NCBI GenBank assembly: GCA_031287685.1
Contig: JAITSQ010000018.1
Location: 1-49,434, forward strand
DNA length: 49,434 bases
Direction of reading: 5' to 3'
From: Clostridiales bacterium
Lineage (GTDB): Bacteria > Bacillota > Clostridia > Lachnospirales > WQUN01
The stretch's first letter is position 1. Each line of letters starts with the position of its first letter. The notes under the pieces are model-generated. The model did not search any database and was not told the origin of the DNA. It saw only the letters and a program-made list of their open reading frames with translations. The translations under genes were made by a program, and so were the position numbers. Below, one piece after another: positions 1 to 49,434 of this stretch.

Positions 1-22
1 GGGGGGGGGTAACGGCATCCAT
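1..22 (-). CDS. start of an unidentified gene downstream of glmM (partial)
   Basis: Reading leftwards, an AAAGGAG ribosome binding site stands just after the glmM stop and leads to an ATG at 22. The frame gives MDAVTPP before the window ends. It would be the next gene of the glmM operon. It runs straight into a tract of at least nine C (nine G on the plus strand). Too little is present to identify the product. Confidence 0.3.
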
Positions 23-36
23 AAAAGCTCCTTTCG

Positions 37-1389
37 TCAGTTGAGTTTGCTTGTGATAAGCTCCGCCAGCGCGCGCGCCTCGCGCTCGATTTCCGCTTCG
101 TCCTCGCCCTCGAGCATTACGCGGACATAGCGCTCCGTGCCGGAGGGGCGCACGAGCACGCGCCCGCGCCCGGCGAGCTTCGCGCAAAGGTCGGTGTACG
201 CCGAGAAAACGGCGGCGTGCTCAAGCGCTTTGCTCTTGTTTTCGTTTTTGACGGGCGCGTTGATAAGCACCTGGGGGAAGAGCTTAAGCGTGTTCAGCTC
301 GGAGAGCGGGCGTCCGCGCTCCTTCATTATTTTCAGGACCTGAAGCGCGGTCAGGAGGCCGTCCCCGGTGGTGTTGTGGTCAAGGAAAATTATATGGCCG
401 GATTTTTCCCCGCCGAGGCTGAACCCGCCGGAGAGCATACGCTCCAGCACGTAGCGGTCCCCCACGGCGGTCTGCTCGATATTAAGGCCGGAGGCCTCCC
501 CCATTTTGAACAGGCCGAGGTTGCTCATAACAGTGGCCACGAGGGTGTCGCTTTTGAGCTTCCCGGCGGCCTTGAGATGCGCGGCGCAAAGCGCCATTAT
601 TTCGTCGCCGTCGAGGAGCTTGCCGTTTTCGTCCGTGAAGTGGCAGCGGTCGCCGTCCCCGTCGAAGGCTATGCCGCAGTCGGCGCGGAGGGCCTTGACT
701 GTTTCCATAATCTGGGTCATATGCGTCGAGCCGCAGTCCCGGTTGATGTTAAGGCCGTCGGGCTGGTTGTTAAGCACGGTCAGCTTGGCCCCGAGCCGCG
801 CCAGCACCTCCGCCGCGGTTTTTGAAGTCGCGCCGTTGGCGCAGTCAACGACGACGGATAAGCCCGCGAGGTTCAGCCCCGGCGCTGTGCCGAGCAGAAA
901 GTTTTCATAATCCTCCAGGCATTTCGCGTCGCGGTGTTCGCCCGTGCCCACTTTTTCACCCGCCGGGCTGTGGATTTCGTCCATACGGTTGAAGATGAAG
1001 TCCTCGATTTCGGCTTCCGTTTCGTCGGGCAGCTTATAGCCGGAGGAATCGAAAAATTTAACGCCGTTGTCCTCAAACGAATTGTGCGAAGCGGAAATCA
1101 TCACTCCGGAGGTACAGCCGTAATGTCTCGTAAGATAGGCTATTCCCGGAGTGGGAATAACCCCGGCAAGGAGGACGCCGCCCCCCACGGAGCATACCCC
1201 CGCCGACAGCGCCGCGCACAGCATAAACGCGGATTTGCGCGTGTCCGTGCCGATAAGGACGACGGGAGCCTGCCCCGTTTTCCGCGCCAGGGCGTGGGCG
1301 CCGGCCCGCCCGATTGCGTAGCAAAGGCGCGGCGTCAGCTCCTTGTTGGCGACGCCGCGAACGCCGTCCGTGCCGAAAAGAACAGCCAT
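37..1389 (-). CDS. glmM: phosphoglucosamine mutase GlmM
   Basis: Cytosolic enzyme converting glucosamine-6-phosphate to glucosamine-1-phosphate on the way to UDP-GlcNAc and peptidoglycan. The 450 aa match the usual length of the family. Visible are the N-terminal FGTDGVRG, the phospho-serine loop ISASHN (Ser about 101), the metal loop DGDGDR (about 243) and the C-terminal phosphate-binding RPSGTE (about 412). It is the third member of the conserved cdaA-cdaR-glmM set, starting 2 bp after cdaR. In Bacillota, CdaA, CdaR and GlmM are known to interact, and GlmM restrains the cyclase. The identification is very secure. Confidence 0.97.
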   Translation of the reverse strand: MAVLFGTDGVRGVANKELTPRLCYAIGRAGAHALARKTGQAPVVLIGTDTRKSAFMLCAALSAGVCSVGGGVLLAGVIPTPGIAYLTRHYGCTSGVMISASHNSFEDNGVKFFDSSGYKLPDETEAEIEDFIFNRMDEIHSPAGEKVGTGEHRDAKCLEDYENFLLGTAPGLNLAGLSVVVDCANGATSKTAAEVLARLGAKLTVLNNQPDGLNINRDCGSTHMTQIMETVKALRADCGIAFDGDGDRCHFTDENGKLLDGDEIMALCAAHLKAAGKLKSDTLVATVMSNLGLFKMGEASGLNIEQTAVGDRYVLERMLSGGFSLGGEKSGHIIFLDHNTTGDGLLTALQVLKIMKERGRPLSELNTLKLFPQVLINAPVKNENKSKALEHAAVFSAYTDLCAKLAGRGRVLVRPSGTERYVRVMLEGEDEAEIEREARALAELITSKLN

Positions 1390-1391
1390 TG

Positions 1392-2735
1392 TTATTCACT
1401 CCTTCTGTTATTTTGCGCGTCCCGCCCGCCACCGTCCTTGGCGTGCACGACGACGCGCACCATGGGCGGTTCTCCGGAGATTTTCACCCCGTCGGGCAAA
1501 TCCGCCAGCAGCGGCAGATAATGCTCCCCGATAGAAAGCCCGGAAACGTCGATACTCATATTTTTAACCTCCGCCGACGTGAAAGCGGAAATAACGTCCC
1601 GAGAGCCTATGACGGTAATCTCGAAAGGCTCGCTGGGCAGTTCCACCGTGTCGCCGCCCATATCCGCGTCCATTCCCGTCAGGCGTATATCGCCCATATT
1701 AATAGTGACGCTCTTTTTTTCGAGCGGGGCCACGTCCACAGTAACGGAGACTTCGTGCGGCGTGCCGTTTACGATATTCAGCCGGGACTGCATAAACTGC
1801 GGGCGGACGTCGTAATACAGCGTTTGCGGCGATTTCAGCCCGGAGAGGTCAAAATCAGGCAGGGTGATTTCCTCCACCTGAGAGATGTCCTCCTCCGCGC
1901 CGAGCACCTCTATATAATCCACGTTTCTGGTAATCCCGGCGACGGAATAACCCTCCGCGGGGCTGCCCGAGTAATTCTGTTTGATGGGAATCCGCGCGTA
2001 CATATTTACGGGAATCTTAACCTCCACCGAGGAGGCGTTCAGCGTGACAAGGCCTGTTATGTCCCTTTTGTCGGAATCGACGACTTTCAGGGCAAGGGTC
2101 TCCGCCACGTCTGACGAAACGCCGGTTATGTCCGCCTCCACCGCGACGGAGACAATCCTCTTAAGCACGGTGGTCGGGCCGGTCACGCGCACCGTCTCCG
2201 GCGTGGCGGAGCCGGGCAGGGCGGAGTAAGACTTCGCCACGCTGCCGGAGGTGTTGACAGTCACGGGGAAATCCTGACTGGCCACGCGGTCGAGGCGTAT
2301 ATTGACCGTCAGCGGCTGCGTCGTTATGCCGCCGGATTGGGCGAGTCCGCTGTGCGCGGCGTTCCCGACCGGGTTGACGTAGATATTGAGCGGCTGATCC
2401 GCGCCGAGCGTGTTCTCCCGCAGGTAGTCAATCGGGCTGACGTCGATATACGGCTGAAAATCATCGTTTGAAAGGCCGAGAAGCGCGTACCGCTCCGCCT
2501 TGACCGAAACGCGGATAAAGGAGTTGTCAAGCTCGCTCTTGTTGAGGAGGACGTAGCCGTTGTGCTCCACCGCGTCGAGATTTTGGACGATAAGGCGGCT
2601 TGTGAAGGTTTTCGATTCAATCGGATTCGTGAAATTTATGCAAACGAACCAGAGCGCCGCCGCCAGGACAAAAGACAGAAGCTTCCAGCGCAGGTTTTTG
2701 AAAAGAGCTTGGGCAAGGCGTTTAATCATTCTCAC
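1392..2735 (-). CDS. cdaR: YbbR-domain protein CdaR, regulator of the diadenylate cyclase
   Basis: 447 aa with one N-terminal membrane anchor (about residues 17-35, rich in L, A, F, V and W). A long extracytoplasmic part follows, made of repeated YbbR-type beta domains; recurring patterns such as VRVTGP, IEVLGAEEDI and FEITVIGS mark the repeats. The family binds and modulates the membrane cyclase CdaA. The gene overlaps cdaA by 4 bp (ATGA), so the two are probably translationally coupled, and it is followed by glmM. The assignment rests on domain pattern plus gene order. Confidence 0.92.
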   Translation of the reverse strand: MRMIKRLAQALFKNLRWKLLSFVLAAALWFVCINFTNPIESKTFTSRLIVQNLDAVEHNGYVLLNKSELDNSFIRVSVKAERYALLGLSNDDFQPYIDVSPIDYLRENTLGADQPLNIYVNPVGNAAHSGLAQSGGITTQPLTVNIRLDRVASQDFPVTVNTSGSVAKSYSALPGSATPETVRVTGPTTVLKRIVSVAVEADITGVSSDVAETLALKVVDSDKRDITGLVTLNASSVEVKIPVNMYARIPIKQNYSGSPAEGYSVAGITRNVDYIEVLGAEEDISQVEEITLPDFDLSGLKSPQTLYYDVRPQFMQSRLNIVNGTPHEVSVTVDVAPLEKKSVTINMGDIRLTGMDADMGGDTVELPSEPFEITVIGSRDVISAFTSAEVKNMSIDVSGLSIGEHYLPLLADLPDGVKISGEPPMVRVVVHAKDGGGRDAQNNRRSE

Positions 2736-3592
2736 TTTTCCTTCGGGCCGCCGATTGAAATCCGGAACATACCGCCGACTTTCACGCGTTTGTTTTCGGA
2801 CTTCGCGCGGGATTTATTGAGCATTTCGGTCAGGGTCTCCTTCGAGAGCTTGCGGTAGAGCTTGCCGCTTTTGGCCAGGGATACGCTGCCCGTTTCCTCA
2901 GACACCACGATTATATCCGCGTCGGACACTTCGGAGGCGCCTACGGCGGCGCGGTGGCGCGTGCCCAGTTCGTGGCCGATTTCGCTCTGCGTCAGGGGCA
3001 GTATGCACGTGGCGGCGAGGATTCGGGAGCCGCGGATGAGCACGCCGCCGTCGTGCAGCGGCGTTTTGTCTTCAAAAATATTCATCAGAAGCTGCTTCGT
3101 CACGATAGCGTCAATCAGCAGGCCGGTCTTTTGATACTCGCCCATACCGATATTCCGCTCTATGACTATAAGGGCGCCGGTGCGGTTCCGGGCCATCTCA
3201 AACACAGCCAGGACGATTTCCGTCACGAGCACGCTGTAGGAGGAATCGTCCCCCCCGGAGGAAAACACGGGAAAAAGGCTGTTATTGCCCAGATTTTCAA
3301 GCGCGCGGCGGATTTCCGGCTGAAAGAGGATTATAAGCGCGGTAATGCCCGCGCCGACTCCGTTCGTTATTATCCAGTTTATGGTGTAAAGCCCGAAGTA
3401 GTTGGACAGCAGGAACGCGCCGGTTATTAAAAAAAGCCCCTTGGAGAGCGACCAGGCCCGCGTCTGGCGTATCCACATAGTCACTTTATATATAAGAAAA
3501 GCGATGGACAGCACGTCTACGACGTCCTGCCAGCGTATTTCGGGTATACGCAGGTCGGCTGTTCCGGTTAAAAAGTCTCTTAGTGAATCCAT
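2732..3592 (-). CDS. cdaA: diadenylate cyclase CdaA (c-di-AMP synthase)
   Basis: Membrane enzyme making cyclic di-AMP from two ATP. The 286 aa show about three N-terminal transmembrane segments (within residues 26-95), then the DAC domain with PLHDGG (residues 178-183) and GTRHRAA (210-216), and a VVSEETG segment. The usual DGA motif reads DGG here, a mild departure; all other landmarks are present. It starts at the stop of the upstream membrane gene and overlaps cdaR by 4 bp. c-di-AMP controls osmolyte and potassium homeostasis and cell-wall balance in Bacillota. Confidence 0.95.
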   Translation of the reverse strand: MDSLRDFLTGTADLRIPEIRWQDVVDVLSIAFLIYKVTMWIRQTRAWSLSKGLFLITGAFLLSNYFGLYTINWIITNGVGAGITALIILFQPEIRRALENLGNNSLFPVFSSGGDDSSYSVLVTEIVLAVFEMARNRTGALIVIERNIGMGEYQKTGLLIDAIVTKQLLMNIFEDKTPLHDGGVLIRGSRILAATCILPLTQSEIGHELGTRHRAAVGASEVSDADIIVVSEETGSVSLAKSGKLYRKLSKETLTEMLNKSRAKSENKRVKVGGMFRISIGGPKEK

Positions 3593-4561
3593 TCATTCGC
3601 TCCTGTCTTTCCGCCGCGGGGCGCGGCTTCGCCTGCCCGCGTTTTTTTCGGGCTTATCCTGAAGGCCGAGTTTCGGGATTATGCGGACGTAATAATAATT
3701 CCGCTCGTCGGAAAATTCGACTGTCCGCGCCCGGCCGTAGTCGAGGGCTATGTCAAAAAAGCTCACGACAAGCGCCAGGGCGACCGAAGCCGCGCAGGAG
3801 GCCAGGGAGCCGAGGACGCTTATGTCCGCTATGCCCATAATCCGCACGAGAAGCAGGCCGAAGAAGCACGTCGCCCCGCCGAGGGCGACGGCCAGCTCCC
3901 TGGCGTGGCTTATCGACAGGCGGCGTATGGCGCACGTGACGAGCGCGGCCATCGAAAAAACGAACGCCACGAACACCCAGGCGTAGTTCCGCGCGGCGGC
4001 GGTTATTACGCCAAGCGCATCCCCGGCGGTTTCGGGGAGGGCGGTCAGGGAAAGATCCCCGCCGGCGCCGGCCGCGGCTAGCACCTCCGGCGCGCAGTAC
4101 CGCAGGAACACGCCGATTGTCACGGGCAGAACCGCCGACGGGCCGAAGTACAGTCCGGCGATAAGCGGCGCGAAGCACGGCGCGTGAAATTTATACGCAA
4201 GGAGGGTAAGGATTATGAGAGGGCTTTCTTTCGGGGCCATACGCGCGTAAAACAGCAGGACGCACAGCAGGACAAGAAAAACCGCCGCCGCCAGCGCGAT
4301 ATTGCCCGAAAGGCGCAGGCAGACGTACACGGACAGAAGGAACATACCCGGAGCGGAGGGCAGCACCGCCAGAAAGCCCGCCAGCATAAACACGGAAAGA
4401 GCGCCCGCCGCCGCGGGGACGGCCGAACGCCCGCCGCCTATGGCGCTCAGGCTCAAGACGACATAAAGCCCGGCCAGAAACTTAAACGCGAGGTTAAACA
4501 GAAACTCCCGCCGTTTATACAGGGCAACCAAATTTTCCCGCAGTTTAAGCATTTCCCGCAT
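3593..4561 (-). CDS. polytopic membrane protein of unknown function
   Basis: 322 aa, strongly hydrophobic, with roughly eight to ten predicted membrane segments between residues 20 and 280. A charged tail ends in a run of Arg and Lys (AGRRSRAPRRKDRSE). No family motif was recognised; a resemblance to the multi-pass N-terminal part of SpoIIE-like proteins is only a general impression. It lies between a small membrane protein and cdaA, with its stop touching the cdaA start, so it is co-transcribed with the c-di-AMP genes. A second in-frame ATG at 4552 is an alternative start. Confidence 0.75.
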   Translation of the reverse strand: MREMLKLRENLVALYKRREFLFNLAFKFLAGLYVVLSLSAIGGGRSAVPAAAGALSVFMLAGFLAVLPSAPGMFLLSVYVCLRLSGNIALAAAVFLVLLCVLLFYARMAPKESPLIILTLLAYKFHAPCFAPLIAGLYFGPSAVLPVTIGVFLRYCAPEVLAAAGAGGDLSLTALPETAGDALGVITAAARNYAWVFVAFVFSMAALVTCAIRRLSISHARELAVALGGATCFFGLLLVRIMGIADISVLGSLASCAASVALALVVSFFDIALDYGRARTVEFSDERNYYYVRIIPKLGLQDKPEKNAGRRSRAPRRKDRSE

Positions 4562-4585
4562 TCAGCGCTCTTCCCATTCGTCCTG

Positions 4586-4978
4586 TTATTCCCGCTCCTT
4601 GCGTTCCCGCCGGAGGGAGATTAAGCGCACAAGCAGACGCTCGTAACGCTCACGCTTTTCCTGAGCCTTTTCATACTCAAGGTACGCCTTTACGCCGCTT
4701 ATAATCGTATAAACCAGAACCACGCCCACGGCCCGCCAAAACCACGCGCCAAGCTCGTTGAACGAGGGAATTTCGGCGGATTCGTCAAGAGCGACGCTCA
4801 GGGCGTATAAAAACATAATGACGACGCAGCCCGCCGCGGACGAAAGCCGCGCCTTGGAGTTCCGCGTATAAATATAGTCGTGCAGGAAATAATCCGTCGG
4901 GTTGAGCTTCTCCAAATCACGCTCGTGCAGAGCCAGGGCGGTCATTACGAGTATTTCCCGGCGGTCGGGTTCTCCCAT
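4586..4978 (-). CDS. small membrane protein of unknown function
   Basis: 130 aa with two likely membrane helices, about residues 46-64 and 80-100, flanked by charged ends. The C-terminus is a highly charged helix (YEKAQEKRERYERLL onwards) that could form a coiled coil. AGGTGA stands before the ATG. It sits in the operon 10 bp after the glycoside-hydrolase-like gene and 24 bp before the next membrane gene. The family was not recognised; it may be a partner of its membrane neighbours. Confidence 0.72.
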   Translation of the reverse strand: MGEPDRREILVMTALALHERDLEKLNPTDYFLHDYIYTRNSKARLSSAAGCVVIMFLYALSVALDESAEIPSFNELGAWFWRAVGVVLVYTIISGVKAYLEYEKAQEKRERYERLLVRLISLRRERKERE

Positions 4979-4988
4979 AAAAAATCAC

Positions 4989-6179
4989 CTATTCTTTCTC
5001 AAACGCCGCCGGGTCGTAGTTTACCCCCGCGTCCCACATCATAAACTGATTCATACCGGCGTCATAGGCGGCCTGTATCTGTTCTCGGGTTTCCTTCGGG
5101 CCGTAGTCAAGGTGCGGGTGAATCCACGGCGCGGTGAAATCCTGGAGCCAGGGGCGCACGACGGCGTGCTCCGGCACGTCCGCCAGAACTTCGTTCGACA
5201 GGTCCATAGCGTTCTTTATAAGGTTATAAGGCTCCAAATCCGGATGGGCTATGCCGAAAGAGCCGTCCGCGTAGTGCGAAGGGTAGACCATAGGGCATAT
5301 ATAGTCGAGCCGCTTTGACAGCTCGCGGTAATCCTGGCCTATGGTGTCGGCGTCGAGCTTGCTCCCGATGACTATGCCGTAAACGTCCGCGCCAAGGAAC
5401 ACGTCATAGCCCGCGAGCTGCTCCTTCATATACGCGGCGAAATCGGCGATTATCTCCGCGCGGCTTTTTCCGCCCGTATCGCCCATATCCGCGTCGCTCA
5501 AGGAGCGCTCCTCATTAAAGCGTATGTAGTCGAGCTGGATTTCGTTGAAACCGAGCCGCGCGGCCCCCTTGGCGATTTCCGCTATATATTCCCAGGATTG
5601 CTTGTTGTACGGGTTGAGCCAGGAGCTGCCGGAGCGTTTGTCCCGCCAGAGGCTCCCGTCCTTGTTTTTGATGTAAAGCTCCGGGCGCGCGTCCTTGGCT
5701 CCGTTGTCCTTAAAGCACACCACGCGGGCGATCGCGTATATATTATGCTCCTTCAGCTTGGCCAGGGTGGCTTGAATATCCGGGATATAGCCTTCGGAAA
5801 TGCCCGCCTCGTCCGCGGCGGGGATTCCCTTGAAAGTCACGGTGCCGTCGTCGGTTTTTACGTCGATAACCATCGCGTTAAGCGCGGTCGCGTCGCAAAG
5901 CTCTATGAGCGGGTCCATATAGGACGAAAGGCCCGCCCGGGTGCCCGTGACGTAAATCCCCTTGACGACGACGGGCTTCTGGCGGTACACGGTGAAATCC
6001 GCCGGAGGCTCGTCAAAAAAATACGGCGATAAATCAACCGGAACGGCGGCGTCAGCGTTCGGAGGCTTCTCGGAGAAGACGCCGGCCACTTTGCCTTTTC
6101 CAATAAAAGCAACGCCCGCCGCCACGAGCGCGGCAACTAAAACGACGGACGGTATTATAAATTTAAGCGCTTTCAGCAT
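4989..6179 (-). CDS. putative glycoside hydrolase (DUF4015-type), membrane-anchored
   Basis: 396 aa with an N-terminal membrane anchor or signal (about residues 3-27), then a TIM-barrel-like domain of the DUF4015 putative glycoside hydrolase family. Visible family patterns are VKGIYVTG, ALNAMVIDVKTDDG, NPYNKQSWEYIAEIAKGAA, GFNEIQLDYIRF and YICPMVYPSHY. The ATG at 6179 is preferred over a TTG at 6185, because AAAGGGG lies 8 nt before the ATG but only 2 nt before the TTG. It is the first gene of the c-di-AMP/glmM operon, just behind a sigma-A promoter. The substrate is unknown; cell-surface polysaccharide or peptidoglycan would fit the company it keeps. Confidence 0.85.
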   Translation of the reverse strand: MLKALKFIIPSVVLVAALVAAGVAFIGKGKVAGVFSEKPPNADAAVPVDLSPYFFDEPPADFTVYRQKPVVVKGIYVTGTRAGLSSYMDPLIELCDATALNAMVIDVKTDDGTVTFKGIPAADEAGISEGYIPDIQATLAKLKEHNIYAIARVVCFKDNGAKDARPELYIKNKDGSLWRDKRSGSSWLNPYNKQSWEYIAEIAKGAARLGFNEIQLDYIRFNEERSLSDADMGDTGGKSRAEIIADFAAYMKEQLAGYDVFLGADVYGIVIGSKLDADTIGQDYRELSKRLDYICPMVYPSHYADGSFGIAHPDLEPYNLIKNAMDLSNEVLADVPEHAVVRPWLQDFTAPWIHPHLDYGPKETREQIQAAYDAGMNQFMMWDAGVNYDPAAFEKE

Positions 6180-6199
6180 TGTCAAAACCCCTTTACGTA

Positions 6200-6228
6200 A
6201 TTATAACACAAGGAGCCGGGGGTTTCAA
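6200..6228 (-). promoter_or_regulatory. sigma-A promoter of the cdaA-glmM operon
   Basis: On the minus strand: TTGAAA, 17 nt spacer, TATAAT, about 20 nt before the first gene's start. Spacing is ideal and only one base departs from consensus. It probably drives all six genes down to glmM and beyond. Confidence 0.8.
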
Positions 6229-6242
6229 CGGTAATTTTATAT

Positions 6243-6271
6243 TTGCGGAGCGGATTTATATGCGGTATAAT
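6243..6271 (+). promoter_or_regulatory. possible promoter for the DUF3006-comF genes
   Basis: TATAAT at 6266-6271 lies in an AT-rich stretch, with a weak TTGCGG 17 nt upstream. It is divergent from the cdaA operon promoter, and the start codon is about 60 nt downstream. The -10 is convincing, the -35 less so. Confidence 0.45.
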
Positions 6272-6331
6272 AATTCTATTATTAATTTTATTATAATGAA
6301 ATAAAAATACTGTAAATAAGGGCGTGGTTAG

Positions 6332-6526
6332 ATGTTTATTACGGTTGACAGGGTTTGCGGGGGTTATCTGGCGGCGGAGCTGCCGGACAGGACGATGGTT
6401 GACCTTCCCATGAAAATCGCGCCGGGCGCGCGCGAGGGCGACGTTCTGGAAATAAATATAAATAAGGAAGAAACCCTCCGCCGCAAGGCGGAGGCGGAGC
6501 GGGCGGCCGAGGGGCTATGGCTGTGA
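6332..6526 (+). CDS. DUF3006 domain protein
   Basis: 64 aa. The short beta-rich pattern (ITVDRVCGGYLAAEL ... VDLP ... AREGDVLEI) followed by a charged helix is typical of DUF3006 proteins, small proteins of unknown role common in Clostridia. AAGGGCG precedes the ATG. The last 10 nt overlap the comF-like gene, suggesting coupling. Confidence 0.75.
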   Translation: MFITVDRVCGGYLAAELPDRTMVDLPMKIAPGAREGDVLEININKEETLRRKAEAERAAEGLWL

Positions 6527-7284
6527 CGGCTGTTCTGGCGGAGGCGGCGCGGGCGCTTCTGTATCCGCCGAGGTGCGTGTTTTGCGGGGAAATAACGCGG
6601 TTTGCCCGCGTTTTTTATGATGAGGAAAATTTTTCCAAATACACCTGCGATTCCTGCGGGGAGCCGCTGGAGCCGCTCTCCGCGTCGAAAACTCCTCTTT
6701 GCGCCCAGTGCGGCGCGGAAAACGCGGGCGCGGGGGAGCGCTGCCCTGCGTGCGCCCGGCGGGAGACGGCGCTTTCGGGCAACTATGCCCTGTTTTTGTT
6801 TGAGCGGCGGCCCCGGCGGCTTGTCCTCGCCCTGAAGGACGGGGAGCGCGTGGAGCCGCTTTTGCGGACGGTAATAAAAGGCTGTCTTGACGCGGGGCGG
6901 TTCTCCGGAGCGGATTTTCTTGCGCCCGTGCCCCCGTGGGAGGGGCGGCCGGACCACGCGGGGCTTATCGCCCGGATTGTGAGCGATATAACGGGCGTGC
7001 CCGCGCTCGCCGGCGTTATGGAGCGCGTCCTCCCGCCGGGGGCTGATAAAATCCCGGAGCAGAAGCGCACGCACCCGTCGAAACGCTTTGAAAACGCTTT
7101 AGGGACGGTTTTTCTGGCCGGGCGGGATAAAAATTTAAGAAAAAGTGAAATTTTAGCTAAAGGAATTTTTCTGATTGACGATATATATACGACAGGAGGA
7201 ACAATGAACGCTTGCGCGTCGGTTCTTCTTGAGGCCGGCGCGGCTTGGGCAAAAGGATTTACCGTCTGCGCCGCGCGGGAATAA
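6517..7284 (+). CDS. comF: ComF-family phosphoribosyltransferase-like protein
   Basis: 255 aa. The N-terminal half carries zinc-ribbon pairs CVFC, CDSC, CAQC and CPAC (residues about 19-80). The C-terminal half has the PRPP-binding type loop IFLIDDIYTTGGTMN (about 220-234). ComF proteins are needed for DNA uptake in competent species, but many Clostridia keep them without known competence. The middle 'KR' region is intact and the length is normal. It overlaps the DUF3006 gene, and flgM starts about 60 bp downstream, the same order (comF-flgM-flgN-flgK) as in Bacillus. Confidence 0.88.
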   Translation: MAVTAVLAEAARALLYPPRCVFCGEITRFARVFYDEENFSKYTCDSCGEPLEPLSASKTPLCAQCGAENAGAGERCPACARRETALSGNYALFLFERRPRRLVLALKDGERVEPLLRTVIKGCLDAGRFSGADFLAPVPPWEGRPDHAGLIARIVSDITGVPALAGVMERVLPPGADKIPEQKRTHPSKRFENALGTVFLAGRDKNLRKSEILAKGIFLIDDIYTTGGTMNACASVLLEAGAAWAKGFTVCAARE

Positions 7285-7347
7285 TCCCCCGGAAACGGGG
7301 AACAATTAATAAAAAATTATCCGCAATATTTAAGGTGGTGAATGCAA

Positions 7348-7623
7348 ATGATAAATCAGGTCACGCAGGCGCGGGGCGCCTACAGCGTTTATAAAGTTAC
7401 GGAAGCTCCGTCTGTCGCCAAAACGCATTCATCGGCGCGGAAAGACAATATAGTCATATCCGACGAGGGGCGAATGTATCAGGCGGCCTTACGGGCGATA
7501 GCCGCCGCCCCGGACGCGCGCCCAGAGGCGCTCCGGAACGGAAGCTGGTATCTGGAGGACGTTCCGGGCAGCCGTATCGCGGCGAAGTTTATGGACGAGG
7601 GTTTGCTCGCGGCTCTTGATTAA
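7348..7623 (+). CDS. flgM: anti-sigma-28 factor FlgM
   Basis: 91 aa. FlgM binds and holds sigma-28 (FliA/SigD) until the hook is complete. Support is position (between comF and flgN), size, and the shape of the protein: N-terminal region disordered, then KDNIVISDEGRMYQAALRAI, matching the family pattern '(D)xVxISxxAR'. The C-terminus includes VPGSRIAAKFMDEGLL, like the sigma-binding helix of the family (RxxxIAxkl). An ATG at 7342 is only 3 nt behind AAGGTGG, so 7348 is preferred. It presumably regulates the two flagellin promoters in this window. Confidence 0.88.
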   Translation: MINQVTQARGAYSVYKVTEAPSVAKTHSSARKDNIVISDEGRMYQAALRAIAAAPDARPEALRNGSWYLEDVPGSRIAAKFMDEGLLAALD

Positions 7624-7641
7624 ATTCAGGGAAGATTTTCT

Positions 7642-7737
7642 ATGAGCGCAGAGTTTGAGGAAACGGCCGGAACGCGCGTTTGGCGCGTGCGGCGCGTAGT
7701 CGGCTTATGCGCTCGTTTTCTGCCCGGGCGCTTTTGA
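7642..7737 (+). CDS. possible 31-codon ORF between flgM and flgN
   Basis: ATG to TGA, 31 aa, Arg/Val-rich (begins MSAEFEETAG). A weak GGGAAG lies 10 nt upstream. The stretch also contains GC-rich inverted segments (around 7671-7695) and could equally be non-coding spacer. Low support. Confidence 0.15.
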   Translation: MSAEFEETAGTRVWRVRRVVGLCARFLPGRF

Positions 7738-7753
7738 TTGAAGGGGGCTTTTT

Positions 7754-8245
7754 ATGGCGGGGCTTATGGAGACGCTCCTTGCCCGCGTGGACGGCGAAAT
7801 AGAGCTTTATGACGAGCTTCTGACGCTTTCCGGGGAGAAAAAGGACGTAATAGTGAACAACGACGTTAAGCGGCTTCAGGAAATCAACGCGCGGGAAAAC
7901 CTCGCGGTGGGCAGGCTTCAGAAATCAGGCCGGCTTCGGGAGGACGCTATGAAAGAAATCTCCGCCGTGCTGAATATCGGGGGAGAGGCGACGCTCACCG
8001 CGCTGGCGGAGTTTTTGGCGGATAAGCCGGACGGGCAGGCGCTCGACGCGAGGATTGTCCGGATTAAGGATAAGCTGACGAAACTTAAGGCGCTTAACGC
8101 CGTAAACAAGAGCTTGCTTGAAAACGCCCTGGATTATGTGGATTTTTCGATGAACCTTATAAGAAACTCGGCCGGCGGCGCGGTTTACGACGGCGCGGGC
8201 AACGAGATAGGCGAGAACAGAACGTTTTTCGACGCGAGACAGTAA
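7754..8245 (+). CDS. flgN: FlgN family export chaperone
   Basis: 163 aa, almost entirely helical and charged, with the family pattern LLARVDGEIELYDELLTLS at the N-terminus and a predicted coiled coil through residues 1-130. FlgN is the cytosolic chaperone that delivers FlgK and FlgL to the flagellar export gate. It sits directly before the two flgK genes. The ribosome binding site is GAAGGGGG. Confidence 0.88.
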   Translation: MAGLMETLLARVDGEIELYDELLTLSGEKKDVIVNNDVKRLQEINARENLAVGRLQKSGRLREDAMKEISAVLNIGGEATLTALAEFLADKPDGQALDARIVRIKDKLTKLKALNAVNKSLLENALDYVDFSMNLIRNSAGGAVYDGAGNEIGENRTFFDARQ

Positions 8246-8275
8246 TTGGTAAACCGGCAATCGGAGGGGATAAAA

Positions 8276-10117
8276 TTGGGGAAATTTTCTACTTTGGCAG
8301 TGGCGGTCAGCGGTATGAACGCGGCGCAGACGGGGCTTTACGTCACGGGCCACAATATGGCGAACGTGGATACCACCGGCTACACGCGCCAGCAGGCTCT
8401 TCAGCAGGATTTTTATTCGCAGAACATAAGCTACGGCGCGACGGGCGTTAATCAGGTCGGCCTTGGCGTCGATATAGCCGCCATACGGCAGATACGGGAT
8501 AAATTTTACGATATTTCCTACAGAGACCAGGTCGGGAAGCTGAATTTCTACGACGTTAAGGCGAAGGCCGGCCTTGAGATTGAGACGATTATCGGCGAGC
8601 TTCAGAGCCAGTACCGGACGGACTCGGTTTTCAAGGATATGTTTTCTTCGCTTCAGGAGCTTTCGTTCGACCCGCAGAGCCTTGCCACGAGAGAGAATTT
8701 TATCTCTACGGCCATAATGTTCGTGAACAAGGTGGGCAACGTCTACGACCGTATGGTGGAGTATCAGCACAACCTTGATTTGCAGGTGCGCCAGACGGTT
8801 ATGCGCATAAACCAGCTGACGAACGACATAGAGAAATACAACCGCCTTATAATGGACGCGGAGGCCAGCGGGGACAACGCCAACGACTTCCGCGACTGCC
8901 GGAACAACGACCTTGACGAGCTGGCCGCCCTTATTAAGATTGAGTATAAGGAGCAGCTGAACAAGCGTGTTGACGTGACCGCCGAGGGGCACGAGCTTAT
9001 AGTGAACGGCTCCGTGAATAAAATGGGCCTGAAATATATCGACCCTAACTACAGCTTTGTGGAGCCGGTTTTCACGAACAGCAACGACATCCTGCCCTCC
9101 GACGCGAGTAATGTCCTCACCGTGTTTAATTACGCCAAGCCCATAAACCCCGCGACGAAAAACGACAGCGGGCAGCTTAAAGGGCTTATGGTGGCGCGCG
9201 GCATGAAGCCGCTCAACTATTCTTCCCAGGAGCCGTCCGACCCGCGCTTTGACGCGACCGGCGCCCTGGCCATACCCCAGCCCACGCCGCTGGAGCTTAA
9301 CGATTATTACCGGGATTTGTTCAACTGGAATTGCGTAATCCCGCGCGCGCTGCAGGAGTTCGACGTTATAGTGAATAAAGTCGTCACGATGATAAACGAC
9401 TGCGTCGCGCCCTACCGGGAGGTTACGCCCGCCACGGCTCCGCCGACGTACGAAAAAGACCCCGACGGGCCGTATAACCTGTATTACGAGAACACGACGC
9501 TCACGGAGATTTTTGTCCGCAAGAACGGGTATTACGACGCGGCCGGGACGTATCACGAGCCGGACCGGTGGGACGCCGCCACCAACCTTTACAACGAGCC
9601 GGACCCGGATTATTACTACAGCCTTTACACGGCGGGGAATATCGCCGTTAATCCGGCGCTTCTGGCCGACGGCGGGTACAACCTGATTTCCCTGATGACT
9701 CCGGAGGTTCCGGGAGACCCGGACTCCGCGCCGCAAGGCGTTTCGGACAACTCGGTCATCCTGCAGAAGCTCCTGGAGCAATGGAAAAGCGGCATAATCT
9801 CTATATCCCCGGAGGGGCGGCTGAGCGCGGACACCGCAATTTCGGGAGAGAAACTGAACATAGACTCCTCGTATAAATATTTTATATCGAACGAATCCAT
9901 ACAGACGAACGAGTCGCTTAATTTTCTGGACGAACAGTCGACGCTCGCCGTCCAGACGGATAATAAGCGCAAGACGATTTCCGCCGTCTCCCTTGACGAG
10001 GAAATGAAGGCGATGATGATTTATCAGCGCAGCTTCAACGCTTCGGCGCGGCTTGTAAACACGATAGACAGTATGATTGATAAAATCGTGAACGGCACGG
10101 GCAGGGTAGGGCTGTAG
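8276..10117 (+). CDS. flgK: flagellar hook-associated protein FlgK, copy 1
   Basis: 613 aa from a TTG start at 8276, chosen because GGAGGGG lies 7 nt before it; an upstream in-frame TTG at 8246 abuts the flgN stop and has no site of its own. FlgK is the first hook-filament junction protein. The N-terminus shows FSTLAVAVSGMNAAQTGL and GHNMANVDTTGYTRQ. The C-terminus has the heptad pattern ending SARLVNTIDSMIDKIVNG. The central region (about residues 370-460) is rich in Tyr, Asp and Asn (ENTTLTEIFVRKNGYYDAA) and looks variable. It forms an operon with flgM and flgN upstream and the second flgK downstream. Confidence 0.93.
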   Translation: MGKFSTLAVAVSGMNAAQTGLYVTGHNMANVDTTGYTRQQALQQDFYSQNISYGATGVNQVGLGVDIAAIRQIRDKFYDISYRDQVGKLNFYDVKAKAGLEIETIIGELQSQYRTDSVFKDMFSSLQELSFDPQSLATRENFISTAIMFVNKVGNVYDRMVEYQHNLDLQVRQTVMRINQLTNDIEKYNRLIMDAEASGDNANDFRDCRNNDLDELAALIKIEYKEQLNKRVDVTAEGHELIVNGSVNKMGLKYIDPNYSFVEPVFTNSNDILPSDASNVLTVFNYAKPINPATKNDSGQLKGLMVARGMKPLNYSSQEPSDPRFDATGALAIPQPTPLELNDYYRDLFNWNCVIPRALQEFDVIVNKVVTMINDCVAPYREVTPATAPPTYEKDPDGPYNLYYENTTLTEIFVRKNGYYDAAGTYHEPDRWDAATNLYNEPDPDYYYSLYTAGNIAVNPALLADGGYNLISLMTPEVPGDPDSAPQGVSDNSVILQKLLEQWKSGIISISPEGRLSADTAISGEKLNIDSSYKYFISNESIQTNESLNFLDEQSTLAVQTDNKRKTISAVSLDEEMKAMMIYQRSFNASARLVNTIDSMIDKIVNGTGRVGL

Positions 10118-10138
10118 GGTTAAAGCGGGAGGTTAAGT

Positions 10139-12223
10139 ATGAAATCTTCATTTTTTGAGTTTCACGTGGCGTCGAGCGGGCTTTTTACGGCGAAAGCCAA
10201 TCTTCAGGTGACTTCGCACAACGTGGCGAACGCCCAGACGGTCGGCTTTTCGCGCCAGTACGCGGAGCAGAGGGCCTGCTGGCCGCTGACGTTTTATAAC
10301 GGCAAGGGTATGATAGGCACCGGCAGCGAGGTTTACGGCGTCGGCCAGCACCGGGATTTTTATCTTGACAAGAAATATTGGTCGGAGCGCGGCGTGCTGG
10401 GGGAGTATTCCGTTAAGAAAACCCAGATGCAGGCCATGGAAAGCGTGTTTAACGACATTTCGGAGAACGGGCTGACCGGCGTGTTTAACAGCTTTTGGGA
10501 CTGTATGCAGCAGCTTTCCGAAAACTCCGGAGACTCGACGTACAGGACGAACCTCCTGCAGGCGGCGCAGAGCGTCATAAGCCTTGTGCGGCTTGAGGCC
10601 TCCGCGTTTCAGAAACAGCAGCAGGACATCAACAGCGAGGTAAGCGCCGTTGCGGATAAAATCAACAGCATCGGCCAGCAGATCGCCAGTCTTAACCGCC
10701 AGATATACCAGTACGAGATGGACGGCAGCAAGGCCAACGACTTGCGGGATTCCCGCGCGCGGCTTGTAGACGAGCTTTCTCTTTACGTGAACGTCCAGGT
10801 TTCGGAGAAGGAAATGAACGAGGACTACGCGGCGGGCAAATATCCCGACCCGGAGGACAGGAATAAAAGCGACAAGCGTTTCGTCGTGACCATAAACGGC
10901 AAGGAGCTTGTGAACCACTTTGACGCCTGTAAATTCGAGACGCGCCCCCGGATGGAGGGCCACGAGGAGGCCGACGAGGTTATAATCCTGCCGAGGGATT
11001 TGGTTACGGCGGCGGCCAACACGACAATCACCCTGCCCTCCGCCAACAATATGAACCCCGGCGAGGTAATAAAGGCCGGCAGTGTCGTCACGGCGGGCAG
11101 TATAATCAACGGCGCGGCTTACGGCGTGGACACGACCATAGGCGCGGATATCACCGTAACCGGGCAGACGGTCCTGGCGGCGGGGACGACCGTTCCCCTG
11201 ACGTTTAACAACAAGGTCACGATAGGCGGGACCACCTATAATAAGGGGGACGTCGTGCCGGCGGGCATAACCCTGCCGGCGGGCACGGTCGTGTCGCGCT
11301 ATACCCCGCCTTATGACGAGGATATACGAATCGACGGCATAGACCCGGGAGCGGACCACGCGCACAACCCTATGGACATTCCGGGGCTTTACGACGTGTA
11401 CCTGAACGGCGTGAAATTCGACCTCTACTCGCAGAACCTCAAGGGTGAGCTTAAAGGGCTTATCGACGTGCGGGACGGCAACGCCGCCCAAACGGTCATA
11501 GCCGACTCCGACAACCCGAACGCGGGTTTGAGCGTGTATGACACTTCGTTCAAAGGTATTCCGTACTATATGAATCAGCTGAATGAAATGGTGCGTATTT
11601 TCGCGCGCGCCCTGAACGAGGGCGTGGATGCGGACGGCAACCCCATGCCGGGAGTGACGGGCTTTAAGGGCGGCCATTCGCGCAACCCGGACGCTATGCC
11701 GACCGGCCAGCTGTTTTTCACAATGAAGCCGGACGCGTCGGGCGTCAACGCGCCCACCCAGGCGGAGCTTGACGCTATGGGGCTGGGCCTGGACTATAAC
11801 CGAATGAATATATTCAATTTCGCGGTGAATCAGAAACTTATCGACGAGCCGTCCCTGCTGACGGCGGCGCTGGAGGGTTCGCCCAGCCTGCCGAGCGACG
11901 AGAGCGACAACCGTGTCGTGCTCGGCCTGCTCAAGCTGAGGGAGTATACGCACCTGTTCAAGCAGGGCAAGCTGTCGGACTTCATAAACTCCATGTCCTC
12001 GGATCTTGGCACGGACCTCAAACAGGCGTCCGCTTTTGAAAGCAACTACACGGACGTCACAACTATGGTGGATAATCAGCGCATGGAGGTTTCCGGCGTT
12101 GACGTCAACGAGGAAATGATTAATATGGTGAAGTATCAGCAGCTTTATCAGGCGGCCGCCAAGCTGATGAATATTATTGACAGTATTTACGATATTACCG
12201 TGAACAGGCTGGGGACGTGGTAA
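10139..12223 (+). CDS. flgK: flagellar hook-associated protein FlgK, copy 2 (long)
   Basis: 694 aa, a second complete FlgK directly after the first (21 bp gap, GGGAGG site). N-terminal SSGLFTAKANLQVTSHNVAN and C-terminal VDVNEEMINMVKYQQLYQAA are family ends. An insertion of about 100 residues (about 289-391) is built of short beta-type units rich in G, T, V and A, e.g. VTIGGTTYNKGDVVPAG. A related insertion occurs in the next gene, flgL. The two FlgKs differ widely outside their ends, so they may be successive junction rings or alternatives. Which is the functional HAP1 cannot be told from sequence. Confidence 0.92.
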   Translation: MKSSFFEFHVASSGLFTAKANLQVTSHNVANAQTVGFSRQYAEQRACWPLTFYNGKGMIGTGSEVYGVGQHRDFYLDKKYWSERGVLGEYSVKKTQMQAMESVFNDISENGLTGVFNSFWDCMQQLSENSGDSTYRTNLLQAAQSVISLVRLEASAFQKQQQDINSEVSAVADKINSIGQQIASLNRQIYQYEMDGSKANDLRDSRARLVDELSLYVNVQVSEKEMNEDYAAGKYPDPEDRNKSDKRFVVTINGKELVNHFDACKFETRPRMEGHEEADEVIILPRDLVTAAANTTITLPSANNMNPGEVIKAGSVVTAGSIINGAAYGVDTTIGADITVTGQTVLAAGTTVPLTFNNKVTIGGTTYNKGDVVPAGITLPAGTVVSRYTPPYDEDIRIDGIDPGADHAHNPMDIPGLYDVYLNGVKFDLYSQNLKGELKGLIDVRDGNAAQTVIADSDNPNAGLSVYDTSFKGIPYYMNQLNEMVRIFARALNEGVDADGNPMPGVTGFKGGHSRNPDAMPTGQLFFTMKPDASGVNAPTQAELDAMGLGLDYNRMNIFNFAVNQKLIDEPSLLTAALEGSPSLPSDESDNRVVLGLLKLREYTHLFKQGKLSDFINSMSSDLGTDLKQASAFESNYTDVTTMVDNQRMEVSGVDVNEEMINMVKYQQLYQAAAKLMNIIDSIYDITVNRLGTW

Positions 12224-12254
12224 AACGGAATCGCGATAAATTAAGGAGGCTCCT

Positions 12255-13913
12255 ATGCGTATAACCAACCCGATGATAACAAACGGGCTTATGCTCAATA
12301 TACACCGCAACTCAAACTCGCTCAACAAATATTATAACCAGCTTTCGACGGGCAAGAAAATCCAGATGCCGTCGGACGACCCGATTCTCGCGTCGCGCGC
12401 GCTTAAATTCCGCACGAACGTCGCGGAAACGGAGCAGTATATGAAAAACGTGGCGCAGGGCACGTCCTGGATGGAGACGACCGAGGCGGCGTACAACAAC
12501 GTGCTGAAAATCCTGGCCTCAATACGGGACCTTGCGGAGCACGCCGCCAGCGACACCTGCACCTATGAGGACAGGCAGAAATATATCTCCGACATAGCCT
12601 CTCTCAACGAGCAAGTCGGTATGGAGATGAACGTTACTTACGGGGGGCGCTATGTCTTTTCCGGCTACCGGACAGACCAGCCGCCGGTAATCGCCGAAAA
12701 CAACGACACGCTGTATTACACCGGAATTACCCAGTATTTCACGGAACGCGACGTTCAGTACACGATGGGCTACTGGAGAGACCTGACCGCCGTCGGCGGC
12801 TCCGAGGTGGAGGGCGCGCAGGGCACGACTCTCGCCGCGCCGCTGACTTTTCAGATAGGAGACCTTATCCGCGCGGGGACGGTCGTCGGCGCGGCCGTGA
12901 CTATAAACGGAACGGCTTATAACCCGGGGAACAAGATAGAAACGAACGTGACCGTGGCCGGCGCGCCCGTGACGCTTCCGGCGGGTTCGACCCTGCCGCC
13001 GAGGGATATCGCCGTCGTCAAGCTGGCCTATAAGAACCTGACCGCCGCGGATTTGGCGGCTTCGAGCCTGACGCGCGTTTCCCTGAACGACACGGCGAAC
13101 CCCTATTCGACCGTGGGCAACTATATAGTTGAAACCGGGGAGGTCATTGTGGCGGTTGACCCGATAACCGGGCTTGCGGATTTCGCTGGTACCTCCGTCG
13201 GGGGCAGCCCGATCTTCACCGAGGAGTTTAAGTCGCCCGGCGTTTCGTATGACCCGCCGGTGTTCTCCCTGGCGTATGACAAGCAGGGCTTTAAAAAGGG
13301 CGAGCTTAACCCGCAGATTTATTTCCCCTGCACGGACAGGACGCCGGGCAGCCAGACCCTGAACAAAAATTTTAACGCGAATATCCTGACCGATTCCGAC
13401 CATCAGCATTTTGAGTTTGAGTTTTCGGTAAACACGCGCGTGCGCGTTAATTCCAACGCGTATGACGTTTTCACTGACAAAATGTACGGGGATATGCAGG
13501 CGATTCTGGGTAAAATCACCTATATGAACGAATTTAACAAAGAGGACATTCGCACCCGCTTCACCCAGCTCGGCCTGACCGGGGAGGAGCTTGAGGATGC
13601 TGTGGCGCAGGAGACGCAAAAAATCCAGAAAGTGGCGCAGGAGCGTTTTGGCGACTTGATGTCGATGTGCGACAAGCACTTCAGCAAGATAACCGAGGAA
13701 CACACCGACCTGGGCAGCCGCATGAAGCGTATGGAGCTTATCCAGACGCGGCTTCAGGACGACCGCGTCAACTACACCAAGCTAATGAGCGACAACGAGG
13801 ATGTGGATTTCGCGGACGCCATGATGCACCTGTCGAGCCTTGAGGCCATCTATGAGGCTTCCCTCAAGACCGGCAGCAACATTATTCAGCTGACGCTCGC
13901 CAATTATATTTAA
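12255..13913 (+). CDS. flgL: flagellar hook-associated protein FlgL, unusually long
   Basis: 552 aa, against about 300 for typical FlgL (HAP3). N-terminal MRITNPMITNGLMLNIHRNS, QLSTGKKIQMPSDDP and ASRALKFR are diagnostic. The C-terminus has the heptad helix around ADAMMHLSSLEAIYEASLKT. The extra length is a central block (about residues 165-370). Within it, residues about 189-255 carry G/T/V/A-rich units (VTINGTAYNPGNKI, LPAGSTLPP) resembling the insert of the second FlgK. AAGGAGG precedes the ATG. The gene closes the flgM-flgL operon; the yviE gene found next in Bacillus is absent. Confidence 0.93.
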   Translation: MRITNPMITNGLMLNIHRNSNSLNKYYNQLSTGKKIQMPSDDPILASRALKFRTNVAETEQYMKNVAQGTSWMETTEAAYNNVLKILASIRDLAEHAASDTCTYEDRQKYISDIASLNEQVGMEMNVTYGGRYVFSGYRTDQPPVIAENNDTLYYTGITQYFTERDVQYTMGYWRDLTAVGGSEVEGAQGTTLAAPLTFQIGDLIRAGTVVGAAVTINGTAYNPGNKIETNVTVAGAPVTLPAGSTLPPRDIAVVKLAYKNLTAADLAASSLTRVSLNDTANPYSTVGNYIVETGEVIVAVDPITGLADFAGTSVGGSPIFTEEFKSPGVSYDPPVFSLAYDKQGFKKGELNPQIYFPCTDRTPGSQTLNKNFNANILTDSDHQHFEFEFSVNTRVRVNSNAYDVFTDKMYGDMQAILGKITYMNEFNKEDIRTRFTQLGLTGEELEDAVAQETQKIQKVAQERFGDLMSMCDKHFSKITEEHTDLGSRMKRMELIQTRLQDDRVNYTKLMSDNEDVDFADAMMHLSSLEAIYEASLKTGSNIIQLTLANYI

Positions 13914-13918
13914 GCGGT

Positions 13919-13943
13919 TATAGCGATTTTGAAAATTGCTATA
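13919..13943. repeat. R2 palindrome (TATAGCgATTTT type)
   Basis: A 25-bp near-perfect palindrome, TATAGCGATTTT then G then AAAATTGCTATA, immediately after the flgL stop. Related sequence occurs at 17527, 37762, 37992 and 49290, usually next to R1 repeats. Confidence 0.7.
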
Positions 13944-13950
13944 TTCATAG

Positions 13951-14060
13951 GGCAAGAAGGGGGCTTTGGCCCGCCTAAATTTTTTTAGGCGAGCCAAAAC
14001 ACCGAGCAAGAAGGGGGCTTTGGGCGGTCTAAATCTTTTTAGGCGCCCCAAAGCCCCTTT
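13951..14060. repeat. two tandem R1 palindromic repeats after flgL
   Basis: Two adjoining copies of the dispersed repeat R1. The arm GCAAGAAGGGGGCTTT leads to a stem-loop (GGCCCGCCTAAA with TTTAGGCGAGCC), then AAACACCGAGCAAG starts the next copy. Its stem (GGGCGG..TAAA with TTTAGGCGCCCC) has a different sequence but still largely pairs. No coding potential. The pair separates the flgL operon from the fliW promoter. Confidence 0.8.
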
Positions 14061-14110
14061 TTCATAAAAAAAAATAACGCGCGCGAAACGGAATTTTAGC
14101 TGATATCAGC

Positions 14111-14139
14111 TTGACTTACAGGGAAAGATATAGTATAAT
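14111..14139 (+). promoter_or_regulatory. sigma-A promoter of fliW-csrA
   Basis: TTGACT, 17 nt spacer, TATAAT, 41 nt before the fliW ATG. It gives fliW-csrA a promoter independent of the flgM-flgL operon. Confidence 0.8.
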
Positions 14140-14180
14140 AAACGCGCGGCTCAGCCAAGTTTTTAAGAGAGGTGGTATGT

Positions 14181-14654
14181 ATGATTTTACCGACGCAGCA
14201 TTTCGGGGAGATTGAAATCTCCGAGGAACAGATAATAACGTTTGAGGGCGGCCTGCCGGGTTTTCCGGAGGATCTCCGCTTTATAATCATCGAGGACGGA
14301 GAGCCGGAAAGCCCGTTTTGCTGGCTTCAGTCCGTGGACGACACGGACACCTGTTTCATCTTAATGGACGTGTTTTCGTCGAATTTTCCGGATTACGCGC
14401 CGGAGCTTCTGCCGGAGGAGGTGCTCTCCCTGGGGGAATTTAACAAGGAAACGGCCAAAGATTTCCTCATATATAACATCGTCGTACTGCCGGAGGATTC
14501 AAGCAAGATGTCCGTAAATCTTCTCGCGCCGGTGCTCATAAACCAGGCGGCCCGGCGGGGGGCGCAGTTAATCGCCCAGAACGCGGACGAAAAGGGCTAT
14601 ACTGTGCGCCACTACATACTCGGCGCGGATTCAGCCGAAAGCGAGGGGTTATAA
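14181..14654 (+). CDS. fliW: flagellar assembly factor FliW
   Basis: 157 aa, normal length. Family landmarks are [21 protein letters not shown] at the start and a middle [16 protein letters not shown]. FliW binds either flagellin or CsrA; when flagellin is scarce it captures CsrA, releasing flagellin mRNA for translation. ATG 14181 is chosen over GTG 14172 because AGAGGTGG lies at proper distance. Its stop overlaps the csrA ATG (TAATG), giving coupled synthesis of the antagonist pair. Confidence 0.95.
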
Positions 14655-14896
14655 TGCTGGCCTTGACCCGGAAAAAAGGCGAATCTATTATGATTGGCGA
14701 CAATATAGAGGTCGTCGTGCTTGACTGGCGCGGAGAGCAAATAAAACTGGGCATAGTCGCCCCGAAGGAGATACCTGTGCATAGAAAAGAAATATACGAG
14801 CAGATTCAGGCAGAGAACAAACAGGCGCGGTTTTCCGGCGGCGCGGGCTTTGAGCAGCTGAAGGAAATTAAGAAAAAGAAACCGCGGGAGCTGTAA
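14654..14896 (+). CDS. csrA: translational repressor CsrA
   Basis: 80 aa, beginning [16 protein letters not shown] with [15 protein letters not shown] and the RNA-contact segment [13 protein letters not shown], all diagnostic. CsrA binds GGA motifs presented in hairpin loops and at ribosome binding sites. Likely targets in this window are the two flagellin leaders at 44155 and 49149. The C-terminal tail ([21 protein letters not shown] region) is somewhat longer and more basic than in enterobacteria, as is usual where FliW controls CsrA allosterically. Confidence 0.96.
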
Positions 14897-14918
14897 GTTT
14901 CGCGGAAGGGACGCCGGC

Positions 14919-14971
14919 CCGGTGTTTTGGTTTGTCTAAAAAGATTTAGACAAACCAAAGCCCCCTTCTTG
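14919..14971. repeat. R1 palindromic repeat after csrA
   Basis: A full R1 copy in the opposite orientation to those at 13951: GGTGTTTT, stem GGTTTGTCTAAA with TTTAGACAAACC, then AAAGCCCCCTTCTTG. The stem pairs perfectly. Its right edge forms the first half of the TTGACA box of the next promoter. Confidence 0.85.
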
Positions 14972-14998
14972 ACATGTCCCCGGCGGATATATTATAAT
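14969..14998 (+). promoter_or_regulatory. sigma-A promoter of the chemoreceptor gene
   Basis: TTGACA at 14969-14974, 18 nt spacer, TATAAT at 14993-14998, 36 nt before the ATG. The TTG of the -35 box is the last three bases of the R1 repeat. Confidence 0.75.
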
Positions 14999-15034
14999 GG
15001 CGTTATATAAATTATTTCTGAGGAGGCGCAATTT

Positions 15035-17359
15035 ATGAACTGGTTCAAAAATTTGAAAATTCACGGCAAACTTATGACGGCTTTTTTGGCTATAACGGCG
15101 TTTCTTGTGCTGTTGGCGGCGATTTCCGTTAAGAACAGCCGGGACTCGGACGCGAGGTACTCAAACCTGATTGACTTTACTGTCGAGGGCGTGAACACTA
15201 TAAACGACTCGTATAAGGAATACATAAAAGCCGGGCGCGCCGCGAGGGATATGATTATAGACTTCTATCAGGGCGACGCGGAGTCTCGCGCGTCTCTGGA
15301 GGCCGCGCACGACAGCTTCAACTCCGTGGTTGGCAATACGGTTGAATATCTGAATAAATACGACAAAGAAATCAGAGCGAAGAACCCGGACTCCGCCACG
15401 GAGGCCAAGCAGTCGAGGAAAGAGCTGGTCGACCGGATTGAAAGCGGCCTTCAAGACTACAAGAACTCGGGAGAGGAGCTGTATAAATATATAAAAGACG
15501 GCTTAGAGTATGAGGCGAAAAACGGGGAATACTCCATAGAGGAATGGGAGCTCCAGGACAAGGAGCTTAAAGCCAAGCTCGCTAATATGATAGCGATTAC
15601 CGATATAGTTACGGCGGATATGGACGCCTTGATGGGCGAGCTTAAACACTCCGCGACGCAAGTCAATGCGGACGTCACGAATTATAACGAGCGCACCGTG
15701 GCCATACGAATCATCATAAGCTCGGTGACGCTGATTCTGACGGTAATCATAGCCCTGCTGGTGGCCGATATTATCCGCAAGCCGCTTGTGGCTATAAACG
15801 AGGCTATGAAGCAAGTGGCGCTGGGTAATTTCGCGGGCCTGAATCTGCGCACCAATATGGCCGACGAGATTGCCGGGGTGGGCAACGCCGCCGCGGACGT
15901 CACCGAAACTGTGGAGGGTATTATTTCCTCTATGCTTGAGGTGGCGCAGGCCATACAGGCGGGCGATATTGAGCGCCGCCTGCCCACGGTGGGCCTGCGG
16001 GGCGAGTACCTCAAAATGGCCGAAGCGGCCAACAAAATGATAGGGGAAACCATAGACGATACCCTGCTCGCGGTGGCCCTGGCGGAGAAGCTCTCCGACG
16101 GGCAGTTTGATATGGACATCCCGGTATTGCCGGGCAAAAAAGTCATCTTGACGACTACTTTTGAGGCCGTGCGCGGCAACCTTCGCGCCGTGGTCGGCGA
16201 TATTATGACGCTGGTGGACCTGGCCCAAAAAGGCGAGCTGTCCAAACCCGCCGACGCGTCCAAATACCGGGGCGGGTGGAACACCGTCGTTTCCGGCATA
16301 AACGGCATACTGGAGGCCTGCCGGATTCCGCTCAGCGAAATCCAGGAGGTTATGAGCGGCCTGGCGGACGGGGATTTGAGCGTGTCCGTAAAAGGGCAGT
16401 ACAAAGGGCGCTTCGGAAGCCTCGCGGAGGCGGGCAACAAGACCGTCAGCACCGTCGCTACTTATGTTAAGGAGATTGAAAGCGTCCTGACCAGTATGGC
16501 GGAGCAGGATTTGAGTATCCGCGTCACGCGGGAATATATAGGGGATTACGCGCCTATCCGCCGTTCGCTCGACAAGATTCTGGATAACTTCAACCAGCTT
16601 GTGAAGTCCATATCCACCTCCGCGGAGCAAGTGGCGCTCGGCGCCCGGCAGATTTCCGAATCCAGTATGAGCCTGGCCACGAACTCCACCGAGCAGGCGG
16701 CGGCGGTTGAGGAGCTGTCCGCGTCGCTCTCTATGATTTCCGAGCAGACCCAGAGCAACGCCGAGAACGCCAACAAGGCGGATTCTCTGGCCCGCTCCGC
16801 CAAGGAAACCGGCGTTAAGGGCAACAACGAGATGAGCGGTATGCTTCAGTCTATGAACGACATAAACGAAGCCTCCAAGAGTATAGGGCGGATTATTAAG
16901 GTTATTGACGATATAGCTTTCCAGACGAACCTGCTGGCGCTCAACGCGGCTGTTGAGGCTGCCCGCGCGGGCGAGCACGGCAAGGGTTTCGCGGTTGTGG
17001 CGGAGGAGGTGCGCGCGCTGGCCGGGCGCAGCGCCGAAGCCGCCAAGGAAACGAGCGAGCTTATCGAACATTCCCTTGAGATAACCGAAACCGGCTCAAA
17101 GACCGCCAACCGCACCGCCGACGCTCTTTCGGAGATTATTCAGCAGATTGAGGATATTTCGAGCGTGATTTCGGACGTGTCGCTGGCCTCAAATGAGCAG
17201 AACGAGAGCATTACCCAGATTACGGAGGGGCTTTCGCAAATAGCCGACGCTACGCAGAAAAACACCGCCACGAGCGAGGAATCGGCGGCCAGCGCGGAGG
17301 AGCTGTCGAGCCAGTCGGACATGCTGTACAGCAATGTGTCCGGCTTCAAGTTCAGGTAA
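15035..17359 (+). CDS. methyl-accepting chemotaxis protein with a poly-HAMP region
   Basis: 774 aa membrane receptor. TM1 is about residues 13-32. A helical extracellular sensor domain of about 190 residues (four-helix-bundle type, no recognised ligand motif) follows. TM2 is about 226-247. Next comes an unusually long stretch (about 250-530) of several HAMP-like units, marked by recurring 'GDxxxxxx' turns ([36 protein letters not shown]). The C-terminal MA signalling domain has its tip at [20 protein letters not shown] (about 627-646). It ends VSGFKFR without the NWETF-type CheR/CheB tether. AGGAGG precedes the ATG. Confidence 0.95.
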
Positions 17360-17366
17360 AAACAAC

Positions 17367-17402
17367 CGAGCAAGAGGCTGCCTAAAAGTATTCAGGCGGC
17401 TT
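17367..17402. repeat. degenerate R1 repeat after the chemoreceptor
   Basis: ACCGAGCAAGAGGCT followed by a short hairpin (GCCT with AGGC). It matches the R1 arm but is shortened and lacks the GGGGG block. Confidence 0.4.
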
Positions 17403-17412
17403 AAATAAAAGA

Positions 17413-17465
17413 AGAACCCCGCTTCAGCGGCCTGTTTACTTGGCGTTGAGGAGGGGTTCTTTTTT
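17413..17465 (+). terminator. terminator of the chemoreceptor gene
   Basis: AGAACCCC pairs with GGGGTTCT, followed by a T run (17459-17465). The loop is large (about 32 nt), partly paired inside. Confidence 0.6.
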
Positions 17466-17490
17466 GAGTATCGCCGTCCCGAAAGCGGCG

Positions 17491-17520
17491 AAAAAAGCCG
17501 AAGGTCTGTCTCCGGCTTTT
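17491..17520 (-). terminator. terminator of the murB operon
   Basis: On the minus strand AAAAGCCG pairs with CGGCTTTT and runs into six T. It lies downstream of murB, facing the chemoreceptor terminator; it could work on both strands. Confidence 0.6.
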
Positions 17521-17526
17521 CAAATA

Positions 17527-17590
17527 TAGCGATTCCACGTTTTACTTGCTTTCAGCAAAAGAATTTTGCTTATGTAAAACGGAATCGCTA
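17527..17590. repeat. R2-like inverted repeat
   Basis: TAGCGATTCC-ACGTTTTAC at the left pairs with GTAAAACGGAATCGCTA at the right, apart from a 2-nt bulge. The centre (CTTTCAGCAAAAGAATTTTG) contains a smaller palindrome. A half of the same sequence, AAAACGGAATCGCGAT, lies at 12224, just after the second flgK. Confidence 0.6.
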
Positions 17591-17604
17591 ATGACTGACT
17601 TAAA

Positions 17605-18522
17605 CTAAAACTTTCCCAGAAACCTGACCTCCGGCTCAAGCTCCACGCCGAACCTGTCCGCGACGCGTTTTTTGACCTCCGCCATAAGCGCGTAAATGTC
17701 CGCCGCGGAAGCGTTACTGTCGTTTACGATAAAACCCGCGTGCTTTTCCGAGACGGCCGCGCCGCCGAAGCGAAGCCCCTTAAGCCCCGCCTTGTCGATG
17801 AGCATAGCGGCGGGGGTATCCCCCGCGCGCTTGAACGCGCTGCCCGCGCTCGGCTTGTCCATGGGCTGAGTTTCCTCCCGTTTCTTGGAAAAGTCCTCCA
17901 TTCTGCGCGAAATGTCGTCCTTATCGGCTTTTTTTAGGGCGAAGCGCGCCGCCAGCACGAGGCCGCCGGATTCGGACAGGATACTGCGCCTATAGCCGAA
18001 GCCAAGGGCGGAGGTCCTCAGGACCTCGATTTTTCCGTCTTTCTGGAGCACGCGCGCCTCAAGCACGACGTCCTTAATCTCCCCGCCGCAGGCGCCCGCG
18101 TTCATAAAAACAGCGCCGCCGACGCTTCCCGGTATCCCGCAGGCGAATTCAAGCCCGGAAAGCCCGTTGTCTCGCGCAAGGCGCGAAAGACGCGGCAGGG
18201 CCTGCCCCGCGCCGGTCACGATTTCGCCCTTGTTTTCGTTGACTGTCATATTGCCGATATTCTGAGCGATTTTTATAAGCAGGCCGCCGAAGCCCGCGTC
18301 GGAGATGAGCAGGTTGCTGCCGTAGCCGGAGACGTACCACGGGAAGCCGCAGTCCTCCGCTATATCAACCGCGGCCTTTATATCCTCCGCGCCGCGCGGC
18401 AAAAAAACCGCCGCTATGTTCCCGCCGGTTTTGAAAGAAGTGTGCTTCGACGCGGGTTCGTTGAAGGACAAGGTCTCCGCCGGGAAATTGCGCCTTAAAA
18501 TCTCCGCCTCAGTTCTTTTCAT
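17605..18522 (-). CDS. murB: UDP-N-acetylenolpyruvoylglucosamine reductase MurB
   Basis: FAD-dependent cytosolic reductase making UDP-MurNAc, the step after MurA (murA lies at 22428 in this window). The 305 aa show the FAD loop SGYGSNLLISDAGF (about 63-76), GIPGSVGGAVFMNAGA, GFGYRRS, the catalytic serine in PSAGSAFKR (about 230) and the terminal glutamate region ELEPEVRF. It overlaps hprK by 14 bp, with AAAGGAGG at its start. Confidence 0.97.
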   Translation of the reverse strand: MKRTEAEILRRNFPAETLSFNEPASKHTSFKTGGNIAAVFLPRGAEDIKAAVDIAEDCGFPWYVSGYGSNLLISDAGFGGLLIKIAQNIGNMTVNENKGEIVTGAGQALPRLSRLARDNGLSGLEFACGIPGSVGGAVFMNAGACGGEIKDVVLEARVLQKDGKIEVLRTSALGFGYRRSILSESGGLVLAARFALKKADKDDISRRMEDFSKKREETQPMDKPSAGSAFKRAGDTPAAMLIDKAGLKGLRFGGAAVSEKHAGFIVNDSNASAADIYALMAEVKKRVADRFGVELEPEVRFLGKF

Positions 18523-19597
18523 TCCGCGCCTCCTTTTTTGCGGTCGTTTTCGCCTTTTCGGCCGCCTTGGTCTTTTTCGTCATTTTGGATTTTGTCCGCC
18601 GGACGATTTTCTCAAGGTTCCCGCTTTTGACGGGTTTGGGCGGTTCAGTTTTCCGCGCGCTCTGGACGTCGTCGAAACTTATGGCGTTATTGGCCATAAC
18701 CCGCTCGGTCAGCACCCTGGCGGCGTTATAGCCCATTTTTTTCTGCCGGTGGTTAATGGCCGCAGATTCGCATATTATGGCCAGGTTGCGCCCGGAGCGC
18801 ACAGGTATGGAGTGGCAGACGACGCTGTTGCCCAGGATATCCATGTATTCGTCGTTGAGGCCGAGCCGGTCGTACTGCTTCTTGTCGTCCCAATTCTCAA
18901 GTTTTATAACAAGGTCGATGGACTGGGTGGCTTTTACCGCCTGCACGCCGAACATCTGGCGCACGTCGATTATGCCGATTCCCCGAAGCTCAATCATATT
19001 GCGGATAACGTCCGGGCAGCTGCCCACGAGCGTCTGGTTGGACACTTTCTTAATCTCCACATTGTCGTCGGCCACGAGCCGGTGCCCGCGCTTTATAAGC
19101 TCCAGCGCGCTCTCGCTCTTGCCTATGGCGCTCTCTCCTGTAATGAGCACGCCCTCGCCGTAAATATCCACAAGAACCCCGTGGATATTTGTGCGCGGAG
19201 CCAGCGTGACGGCCAGAAAGCGGATTATTTCCCCCATAAAGTGCGAGGTGGCGTCCTTGCTGGACAGCACGGGCACGTCGTTTTTAAGCGCGATTTCAAG
19301 CATATCCGGGAAAGGCTCAAGCTCCCGGCATAACACCACGCACGGCAGAGGATAGGAAAACAGCTTCTCGAAAAGCCCGGCCCGAGTCTTGTCCGTCATT
19401 TTCGTAAGGTAGGAGTGCTCCACAAGGCCGATTACCTGAACCCTGTCGGAGTCGAAATAATCAAAATAACCGGCGAGCTGGAGCGCGGGGCGGTTTACGT
19501 CCGTATGCGTCACCTCCCGCCGCTCGATGTCAATGCCCGGAGTGAGCAGCGTCAGGCCGTACTCCTCCGCTATCTGCCTTACTGTCACGGAATACAT
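18509..19597 (-). CDS. hprK: HPr kinase/phosphorylase HprK with a basic C-terminal tail
   Basis: Phosphorylates and dephosphorylates Ser46 of HPr, the key of carbon catabolite control in Bacillota. The 362 aa show the P-loop GESAIGKS (154-161), LVADD, the signature MIELRGIGIIDVRQMFG (201-217) and the C-terminal VMANNAISF-type helix. Normal HprK ends near residue 310; here about 45 more residues follow, almost all Lys, Ala, Thr, Arg and Glu (e.g. KKTKAAEKAKTTAKKEARNE). It lies between a small unknown gene (1-bp gap) and murB (overlap). Confidence 0.95.
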   Translation of the reverse strand: MYSVTVRQIAEEYGLTLLTPGIDIERREVTHTDVNRPALQLAGYFDYFDSDRVQVIGLVEHSYLTKMTDKTRAGLFEKLFSYPLPCVVLCRELEPFPDMLEIALKNDVPVLSSKDATSHFMGEIIRFLAVTLAPRTNIHGVLVDIYGEGVLITGESAIGKSESALELIKRGHRLVADDNVEIKKVSNQTLVGSCPDVIRNMIELRGIGIIDVRQMFGVQAVKATQSIDLVIKLENWDDKKQYDRLGLNDEYMDILGNSVVCHSIPVRSGRNLAIICESAAINHRQKKMGYNAARVLTERVMANNAISFDDVQSARKTEPPKPVKSGNLEKIVRRTKSKMTKKTKAAEKAKTTAKKEARNEKN

Positions 19598-19598
19598 A

Positions 19599-19898
19599 TT
19601 AAAGCTCCTTATAGCGGCACGGGTCCGCGTCGAACTTCACGCGGCAGCGCTTGCCCGCCGCCTCAAGAGTCACCTTGCCGTCTTTTATTATGTCCTCTTT
19701 GAGCTTGTTGAACTGAGCCTCCTGAAGCGAATGGACAATCCCCGCCGCGTCAATCTCCGCTATGGGCTTATCGCTCTGGATAAGGAGATTAAGCACCCCA
19801 CCCTCGGAAACGGAGAGAATAATCCGCGTCTGCTCAAAATTCGCCGTCCCCTCCGGGATATACACATAGTCCATCTCATAAAGCCGCTTATCAGCCAT
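19599..19898 (-). CDS. small protein of unknown function
   Basis: 99 aa, no signal or membrane segment; mixed beta/alpha with a lysine-rich C-terminal half. Family not recognised. It is first in the operon with hprK and murB, and its last bases form the hprK ribosome binding site. Its start is about 32 nt after a clear sigma-A promoter. Real by context and composition; function unknown. Confidence 0.65.
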   Translation of the reverse strand: MADKRLYEMDYVYIPEGTANFEQTRIILSVSEGGVLNLLIQSDKPIAEIDAAGIVHSLQEAQFNKLKEDIIKDGKVTLEAAGKRCRVKFDADPCRYKEL

Positions 19899-19929
19899 AA
19901 AACACCGTCCCTAAGATTTATTTATTACT

Positions 19930-19958
19930 ATGATACACTAATTGGCGAGATATTTCAA
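19930..19958 (-). promoter_or_regulatory. sigma-A promoter of the hprK-murB operon
   Basis: Minus strand TTGAAA, 17 nt, TATCAT. Good spacing, one mismatch in each box. Confidence 0.7.
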
Positions 19959-20028
19959 ATAAAATATATACGCCGCCTTTTCAAACAGCGGGGGCTTGCG
20001 CTTTTTTATTTTCCGCGCAAATTTTAAC

Positions 20029-20057
20029 TATACAAGCCGCGCCGGAGATGTTATAAT
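20029..20057 (+). promoter_or_regulatory. promoter of the gene at 20095
   Basis: TATACA, 17 nt, TATAAT, 38 nt before the ATG. The -10 is perfect, the -35 matches four of six. The same TATACA-17-TATAAT pair recurs at 33715. Confidence 0.6.
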
Positions 20058-20094
20058 AAAAAAGCACACAAAATCCATAAGGAGGCGTAAGCCA

Positions 20095-20505
20095 ATGTCC
20101 ATAATTGCCGAGATAATCCGCACAGAGGAAAACGGCAGCATAAGCTTCGGCAACTACGAAGCGCGGGAAAAGCAGAAAGTAAGCGATTTTGACGTAAGCG
20201 GAGATATTTATAAAATAAAAACCCATAACGAGGTAACAAGGCTCGAGAAGAACGCCAAGCTGCTTCTTGAGACGGTCCCCGGAGCGACGGTTCAGGAGTT
20301 CACGCTTGACGAAAAGCGGGCGCGTTTTTTTCTTACCGGTTTTGACAGCACGCAGGTGACTATGGAGCTTCTGCCGGAGTCGGATTATCGCATATTAGTG
20401 GACGGGGTTGACATAGGGCACACCAAGTCCGGGAAATCCGGCAAACTCAGCTTCAGCGTCGAGCTTAACGAAAACCCGCAAAAAATCAAGATAGAAAAGG
20501 TTTGA
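20095..20505 (+). CDS. conserved small protein of unknown function
   Basis: 136 aa. Begins [20 protein letters not shown], a start I associate with a clostridial conserved family that has no established role. It is beta-rich throughout, with [15 protein letters not shown] in the middle and a [20 protein letters not shown] segment near the end, suggesting two small beta-sandwich modules. No membrane segment or signal. The ATG has a strong AAGGAGG. It overlaps the region before proS, with proS possibly read through from here. Confidence 0.7.
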
Positions 20506-20513
20506 TTGATTAT

Positions 20514-21959
20514 ATGGCGCGCGATAAAAATGTGGAAGCTATTACCAATATGGAGGACGACTTTGCCCGGTGGTACACGGACATAGTTAAAAAAGCGGAC
20601 TTGTGCGACTATTCCTCCGTCAGGGGCTGTATGATTATACGGCCCTACGGCTTCGCCATATGGGAACTTATAAGGAACGAGCTTGACCGCCTGTTTAAGA
20701 AAACCGGGCACGAAAACGTCTATATGCCTATGTTCATACCCGAAAGCCTGCTCCAGAGGGAGAAAGACCACGTAGACGGCTTCGCGCCGGAGGTGGCGTG
20801 GGTTACTCACGGGGGGGAGGGCAAGCTCGCGGAGCGGCTTTGCGTGCGCCCCACCTCCGAAACCCTTTTTTGTGAGCATTACGCGAATATAATAAGCTCG
20901 TACAGAGATTTGCCGAAGCTGTACAACCAGTGGTGTTCCGTGGTGCGGTGGGAAAAGACCACGCGCCCGTTCCTCCGCACGACAGAGTTTTTATGGCAGG
21001 AGGGGCACACGGCCCACGCGGACGCGGAGGAAGCCTTGGCGGAGACCGAGCGTATGCTCGGCGTTTACGCCGATTTGTGCGAGCGGTTTCTGGCGATACC
21101 CGTCGTCAAAGGGCGCAAGACCGAGCGGGAGAAATTCGCCGGCGCGGAGCGGACATATTCCGTCGAGAGCATTATGCGCGACGGCAAGGCCCTGCAGACC
21201 GCCACGAGCCACTATTTCGGGGACGGCTTCGCGAAGGCGTTCGACATTACTTATACCGATAAGGACAACAGGACGGCTCACGTCCACCAGACCTCCTGGG
21301 GCGCCACGACGCGCCTCATAGGCGCGCTCATAATGGTGCACGGGGATAACTCCGGCCTGAAGCTGCCGCCGCTGGCCGCGCCGACGCAGGTCGTCATAAT
21401 CCCCGTGGCGCAGCATAAAGAGGGCGTCGAGGACGCGGCGCGCAACCTTTTCGAGATGATAAAAAGCGATCTTCGCATTGATATAGACCTGTCCGACCAC
21501 AGCCCCGGCTGGAAATTCAGCCAGTACGAGATGAAGGGCGTGCCGCTACGCGTTGAAATCGGCCCGCGCGAGGTCGAGGAAAACAGCGTGGTTATGGTTC
21601 GGCGCGACACGGGAGAGAAAATCTCCGCAAGCTCGGTTGACCCGTCCAGGCTTGTGGCGGCAATCCGCGCTATTCTGGACGAAATTCAGTCCGATATGTT
21701 TAACGAAGCGAAAAAGTTTTTGCGCGAACGGATTTACGACGCGGCGGGCATCGAGGAGTTCGGCGGGACGGCTGAGAACAAGCCCGGCTTTATCCGCGCT
21801 ATGTGGTGCGGGAACGAAGCCTGCGAGGCGGAGCTTAAAGAGCGTTTCGCCGTGACCTCGCGCTGCCTGCCGTTTGAAGATAACGCCGCCGTGGCGGAGA
21901 CCTGCGTGTGTTGCGGGAAGCCGGCCGATAAGCTGGTGTATTGGGGCAAGGCGTACTAA
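20514..21959 (+). CDS. proS: prolyl-tRNA synthetase (short, eukaryote/archaea-like ProS)
   Basis: Charges tRNA-Pro. 481 aa without the YbaK-type editing insert, hence the short class. Class II motifs are seen: [11 protein letters not shown] (motif 1 area), the TSE loop in [35 protein letters not shown] (motif 2) and [21 protein letters not shown] (motif 3). The C-terminal zinc-binding-type cysteines (WCGNEAC and CVCCGKP) are typical of this class. An in-frame TTG at 20502 overlaps the previous stop; the ATG at 20514 is taken as start, though neither has a strong site. Confidence 0.95.
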
Positions 21960-22025
21960 AAGTCTCAAAACGCGCCGGCGCGGAATATACTGGCGGTATA
22001 TTAATTTTGGAAAGAAGAGATTTAA

Positions 22026-22316
22026 ATGCCGCAAACCGGATCAGAAATGAAGTTCTGCCAAAGCTGTTCCCTGCCTATGCGGGACGGCGGCTTATATGGC
22101 GACGACGCCGACGGTTCCCCGTCGGAGGATTATTGCAAATACTGCTATGAAAAAGGCCAGTTTCTCCAAAATGTCAGTATGGAGGAGATGATTGACTTCG
22201 TGGCGCCGCATATGGCCGAGGCCGCCGGCCCGGGCGTTCCGGGGATGACCGTCGAACAGGCGCGCGGTCGTATGAGGGAGTTTTTTCCGCACTTGAAACG
22301 CTGGGGAAAGCAATAA
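22026..22316 (+). CDS. zinc-ribbon domain protein
   Basis: 96 aa. FCQSCSLPM and DYCKYCYEKGQF give two CxxC pairs (residues about 11-14 and 37-40), matching the 'putative zinc ribbon' family often found as a short stand-alone protein with a C-terminal helix containing MTVEQARGRMREFFPHLKRW. Function unknown, possibly transcription-related. GGAAAGAAGAG lies before the ATG. Confidence 0.8.
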   Translation: MPQTGSEMKFCQSCSLPMRDGGLYGDDADGSPSEDYCKYCYEKGQFLQNVSMEEMIDFVAPHMAEAAGPGVPGMTVEQARGRMREFFPHLKRWGKQ

Positions 22317-22338
22317 TTTTATTGTCGAGAAACTCCCC

Positions 22339-22367
22339 TTGACACTTCTGGATTTTTATTATAAACT
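22339..22367 (+). promoter_or_regulatory. likely promoter of murA
   Basis: TTGACA at 22339-22344 is perfect. TAAACT at 22362 (17 nt spacer) or TATAAA at 22360 (15 nt) could be the -10. About 60 nt before murA. Confidence 0.5.
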
Positions 22368-22427
22368 TAATTAACGGGTTAAGATTAACGGCGGGTTAAA
22401 AAGTTTTCAGGAAGTACGGTGCGTTGA

Positions 22428-23696
22428 ATGGAGCGGCTTGTCATTACGGGCGGACGCAGACTTAACGGCGAAATCAGCGTGAACGGCGCGAAAAACGCCG
22501 CTGTGGCGATAATTCCCGCTGTTATTCTGGCTTCCGGCGTTTGCGTTATAGAGAACCTGCCTTATATAGAGGACGTGGTTTCTCTTGTGGATACCCTAAC
22601 GCGGCTCGGCTGCAAATGCGGCTTCCGGGACCGCCATACGCTTGTGGCGGACTCAAGCGGCGTTTCGGAAACACAGGCCGCCTTTGATTCTGTGCGGAAG
22701 CTGCGCGCCTCATATTATCTTGTCGGGGCGCTTCTTGGGCGCTTCGGCGAGGCTTCGGTGACTCTGCCCGGCGGCTGCAACTTCGGCACGCGGCCGATTG
22801 ACCAGCATATAAAGGGTTTCGAGGCGCTCGGGGCCGAGGTGCGGATAGAGCACGGTCAGATTATCGCGAAGGCGGCGAAACTGCGCGGCGCGCCGATATA
22901 TCTTGACGTGGCGAGCGTCGGCGCGACCATAAACATAATGCTTGCCGCCGTTTTCGCCGAAGGGACGACAGTTATAGACAACGCCGCCAAGGAGCCGCAC
23001 GTCGTGGACTGCGCGAACTTCCTCAACATTATGGGGGCGCGGGTCAAGGGCGCGGGCACGGACGTTATAAAAATCCAGGGCGTGCCGGGCCTTCACGACT
23101 GTGAGTACACCATCATACCAGACCAGATAGAGTGCGGGACGTTTATGATTGCGGCGGCGGCGACGGGCGGCCGGGTCACGCTGAAAAATATAATCCCCAA
23201 GCATATGGACTCCATTTCGGCGAAACTCTCTGAAATGGGTTGTTCCGTGCGCGAGGGGGCGGATTTCCTGACTGTGGAGGGGGCGGAGCGGCTGAAGCCC
23301 GTCACCGTCAAAACTATGGTATACCCGGGTTTTCCCACAGATTTGCAGCCGCAGATGACCGTGCTTTTATGCGTGGCCGGGGGGACTTCCATAGTCAAAG
23401 AAACGGTTTTTGACAACCGCTTCCAGTATATTACGGAGCTTCGCCGCCTTGGGTGCGACGTCACCATAGACGGGCGCGTGGCGGTGGTCGAGGGGCCGGC
23501 CAAGTTGACGGGCGCGGACGTCACCGCGACGGACCTCCGCGCGGGCGCGGCGCTCATAATCGGCGGGCTGTGCGCAGACGGCGCCACCTCAATAGGCAAC
23601 GTTAAATACATTGACCGAGGGTATGAAACAATAGAGCACAATCTATCCTCTCTTGGCGCGGACATAAAACGCGTCAGGGCCGAGGAGCCAACTTAA
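22428..23696 (+). CDS. murA: UDP-N-acetylglucosamine 1-carboxyvinyltransferase MurA
   Basis: First committed step of peptidoglycan synthesis: enolpyruvyl transfer to UDP-GlcNAc. 422 aa, normal. NGAKNA (about 19-24) and the catalytic cysteine in PGGCNFGTRPID (Cys about 117, the fosfomycin target position) are present. SVGATINIMLAAVFAEGTT and the C-terminal IDRGYETIEHNLSSLGADI are typical. A strong terminator follows. Because the catalytic residue is Cys, not Asp, fosfomycin sensitivity at the target is expected (known for the family). Confidence 0.97.
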   Translation: MERLVITGGRRLNGEISVNGAKNAAVAIIPAVILASGVCVIENLPYIEDVVSLVDTLTRLGCKCGFRDRHTLVADSSGVSETQAAFDSVRKLRASYYLVGALLGRFGEASVTLPGGCNFGTRPIDQHIKGFEALGAEVRIEHGQIIAKAAKLRGAPIYLDVASVGATINIMLAAVFAEGTTVIDNAAKEPHVVDCANFLNIMGARVKGAGTDVIKIQGVPGLHDCEYTIIPDQIECGTFMIAAAATGGRVTLKNIIPKHMDSISAKLSEMGCSVREGADFLTVEGAERLKPVTVKTMVYPGFPTDLQPQMTVLLCVAGGTSIVKETVFDNRFQYITELRRLGCDVTIDGRVAVVEGPAKLTGADVTATDLRAGAALIIGGLCADGATSIGNVKYIDRGYETIEHNLSSLGADIKRVRAEEPT

Positions 23697-23712
23697 AAGA
23701 TGGTTTGCGCAA

Positions 23713-23752
23713 AACCGTGAAACAAACCAGTTTCACGGTTCTGCGTTTTTTT
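23713..23752 (+). terminator. rho-independent terminator of murA
   Basis: AACCGTGAAAC pairs perfectly with GTTTCACGGTT across a 6-nt loop; the T run begins 4 nt after the stem. Confidence 0.75.
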
Positions 23753-23769
23753 AGGGGGAATAGAGCCTT

Positions 23770-24444
23770 ATGGACGCGGACAAAATCAGGCGGCGGTTTA
23801 ACGAATCCGCCGGAAAATACGACGCGGGGCGCGGGCGGTTTATTCCGTGCTTTGACGATTTTTACGACGCGCCGCTGAAGCTGCTTTACCAATATAAGCG
23901 TAATTTTAGGCGGATTGCCGACCTCGGCGCGGGCACGGGGCTGCTTTCGGCGCGGCTGTATAAATTATATCCCGACGCGGAGTACGTCTTAACGGACGTC
24001 GCCGAAGCGATGCTTGCCGTCGCGCGGGAACGGTTCGCAGGCCTGCCGAATTTTGCTTTCGTTACGGCGGACTACACGCGGGAATTGCCGGAAGCCGATT
24101 TAATCTGCTCCGCGCTCTCGATTCACCATTTGGACGAAGGCGAAAAGGCGCGGCTTTACCGGAGTATATACGAAAAGCTGCCGGAGGGCGGGGTTTTCTT
24201 GAATTTAGACGAATTCCGCGCGCGCGACCCCGCAATAGACGAGCTGTACAGCCGCGACTGGCTTGAATATGTTGAGAAAAGCGGCCTTTCGGAGGAGGAC
24301 CGGCGGCTTTGGCTGGAGCGCAAAAAATTCGACAAAGAGAATAGTATGGAAGAGACTGTCGGGTTGCTCCGCGCGGCGGGGTTCAGGTCGGCCGAGGGCG
24401 TGTATCAAAACGCCAAATTCGGCGCGGCGCTGGCGGTAAAATAG
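23770..24444 (+). CDS. class I SAM-dependent methyltransferase
   Basis: 224 aa. Motif I IADLGAGTGLLSARL (about 54-68), acidic loop YVLTDVAEAML, and motif IV LICSALSIHHL are clear. The remaining C-terminal half is helical and charged. A small-molecule or menaquinone-like methyltransferase fold is likely; the substrate is unknown. It follows the murA terminator with GGGGGAATAG as ribosome site; no separate promoter was evident. Confidence 0.85.
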   Translation: MDADKIRRRFNESAGKYDAGRGRFIPCFDDFYDAPLKLLYQYKRNFRRIADLGAGTGLLSARLYKLYPDAEYVLTDVAEAMLAVARERFAGLPNFAFVTADYTRELPEADLICSALSIHHLDEGEKARLYRSIYEKLPEGGVFLNLDEFRARDPAIDELYSRDWLEYVEKSGLSEEDRRLWLERKKFDKENSMEETVGLLRAAGFRSAEGVYQNAKFGAALAVK

Positions 24445-24505
24445 TGGCTTAATAAGGTTTCAACAACATATATATTAGCGTATTTATAGAAAGGACTTGT
24501 TACTT

Positions 24506-25648
24506 ATGGACACACGAACGATGGCAGGACTGACCGTTTCGGCGCTGGGCTTCGGCTGTATGCGCTTCCCGCTGACGGACGAGAACGAGCCGAAAACAAT
24601 CGACTTCGGCAAAACGGAGGCTATGATTGACGAGGCGTACCGCGCCGGGGTCAATTATTTTGACACGGCCTATGTTTATCACGGTGAGCGCTCCGAGGAA
24701 GTTACCGGAAAAATTCTGGCTAAATATCCCAGGGAATCTTTCTATGTAGCGGATAAATTCCCGCAATGGATGCTTAAGACAGAGGACGACGTGGCGCGGA
24801 TTTTTGAGGAGCAGCTTGAGCGGCTCGGAATGGAGTATATTGATTTTTATCTGCTCCACGCGCTGGAGGCGGGCGCGCTTGACCGCGTGCGCCAAAACCG
24901 GCTCTACGAGCTTATGCTTCGGGAGAAGGAGCGCGGGAGGATTAAGCGGCTCGGCTTTTCGTTCCACGACAAGCCGGACGTGCTCCAGACGATAGTTGAC
25001 GAGCACGATTACGATTTTGCGCAGATTCAGCTTAATTATTACGACTGGACGCACCAGGACGCGAAGCGTCAGCTTGAGATTCTGGAGTCGAAAAATATCC
25101 CCGTGGTGGTTATGGAGCCTGTCCGGGGCGGCTTCCTGGCGGCCCCGACGGAAGAGGGGACGAAGTACATCGCGGAGCGCCTCCCGGATACGCCGCCGGC
25201 GCGTTTGGCCCTGCGCTGGGCGTCTCAGTTTGAAAGCGTAAAGGTTGTGCTGAGCGGTATGACCGCTATGGAACAAGTCAATGAGAATATAGCGGCTTTC
25301 AGCGGCATGCCGCCGTTCACCCAAAAAGAGAGGGAGGTCTGCGAAAGCGTGGTGGAGATTGTCAAGCGCACGAACGTCGTGCCCTGCACGTCCTGCAAAT
25401 ATTGCCTGGACGACTGCCCGAAGAAAATCGACATACCTAAGTTTTTAGGGCTGTACAATTTTTATTCGATTTTCCGTGACAATTGGAACACCTCCGTGCA
25501 GTACGCGGCCATACCCAAGGACAAGCACCCGAGTCTTTGCGTGAAGTGCGGAAAGTGCGCGGCCCATTGCCCGCAGCATATCGAAATCCCCAAAGTGCTT
25601 GAGGAAGCGGATGCTCACATCAAAAAAAGCGCCCTGAATATGGGTTAA
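24506..25648 (+). CDS. aldo/keto reductase with C-terminal 4Fe-4S clusters
   Basis: 380 aa. AKR core: LGFGCMRFPL, the catalytic tyrosine in DTAYVYHGERSEE, YIDFYLLHALEAG and GFSFHDKPDVL. The C-terminus carries two cluster motifs, CTSCKYCLDDCPKKI and CVKCGKCAAHCPQHI. This makes a soluble ferredoxin-like oxidoreductase common in anaerobes; the substrate is unknown. ATG 24506 is used; TTG 24497 is too close to the AAAGGA site. A strong terminator follows. Confidence 0.92.
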   Translation: MDTRTMAGLTVSALGFGCMRFPLTDENEPKTIDFGKTEAMIDEAYRAGVNYFDTAYVYHGERSEEVTGKILAKYPRESFYVADKFPQWMLKTEDDVARIFEEQLERLGMEYIDFYLLHALEAGALDRVRQNRLYELMLREKERGRIKRLGFSFHDKPDVLQTIVDEHDYDFAQIQLNYYDWTHQDAKRQLEILESKNIPVVVMEPVRGGFLAAPTEEGTKYIAERLPDTPPARLALRWASQFESVKVVLSGMTAMEQVNENIAAFSGMPPFTQKEREVCESVVEIVKRTNVVPCTSCKYCLDDCPKKIDIPKFLGLYNFYSIFRDNWNTSVQYAAIPKDKHPSLCVKCGKCAAHCPQHIEIPKVLEEADAHIKKSALNMG

Positions 25649-25650
25649 GA

Positions 25651-25687
25651 AGCTCCCCGGAACTCAACGGTTCCGGGGAGCTTTTTT
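25651..25687 (+). terminator. rho-independent terminator of the aldo/keto reductase
   Basis: AGCTCCCCGGAAC and GGTTCCGGGGAGCT form a near-perfect long stem with a short loop, followed by TTTTTT. Confidence 0.9.
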
Positions 25688-25840
25688 ATAGCCGTTCAAC
25701 TTGAAAATAGGCTTTAAGCGTCGCCTGAAACGCGCCTAATGCTCAGCGTTTTTTGGCGGTTGAAGCCCCGCCAAAAAGCCGCTTTCTTGCCGCGCGGTTC
25801 ATTCTCGCTTTCAGCCTTTTTCAAGTAAGAACGGCTGTAG
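25687..25840. repeat. inverted-repeat-bounded element with an R1-like core
   Basis: The left end TATAGCCGTTCAACTTGAAAA is matched in inverted form by TTTTTCAAGTAAGAACGGCTGTA at the right, with a 2-nt insertion and a few mismatches. The core contains GCGTTTTTTGGCGG, a short loop, and CCGCCAAAAAGCCGCTTTCTTG. That is the R1 layout (arm, stem, loop, stem, arm) with a different stem. No coding potential. It lies between two convergent genes. Confidence 0.55.
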
Positions 25841-25852
25841 CGGGGATGTTTC

Positions 25853-27775
25853 TCATAGCCGCCTTATTTTAATAAGCCGCCCGGAGTTGAGCGTAGTCAG
25901 CGCGCAGACGCCCACGTCCGCGAAAATCGCCAGCCACATACTGGCCAGGCCCGCCGCCGAGAGGAGGAGCGCGGCGAGCTTCACCACGACGGCCAGCGCG
26001 ATATTCTGGCGCACGACGCTCATTACCCGGCGGGAAAAGGCCATCGCGCGGGCTATTTTGCCTATGTCGTCGTCCATTATTACAACGTCCGCGCTTTCCA
26101 CAGCGGCGGCGGAGCCGAGCGCGCCCATAGCCAGGCCGACGTCCGCGGCGGACAGGGCCGGGGCGTCGTTTATGCCGTCGCCCACAAAGGCCGTCGCGCC
26201 GTCTTTTTTTATGCCGAGCAGACGCTCGACCTTATCCCCCGGAAGCAGCTCCGCGAAAAAGCTGTCCGCGCCCGCCGCGCGCGCCGCGTCGGCCACGCTC
26301 TCCTGTCGGTCGCCGGAAAGGACGACTATCCGAGGCCGGCCAAGCTCCTTTATCCGGGCAATGGCGGTGGCCGCGTCCTCCTTGAGCCTGTCCCGGAGGG
26401 AGATGAAGCCGAGGTACCGCCCGGCCCGCGCCACGTGCGCCACAGTCGATAAATCACGGGAGCCGCCGAGAAGCGCCTCCGCCTGCCCGCGCAGGCCGTA
26501 TTCCTCCATAAGGGAGAGGCTTCCGGAGCAGACGAGCTCTCCGGAAACAGTGCCCGTAATGCCGAAACCCGCGATTTCCCGCAAGTCGCCCGCGTCGCGG
26601 GAAATGTCGATGCCCCGCGACGCGCACCCTTCCGTAACGCTCCGGGCTATGGCGTGCGCGGAGTGCTTTTCAAGCGTGCCGGCGATTTCCATAATTTCAC
26701 GCGCGTTCGCGCCGGGAGCCGCCGCGATTTCCTTGATTTCAAAGCCGCCGCTTGTCAGCGTCCCTGTTTTGTCGAAAACGACGGCGTTCAGCCGCGCCAT
26801 CTGTTGTATATATCCGCCGCCTTTGACCAGCACGCCCATTTTCGACAGCGCGCCCACCCCCGCGAAAAACGCCAGCGGCACGGAAAGCACGAGCGCGCAC
26901 GGGCAGGACACGACGAGGAAGATAAGCGCGCGGCGCAGCCACTCGGAGGGTTCGCCCCAGAAAAGCGGCGGGAGGAGCGCCAGAAAAACGGCGCACCCCA
27001 CGACGACGGGCGTGTACACTCGGCTGAAGCGCGTTATGAAGCGCTCGGCCTTGGATTTGTTCTTTTCCGCGTTTTCGATGAGTTCTAAAATCCGCGCCGC
27101 CGCGCCGTTTTCATAGCGCGCCGAAACCCGCGCCGTAATGGGCGCGTCGAGGCAGACGCAGCCGCTTAAAAGCGCGTCCCCCTCCGAGACGGCGCGGGGC
27201 GCGGATTCACCCGTCAGGGCGGAGGTATCCACAGCGCCGCGCCCGCTCAGCGCGACGCAGTCCGCCGGGATTTTTTCACCGGCTTTTATGAGGATTATGT
27301 CGTCGATTTCGAGTTCTTCAGGCGATTTGCGGACGAAAGCGCCCCCCGCCTTGACGTTGGCGAACTCCGCCTTAAGGTCGAGCAGCTCTTTGATTTCCCG
27401 GCGGGAGCGGCCCACGGCGCGGGATTCGGCGTATTCCCCGATTCGGTAAAAAATCATAACCGCCGCCGCCTCGGCGTGGTCGCCCATTGAAAACGCGCCT
27501 ATGACCGCCGCCGACATAAGGAAATTTTCGTCCAGGACGCGCCCGCGCAAAAGATTTTTCACGGCGTGAAAAAACACATCCCCGCCCAGAAGCGCGACGG
27601 AGGCCGCGAACGCGGCTATTTGCGCTTTCCCTCCGAGCGCCGGAGAAAGCGCCAGGGCGAAAACGGCCGCCCCCGCCCAGAAACTGAGCGTCCGGCCATA
27701 GTCGGCGGAACCTCCCGGTTCATTGTTATTGCGGTCTTGGTCTTGGTCTGAATGTTCACAGCACGCGCAAGCCAT
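25853..27775 (-). CDS. heavy-metal translocating P-type ATPase (Zn/Cd/Co-type)
   Basis: 640 aa from the ATG at 27775, behind an AAAGGGGGG site; the longer upstream frame has no site. It pumps divalent or soft metal ions out using ATP. Landmarks are the membrane CPC motif (SCPCALVLSVPLAF), the phosphorylation loop DKTGTLTSG, and GDGINDAPALSAADVGLAMG. No full HMA domain is present; the N-terminus is only MACACCEHSDQDQD, a short Cys/His/Asp metal-catching end. Paired with the ArsR-type regulator upstream, as in cadCA. Zn/Cd is more likely than Cu given the regulator's site. Confidence 0.92.
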   Translation of the reverse strand: MACACCEHSDQDQDRNNNEPGGSADYGRTLSFWAGAAVFALALSPALGGKAQIAAFAASVALLGGDVFFHAVKNLLRGRVLDENFLMSAAVIGAFSMGDHAEAAAVMIFYRIGEYAESRAVGRSRREIKELLDLKAEFANVKAGGAFVRKSPEELEIDDIILIKAGEKIPADCVALSGRGAVDTSALTGESAPRAVSEGDALLSGCVCLDAPITARVSARYENGAAARILELIENAEKNKSKAERFITRFSRVYTPVVVGCAVFLALLPPLFWGEPSEWLRRALIFLVVSCPCALVLSVPLAFFAGVGALSKMGVLVKGGGYIQQMARLNAVVFDKTGTLTSGGFEIKEIAAAPGANAREIMEIAGTLEKHSAHAIARSVTEGCASRGIDISRDAGDLREIAGFGITGTVSGELVCSGSLSLMEEYGLRGQAEALLGGSRDLSTVAHVARAGRYLGFISLRDRLKEDAATAIARIKELGRPRIVVLSGDRQESVADAARAAGADSFFAELLPGDKVERLLGIKKDGATAFVGDGINDAPALSAADVGLAMGALGSAAAVESADVVIMDDDIGKIARAMAFSRRVMSVVRQNIALAVVVKLAALLLSAAGLASMWLAIFADVGVCALTTLNSGRLIKIRRL

Positions 27776-27810
27776 AAAATACCCCCCTTTTTCGCTTATA
27801 TAGCGCTTTT

Positions 27811-27867
27811 GCTCGGTGTTTTGTTTGTCTAAAAAGATATTAGACAATCTCAAGCCCCCTTCTTGAC
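27811..27867. repeat. R1 palindromic repeat between regulator and ATPase
   Basis: GCTCGGTGTTTT, stem GTTTGTCTAAA with TTAGACAATCTC (imperfect), then AAGCCCCCTTCTTG. It is preceded by TATATAGCGCTTTT, an R2-like half. It sits within the presumed two-gene metal operon, in the 116 bp between the genes. Confidence 0.75.
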
Positions 27868-27891
27868 CAGGAAAAGTGAAAGCGCGGCAGT

Positions 27892-28212
27892 CTAATTCTC
27901 GTCGTCATACACTTTTTTGTGCAGGAGGTGGTCAAGCCCCTGCTCAAGCAGGACGGCGATATGGTCGTCGTCAAGCGAATAGTACACTGTTTTGCCGTCT
28001 TTGCGGAATTTTACAAAGTCGTTCTGGCGCAGGACGCGCAGCTGGTGGGAGACCGCCGGCTGAGAAAGCCCCAGGCTCTCCGCCAGATCTCCTACGCAGA
28101 CCTCTCCGGCGCGGAGGGCGCAGAGGATTTTTATGCGCGTGGAGTCGCCAAATATCTTGTAAAAGTCGGCCAAGTCGTAAATTACCTCGTCGGATACGCG
28201 TATAGGTATCAC
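27892..28212 (-). CDS. ArsR/SmtB-family metal-sensing repressor
   Basis: 106 aa winged-helix dimer. The recognition helix is LSQPAVSHQLRVLRQNDFV (about 49-67) and the wing KFRKDGKTVYYSL. The last helix carries D82-x-H84-x10-H95-x2-H98, the alpha-5 zinc site pattern of the CzrA/SmtB group, so Zn or Co sensing is inferred. A single Cys39 sits in EVCVGD; the CxC pair of CadC is absent. It is divergent from nothing; it leads the ATPase gene, and a 7-6-7 inverted repeat overlaps its own promoter. Confidence 0.92.
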   Translation of the reverse strand: MIPIRVSDEVIYDLADFYKIFGDSTRIKILCALRAGEVCVGDLAESLGLSQPAVSHQLRVLRQNDFVKFRKDGKTVYYSLDDDHIAVLLEQGLDHLLHKKVYDDEN

Positions 28213-28222
28213 TCCTAAAATT

Positions 28223-28252
28223 AATATATGAATATCTGTTCATATGTTACAA
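28223..28252 (-). promoter_or_regulatory. promoter with overlapping ArsR-type operator
   Basis: Minus strand TTGTAA, 18 nt, TATATT. Inside and across the -10 lies a perfect inverted repeat, ATATGAA, 6 nt, TTCATAT (28226-28245). It is close to known SmtB/CzrA operators. Repressor bound here would block polymerase, giving autoregulation relieved by metal. Confidence 0.8.
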
Positions 28253-28268
28253 TAAAAAAAAGAGCTTG

Positions 28269-28907
28269 TCAAGCCCTTTTTTTGCCAGATTTCGACAATT
28301 TTTTATCAACCGCTATAAAAATTAAACAAATAAGCATCACTCCAGCCGCGAGAAGGCCGAGCCATTTCAGAAGCCCCCGCGCGCCCTTCGCGGGGTCCGT
28401 AAAAAAATAAAGGCTCGCGCCGTATTTCAGGCTGACCGCGGCGGAAACCGCTCCGTAGGCAAGAGGGTAGGCCGCCCAAATAAAAACGTCTTTCCATCTG
28501 AACGAGCCGTGTTTTTCAAAAGCGGCCCAAACAAAAATGAAGCCGAGCGGCGAAACCACGTGGGTAATCGTCCGCGCCAGGGAATACCCCGCGCCGCCGA
28601 AATCCCGCCAAATTTGATAAAGCGCGAGATTGTACACAAGGCACGTAAGGGTTATCGCGGGCAGGGCAAACCCGGCGAGTTTGGTTTTCGCCCCGGAGTC
28701 AAACGGCAGAAGGCTCAGCGCGAGCGACGCGGCGACAAGAAGATTGCTTTGAATCGTGAAATAACACAGAGATTTCAACTCAATTTTCCCGCCGGAAAAA
28801 ACCGAAGCCCTCAGCGCGTACAGGACGGCGGCAAGCAGCGCGGCCCTAACGGCAAAAAAAATTATTTTGCCCGGTGTTTGAGCTTGCCTAAAAAAAGATT
28901 TAAACAA
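28269..28907 (-). CDS. Pr6Pr-family membrane protein, start inside an R1 repeat
   Basis: About 212 aa with six predicted membrane helices. FTIQSNLLVA (about 50-59) and the HVVSPLGFIFVWAAFE segment are typical of Pr6Pr/FAR-17a-like proteins, whose role in bacteria is unclear. No ATG is available: the frame's only plausible starts are TTG codons at 28907 and 28913, both inside the R1 repeat. The repeat arm AAGGGGG lies at a good distance for 28907. The first 14 or so residues are thus repeat-encoded. No promoter was seen. Confidence 0.8.
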   Translation of the reverse strand: MFKSFFRQAQTPGKIIFFAVRAALLAAVLYALRASVFSGGKIELKSLCYFTIQSNLLVAASLALSLLPFDSGAKTKLAGFALPAITLTCLVYNLALYQIWRDFGGAGYSLARTITHVVSPLGFIFVWAAFEKHGSFRWKDVFIWAAYPLAYGAVSAAVSLKYGASLYFFTDPAKGARGLLKWLGLLAAGVMLICLIFIAVDKKLSKSGKKRA

Positions 28908-28927
28908 GCTCAAGCCCCCTTCTTGCT
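28869..28927. repeat. R1 palindromic repeat overlapping the Pr6Pr gene start
   Basis: CCGGTGTTTGAGCTTGCCTAAA on the left pairs through GAGCTTG/CAAGCTC with TTTAAACAAGCTCAAG; CCCCCTTCTTG closes the right arm. The stem differs in sequence from the TTTGTCTAAA-type copies. Confidence 0.8.
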
Positions 28928-28929
28928 CA

Positions 28930-29352
28930 TTACGCTTCCCCGTAAATCCTCAGGGGCAGGTTCACCCGGCCCATATCGCTTCCGCTGGATATGATGAACG
29001 AGGTTTCACGGTTTGTGAAAATCTGGCCGTATTGGCTGTTTTCGCGCCGGCCGCGAAGCCAAGCTCCTTCGCGCAGGATTTCAAACTCCATATCCCCGCG
29101 CAGGTCGATTCCCGCTATCGTCACCTTTGCCTGGGCGTTGTCAACGGAGATGACGCCCTCCACGGAACGCGGGCTGCCCATATCAATAAGGCGCGAGGCA
29201 ATCACCGACAGGCACGCCGAGGAGTCGTAAACTTGCCGCGCGGCGGCGAAATCCTCCGGGGATATGCGTGAGGAAAGCCCTTCGCATATTCCGGCAAGCT
29301 CCCCGGAGGAGCGGGACAGCAGGTCTTTCGCCTGTTGTATAAGGTCGTTCAT
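28930..29352 (-). CDS. small protein of unknown function, DUF5348-like C-terminus
   Basis: 140 aa from the ATG at 29352 (GGAGGA site). Residues 1-70 are helical (LIQQAKDLLSRSSGELAGI). Residues 75-140 form a beta-rich segment with EFEILREGAWLRGRRENSQY, resembling small DUF5348 domains; this is a tentative reading. It lies downstream of cheR on the same strand, with a 312-bp repeat region between. Possibly mobile-element related, since such domains often occur there. Confidence 0.6.
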   Translation of the reverse strand: MNDLIQQAKDLLSRSSGELAGICEGLSSRISPEDFAAARQVYDSSACLSVIASRLIDMGSPRSVEGVISVDNAQAKVTIAGIDLRGDMEFEILREGAWLRGRRENSQYGQIFTNRETSFIISSGSDMGRVNLPLRIYGEA

Positions 29353-29375
29353 AATCAGTCCTCCTTTATTTCTGA

Positions 29376-29669
29376 AGTTAGAACCTGTGTTCAATAAGAA
29401 GGGGGCTTTCATTTGTCTAAATTTGCTTTAGACAAATGAAAACACCGAGCAAGCTGCCGCCCGTCTTTGCGGCGGATTATTCCGCGCTTTTGCGTTGCGC
29501 GTCCTTGACTTACTTTTCAAGTAAGCCCGGGAGGCTTGGGCGAGCAGTTCGCGAAGCGAACGACCAGCCTGCGGACACGCGCCCCCCGCGTTTGCTTTGC
29601 AAACGCTCGTGCCGCGAAAAATCCGGCTCGCAAATCCGGGCGGCCCATTATTGAACACATGTTCTTACT
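29376..29669. mobile_element. MITE-like element with 22-bp terminal inverted repeats
   Basis: Ends at 29376-29397 and 29648-29669 match in inverted orientation at 20 of 22 positions (core TGTGTTCAATAA). The 294-bp unit has no gene. Inside are an R1 copy (29396-29455), then short palindromes such as TTCGCGAAGCGAA, GCGTTTGCTTTGCAAACGC and TTACTTTTCAAGTAA. The right end overlaps the cheR stop codon (29665-29667). No clear target-site duplication was found. This fills the gap between cheR and the small gene. Confidence 0.55.
29396..29455. repeat. R1 palindromic repeat within the MITE-like element
   Basis: AGAAGGGGGCTTT, stem CATTTGTCTAAA with TTTAGACAAATG (perfect), then AAAACACCGAGCAAG. Its left arm joins the terminal inverted repeat directly. 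Confidence 0.8.
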
Positions 29670-30477
29670 TTCTGTAGGTGGCCGGCATAAGGTATTTATA
29701 CGGCGTGGTGCTTTGGTTGAGGCTTTCGGAATGGCCGATAAAGAGCCAGCCGCCGTTTTCCGTGAATTTATGGAAGCGCTCCACGAGCGCGTCCCGCGTC
29801 GGGGTGTCGAAATAAATCATTACGTTGCGGCAAAAAATCACCTGGAACTTGCGCCTGAAAGGAAAATGTTCGTTCATCAGGTTGAATTTACGGTAGGTGA
29901 TGAGCTTCTTGAGGCGGTCCGTCACGACTCTGTTGGCGCCGTCGTAGTCCGTAAAATAATTTTTCTGCCAGTCCTCCGGCAGGGTCGCCACGCTTTCTTT
30001 GCTGTAAATCCCTCTGACGGCCTTATCAAGCACGGTCGTCGAGATGTCCGTGGCGAGGATTTCAATATTCCAATTGTCCGAGTCCTTGAAAAAATCCTGT
30101 ATTATCATCATAAGGGTGTACGGCTCCTCTCCGGAGGAGGAGCCGGCGCACCAAAGCCGCAGGTCTTTTTCGGCGGCGTAGGTTTCCTTTATATACGGCA
30201 GGACGGTGTCGCGGAAATAGTCGAAATGGTCGGTTTCGCGCATAAAGAAAGTGTGGTTGGTCGTTATGCGGTCAATAAAGCGCGTCACGGCCTCCCCGCT
30301 TTTGTCGGAGGTAAGGTATTTATAATAGTCAGTGAAATTAGTCAGGCCCTGCTCCTGTAAGATTACGCGCAAACGCGAAAACACCATAGACCGCTTTTCG
30401 TCGCCGAGGTTTATGCCGAAATTTTTCTTTATGTAATCCCTCAGCATATCAAATTCTTGATTCGTAATATCTTGCAT
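29665..30477 (-). CDS. cheR: chemotaxis protein methyltransferase CheR
   Basis: 270 aa. Adds methyl groups from SAM to glutamates of chemoreceptors. N-terminal helical domain (residues 1-75, with FGINLGDEKRSMVFSRL), then the catalytic domain: LRLWCAGSSSGEEPYTLMM (SAM loop, about 110-128), IEILATDIS, and FQVIFCRNVMIYFD (about 217-230). Alone here, without other che genes apart from the chemoreceptor at 15035. The stop lies within a terminal inverted repeat. Confidence 0.96.
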   Translation of the reverse strand: MQDITNQEFDMLRDYIKKNFGINLGDEKRSMVFSRLRVILQEQGLTNFTDYYKYLTSDKSGEAVTRFIDRITTNHTFFMRETDHFDYFRDTVLPYIKETYAAEKDLRLWCAGSSSGEEPYTLMMIIQDFFKDSDNWNIEILATDISTTVLDKAVRGIYSKESVATLPEDWQKNYFTDYDGANRVVTDRLKKLITYRKFNLMNEHFPFRRKFQVIFCRNVMIYFDTPTRDALVERFHKFTENGGWLFIGHSESLNQSTTPYKYLMPATYRK

Positions 30478-30530
30478 AATGGCGCTCCTTTGATGTATTA
30501 TGTATGTATTATTTTACGCGGGGTGTTTTT

Positions 30531-31715
30531 TTGATAAACGAGAGGTTCGCCGGAGTTATCGCCGAATATAACCCTTTTCACAACGGGCACGCGTTTCATT
30601 TGCGCGAGGCGAAGCGGCTTTCGGGCGCTTCCCGCGCGGTCGTCATAATGAGCGGGAGCTTCACCCAGCGGGGCGAGCCGGCGGTGTACGATAAATATTC
30701 GCGCGCGCGCGCGGCGCTTCTTTGCGGCGCGGATTTGGTTCTTGAGCTGCCGCTTTACGCCGCCGTGTCAAGCGCGGAATACTTCGCCCGGGGGGGAGCG
30801 GCGGCTCTGCGCGCCTTGAACTCCGTCGGGCTGTGCGATTATATCGCTTTCGGCGCCGAAACGGACGACCTCGCGGAGCTTAAAACTCTTGCCGATTTAC
30901 GGGAAGCGCCTGAGTTTAACGAGAAACTCCGCGCCCTCCTTGCGGAGGGACATTCCTATACCCGAGCCGTGACGCTCTCCTGCGAGAGCTTCGGGCAAAA
31001 CGCGCTGTTCGGCAAGCCGAACAACATCCTCGCCGTCGAGTATCTCCGCGCGATCAGAAATTCCCCGATTATTCCGATAAATATCCGGCGGACGACAGTT
31101 TTCCATGACCCGCGCGCCACGGGGAGCGTGGCCTCCGCGACGGCGGTGCGGGAAGCGGTTTTCGCCGGGGATTTCGCGGGGGTTGAGCGAACCGTGCCCC
31201 GAGAGGCGTTCAAGCTTTATGAAAACGCCGGAAGCGCCCGTATTGACCGGCTCAGCCCCATACTTCAGTATATCCTGAAAACGGGAGGGTACGCGGTTTC
31301 GGGCGAGGGCTTGGAGCGGCGGATAGCCGACTGCGCGTCGCGTAATTTTCAAATTACTTCTATTATAGCAGAAGTTAAGACGAAACGCTACACCTTTACA
31401 AAAATCAACAGAACAATATTGAAAATAATTTTGGGAATAGACGATTCTTACTTCCGGGATTTCCGGGGGGAATGTCAGAATCTGCCTTATTTGCGGGTTT
31501 TGGGCGCGCGGCGGGACGCGCTCCGGGCGCTTTCGGCGCTCGCGGAAACGGGCGCCCCGGTGGTGGCTTCCGCTAAAAAAGGGGCGCGGAGCCTCTCCGG
31601 AGCGGCGAAGCGCCTGTTTGACAAGGAAATCGAGGCGGGGGATATTTACGCGATCGCTCAAGGGAAGGCCGGCGCGGCGCGCGGGGAATACGGCCGGGGG
31701 ATTATTTTAGTCTGA
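30531..31715 (+). CDS. tmcAL: tRNA(Met) cytidine acetate ligase TmcAL
   Basis: 394 aa from a TTG at 30531; the family starts a few residues before GVIAEYNPFHNGH, which rules against the ATG at 30504. The nucleotidyltransferase motif is NPFHNGHAFHL (HxGH), followed by VVIMSGSFTQRGEPAVYDKYSRA, ADLVLELPLYAAVSSAEYFA and KPNNILAVEYLRA. The family makes N4-acetylcytidine at the wobble base of elongator tRNA-Met, using acetate and ATP. It overlaps ligA by 9 bp, tail to tail. Confidence 0.93.
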   Translation: MINERFAGVIAEYNPFHNGHAFHLREAKRLSGASRAVVIMSGSFTQRGEPAVYDKYSRARAALLCGADLVLELPLYAAVSSAEYFARGGAAALRALNSVGLCDYIAFGAETDDLAELKTLADLREAPEFNEKLRALLAEGHSYTRAVTLSCESFGQNALFGKPNNILAVEYLRAIRNSPIIPINIRRTTVFHDPRATGSVASATAVREAVFAGDFAGVERTVPREAFKLYENAGSARIDRLSPILQYILKTGGYAVSGEGLERRIADCASRNFQITSIIAEVKTKRYTFTKINRTILKIILGIDDSYFRDFRGECQNLPYLRVLGARRDALRALSALAETGAPVVASAKKGARSLSGAAKRLFDKEIEAGDIYAIAQGKAGAARGEYGRGIILV

Positions 31716-33677
31716 AAGCCCCGCGAGTTCTAAAAATTCGCGCTCCGTGACGACGCTTACGCCAAGCTCCCGCGCTTTTTTATTCTTCGCGGATTGGGAC
31801 GAAGCGTCATTGTTTATAAGATACTCGGTTTTGGAGGAAACGCTGCCGGAGACTTTGCCGCCGAGTCGCTCTATTTCCGCCTGAAGCGCCTTACGGTCCG
31901 GATATTTTTGTAGCTTGCCCGTGATTACGAAGGTTTTCCCGGCGAGGGGGCCGCTTTCCGCGTCGAGGGCCTGTTTTTCTATATTTATAAAGGCGGCGGC
32001 GCGGTCGAAGAGGCGGGCGTTTTCCGGGGAGGCGAACCAGCCCCGCAGGGACGCGGAGATAACTTCGCCAAAGCCGTCTATTGCCTCAAGCTCCTCCGGG
32101 GCGGCGTTTTTGAGCCGCGCGGGGTCGTCGCCGAAATGTTTGCACAGGAGCTTGGCGCCGGCCAGCCCCACGCGGGGGATTCCCAAAGCGTGGATAAACC
32201 GGAAAAGCGGGGCGTTCCGCGCTTTTTCGACGGCCTCCGAGAGGTTTTTCGCCGATTTTTCGCCGAAACCGTCCATTGCCTTGATTTCGTCAAAGTGTTC
32301 CCCGATTTTGAATATATCCGCGACGTCGGTCAGGAATCCGCGCTCGACGAATTTCTCGGCGGTCTGCTCCGAAAATCCCTCGATGTTCATCGCGTCGCGG
32401 GAGGCGAAGTGCGTGATGGCGCGGACGAGCTGCGCGCGGCAGGCGGAGTTAGGGCAATGAAGCTCTTTGCTGTCGTTTTGGGATATTATCTGAGAGGCCC
32501 CGCCGCAAACAGGGCATTTTTCGGGGATTTCAAGCCTGCCGGAGCGCGTCAGGTTCTCCGCGATTTGCGGAATAATCATATTCGCCTTATACACGGTTAT
32601 CGCGTCGCCTATGCCGAGCTGTAAATTTTCGATTATATTCAGGTTATGGAGGGCGGCGCGGCGCACGAGGGTCCCTTCAAGCTCCACCGGCTCGAAAACG
32701 GCCACGGGGTTTATAAGCCCCGTCCGGGAGGTGTTCCATTCCACGGAAAGCAGGCGGGTTTCGGCGGTTTCGTCGCGCCACTTGAAGGCGATGGAATCTT
32801 TTGGGAATTTTGACGTGCGCCCGAGCGCGCGGCTGACTTCCTTGCTGTTTATGGTCAGGACGAGGCCGTCGGAGGCGTAAGGGGCTGTTTTCACGCTTTC
32901 CTGGAACTCCGCCACGGACTCCGCCGCGTTTTCCCGCGTTACGACGCGGAAGGGCGCGGTCTCGAAACCCATCCGGCGGAGCCACTCCAAATCCCCGCTT
33001 TTTTCGCCGGACTGGCTCGCGCCGCCCGACACAAGCCCGAACGCCAGAAAATTAACCGCGCGCCCAGGCTCTTTAAGGACTTTTGGGTCAAGCTGCCGCA
33101 CCGTGCCGGAGGCAAGGTTGCGCGGGTTTTTATACCGGTCGGACACGGACTCAAAGTCCGCGTAGGATATGACGGCTTCGCCCCGCACGGAAAACCCTTC
33201 ATTATAATTAACGCGGAGCGGGATATTTTTGAAGAAACGGCAGTTGGCGGTCACGTCCTCGCCGATTTCGCCGTTGCCGCGGGTCAGGCCCTGAGCCAGC
33301 TCCCCGTTTTCATAGGATAAGGCTATCGTCAGGCCGTCGAGCTTGAGCGAAAGCACTCCGTCGTTTTCGCCAAGAAACTCAACCAGTTCCTCGACGCTTT
33401 TCGTCTTGCCGAGGGAGAGCAGAGGGGTTTTATGAGCGGCCTTCGGCAGGAACTCGGCGGGCGAATCGCCCACGCGCCGGGTCGGGCTGCCGGAGAGGAT
33501 TATCCCGCTTTCCTCCTCGAGCGCCCGCAGGCGGTCGTATAGTTTGTCATACTCGTAATCCGTCATAACCGGCGCGCCGTCCGTGTAGTAGGCGCGGGAA
33601 GCGCCGGACAGACGGGCGGTCAATTCTTTTATTTCATTTAAAACGGCGTTCTCGCCCACTGTATCACCCGCAAGCAT
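31707..33677 (-). CDS. ligA: NAD-dependent DNA ligase LigA
   Basis: 656 aa. The adenylation lysine is in LKLDG (Lys about 112). NPRNLASGTVRQLDP follows in the nucleotidyltransferase domain. The zinc finger has CPVC and CPNSAC cysteines (about 400-425). Helix-hairpin-helix repeats follow, and the C-terminal BRCT domain begins near GKTFVITGKLQKYPDR. Full length for the family. The ATG has no clear ribosome site; a GTG at 33659 behind GGGTGA is an alternative. Confidence 0.97.
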   Translation of the reverse strand: MLAGDTVGENAVLNEIKELTARLSGASRAYYTDGAPVMTDYEYDKLYDRLRALEEESGIILSGSPTRRVGDSPAEFLPKAAHKTPLLSLGKTKSVEELVEFLGENDGVLSLKLDGLTIALSYENGELAQGLTRGNGEIGEDVTANCRFFKNIPLRVNYNEGFSVRGEAVISYADFESVSDRYKNPRNLASGTVRQLDPKVLKEPGRAVNFLAFGLVSGGASQSGEKSGDLEWLRRMGFETAPFRVVTRENAAESVAEFQESVKTAPYASDGLVLTINSKEVSRALGRTSKFPKDSIAFKWRDETAETRLLSVEWNTSRTGLINPVAVFEPVELEGTLVRRAALHNLNIIENLQLGIGDAITVYKANMIIPQIAENLTRSGRLEIPEKCPVCGGASQIISQNDSKELHCPNSACRAQLVRAITHFASRDAMNIEGFSEQTAEKFVERGFLTDVADIFKIGEHFDEIKAMDGFGEKSAKNLSEAVEKARNAPLFRFIHALGIPRVGLAGAKLLCKHFGDDPARLKNAAPEELEAIDGFGEVISASLRGWFASPENARLFDRAAAFINIEKQALDAESGPLAGKTFVITGKLQKYPDRKALQAEIERLGGKVSGSVSSKTEYLINNDASSQSAKNKKARELGVSVVTEREFLELAGLSD

Positions 33678-33714
33678 ATTTTATTAAAAAACTGTAACAA
33701 TAATGAAAGAAACC

Positions 33715-33743
33715 TATACAGCCCATAAAAATAAGTGTATAAT
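33715..33743 (+). promoter_or_regulatory. promoter of the secreted protein gene
   Basis: TATACA, 17 nt, TATAAT, about 50 nt before the TTG start, in an AT-rich stretch. Confidence 0.55.
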
Positions 33744-33794
33744 AATGATGTAATTATACAACATTTTCCGAAAAAGTCAAAGGAGGATTAAAAA

Positions 33795-35534
33795 TTGTTA
33801 AAATTAAGCAGAGTTAGAGCAATGCTTACCGCAATCGGGGCGGCGGCGGTCGTTTCGGCGCTGGCTTCCCCGGTTTTCGCCGCTGGGGAGGACGTCCGCG
33901 TGTTCGTGGACGGCAACCTGGTTAAGTACACAGAGCCGGGCGTGACGCCTCAAATCGTGAACGGCTACGCTATGGTGCCGTTGCGCCAGACCGCCGAGGT
34001 ATTGGGCATTAACGTCAACTGGGACGAGCGGACCCGCCTCATCACCCTGACGAAGGACGGGCGTTCCGTCACGCACGTTTTTGGCACGAAAACCGTCTCC
34101 ACCGGCTATGAGTCGCCTATTGCCTCAATGGTGGTCAAGGACCGCACCCTTATGCCTGTCCGAATGATTAGCGAGGCCCTGAACGCCGACACGACTTGGA
34201 ACGACGAAAAGGCCAACCCGCCGCGTTCCGTGATTATAAAGAGCCGCCCGGCGGGTTCGGATTCCTCTGGAGGCGCGTATCAGCAGCCGTCGTCGGGCCG
34301 CGCGCGCGTCGAGAGCGCTTCAGTCGCCAAAGACGAATACGCGGTGGGCGAGGAGGTCACGGTGAGCGTCGCCGCGTCTGGGAACGCCGTGAAGGCCCGC
34401 CTGGTCACCGCCGGGGACAGGATCCTGGCCGATTCCTCCTATTACGACGACCGGGGAGGCAGCCGCTCCTTCACCCTGCGGTATACCCCGACCATGCCGA
34501 CGCTTTCCGCGAATAAATACCGCGTGCAGGTGTCGGACGACATAGGCTTCAACACTAACGGCGAAAAATCCGTTTCCTTTAGCGTGAAACAGCCCATGAA
34601 GCTCGTAAGCGCGTGGGTAGACAGCAGCAATCCGTACCTTTACGACACGGTGAACATATCCGTGACGACCAGCCCGGAGGTAAAGTTCGTGCGCCTGAAG
34701 GACGGCAACACCGGCGAAACCTACAAAGAGGGTACTTTCGTCGATTTGGGCGATACCCGCAAATTCAACTTTGATATTCAGCAGAAAGCCAAGGGCCGCG
34801 TGGTCTATTCCGTAGAGCTTTCGTCGGACGGCTCCGTCTGGCTGCCCGACAGTTCCCAGGAAATATCGCTTAACGTCGGGGAGCAGAAGCCCACGGATAA
34901 GCTTGAGGTCAAGGAAATAAACGTGCCGTCGAAAAACTACACGCGGGGCGAAGAGGTAATCGTGGACGTTAAGACGTCTCTTTCCACGGATTATATAATA
35001 GCCTACGACGCGCGCAATTACCCCATTACCCAAGTTGACGACGAGGAGGGAACCTACGGGGACTACAAGCTCTGGAAGCTCAGAGTGACCCTTGACAGCA
35101 GCTCCAACACGACGTTCAGCGTGACGGCGTTCACTAAGCCGGAGAGCGGCGGCACGGAGCCGGCCAAGAGCGTGAACAAGTCTTTCACGGTCTACGTCTC
35201 CGGCAACAATGATAACCTGCTTTACGGCGCGGAGCTGCGCAATAAGGACACGAGCTACTATTATATTACGGTGTATACGAGTATGGATGTGCGCTATGTC
35301 GGCATCCGCGACAACAGCGGAATCGTAAATGAGCAGACCTCGCAGAACGGCCAGGTGGACTCCGCCAACAACCGTATGCGCTTTGAGGTGAGCGTGCCGC
35401 GCTGGGCTTACGGCACCGGGAGCGGCACCGGCTACTATATGAACGAGGAATACTTGCAGGTGACGGCGTATTCCTATATAAACAACGTTACGGACTACGG
35501 CACGGTGTACGTCGGGCCGAAGGACGCGACGTAA
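33795..35534 (+). CDS. secreted protein with copper-amine-oxidase N-terminal-like domain
   Basis: 579 aa from a TTG behind AAAGGAGG. Signal peptide residues 1-29 ending VFAAG. Residues about 33-150 hold the 'copper amine oxidase N-terminal' repeat: VFVDGNLVKY, YAMVPLRQTAEVLGINVNWD, RTLMPVRMISEALNADTTW. In Clostridia this module is a wall-associated beta domain and does not imply oxidase activity. A Ser/Gly linker (about 153-170) leads to four or so Ig-like beta domains. Probably a surface or wall protein; ligand unknown. Confidence 0.88.
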   Translation: MLKLSRVRAMLTAIGAAAVVSALASPVFAAGEDVRVFVDGNLVKYTEPGVTPQIVNGYAMVPLRQTAEVLGINVNWDERTRLITLTKDGRSVTHVFGTKTVSTGYESPIASMVVKDRTLMPVRMISEALNADTTWNDEKANPPRSVIIKSRPAGSDSSGGAYQQPSSGRARVESASVAKDEYAVGEEVTVSVAASGNAVKARLVTAGDRILADSSYYDDRGGSRSFTLRYTPTMPTLSANKYRVQVSDDIGFNTNGEKSVSFSVKQPMKLVSAWVDSSNPYLYDTVNISVTTSPEVKFVRLKDGNTGETYKEGTFVDLGDTRKFNFDIQQKAKGRVVYSVELSSDGSVWLPDSSQEISLNVGEQKPTDKLEVKEINVPSKNYTRGEEVIVDVKTSLSTDYIIAYDARNYPITQVDDEEGTYGDYKLWKLRVTLDSSSNTTFSVTAFTKPESGGTEPAKSVNKSFTVYVSGNNDNLLYGAELRNKDTSYYYITVYTSMDVRYVGIRDNSGIVNEQTSQNGQVDSANNRMRFEVSVPRWAYGTGSGTGYYMNEEYLQVTAYSYINNVTDYGTVYVGPKDAT

Positions 35535-35550
35535 GCGAGCTAAAAATGGG

Positions 35551-35634
35551 GCGGGAGCGCTTCGCCCGCTTCCTTGAAGCGTGTGACCCACTCTGACGGT
35601 TAGGCTGCGCCATAACCGCCGTGGGCGCTCCCGC
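35551..35634. repeat. large inverted repeat after the secreted protein gene
   Basis: GCGGGAGCGC at 35551-35560 pairs exactly with GCGCTCCCGC at 35625-35634. A smaller GGTTA...TAACC pair lies inside (about 35599-35616). No T run follows, so it is not a standard terminator. The remaining 225-bp gap up to 35759 shows further short GC-rich palindromes and no gene. Confidence 0.5.
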
Positions 35635-35717
35635 GGGGTTCTGCCGGGGGCCGGCGGCGGAGCGGCTTCGGAAATTCGTTTTGCCTTTCGGCAATCCGCT
35701 TTTCCTCGCCGCAGGGA

Positions 35718-35736
35718 AAGCCGCCGATAAATTAGA
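35718..35736. repeat. 19-bp direct repeat, copy 1
   Basis: AAGCCGCCGATAAATTAGA, identical to 36078-36096, exactly 360 bp apart. The two copies bracket the low-GC gene at 35760. Confidence 0.8.
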
Positions 35737-35759
35737 ATTATTCACAGGAGGTAAAGTAC

Positions 35760-36062
35760 TTGAAATTAGTATTGTTAAGTGCTGATAGTGCGCCTTCGGT
35801 TTATTCTGTGCCTGATATAGTGGCTGAAAATCTAAGCGAATACTGTATTGAGTTTTGTGGAAAATGGCTTCACACAAGCGAACACGCGCAGAAATATCGC
35901 GCTCATGGCGTCGTTTGCTATAACGAAATAGACTTCGTTGAATACCTCAATAAATGGGTTTTTCCAAATGAGCATACAACATTGGCAGAAACCTTGGACG
36001 GAGTCAATAATGCGTCGGAACTCCCGGAGAAATATAGAAATTTGGAATGGTTCAATTTTTAA
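35760..36062 (+). CDS. small low-GC protein of unknown function
   Basis: 100 aa from a TTG with CAGGAGG site. Begins MKLVLLSADSAPSVYSVPD; Trp- and acid-rich C-terminus ending YRNLEWFNF. No signal or membrane segment; family without known function. AT content is visibly higher than in neighbouring genes, and it is bracketed by a 19-bp direct repeat. Both point to insertion or horizontal gain. Its end lies just before the pyridoxamine-oxidase-like gene. Confidence 0.65.
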   Translation: MKLVLLSADSAPSVYSVPDIVAENLSEYCIEFCGKWLHTSEHAQKYRAHGVVCYNEIDFVEYLNKWVFPNEHTTLAETLDGVNNASELPEKYRNLEWFNF

Positions 36063-36077
36063 TGTGCCTTGCGATAG

Positions 36078-36096
36078 AAGCCGCCGATAAATTAGA
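36078..36096. repeat. 19-bp direct repeat, copy 2
   Basis: Second identical copy of the repeat at 35718-35736, lying between the small gene and the next start codon. Confidence 0.8.
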
Positions 36097-36112
36097 CTTT
36101 GGGGGTAACGGA

Positions 36113-36535
36113 ATGATAAAAGACGCCGCGCAAACCATTGGAAACCTGATAGATAAACAGAGCGTCTCGATTATTAGTTCAGTTGACGACAATGGCTTCC
36201 CCAATACAAAAGCAATGTTGCCGCCTCGAAAGAGAGAGGGCATTAAAACATTCTTTTTTACTACAAACACATCATCCTTGCGCGTATCTCAATATCGAGA
36301 AAACCCTAAGGCCTGCGTATATTTTTTTGATAAAAGGTTCTTTCGCGGAGTAATGTTGGTAGGTATGATTGAGGTTTTGGCGGATGCGGCAAGCAAGGAA
36401 ATGATTTGGCAAGAGGGTGATACCATGTATTATCCCAAAGGCGTTACAGACCCCGATTATTGCGTTCTGAAATTCACAGCAAAAACGGGGCGCTATTATA
36501 CCGATTTCAGCTCGGAAAATTTTAATATCGAGTAG
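36113..36535 (+). CDS. pyridoxamine 5'-phosphate oxidase-like flavin-binding protein
   Basis: 140 aa from the ATG at 36113 (GGGGGTAACGG just before). Split-barrel fold markers are SIISSVDDNGFPNTKAML, FFTTNTSSLRVSQYRENPKACVYF (beta strand with Ser/Arg flavin contacts) and FRGVMLVGMIEVL. This matches the 'general stress protein 26'-like group; it probably binds FMN or a related cofactor. Substrate unknown. Lower GC than the neighbourhood, as in the preceding gene. Confidence 0.82.
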   Translation: MIKDAAQTIGNLIDKQSVSIISSVDDNGFPNTKAMLPPRKREGIKTFFFTTNTSSLRVSQYRENPKACVYFFDKRFFRGVMLVGMIEVLADAASKEMIWQEGDTMYYPKGVTDPDYCVLKFTAKTGRYYTDFSSENFNIE

Positions 36536-36563
36536 CGGATATACATCTGCAAATTCCAGTTTG

Positions 36564-36634
36564 CCGAGCAAGAAGGGGGCTTTGGATTGTCTAAATCTTT
36601 TTAGACAATCCAAAACACCGAGCAAGAAGGGGGG
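36564..36634. repeat. R1 palindromic repeat after the flavin-binding protein
   Basis: CCGAGCAAGAAGGGGGCTTT, stem GGATTGTCTAAA with TTTAGACAATCC (perfect), then AAAACACCGAGCAAG and a second GGGGGG arm that enters the terminator. Confidence 0.85.
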
Positions 36635-36656
36635 CTTTTCAGCCCCCCGGTTTTTT
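36629..36656 (+). terminator. terminator built on an R1 arm
   Basis: GGGGGGCT pairs with AGCCCCCC over a TTTC loop, then GGTTTTTT. The left stem half is the G-rich arm of R1. It lies directly upstream of the argC promoter. Confidence 0.85.
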
Positions 36657-36659
36657 CTG

Positions 36660-36688
36660 TTGACAAACCCTTCGCGGTTTGGTATAAT
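36660..36688 (+). promoter_or_regulatory. sigma-A promoter of the arginine operon
   Basis: TTGACA, 17 nt, TATAAT: perfect consensus. Just downstream, TTATTCAAA occurs twice (about 36688 and 36708). It resembles half-sites of ArgR/AhrC operators and could mediate arginine repression; that part is a guess. Confidence 0.85.
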
Positions 36689-36735
36689 TATTCAAAATGA
36701 TACATATTTATTCAAAGACCAAGGGGAAATTGCCG

Positions 36736-37758
36736 ATGAGTAAAATAAACGCGGGAATTATAGGCGCGACGGGATATGTGGGCGGCGAGCTTTTCCGCCT
36801 GCTGTCCGCCCACCCGGGTGTAAACATTTGCGGGATAACGAGCCAAAGCAGCGCCGGCAAGCGATACGGCGAGATTTACGAGAATTTTCGACATTCCGAG
36901 ATAGTCTGCGAGCCGGAGGACTGGGAAAAACTGGCGGAGGAGTGCGACGTTATTTTTGCCGCGCTTCCGCACGGCTTGGTAAATAAAAAGCTGACCCCGG
37001 CGCTCCTTGAAAAGACGCGCGTTATAGACCTGGGCGCGGATTTTCGCTTGAAAGACCCCGATATTTACAAGGCTTGGTATTGCGAACACGGCAGCCCGGA
37101 GCTAATCAAAAGCGCCGCCTACGGCCTTTGCGAGATTAACCGCGAGGAAATCCGCAAAAGCCGTCTTGTGGCCAACCCCGGCTGTTACGCCGCCTGCTCG
37201 ATTTTATGTATGTATCCGCTTGTCAAGCACGGGCTGATTGACAAAGACAGCGTTATTATAGACGCGAAGTCGGGCGTTTCGGGCGCGGGGCGCGGGGTTT
37301 CGCTCGGAAGCCATTATAATGAAGTAAACGAATCCATAAAAGCCTACAAAATAGCCGGGCACAGGCACACGCCGGAAATCGAGGAACAGCTTTTTGGAAT
37401 AAAAATCACTTTTACGCCGCACCTTACGCCTATGAATCGGGGAATTTTGGCGACTTGCTACGCGCGGACCTCCGCGACGGAGGAGGCTCTCCGCGGCGCG
37501 TTCCGCCGAGAGTACGGCGGAGAGCGGTTTATAAGGCTCTGCGCGGAGGGCGTTTTTCCCGAAACAAAGTGGGTCAAAGCCAGCAATTTTGTCGATATAG
37601 GCTTGGCGCTTGACGGGCGCACCGGCCGAGTCATAGTCATAGGCGCGCTCGACAACCTGATGAAGGGCGCCGCGGGTACGGCCGTGCAGAATATGAACCT
37701 GCTGTTCGGGCTGCCGGAGGAGACGGGGCTTGAGGCTATGCCCGCGTTTCCGGTGTGA
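36736..37758 (+). CDS. argC: N-acetyl-gamma-glutamyl-phosphate reductase ArgC
   Basis: Third step of arginine synthesis, NADPH-dependent. 340 aa from ATG 36736 behind AAGGGGA; an ATG at 36697 lies at the expected transcript start and is unlikely. Rossmann GIIGATGYVGGEL at the N-terminus, catalytic cysteine in LVANPGCYAACS (about 145), HRHTPEIEEQL. First gene of argCJBD; 278 bp carrying R1/R2 repeats separate it from argJ. Confidence 0.97.
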   Translation: MSKINAGIIGATGYVGGELFRLLSAHPGVNICGITSQSSAGKRYGEIYENFRHSEIVCEPEDWEKLAEECDVIFAALPHGLVNKKLTPALLEKTRVIDLGADFRLKDPDIYKAWYCEHGSPELIKSAAYGLCEINREEIRKSRLVANPGCYAACSILCMYPLVKHGLIDKDSVIIDAKSGVSGAGRGVSLGSHYNEVNESIKAYKIAGHRHTPEIEEQLFGIKITFTPHLTPMNRGILATCYARTSATEEALRGAFRREYGGERFIRLCAEGVFPETKWVKASNFVDIGLALDGRTGRVIVIGALDNLMKGAAGTAVQNMNLLFGLPEETGLEAMPAFPV

Positions 37759-37761
37759 TTT

Positions 37762-38012
37762 ATAGCAATTTTACAAAACGTTGACTGGCGCGGAGCGGAA
37801 AATCGGCGGCAAGAAGGGGGCTTTTTCGGCGGGCCAACTTGCTCGGTGTTTTGGATTGTCTAAAAAAGATTTAGACAATCCAAAGCCCCCTTCTTGGCCG
37901 CCCGGTTTTAACTCGGAGGCGCGAACACTGCGCCGGAGGGCCAGCAAGCGGAGCTTGCGAGAGGGCATTAGCGCCTAAAAAGCACCGAGCCGCGATTTTG
38001 AAAATTGCTTTA
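37762..38012. repeat. composite R2-R1-R1-R2 repeat cluster between argC and argJ
   Basis: An R2 half (ATAGCAATTTTACAAAACG) opens the cluster, and an inverted R2 (CGATTTTGAAAATTGCTTTA) closes it. Between are a partial R1 arm (37809-37835, GGCAAGAAGGGGGCTTT) and a full R1 (37838-37897, stem GGATTGTCTAAA with TTTAGACAATCC). Short palindromes follow (AAGCGGAGCTTGC). This fills the whole intergenic gap; no gene. Confidence 0.75.
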
Positions 38013-38036
38013 ATAAAAAATTATTCGGAGGTTATT

Positions 38037-39242
38037 ATGAGTATACATATTCCTAAAGCTTTCAGCGCCGCCGGAGCGCACGCGGGAATAAAAAAAGCCA
38101 GAAAAGATATGGCTCTTTTCGTGAGTGAGCGGCCTTGCGCCGCCGCTGGGGTCTACACGACGAACACGGTCAAGGCCGCGCCCGTCGAGTGGGACGAATT
38201 CATCACTTCGGGGGAGTGGCCGGTGTACGGCATAGTCGTAAACTCCGGCAACGCCAACGCCTGCACCGGCGTCCTCGGCCGCCAGAATACCAGGGATATG
38301 GCCGCCGCGCTTGCCCTTAAAATCGGGAAAAAGCCGGAAAACGTATTGGTTTGTTCGACGGGGGTAATCGGAGTGCCGCTTCCTATGGACATAGTGACCG
38401 TGGGGATTGAGAAAACGGCCAGGTTGCTTGGGAATAAAGCCGAGAATTTCAGCGACGCTTCCGAGTCCATACTGACGACGGACACGTTTACGAAAGTTTC
38501 GTCGCGAAAAGTCAGCGTGGGCGGGCGGGAAGTTACGATTTACGGCTGCGCCAAAGGCTCCGGGATGACCCACCCGAATATGGCCACAATGCTGGCGTTT
38601 GTCCTGACCGACGCGCCGGTTGAGAAGAACAGCCTCCAGGCCGCGCTTTCCCAGGCGGTGGCGGCGACTTTCAATATGATAAGCGTGGACGGCGATACAA
38701 GCACAAACGACACGGCGCTCGTCCTGGCCAACGGGGCCGCCGGCGGGGCCGAAATTACGCAAGAGACGGAGGAGTATCACGTATTTGAGGAGGCGCTGAC
38801 GGCGTGCCTGAAAGAGCTCGCGATTGACATTGCTCGGGACGGCGAGGGCGCGACGAAGCTGCTTGAGGTGCGGGTCAGCGGCGCCAAGACTTTGGGCGAC
38901 GCGCGGACGTTGGCGCGGTCGGTCGTTTCGTCGAACCTTTTTAAGGCGGCGATGTTCGGCGCGGACGCCAACTGGGGCCGCGCTCTCTGCGCAATGGGGT
39001 ACAGCGGCGCGTTTTTCAACCAGGAGCGCGTGGCGATGGATTTCCGGAGCGCCAAGGGCGTCCTGCCTGTTATGAAAAACGGCGCGCCGCAGCGCTTTGA
39101 CGAAGCCAGAGCCAAGGAAATCCTGCTTGAGGCGGATATTTTTATCGACATTTTCCTTGGAGACGGCGACGCGGGGGCCGTGGCCTGGGGATGCGACCTT
39201 ACGTATGACTATGTGAAGATAAACGGGGATTACAGGACATAA
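38037..39242 (+). CDS. argJ: bifunctional ornithine acetyltransferase / N-acetylglutamate synthase ArgJ
   Basis: 401 aa from the ATG at 38037 (CGGAGG site). The enzyme recycles the acetyl group from N-acetylornithine to glutamate; it self-cleaves before the catalytic threonine in PNMATMLAFVLTDA (Thr about 181). TTNTVKAAPV, NSGNANACTG and KGSGMTHP are family marks. C-terminal GDANWGR-type FGADANWGRALCAMGYSG. Whether it can also use acetyl-CoA cannot be told from sequence. Confidence 0.96.
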   Translation: MSIHIPKAFSAAGAHAGIKKARKDMALFVSERPCAAAGVYTTNTVKAAPVEWDEFITSGEWPVYGIVVNSGNANACTGVLGRQNTRDMAAALALKIGKKPENVLVCSTGVIGVPLPMDIVTVGIEKTARLLGNKAENFSDASESILTTDTFTKVSSRKVSVGGREVTIYGCAKGSGMTHPNMATMLAFVLTDAPVEKNSLQAALSQAVAATFNMISVDGDTSTNDTALVLANGAAGGAEITQETEEYHVFEEALTACLKELAIDIARDGEGATKLLEVRVSGAKTLGDARTLARSVVSSNLFKAAMFGADANWGRALCAMGYSGAFFNQERVAMDFRSAKGVLPVMKNGAPQRFDEARAKEILLEADIFIDIFLGDGDAGAVAWGCDLTYDYVKINGDYRT

Positions 39243-39256
39243 GGGACGGGGAAGGA

Positions 39257-40117
39257 ATGCAGCTGACGGACGTTATAGCGAAGGCGAATATACTTATGGA
39301 GGCCCTGCCGTATATCCAGGAATTCAGGGGGATTACGGTCGTAATAAAATACGGCGGCGCGGCGCTCGTGGATGAAAACATAAAAAGCTCGATAATACAG
39401 GACATCGCCCTTATGAAATACGTGGGCTTCAAGCCGGTGGTGGTGCACGGCGGCGGCCCGGAAATCAACCGTATGCTGGGGCGGCTTGGGCTTAAGAGCC
39501 GGTTTGTGAACGGACTGCGTTTTACGGACGGGGAAACTATGGAAGTCGTCGAAATGGTGCTGGCGGGAAAAGTCAACAAGCGCATAGTGTCGGAAATCGC
39601 CGCTCACGGGACTAAAGCGGTCGGACTGAGCGGCAAGGACGGGGGCCTGCTCACCGTCCAGCCGGCGGCGGAGGGGGAGCTTGGCTTTGTCGGCGAGGTG
39701 ACGGAGGTTGACGTTTCCGTGATAAAGGCGCTTGTGGAGAATGACTTTATCCCGGTGATTGCCCCAATAGGCGCGGACGGGGAGGGCCAGACGTACAATA
39801 TAAACGCCGACTACGCGGCGGTGGCCGTAGCCGGGGCGCTCCGGGCCGATAAGCTCGTGTTCCTGACCGACGTGCCGGGCGTCCTGCGCGACGCGAGCGA
39901 CCCCTCGACGGTCATCTCAAGCATAACCCTTGAGGAGGTTCACCGCTTGAAATACAACGGCACAATCAGCGGCGGGATGATTCCGAAAGTTGACTGCGCC
40001 GTGTCTGGCGTGGCCGCCGGAGTTGGGCACGTCCATATTTTAGACGGGCGCGTCCAGCACGCGCTGATTCTGGAAATATTTACCCAGGAGGGCATAGGCA
40101 CGCTGATTAAGGCTTAG
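39257..40117 (+). CDS. argB: N-acetylglutamate kinase ArgB
   Basis: 286 aa amino-acid kinase. VIKYGGAALVD (nucleotide site Lys about 31), VVVHGGGPEINRML and the C-terminal GGMIPKVDCAVSG are clear. It starts 14 bp after argJ with GGGGAAGG. The N-terminal helix of about 20 residues before the kinase core is the hexamer type that is feedback-inhibited by arginine; this is known for such extensions. Confidence 0.97.
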   Translation: MQLTDVIAKANILMEALPYIQEFRGITVVIKYGGAALVDENIKSSIIQDIALMKYVGFKPVVVHGGGPEINRMLGRLGLKSRFVNGLRFTDGETMEVVEMVLAGKVNKRIVSEIAAHGTKAVGLSGKDGGLLTVQPAAEGELGFVGEVTEVDVSVIKALVENDFIPVIAPIGADGEGQTYNINADYAAVAVAGALRADKLVFLTDVPGVLRDASDPSTVISSITLEEVHRLKYNGTISGGMIPKVDCAVSGVAAGVGHVHILDGRVQHALILEIFTQEGIGTLIKA

Positions 40118-40142
40118 GGGCGCGAGGCGGCCGGGCGCCCCT
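40116..40142 (+). terminator. GC hairpin between argB and argD
   Basis: AGGGGCGC and GGCGCCCCT pair over a 10-nt loop directly at the argB stop. The following bases are CTGTT, without a T run, so it would attenuate or stabilise the 3' end rather than fully terminate. Confidence 0.35.
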
Positions 40143-40186
40143 CTGTTCAACCGCTATATAAAAAATACATACAAGGAGCTGACGAG

Positions 40187-41350
40187 ATGAACGGGCCTGA
40201 CAAACAGCATATAATGAACACCTACGCGCGGTACGACCTGACTTTGGTCTCCGGGGAGGGCTGCCGCGTCACGGACGACAGGGGCGGGACGTATTTGGAT
40301 TTCGGCGCGGGCATAGCCGTTTCCGCGCTTGGCCATGGGCATCCGAGGCTTGCGGAGGCCCTCGCGGAGCAGGCGAAAAAACTTATCCACATATCGAATC
40401 TTTACTGGAACGCGCCGCAGGCGGAGCTTGCGCGGAAACTGGCCGAAAATTCCGGCCTTGACAGGGTTTTCTTCTGCAACAGCGGCGCGGAGGCCGTGGA
40501 GGGCGCAATGAAGCTGGCGCGGCGTTTCGGCGGGGCGCGCGGGCGCTTTGAAATCATCGCGATGGAAAATTCGTTTCACGGGCGCACCTTCGGCGCGATT
40601 ACCGCCACTGGCCAAAAAAAGTATCAAAAAGGCTTGGAGCCGCTTCTTCCCGGCGTTAAGCACGCGGTTTTTAACGACATAGACAGCCTCCGGGCGGCTA
40701 TCACCCCTCAAACCGCCGCTGTGCTCCTCGAGCCTATTCAAGGAGAATCAGGCATAAGGCCCGCCGGGCGAGAGTATCTGGCGCAGGTCGCGCGGCTTTG
40801 CGGCGACGAAGGGATTCTTTTTATAGCGGACGAGGTTCAATGCGGATGCGGACGAACAGGCGCGCTTTTCGCGTGCCAAAATTACGGAGTGTATCCCGAC
40901 GTGATTGTGACGGCGAAAGGGTTGGCGGGCGGCGTGCCTATGGGCGCGATTTTGGCGCGTGAGGAGGTTGCGTCGGCCTGGGGGCCGGGCGACCACGCGT
41001 CTACCTTCGGCGGCGGCCCGCTGGCGGCGGCGGCGGCGAACGTCGTTATCGACGAGCTGACCGGCGGGGTTATGGAAAATGTCCGCGCGAACGGAGCCTA
41101 TTTAATGAAGAAACTCGTATCAATTTCCGAAAAATATCCTGTAGTTAAGGAAATCCGCGGTATGGGCTTTATGCTCGGAATGGAGCTTGACGCGCCCGCG
41201 CGGGAGGTCGTGAGCCGCTGTATGGAGCGCGGTTTGCTGCTAATCGGCGCGGGGGAGCGCGTTCTGCGCTTTACCCCGCCGCTTGTCGCGGGAGCGGCCG
41301 AAATAGACGAGTGCGCCGGGATTTTAAGCGGCGTCCTAGAGGCGCTGTAA
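40187..41350 (+). CDS. argD: acetylornithine aminotransferase ArgD
   Basis: 387 aa PLP enzyme of the class III aminotransferase fold. FGAGIAVSALGHGHPRL, FFCNSGAEAVEGAMKLAR and the PLP lysine in VTAKGLAGGVPMGA (about Lys 245) are clear. AAGGAG lies before the ATG. Its stop overlaps the nusB ATG. argF and carbamoyl-phosphate genes are not in the window. Confidence 0.96.
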   Translation: MNGPDKQHIMNTYARYDLTLVSGEGCRVTDDRGGTYLDFGAGIAVSALGHGHPRLAEALAEQAKKLIHISNLYWNAPQAELARKLAENSGLDRVFFCNSGAEAVEGAMKLARRFGGARGRFEIIAMENSFHGRTFGAITATGQKKYQKGLEPLLPGVKHAVFNDIDSLRAAITPQTAAVLLEPIQGESGIRPAGREYLAQVARLCGDEGILFIADEVQCGCGRTGALFACQNYGVYPDVIVTAKGLAGGVPMGAILAREEVASAWGPGDHASTFGGGPLAAAAANVVIDELTGGVMENVRANGAYLMKKLVSISEKYPVVKEIRGMGFMLGMELDAPAREVVSRCMERGLLLIGAGERVLRFTPPLVAGAAEIDECAGILSGVLEAL

Positions 41351-41769
41351 TGGAGCGTAGCCGGGTCAGGGAAGCCGCTTTCGCGCTGATTTTCTCTATG
41401 CCGTATCACGAGGATTTTAACGCGGCTGCGGTCTGCGAAGAAGGCGTTCCGCTGATTGAGGGGATTTTTGGCGAAAAAATCTCGCAAAAAAACAAGGGAT
41501 ACATCGAGGGGCGCGTTTCCGGGGTTTTTTCCAATCTGGGCGATATAGACGGAAAGATTAAGGCCGCCCTGCGCGAGGATTGGGGAATCGACCGGATAAA
41601 CCGCGCCGACCTGGCCATTCTGCGGCTGGCGGCGTATGAGATTTTTTTCGACGGCGAGGTGCCCCCGCCCGCCGCGATAAACGAGGCGGTGGAGCTTGCC
41701 AAGGCTTACGGGGACGAAGGTTCGGCGAAGTTCGTCAACGGCGTTCTGGGCGAATTGATGAAATCCTGA
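41350..41769 (+). CDS. nusB: transcription antitermination protein NusB
   Basis: 139 aa from the ATG that overlaps the argD stop (TAATG). Helical fold with RVREAAFALIFSM at the N-terminus and the family-typical NRADLAILRLAAYEIFF and AINEAVELAKAYG. Acts with NusE on rRNA transcription. Position before xseA matches many Bacillota. Confidence 0.94.
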   Translation: MERSRVREAAFALIFSMPYHEDFNAAAVCEEGVPLIEGIFGEKISQKNKGYIEGRVSGVFSNLGDIDGKIKAALREDWGIDRINRADLAILRLAAYEIFFDGEVPPPAAINEAVELAKAYGDEGSAKFVNGVLGELMKS

Positions 41770-41781
41770 AGGAGCCGGTTT

Positions 41782-43011
41782 GTGACTACTGTTGTCGGCG
41801 TGTCGCAAGTAAATTACTACATTAAGTCGCTTTTGGATTATGACATAGTGTTGTCTGATTTGGCCGTGCGCGGCGAAGTGTCTAATTTTAAGGCGCACGA
41901 TTCCGGACACCTTTATTTCAGCCTGCGCGACGAAAACGCCAGCCTGCGGTGCGTGTGCTTTAAGGGCGACGCGCGGGGCTTGGGGTTTCTGCCGAAAAAC
42001 GGCGACGCGGTGGAGGCCGCCGGGCGGATCTCCGCGTATGAAAAAACGGGGGAATATCAGCTTTACGTCAACGCCGTAACCCTGACGGGGCGCGGCGGGC
42101 TTCACGACGATTTTGAGCGGGTCAAGGGCAGGCTGCTCGCGGAGGGGCTTTTTGAAGCGGAGCGCAAGCGGCCTGTTCCGCGATACTGCCTGAGCGTGGC
42201 GGTCGTGACGGCCCCGGCCGGCGCGGTGATTCACGATATAATCAACGTAATCAGCCGGCGCAACCGCTTTATCCGCGTTACCCTGGCCCCGGCGCGCGTT
42301 CAGGGGGAGGGCGCGGCAGAGGACGTGGCGCGCGCCTTGCGCGAGGTGAACGAGTGGGGCGGCGCGGATTGCGTGATTGTGGGGCGCGGGGGCGGCTCAA
42401 ACGAGGATTTGTCCGCGTTTAATGAGGAAATAGTGGCGCGGTCGATAGCCGCGTCGAAAATCCCGGTGATTTCCGCCGTGGGCCACGAGACCGATTTCAC
42501 GATAGCGGATATGGCCGCGGACCTCCGAGCGCCCACGCCGTCGGCCGCCGCCGAGATAGCCGCCTTTCCGGAGGCGGATTTTTCGGCCTTTGTCAGACGG
42601 CAGGCCGCGCGGGCGCGGGCCGCCGTCGAGCGGCGGATAAGCGGCTGCTCTGAGGAAACGGACGGTTTGTGGGCGCGCGTGGCCCGCGTACCCGGAGACG
42701 CCGTTAAAAAACGGCGCGAGGCGCTTTTTTTCGCGCTGAAACGGGCGGAAGCCGCGGCGTTTCACAGAATTGAGCTTGAAAAGGCCAAAGTCCGCGCGTT
42801 TGCCGCCGTCGCGGAGGCGAACAGCCCGCAAAGGGCGCTCTCGCGCGGATACGCGCTGATTCGGGGGGAACGGGGCGCGGTTCTCCGCGCGGAGGAGCTT
42901 CACGCCGGGGACGCGGTGAGCGTCGAGCTGAAAGGCGGAAAGGCCGAAGCGCGGATTATATCCGTGAGCCGCAATTCCGACAGTATAAACGAATTTAACG
43001 CAAAGAGTTGA
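41782..43011 (+). CDS. xseA: exodeoxyribonuclease VII large subunit XseA
   Basis: 409 aa from a GTG with GGAGCC site. OB domain (VRGEVSNFKAHDSGHLYFSLRD, about 28-49), then the catalytic domain with AVVTAPAGAVIHDIINV, VIVGRGGGSNEDLSAFN (about 195-211) and SAVGHETDFTIADMAADLRAPTP. The small subunit gene xseB, normally next, is not seen; a CPBP protease follows. Exo VII degrades single-stranded DNA in repair. Confidence 0.95.
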   Translation: MTTVVGVSQVNYYIKSLLDYDIVLSDLAVRGEVSNFKAHDSGHLYFSLRDENASLRCVCFKGDARGLGFLPKNGDAVEAAGRISAYEKTGEYQLYVNAVTLTGRGGLHDDFERVKGRLLAEGLFEAERKRPVPRYCLSVAVVTAPAGAVIHDIINVISRRNRFIRVTLAPARVQGEGAAEDVARALREVNEWGGADCVIVGRGGGSNEDLSAFNEEIVARSIAASKIPVISAVGHETDFTIADMAADLRAPTPSAAAEIAAFPEADFSAFVRRQAARARAAVERRISGCSEETDGLWARVARVPGDAVKKRREALFFALKRAEAAAFHRIELEKAKVRAFAAVAEANSPQRALSRGYALIRGERGAVLRAEELHAGDAVSVELKGGKAEARIISVSRNSDSINEFNAKS

Positions 43012-43015
43012 TAAA

Positions 43016-44008
43016 ATGAATACAAGTAATGAAAACATAAACAACGAACCGCCGGATAATAAGGCCGCCGTATTTACCGCGCGCCCCGCGAATCGCTATA
43101 TGCTCGGGCTTTCGGCGTACAGTATTCTTGTTCACGCGGCGATTTCGTATATTTTCGGCAAATTAGGCGGGTACCCGCAAAACCTCATGGCGGTGCAGAT
43201 AGCCTTTCAGCTTGTGCTGCTCGTGCCGCCGCTTGTGGTGTTTGTCAGGCTTTCCGGCGCGAAAATGTCCGAAGTCCTTCCGTTTCGCAAGGTCGGGGCG
43301 GTGAACGTCCTGCTCATAATAGGGATGGCGCTGTTCATCCAGCCGCTTCTTATGATTTTTTCGGCGGCGGCGATGTTTTTTTTCAAAAACGAGGTCAGCG
43401 ACTTTATGCAGGCGGGGATAGCCCAGGCGAACCCCGTCCTGTGTTTCGTCGCTTTGGCGGTGGCGCCGCCCGTGCTGGAGGAGGCAAGCTTCCGCGGGGC
43501 GGCTTATTTCGGCGCGAAAACGCCGCTTCTGCATCGCGTCCTGCTGACTTCGCTCTTTTTCGGCTTGGGCCATATGAACCCGCAGCAGCTGCTGTACGCG
43601 GTCGTGGCGGGGGTTTTTCTGGCCCTGCTGCGGCACTATACCGGGTCTATGTCGGCCTCAATTATCGCGCACTGCACCATAAACGGCTGGCAGACCCTGC
43701 TGAGCCTGCTGTATTTTAAGCTGGCGCCAAGCCTTGGCGGCGAGACCTCCGAGCTTGTCCGGAGAGCCTCCGAGGAGCCGGTCAGCCCGCTGGCCGCGCT
43801 GGGCGTAAGCGGCGTCCTGGCCGCGCTGACCCTGCCGGTCTTTCTGCTCCTGGGCTGGATTTTTTTGCGGAGAATCGGCGCGGAGGGCAACCCCTTCCGG
43901 CGGACGGCGGAGGAAAAAGCCGCGAAAACCCGGGTGTTCACTTGGGAATTCTGGGCCGTGATTGCCCTGTGCGCGGCGTATGAGGCGGCCTCCGCGCTTT
44001 CCGCGTAA
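43016..44008 (+). CDS. CPBP-family intramembrane glutamic protease
   Basis: 330 aa with about eight membrane segments. The three CPBP motifs are EEASFRG (about residues 150-156), the LFFGLGHMNPQQL segment and the late HCTINGWQ. They form the active site of Rce1-type proteases. Hydrophilic N-terminal tail (NTSNENINNEPPDNK). Role in Clostridia ranges from bacteriocin immunity to peptide processing; none can be chosen here. It overlaps the xseA region by closeness, 4 bp after its stop. Confidence 0.9.
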   Translation: MNTSNENINNEPPDNKAAVFTARPANRYMLGLSAYSILVHAAISYIFGKLGGYPQNLMAVQIAFQLVLLVPPLVVFVRLSGAKMSEVLPFRKVGAVNVLLIIGMALFIQPLLMIFSAAAMFFFKNEVSDFMQAGIAQANPVLCFVALAVAPPVLEEASFRGAAYFGAKTPLLHRVLLTSLFFGLGHMNPQQLLYAVVAGVFLALLRHYTGSMSASIIAHCTINGWQTLLSLLYFKLAPSLGGETSELVRRASEEPVSPLAALGVSGVLAALTLPVFLLLGWIFLRRIGAEGNPFRRTAEEKAAKTRVFTWEFWAVIALCAAYEAASALSA

Positions 44009-44061
44009 TATTGAGGAGGCAGGCCCCCGCGAAAAAAATTAAAAATTTTTTTTCAAAAACC

Positions 44062-44090
44062 CTAAAGTAATTGGCGAGGGGAGCCGATAA
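44062..44090 (+). promoter_or_regulatory. sigma-28 promoter of flagellin 1
   Basis: CTAAAG at the -35, 16 nt between TAAA and GCCGATAA. The TAAAGTAATTGGCG half is identical to that of flagellin 2. An A/T tract (AAAAAAATTAAAAATT) lies just upstream, like an UP element. FlgM at 7348 is the matching anti-sigma factor. Confidence 0.85.
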
Positions 44091-44154
44091 TGAATCGTAA
44101 GCGGTAAATACATAACAAAACCGCTTATAGCGTGAAAGGATTTCGCGCTTGAAC

Positions 44155-44182
44155 GGGCGGCGGACCCGCCCACGAAGGGAGA
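44155..44182 (+). promoter_or_regulatory. candidate CsrA-binding leader of flagellin 1
   Basis: GGGCGG, loop CGGAC, CCGCCC forms a hairpin showing GGA in its loop. A second GGA sits in the ribosome binding site AAGGGAGA, 8 nt before the ATG. This is the two-site layout of the Bacillus hag leader. The flagellin 2 leader has the same loop on another stem. Confidence 0.7.
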
Positions 44183-44189
44183 AATTTTT

Positions 44190-45620
44190 ATGAGTAACAC
44201 AGTAGTTCAAACTAACGTACTTGCGCTGAACAGCCACCGCAACCTTAAGGTAATCGGCGTGCTTCAGAGCCGTTCCTCGCAGAAACTGTCCTCCGGTTAC
44301 CGGATTAACAGCGCTGCGGACGACGCGGCCGGCCTCGCGATAAGCGAGAAGATGCGCAGCCAGATTCGCGGCCTTGACATGGCGAGCAAGAACAGCCAGG
44401 ACGCGCAGTCCCTGATTCAGACCGCCGAGGGCGGCCTTCAGGAAATCGACAACATGGTTCAGCGTATTCGTGAGCTTGTGGTTTACGCGAGCAACGATAC
44501 AAACGACCAGAAAGACGCCGAGAAGAGCCAGGGCGACCGTCAGAAAATCCAGGACGAAATCAACCAGCTCACCGTGGAAATCGACAGCATCTCCGGACGC
44601 GTTGAGTTCAACAAGAAGAAAGTAATCAACGGCGAGAGCACCGACTACAACGTTCGCTTTGGCGAAATAGCCGGACGGATGGAGCAGAACGTTGCCTCCT
44701 TCACGAAGGCTCTGGACAACATTTCTACCGCTCTTGCCACGCTGAGTTCTCTTACCGACGCTACCGGGCGCACCATTGGCCAGGCTATCTCGGACGCGAA
44801 CAACGGACTTTCTCTGACCAACTCCGCCGTCACGATGACCGCGAACTTCACCTATAGCGCCGGCTCCGGGAATCAGGTATCCTTTTCGATTGGCGGTCTG
44901 AGCCACGTTACCTACGCCGGTTCCAGCGCGTCCACCGGGATTTCGACTTCTGGCGGAGAAATTAACTCGGCCGTGTCGGACTACTCAGACGGCAACCGCG
45001 ACGTTATGCCCGCGCTTTCTGACGTCCTCAACAGCATCAACGCTTGGGAGTCCGCCGTTAAAGAAAAGGGTACGATTCTTACCTCCGCCGAGGCGCAGGC
45101 TCTTGACACCCTTAAGTCGAACCTCCGCACAGCTTACAACGCTGTCGGCAGCAATATCGACCTGTTCAACGAGGCGCACAATATTCAGGAAATCAAAACC
45201 CAGCAGGGTCTGTATTTCCAGGTGGGCGCGAACGCCGGCCAGGGTATGTACCTGTCGATTAACAAGATTAAGACCGACACGCTGGGCATTGGTAACGGCG
45301 GCGGCCAGAGCTTCATCGACGTGCGTGAGGAGACTGGGCGTAACACGACCGAGTACCTCAACACCCTTGACCGCGCTCTTACGATTGTTACGACCGAGCG
45401 CTCCAAACTCGGCGCGGCGTACAACCGTCTTGACTACACGATTAAGAGCCTCGACACCTCCAGCGAGAACCTGTCCGCTGCCGAGAGCCGCATAAGAGAC
45501 ACAGACATGGCGAAGGAAATGATGAACCTTACAAAGGCGAACGTTCTTCAGCAGGCTGGCGTTTCTATGCTCGCTCAGGCGAACCAGGCTCCGCAGAGCA
45601 TTCTGTCGCTGCTTAGGTAA
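44190..45620 (+). CDS. flagellin 1
   Basis: 476 aa filament subunit. N-terminal D0/D1 helices (SRSSQKLSSGYRINSAADDAAGLAISEKM region) and C-terminal D1/D0 (RDTDMAKEMMNLTKAN) are conserved. The central part (about 160-330) is a variable surface domain rich in Ser, Thr and Gly (FTYSAGSGNQVSFSIGGLSH). Codons differ from the surrounding genes: CGT, GCT and CAG are used more, fitting very high expression. No internal stop. Terminator at 45657. Confidence 0.97.
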   Translation: MSNTVVQTNVLALNSHRNLKVIGVLQSRSSQKLSSGYRINSAADDAAGLAISEKMRSQIRGLDMASKNSQDAQSLIQTAEGGLQEIDNMVQRIRELVVYASNDTNDQKDAEKSQGDRQKIQDEINQLTVEIDSISGRVEFNKKKVINGESTDYNVRFGEIAGRMEQNVASFTKALDNISTALATLSSLTDATGRTIGQAISDANNGLSLTNSAVTMTANFTYSAGSGNQVSFSIGGLSHVTYAGSSASTGISTSGGEINSAVSDYSDGNRDVMPALSDVLNSINAWESAVKEKGTILTSAEAQALDTLKSNLRTAYNAVGSNIDLFNEAHNIQEIKTQQGLYFQVGANAGQGMYLSINKIKTDTLGIGNGGGQSFIDVREETGRNTTEYLNTLDRALTIVTTERSKLGAAYNRLDYTIKSLDTSSENLSAAESRIRDTDMAKEMMNLTKANVLQQAGVSMLAQANQAPQSILSLLR

Positions 45621-45656
45621 TCTGGCAAGTACGTTTGAAAAGCTACTCATAAAAAC

Positions 45657-45684
45657 AAAAAGCCGGGGGAAACCCCGGTTTTTT
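45657..45684 (+). terminator. rho-independent terminator of flagellin 1
   Basis: AGCCGGGG and CCCCGGTT pair over a GAAA tetraloop, followed by TTTTTT. Confidence 0.85.
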
Positions 45685-45709
45685 GCTCTGTATAAAAAGG
45701 AGCCGCCTT

Positions 45710-46261
45710 ATGTCCCGCCGATATTTTGAACTTTTCGTATCCTCTTTCGTAATCAGCGCGTTTACGTTCGGCGGCGGATACGCCATTGTGCCGCTGTTTA
45801 AGCGCAAATTCGTGGACGACCTGCGGCTTATGAGCGAGGAGGAAATGCTCAACCTGATAGCGATAGCCCAGGCCGCGCCCGGCGCGATGGCCATAAATAC
45901 GGCTATGCTGGCGGGTTATAAGACGGCGGGGCTTGGCGGGGCAGCCTGCGCGGTCGTGGGGACAGTCCTGCCGCCGCTTGTGGTGATTTCCGCGGTTTCG
46001 GTTTTTTACCGCAGGCTGAGGGATAGTTACGCCGTATCGGCGGCGCTGGCGGCGATGGCGCCGGCGGTGGCGGCGACGGTGGCCTCCGCCGTGTGGAGCT
46101 TGGGCCGAGGGGTCATAAAAAGCCGCGGCGGCGCGCTGGCGGCGCTGGCGGCTTTCGTGGCGGCGGCGGTTTTCCGCGTGAACGTAATGTATATCGTGCT
46201 GGCTTTCGCGGCGGCGGGGTTCGTTTCCGGCTTCCTCCGCCCGGGAAGGGGGGGGCGGTAA
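45710..46261 (+). CDS. chromate transporter, N-terminal-type half
   Basis: 183 aa (ATG 45710, AAAGGAG site), six or so membrane helices. FTFGGGYAIVPLFKRKFVDD and QAAPGAMAINTAMLAGYKTAG are the CHR family signature. It is the short split form: two CHR halves encoded by adjacent genes, functioning together. Actual substrate may be chromate or sulphate-like anions; resistance is not proven. Stop overlaps the next start (TAATG). Confidence 0.9.
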   Translation: MSRRYFELFVSSFVISAFTFGGGYAIVPLFKRKFVDDLRLMSEEEMLNLIAIAQAAPGAMAINTAMLAGYKTAGLGGAACAVVGTVLPPLVVISAVSVFYRRLRDSYAVSAALAAMAPAVAATVASAVWSLGRGVIKSRGGALAALAAFVAAAVFRVNVMYIVLAFAAAGFVSGFLRPGRGGR

Positions 46262-46827
46262 TGATAGGCGCGCTTTATTTCGAGTTTTTCAAAATCGGGC
46301 TGTTTTCGGTCGGGGGCGGCTATTCGTCGTTCGCGCTGATTCAGCACAGGCTCGTGGAGGAGCTTGGCTGGCTCACGCCCGCCGAATTTACAGATGTGCT
46401 GACGATTTCGCAAATGACGCCGGGGCCCATTGCCATAAACGCCGCCACTTTTACGGGCGTAAAGACGGCCGGCCTGCTCGGCGGGCTGGCGGCGACGGCG
46501 GGCTATATAACCGCGCCGGCGTGCGTCGTCAGTATACTTGCGCATATGTACTTTAAGTACAAAAAAATGGATATTATGCAGGGGGTAATGAGCCTGCTTC
46601 GCCCAGCCGTGCTCGGGCTGATTTTTTCGGCGGCGGTTTCCGTGACCACGCTTGTTTTTTGGGGCGGGCGGCAAATATCCCTGGCCGCGCTTGACGTTAA
46701 ATCCGTAATTATATTCGCGATAGCTCTTTTCGCGCTCAGCGTGAAAATTCGGGGCAAAAAAATAAGCCCCGTGTGGGTCGTGGCCGTGAGCGGGGCGGCG
46801 GGTTTTTTGGCGGCGCTGCTTAAATAA
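46261..46827 (+). CDS. chromate transporter, second half
   Basis: 188 aa, again a CHR domain: FSVGGGYSSFALIQHRLVEE, ISQMTPGPIAINAATFTG. Together with the preceding gene it forms the antiparallel two-domain transporter. ATG overlaps the previous stop. Confidence 0.9.
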   Translation: MIGALYFEFFKIGLFSVGGGYSSFALIQHRLVEELGWLTPAEFTDVLTISQMTPGPIAINAATFTGVKTAGLLGGLAATAGYITAPACVVSILAHMYFKYKKMDIMQGVMSLLRPAVLGLIFSAAVSVTTLVFWGGRQISLAALDVKSVIIFAIALFALSVKIRGKKISPVWVVAVSGAAGFLAALLK

Positions 46828-46850
46828 TCTCCACACGCTATGAACAAGAG

Positions 46851-46882
46851 TTATCCACACCTGTGGATAACCGTGTGGACAA
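46851..46882. promoter_or_regulatory. cluster of DnaA-box-like sequences
   Basis: TTATCCACA (46851-46859) and TGTGGATAA (46862-46870) are two perfect DnaA boxes facing each other with CC between. TGTGGACAA (46874-46882) is a third with one mismatch. An AT-rich stretch (TACTATTAGTACAAAAAATG) follows. It could be an origin part, a DnaA-titration site, or simply a palindromic 3' end of the transporter genes. Confidence 0.5.
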
Positions 46883-46930
46883 CTGTACTATTAGTACAAA
46901 AAATGACGAAAAAAGTCAAATTATTGCGGA

Positions 46931-47764
46931 TTATCCCGAATAAACCGTGTTTTCATACGCGTTAATGAGCATAGGCGTGTAGTCGTCTTTTTTGAAAACC
47001 CTGTAAAACGGTTGGGCCGAACCCTTTTCCGTCTGCATATAGACAAGCTCGACGCGTTCGATGGACACGGGGCTGTACCCATAGATGTTTTGAAGCTCGT
47101 ACATACAGGACATAAGCGCCTCGTCGGGGGCGCATATTTCGCGTTTCTGCCCGGTGAAACCGACGGGCGCGGCGTACATAAACTCAACGCGGGATACTCC
47201 CGTATCGCCCACGGAAATTATGAGGAAATTGCTGTTGACGACGAATTTCCCGTATTTCTGGCGAAATTCAAAGGTAAGTCCGTCGCTTGAGGAGTAGGAG
47301 AGGTCCTCGCGAAAATCCGGCACGCCGAGCCGCTTCAGGAAATCGGAGCAGACGCGCCGCGCCTCCGCCGGGTCGGGAGAGGCCGCCTTGACGTCCCGGT
47401 TTCGGTAGAGCACGTAGCCGTCGCTTGCGATTGTCAGAGACTCCCAGTCTGTGCGATAGACGAACCGGTTGTCCTCTATATTGAAGTCCGCCTGGCTGGG
47501 GTTTTTAATGAAAATATCGCGGAGGGCTTCATGGCTGTACTCGCTGGAAAGTTGGACGGCTAGGCCGCGCATTGGCGGAAAGGGCAGGTTTATCGGACAG
47601 TCCATTGAAATGTTGTTGTTCTGAAGAACTGTTTTTATGTCCGCGGCGCGGCGCGGCGTCAGGTGGTATTTATTGCTTGAATACAGCGCGTTGCACACAA
47701 AAAGAAAAAGATTCGTCAGGCACAGCGCGGCGATTATGCAGGTTTTGGCTTTGTTCCAGTACAT
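46931..47764 (-). CDS. YycI-like membrane-anchored protein
   Basis: 277 aa from ATG 47764 (AAAAGGTGAGATA before it). N-terminal WNKAKTCIIAALCLTNLFLF is the classic anchor of YycI, a periplasmic-side regulator of the essential WalKR (YycGF) two-component system. The rest is a beta-rich extracytoplasmic domain. No walK, walR or yycH is nearby in the window, so the gene stands apart from its usual cluster. It lies between the chromate transporter (convergent) and flagellin 2 on the same strand. Confidence 0.8.
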   Translation of the reverse strand: MYWNKAKTCIIAALCLTNLFLFVCNALYSSNKYHLTPRRAADIKTVLQNNNISMDCPINLPFPPMRGLAVQLSSEYSHEALRDIFIKNPSQADFNIEDNRFVYRTDWESLTIASDGYVLYRNRDVKAASPDPAEARRVCSDFLKRLGVPDFREDLSYSSSDGLTFEFRQKYGKFVVNSNFLIISVGDTGVSRVEFMYAAPVGFTGQKREICAPDEALMSCMYELQNIYGYSPVSIERVELVYMQTEKGSAQPFYRVFKKDDYTPMLINAYENTVYSG

Positions 47765-47790
47765 TATCTCACCTTTTTTCGGCATACGAA

Positions 47791-47816
47791 AGAGGCGGGA
47801 GAAAAAACCCGCCTCT
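47791..47816 (-). terminator. terminator of flagellin 2
   Basis: AGAGGCGGG and CCCGCCTCT form a strong stem over an A-rich loop (T-rich on the minus strand), followed on the minus strand by TTTCG. The T run is short. It separates flagellin 2 from the YycI-like gene. Confidence 0.65.
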
Positions 47817-47835
47817 TACATTATAACATAAATAT

Positions 47836-49119
47836 TTACTTAAGCAAGGACAAGATGCTTTGCGGAGCCTGAGTGGCCTGCGTGAGCATAGATATTCCGG
47901 CTTGGTTAAGAACGTTGGCCTTTGTAAGATTCATCATTTCCTTCGCCATATCCGCGTCCCTTATGCGGCTTTCGGAGGCGGAAAGATTTTCGCTCGTCAC
48001 GTCAAGGCTCTTTATTGCGTGCTCAAGGCGGTTATAAGAGGCGCCGAGCTTTGAGCGCTCGGTCGTGACAATCGTAAGGGCGCGGTCAAGGGTGTTGAGG
48101 TATTCGGTTGTGTTGCGGCCGGTTTCCTTGCGCACGTCGATGAGAGACTGCCCTATGCCGTTGCCAATGCCCAGCGTGTCGGTCTTAATCTTGTTAATCG
48201 ACAGGTACATACCCTGGCCGGCGTTTGGCCCCACCTGGAAATACAGACCGGTTTTATGAGTATCGCCGGCCAGTATGCCCGATTCAAGCTGCAAATCTAT
48301 TGAGGAGCCGGCGGCGTTTGCCGCGAGGCGGAGATTCGTCCTTATGTCGTCAAGGGCGTAGGCCTGCTCGGAGGTGAAAACCTTGCCCATAAGTTTGGCC
48401 GAAGTCTCCCACGCGCTTATCTTGCCCATAATACAGCTGAGGTCGGGAACGACGTAAAACGAATCCGAAAACGCGGTGCTGAAAGAGTTAAAAACGGTCA
48501 CCATAGAATCCGCGTCGGCGTATAAGTCCGTAAGCTCTAATCCCGTAGCGTCCGTAATCCCGCTGAGCTTATCCATAGCGTCCTGAATGTTATTCACGGC
48601 AAGATACCACGCGTCCAGGTTTTCGTCGAGCTTGCACACTATTTCGGCCAGACGGACAAGACCGTCGGTGCTTTCGCCGTTTATGACCTTTTTGTTGTTG
48701 AACTCGACGCGTTCGGAGGTCAGGTCTATTTCCTGGGTCAGGTAGTCGATTTCATTCTGAATCTTCTGACGGTCGCCCTCGGTCTTTTCGGTGTCCCGCT
48801 GGTCGTTTGTGTCGTTTGAGGCGTAAACCACAAGCTCCCGTATGCGCTGAACCATGCCGTCAATCTCGGATAAACCGCCCTCCGCCGTCTGTATGAGAGA
48901 CTGCGCGTCGGCGCTGTTTTTGCTCGCCATATCAAGCCCGTGAATCTGGCTGCGCATTTTTTCGCTTATGGCTAAGCCCGCCGCGTCGTCCGCCGCGGAG
49001 TTTATGCGATAGCCGGAGGCTAAGCGCTGGGACGCGCGGGACTGCTGAACGCCGACGACCTTAAGGTTGCGGTGAGAGTTAAGGGCTTGTATATTTGTCT
49101 GGACTACTGTGTTGCTCAT
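47836..49119 (-). CDS. flagellin 2
   Basis: 427 aa from ATG 49119 with GGGAGA site. N-terminus SRASQRLASGYRINSAADDA and C-terminus RIRDADMAKEMMNLTKANV are close to flagellin 1. The middle (about 155-305) differs in sequence and is shorter. Codons follow the genome norm (e.g. CGC, CGG, GCC) rather than the adapted set of flagellin 1, so lower expression or a special location is likely. It is inverted with respect to flagellin 1, about 2.2 kb away. Confidence 0.96.
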   Translation of the reverse strand: MSNTVVQTNIQALNSHRNLKVVGVQQSRASQRLASGYRINSAADDAAGLAISEKMRSQIHGLDMASKNSADAQSLIQTAEGGLSEIDGMVQRIRELVVYASNDTNDQRDTEKTEGDRQKIQNEIDYLTQEIDLTSERVEFNNKKVINGESTDGLVRLAEIVCKLDENLDAWYLAVNNIQDAMDKLSGITDATGLELTDLYADADSMVTVFNSFSTAFSDSFYVVPDLSCIMGKISAWETSAKLMGKVFTSEQAYALDDIRTNLRLAANAAGSSIDLQLESGILAGDTHKTGLYFQVGPNAGQGMYLSINKIKTDTLGIGNGIGQSLIDVRKETGRNTTEYLNTLDRALTIVTTERSKLGASYNRLEHAIKSLDVTSENLSASESRIRDADMAKEMMNLTKANVLNQAGISMLTQATQAPQSILSLLK

Positions 49120-49125
49120 AAAAAA

Positions 49126-49167
49126 TCTCCCTTCGCGGGCCGCCGTTCGGGCAAAGTCCGTTTGCCC
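49126..49167 (-). promoter_or_regulatory. candidate CsrA-binding leader of flagellin 2
   Basis: Minus strand GGGCAAA, loop CGGAC, TTTGCCC: a perfect 7-bp stem presenting GGA. It is followed at 49134-49126 by the site GAAGGGAGA with a second GGA. The loop is the same as in flagellin 1, while the stem has compensating base changes. Confidence 0.7.
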
Positions 49168-49210
49168 CGGCGTATGCGCCCGGTATGTATTATCGTATCT
49201 TGCAAATAAT

Positions 49211-49239
49211 TTATCGGCAGGCCGCGCCAATTACTTTAG
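49211..49239 (-). promoter_or_regulatory. sigma-28 promoter of flagellin 2
   Basis: Minus strand CTAAAG, 16 nt between TAAA and GCCGATAA. Fourteen bases from TAAA onward are identical to flagellin 1. Upstream A-rich tract AAAAAAATTAAGAAAAATT. Confidence 0.85.
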
Positions 49240-49286
49240 CGTTTTCGTTAAATTTTTCTTAATTTTTTTATTGCCGCCTCGCCTGG

Positions 49287-49434
49287 ACGGCTATATCGCA
49301 ATTTTCAAAAACGTGGACTGCCGACGTTCGCGAAAAACGGCTTAAAATCGGTGTTTTTTCGGGCTTAATGCCGCCCGAAAAAGCCACCTTCTTATCGGTG
49401 TTTTTTGACGCCTACTACCGCGTCAAAAAGCCCC
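49287..49434. repeat. R2-R1-R1 repeat cluster upstream of flagellin 2 (runs off the window)
   Basis: CTATATCGCAATTTTCAAAA followed by CGTGGACTG resembles the R2 at 37762 (ATAGCAATTTTACAAAACG then TTGACTG). Then come two R1 units with new stems: TCGGTGTTTTTT with CGGGC/GCCCG and AAAAAGCCACCTTCTT, then ATCGGTGTTTTTT with GACGC/GCGTC and AAAAAGCCCC at the window end. No gene in the 315 bp upstream of flagellin 2 apart from its promoter and leader. Confidence 0.65.

Follow-up and report, generated by a model that had tools for sequence, protein, structure and literature searches.

The leader of the Bacillus subtilis flagellin gene hag carries two CsrA sites, one of them over the Shine-Dalgarno (SD) sequence, and the action of CsrA is relieved by FliW (PMC7652899); the upstream site comprises A51-A55 and the one over the SD C75-G82 (PMC7652899, PMC8523840). 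This work goes back to Yakhnin (2007) and Mukherjee (2011), as far as it is recounted in PMC7652899 and PMC8523840. In Clostridioides difficile, FliC is governed by FliW and CsrA, and two sites have been predicted in a 91-nt leader (PMC8523840), namely BS1, TGACAAGGATGT, and BS2, CTAAGGAGGG (PMC8523840, PMC11898703). In the case of C. jejuni flaA, gel shift and footprint experiments demonstrated that two ANGGA stem-loops bind CsrA in vitro, with FliW as antagonist (PMC4894983). The high-affinity site of CsrA/RsmE has been described as A-N-GGA-N exposed in a hairpin (PMC7652899).

Here, we analysed a 49,434-nt stretch of DNA from a Clostridiales bacterium (the window), which contains two flagellin genes together with fliW and csrA. 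The arrangement resembles that of B. subtilis hag in the sigma-D-type promoter, in the combination of an upstream site with an SD site, and in fliW adjoining csrA; unlike hag, there are two flagellin genes with separate leaders, and upstream of the flagellin 1 SD there are two hairpins where hag has a single one, their GGAs lying 40 and 16 nt from that of the SD. C. difficile belongs to the same class of organisms and has the same FliW-CsrA-flagellin circuit, but its fliC loop is AAGGAT, whereas the loops found here are CGGAC and AGGAT, one of them with G at −2. Stem-loops with GGA in the loop are shared with C. jejuni flaA, the contact with CsrA being predicted from sequence in our case; however, the second flaA loop covers the ribosome site, while both flagellin 1 hairpins lie upstream of the SD, and fliW is away from csrA in C. 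jejuni but adjacent to it here. We propose, with a probability of roughly 0.86, that both flagellin leaders control translation as part of a Hag-FliW-CsrA homeostasis switch.

The fliW-csrA pair and the two flagellin leaders

The features identified are collected in Table 1. The presence of csrA and fliW in the window, already recognised by a first-pass annotation of this DNA, was confirmed by Pfam and PDB matches; the genes are adjacent, the csrA start overlapping the fliW stop by one shared base (TAATG), and each occurs once in the genome. The two proteins match the chains of 5dmb, a Geobacillus-type CsrA-FliW complex. In an ungapped alignment, L4, R6 and R44 of CsrA are the same as in E. 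coli CsrA, in which we take them to be the RNA-binding residues.

Table 1. Features of the two flagellin loci and of the fliW-csrA pair (GGA positions relative to the AUG; A or G at −2 relative to the GGA).
Feature	Coordinates	Strand	Evidence or remark
fliW, CsrA antagonist, ATG at 14181 after AGGTGG	14181..14654	+	Pfam PF02623 3.5e-30; PDB 5dmb chain A 9.3e-17
csrA	14654..14896	+	Pfam PF02599 2.5e-26; PDB 5dmb chain D 5.9e-18
Sigma-D (sigma-28)-like promoter, flagellin 1: TAAAGT, 15 nt, CCGATAA	44063..44090	+	Sequence
5'-end hairpin, flagellin 1 leader, 9 bp, loop without GGA	44097..44128	+	Leader fold
Distal GGA hairpin, flagellin 1: AGCGTGAA-AGGAT-TTCGCGCT	44129..44149	+	GGA at −52, A at −2
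Proximal GGA hairpin, flagellin 1: GGGCGG-CGGAC-CCGCCC	44155..44171	+	GGA at −28, G at −2
Shine-Dalgarno, flagellin 1: GAAGGGAGA	44174..44182	+	GGA at −12, BS2-like site
Flagellin 1 gene, 476 aa	44190..45620	+	Pfam Flagellin_N 6.8e-39, Flagellin_C 1.2e-28
Flagellin 2 gene, 427 aa	47836..49119	-	Pfam match as flagellin
Shine-Dalgarno, flagellin 2: GAAGGGAGA	49126..49134	-	GGA at −11, BS2-like site
Outer stem lengthening the flagellin 2 hairpin, CGCCG ... CGGCG, 3-nt bulge	49141..49172	-	Folds
GGA hairpin, flagellin 2: GGGCAAA-CGGAC-TTTGCCC	49149..49167	-	GGA at −40, A at −2
Sigma-D-like promoter, flagellin 2: TAAAGT, CCGATAA	49211..49238	-	Sequence; aligns with flagellin 1 promoter

The consensus of sigma-D promoters is well established. 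Both flagellin genes are preceded by TAAAGT-N15-CCGATAA, which is sigma-D-like (for the consensus, see PMC3720852), and the flagellin 1 transcript would start near 44097. A further candidate hairpin, ATTGGC-GAGGGGA-GCCGAT (44025-44115), was dropped because it coincides with the promoter itself and is therefore absent from the RNA.

The first-pass annotation had named one hairpin in each leader, the proximal one of flagellin 1 and that of flagellin 2, each followed by a GGA-bearing ribosome site. The coordinates and sequences of both hairpins proved exact, and the same SD is present in both leaders. Both hairpins fold stably, with the CGGAC bases of the loop unpaired at about 1.0 in an open pentaloop; the stem pairs of the proximal hairpin have probabilities of 0.98-1.0, and the 32-nt flagellin 2 element, hairpin plus outer stem, folds at −16.7 kcal/mol; the SD of flagellin 2 is mostly free (0.68). 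A third hairpin, the distal one of flagellin 1, had been overlooked and is closer to consensus than the proximal one that was reported. In the predicted ensemble of the full leader its pairing probability is about 0.55, because an alternative fold is almost equal in energy: in the minimum-energy fold, which is favoured over the two-hairpin fold by only 0.4 kcal/mol, the distal 3' arm GGAUUUC pairs with GAAAUUU next to the SD. This modelled SD-paired fold may be due to chance or may add another level of regulation.

Taken alone, the string CGGAC says little, being frequent in the GC-rich window (163 matches vs 133 expected), and we did not accept its occurrence in both leaders as evidence. Hairpins with GGA in the loop and a stem of at least 6 bp are instead rare: the two strands of the 49.4 kb together contain 28. 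Of these, three fall within the two flagellin leaders (~190 nt), where by our arithmetic about 0.05 would be expected. A search for curated Rfam families gave no match at gathering score anywhere in the window.

GGA hairpins in the flagellin leaders of relatives

For comparison, we collected the leaders of flagellin genes of relatives and of named GTDB genomes, all from genera other than that of the window. When the 64 loop triplets were ranked by enrichment over 165 flagellin leaders, GGA came first, with 82 occurrences vs 6.5 expected from dinucleotide shuffles (z 29; largest shuffle 13). The hairpin was found in 144 of the 241 leaders of the csrA-positive and GTDB set, vs 11/241 coding and 13/240 far-upstream control stretches of the same genes. 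A test blind to pairing, in which the last GGA before the SD was taken from each leader (n = 222), gave 5/5 flanking pairs at 103 sites, vs 6.8 (maximum 13) when the 3' sides were redealt among the leaders. The 103 fully paired sites have 43 distinct 5' flanks and, thus, relatives differ in the stem but retain the loop. This comparison lends strong support to the earlier claim that both leaders of the window carry CsrA-type sites, which we regard as predicted.

The GGA of the relatives' hairpins usually lies 37 nt before the AUG (quartiles 35-40) and 26 nt from the SD GGA (quartiles 24-29), a distance near the 21-nt spacing of C. jejuni flaA, for which the optimum is 18 nt (PMC4894983). Moreover, an A at −2 of the GGA occurs in 137/150 hairpins vs 141/322 GGAs outside hairpins. 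The flagellin 2 leader fits this layout in its GGA position, in the distance to the SD GGA (29 nt) and in the A at −2. Neither hairpin of flagellin 1 fits it singly: the consensus A is present in the distal one, which lies too far upstream, and replaced by G in the proximal one, and both GGA-to-SD-GGA distances fall outside the relatives' quartiles; the distance between the two hairpins is 24 nt. True double hairpins are uncommon, being found in 6/241 leaders by a loose rule, and in most of the others the second stem is weak.

Dependence of the hairpin on csrA

csrA and flagellin tend to occur together: by our tally of 393 genomes of the class, both are present in 127, csrA without flagellin in 8 and flagellin without csrA in 11. 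As far as can be judged from their sequences, the GGA hairpin is kept across the class in flagellin leaders of genomes with csrA and mostly lost in those without. In fact, it was present in 63/92 class-level csrA-positive leaders vs 1/13 leaders from csrA-negative genomes at least 96% complete (Fisher P 4e-5), although the latter set is small and includes four genomes from one genus, so that the P value overstates independence and is a guide only. The first-pass annotation had stated that relatives lacking the loop GGA while keeping csrA would speak against its proposal; such leaders are about one third of the csrA-positive ones by the criterion used, which indicates that csrA does not oblige a hairpin, but the larger part has it and the proposal largely withstands this check. 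In the single csrA-negative exception with the hairpin (G241), fliW is cut off at the contig end and, therefore, csrA was probably lost in assembly. Another csrA-negative leader (G120) has a short GGCA-AGGA-TGCC, which falls outside the 5-bp stem rule.

Correspondence between the hairpins of the two leaders

The identical CGGAC loops had been read as one duplicated hairpin whose stem was altered by compensation. Several features are in line with this reading: the two flagellins are 84% identical across their first 157 residues, the promoters and SDs of both leaders align, and CGGAC stands in both loops. However, in the optimal pairwise alignments, under all four scoring schemes, the flagellin 2 GGA lies opposite the distal GGA of flagellin 1 and never opposite the proximal one, and the distal register was found in 200/200 co-optimal alignments examined per scheme. 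Alignments forced into either register scored 77.5 (distal) vs 56.5 (proximal). In the distal register GAACGG comes after each of the two paired hairpins, and the proximal hairpin sits in a stretch about 10 nt longer than that of flagellin 2. The GGA positions of the two hairpins with the common loop are also unequal, −28 vs −40, and CGGAC is the loop of four hairpins in the leaders of relatives, including two from Bacillales (L149, L172), so this loop recurs independently.

The flagellin 2 hairpin thus likely corresponds to the distal one of flagellin 1, though this is not certain since MAFFT placed the flagellin 2 GGA on neither flagellin 1 hairpin. It follows that the comparison of the two CGGAC hairpins would have used the wrong pair, and that the common loop is probably due to chance or convergence and not to the inheritance of one loop; we consider the duplicated hairpin unlikely and, the distal register being the likelier one, we rejected compensatory evolution between the two hairpins named. 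The general form of the idea, a changed stem around a kept loop, holds for the leaders of relatives, while between these two hairpins it is not supported by the pairwise alignments.

The proposed switch and alternative explanations

The present analysis shows that the sequence elements exist, that they are conserved in relatives and that they depend on csrA; binding of CsrA, repression and relief by FliW would be expected by analogy with B. subtilis, C. difficile and C. jejuni. In the switch that we propose, a CsrA dimer would grip two GGAs, that of the hairpin loop and that of the SD, and, by holding both, would block ribosomes. FliW, once free of unsecreted flagellin, would strip CsrA from the leader, so that flagellin could be made. 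The flagellin 2 leader would have the canonical layout, with its two GGAs 29 nt apart; among the three GGAs of flagellin 1, the distal one would correspond to the standard site, with the proximal one as an addition.

The switch itself is well known; the tandem-hairpin leader of flagellin 1 is unusual. The 24 nt between its two hairpins correspond to the usual bridging distance, and we could imagine a three-site CsrA array in which one dimer would lock both hairpins or two dimers would act jointly, the alternative fold would tie the distal hairpin to the SD, and the two flagellins would have different FliW thresholds, giving an ordered or graded composition of the filament. We put this forward as a speculative extension that we rather doubt.

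Alternatively, the hairpins might be mRNA-stabilising or spacing structures of the abundant flagellin transcripts, with an incidental GGA in the loop. Flagellin transcripts are long-lived, and the flagellin 1 leader also contains a GGA-free hairpin at its 5' end. A pure stabiliser, however, would prefer no triplet, yet GGA stands far above the other loop triplets, the A at −2 is concentrated in the hairpins as compared with other GGAs, and the hairpin is lost in genomes without csrA; we thus hold this explanation to be very improbable. Least probable of all is that the hairpins gate translation by pairing with the SD region, with no protein involved: the minimum-energy fold of flagellin 1 does use such pairing, but it is absent in flagellin 2, whose SD is mostly free, and the conservation of GGA would be left unexplained, although SD pairing and CsrA control may operate side by side.

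CsrA control of both leaders, the reading we prefer, would extend the Hag-FliW-CsrA switch to an uncultured lineage of Clostridia with several flagellins, and the comparison of the GGA hairpin with the presence of csrA provides a sequence test of it across the class. If it is true that the tandem leader of flagellin 1 responds unlike that of flagellin 2, one repressor would set the ratio of two filament proteins, a simple natural case.

Other flagellins and neighbouring loci

The genome encodes a third filament-type flagellin (L222, contig C19, 34600-35900), with a sigma-D-like GCCGATAA far upstream and a nearly perfect 15-bp hairpin whose loop reads UCCU. We did not count it as a third CsrA target, its candidate stem being weak and its GGA partly paired; as it has no clean GGA hairpin, it may escape CsrA control.

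In a Clostridia genus whose complete genomes have neither csrA nor fliW (G137, G311, G415 and G441), the flagellin leaders (L208, L210, L212 and L214) share a conserved GGCGGACCTTGCGTACGNNGGAAAGCCT. A comparison of these leaders with known riboswitches and Rfam families gave no credible match, and they perhaps represent another kind of flagellin control.

Extra, divergent csrA copies were observed in several relatives (L016, L022, L036, L069 and others), some of them in tandem and no more than 1 kb ahead of a flagellin gene, as at G030:C3:160051-160430, before a flagellin at 160686, and at G033:C5:48698-49013, before a flagellin at 49266.

Finally, the region between the two flagellin genes of the window contains a pair of chromate-transporter-like genes and a YycI-like gene (46931-47785); the former (45683-46261 and about 46261-46827) seem to abut or overlap (window positions 46093-46261).
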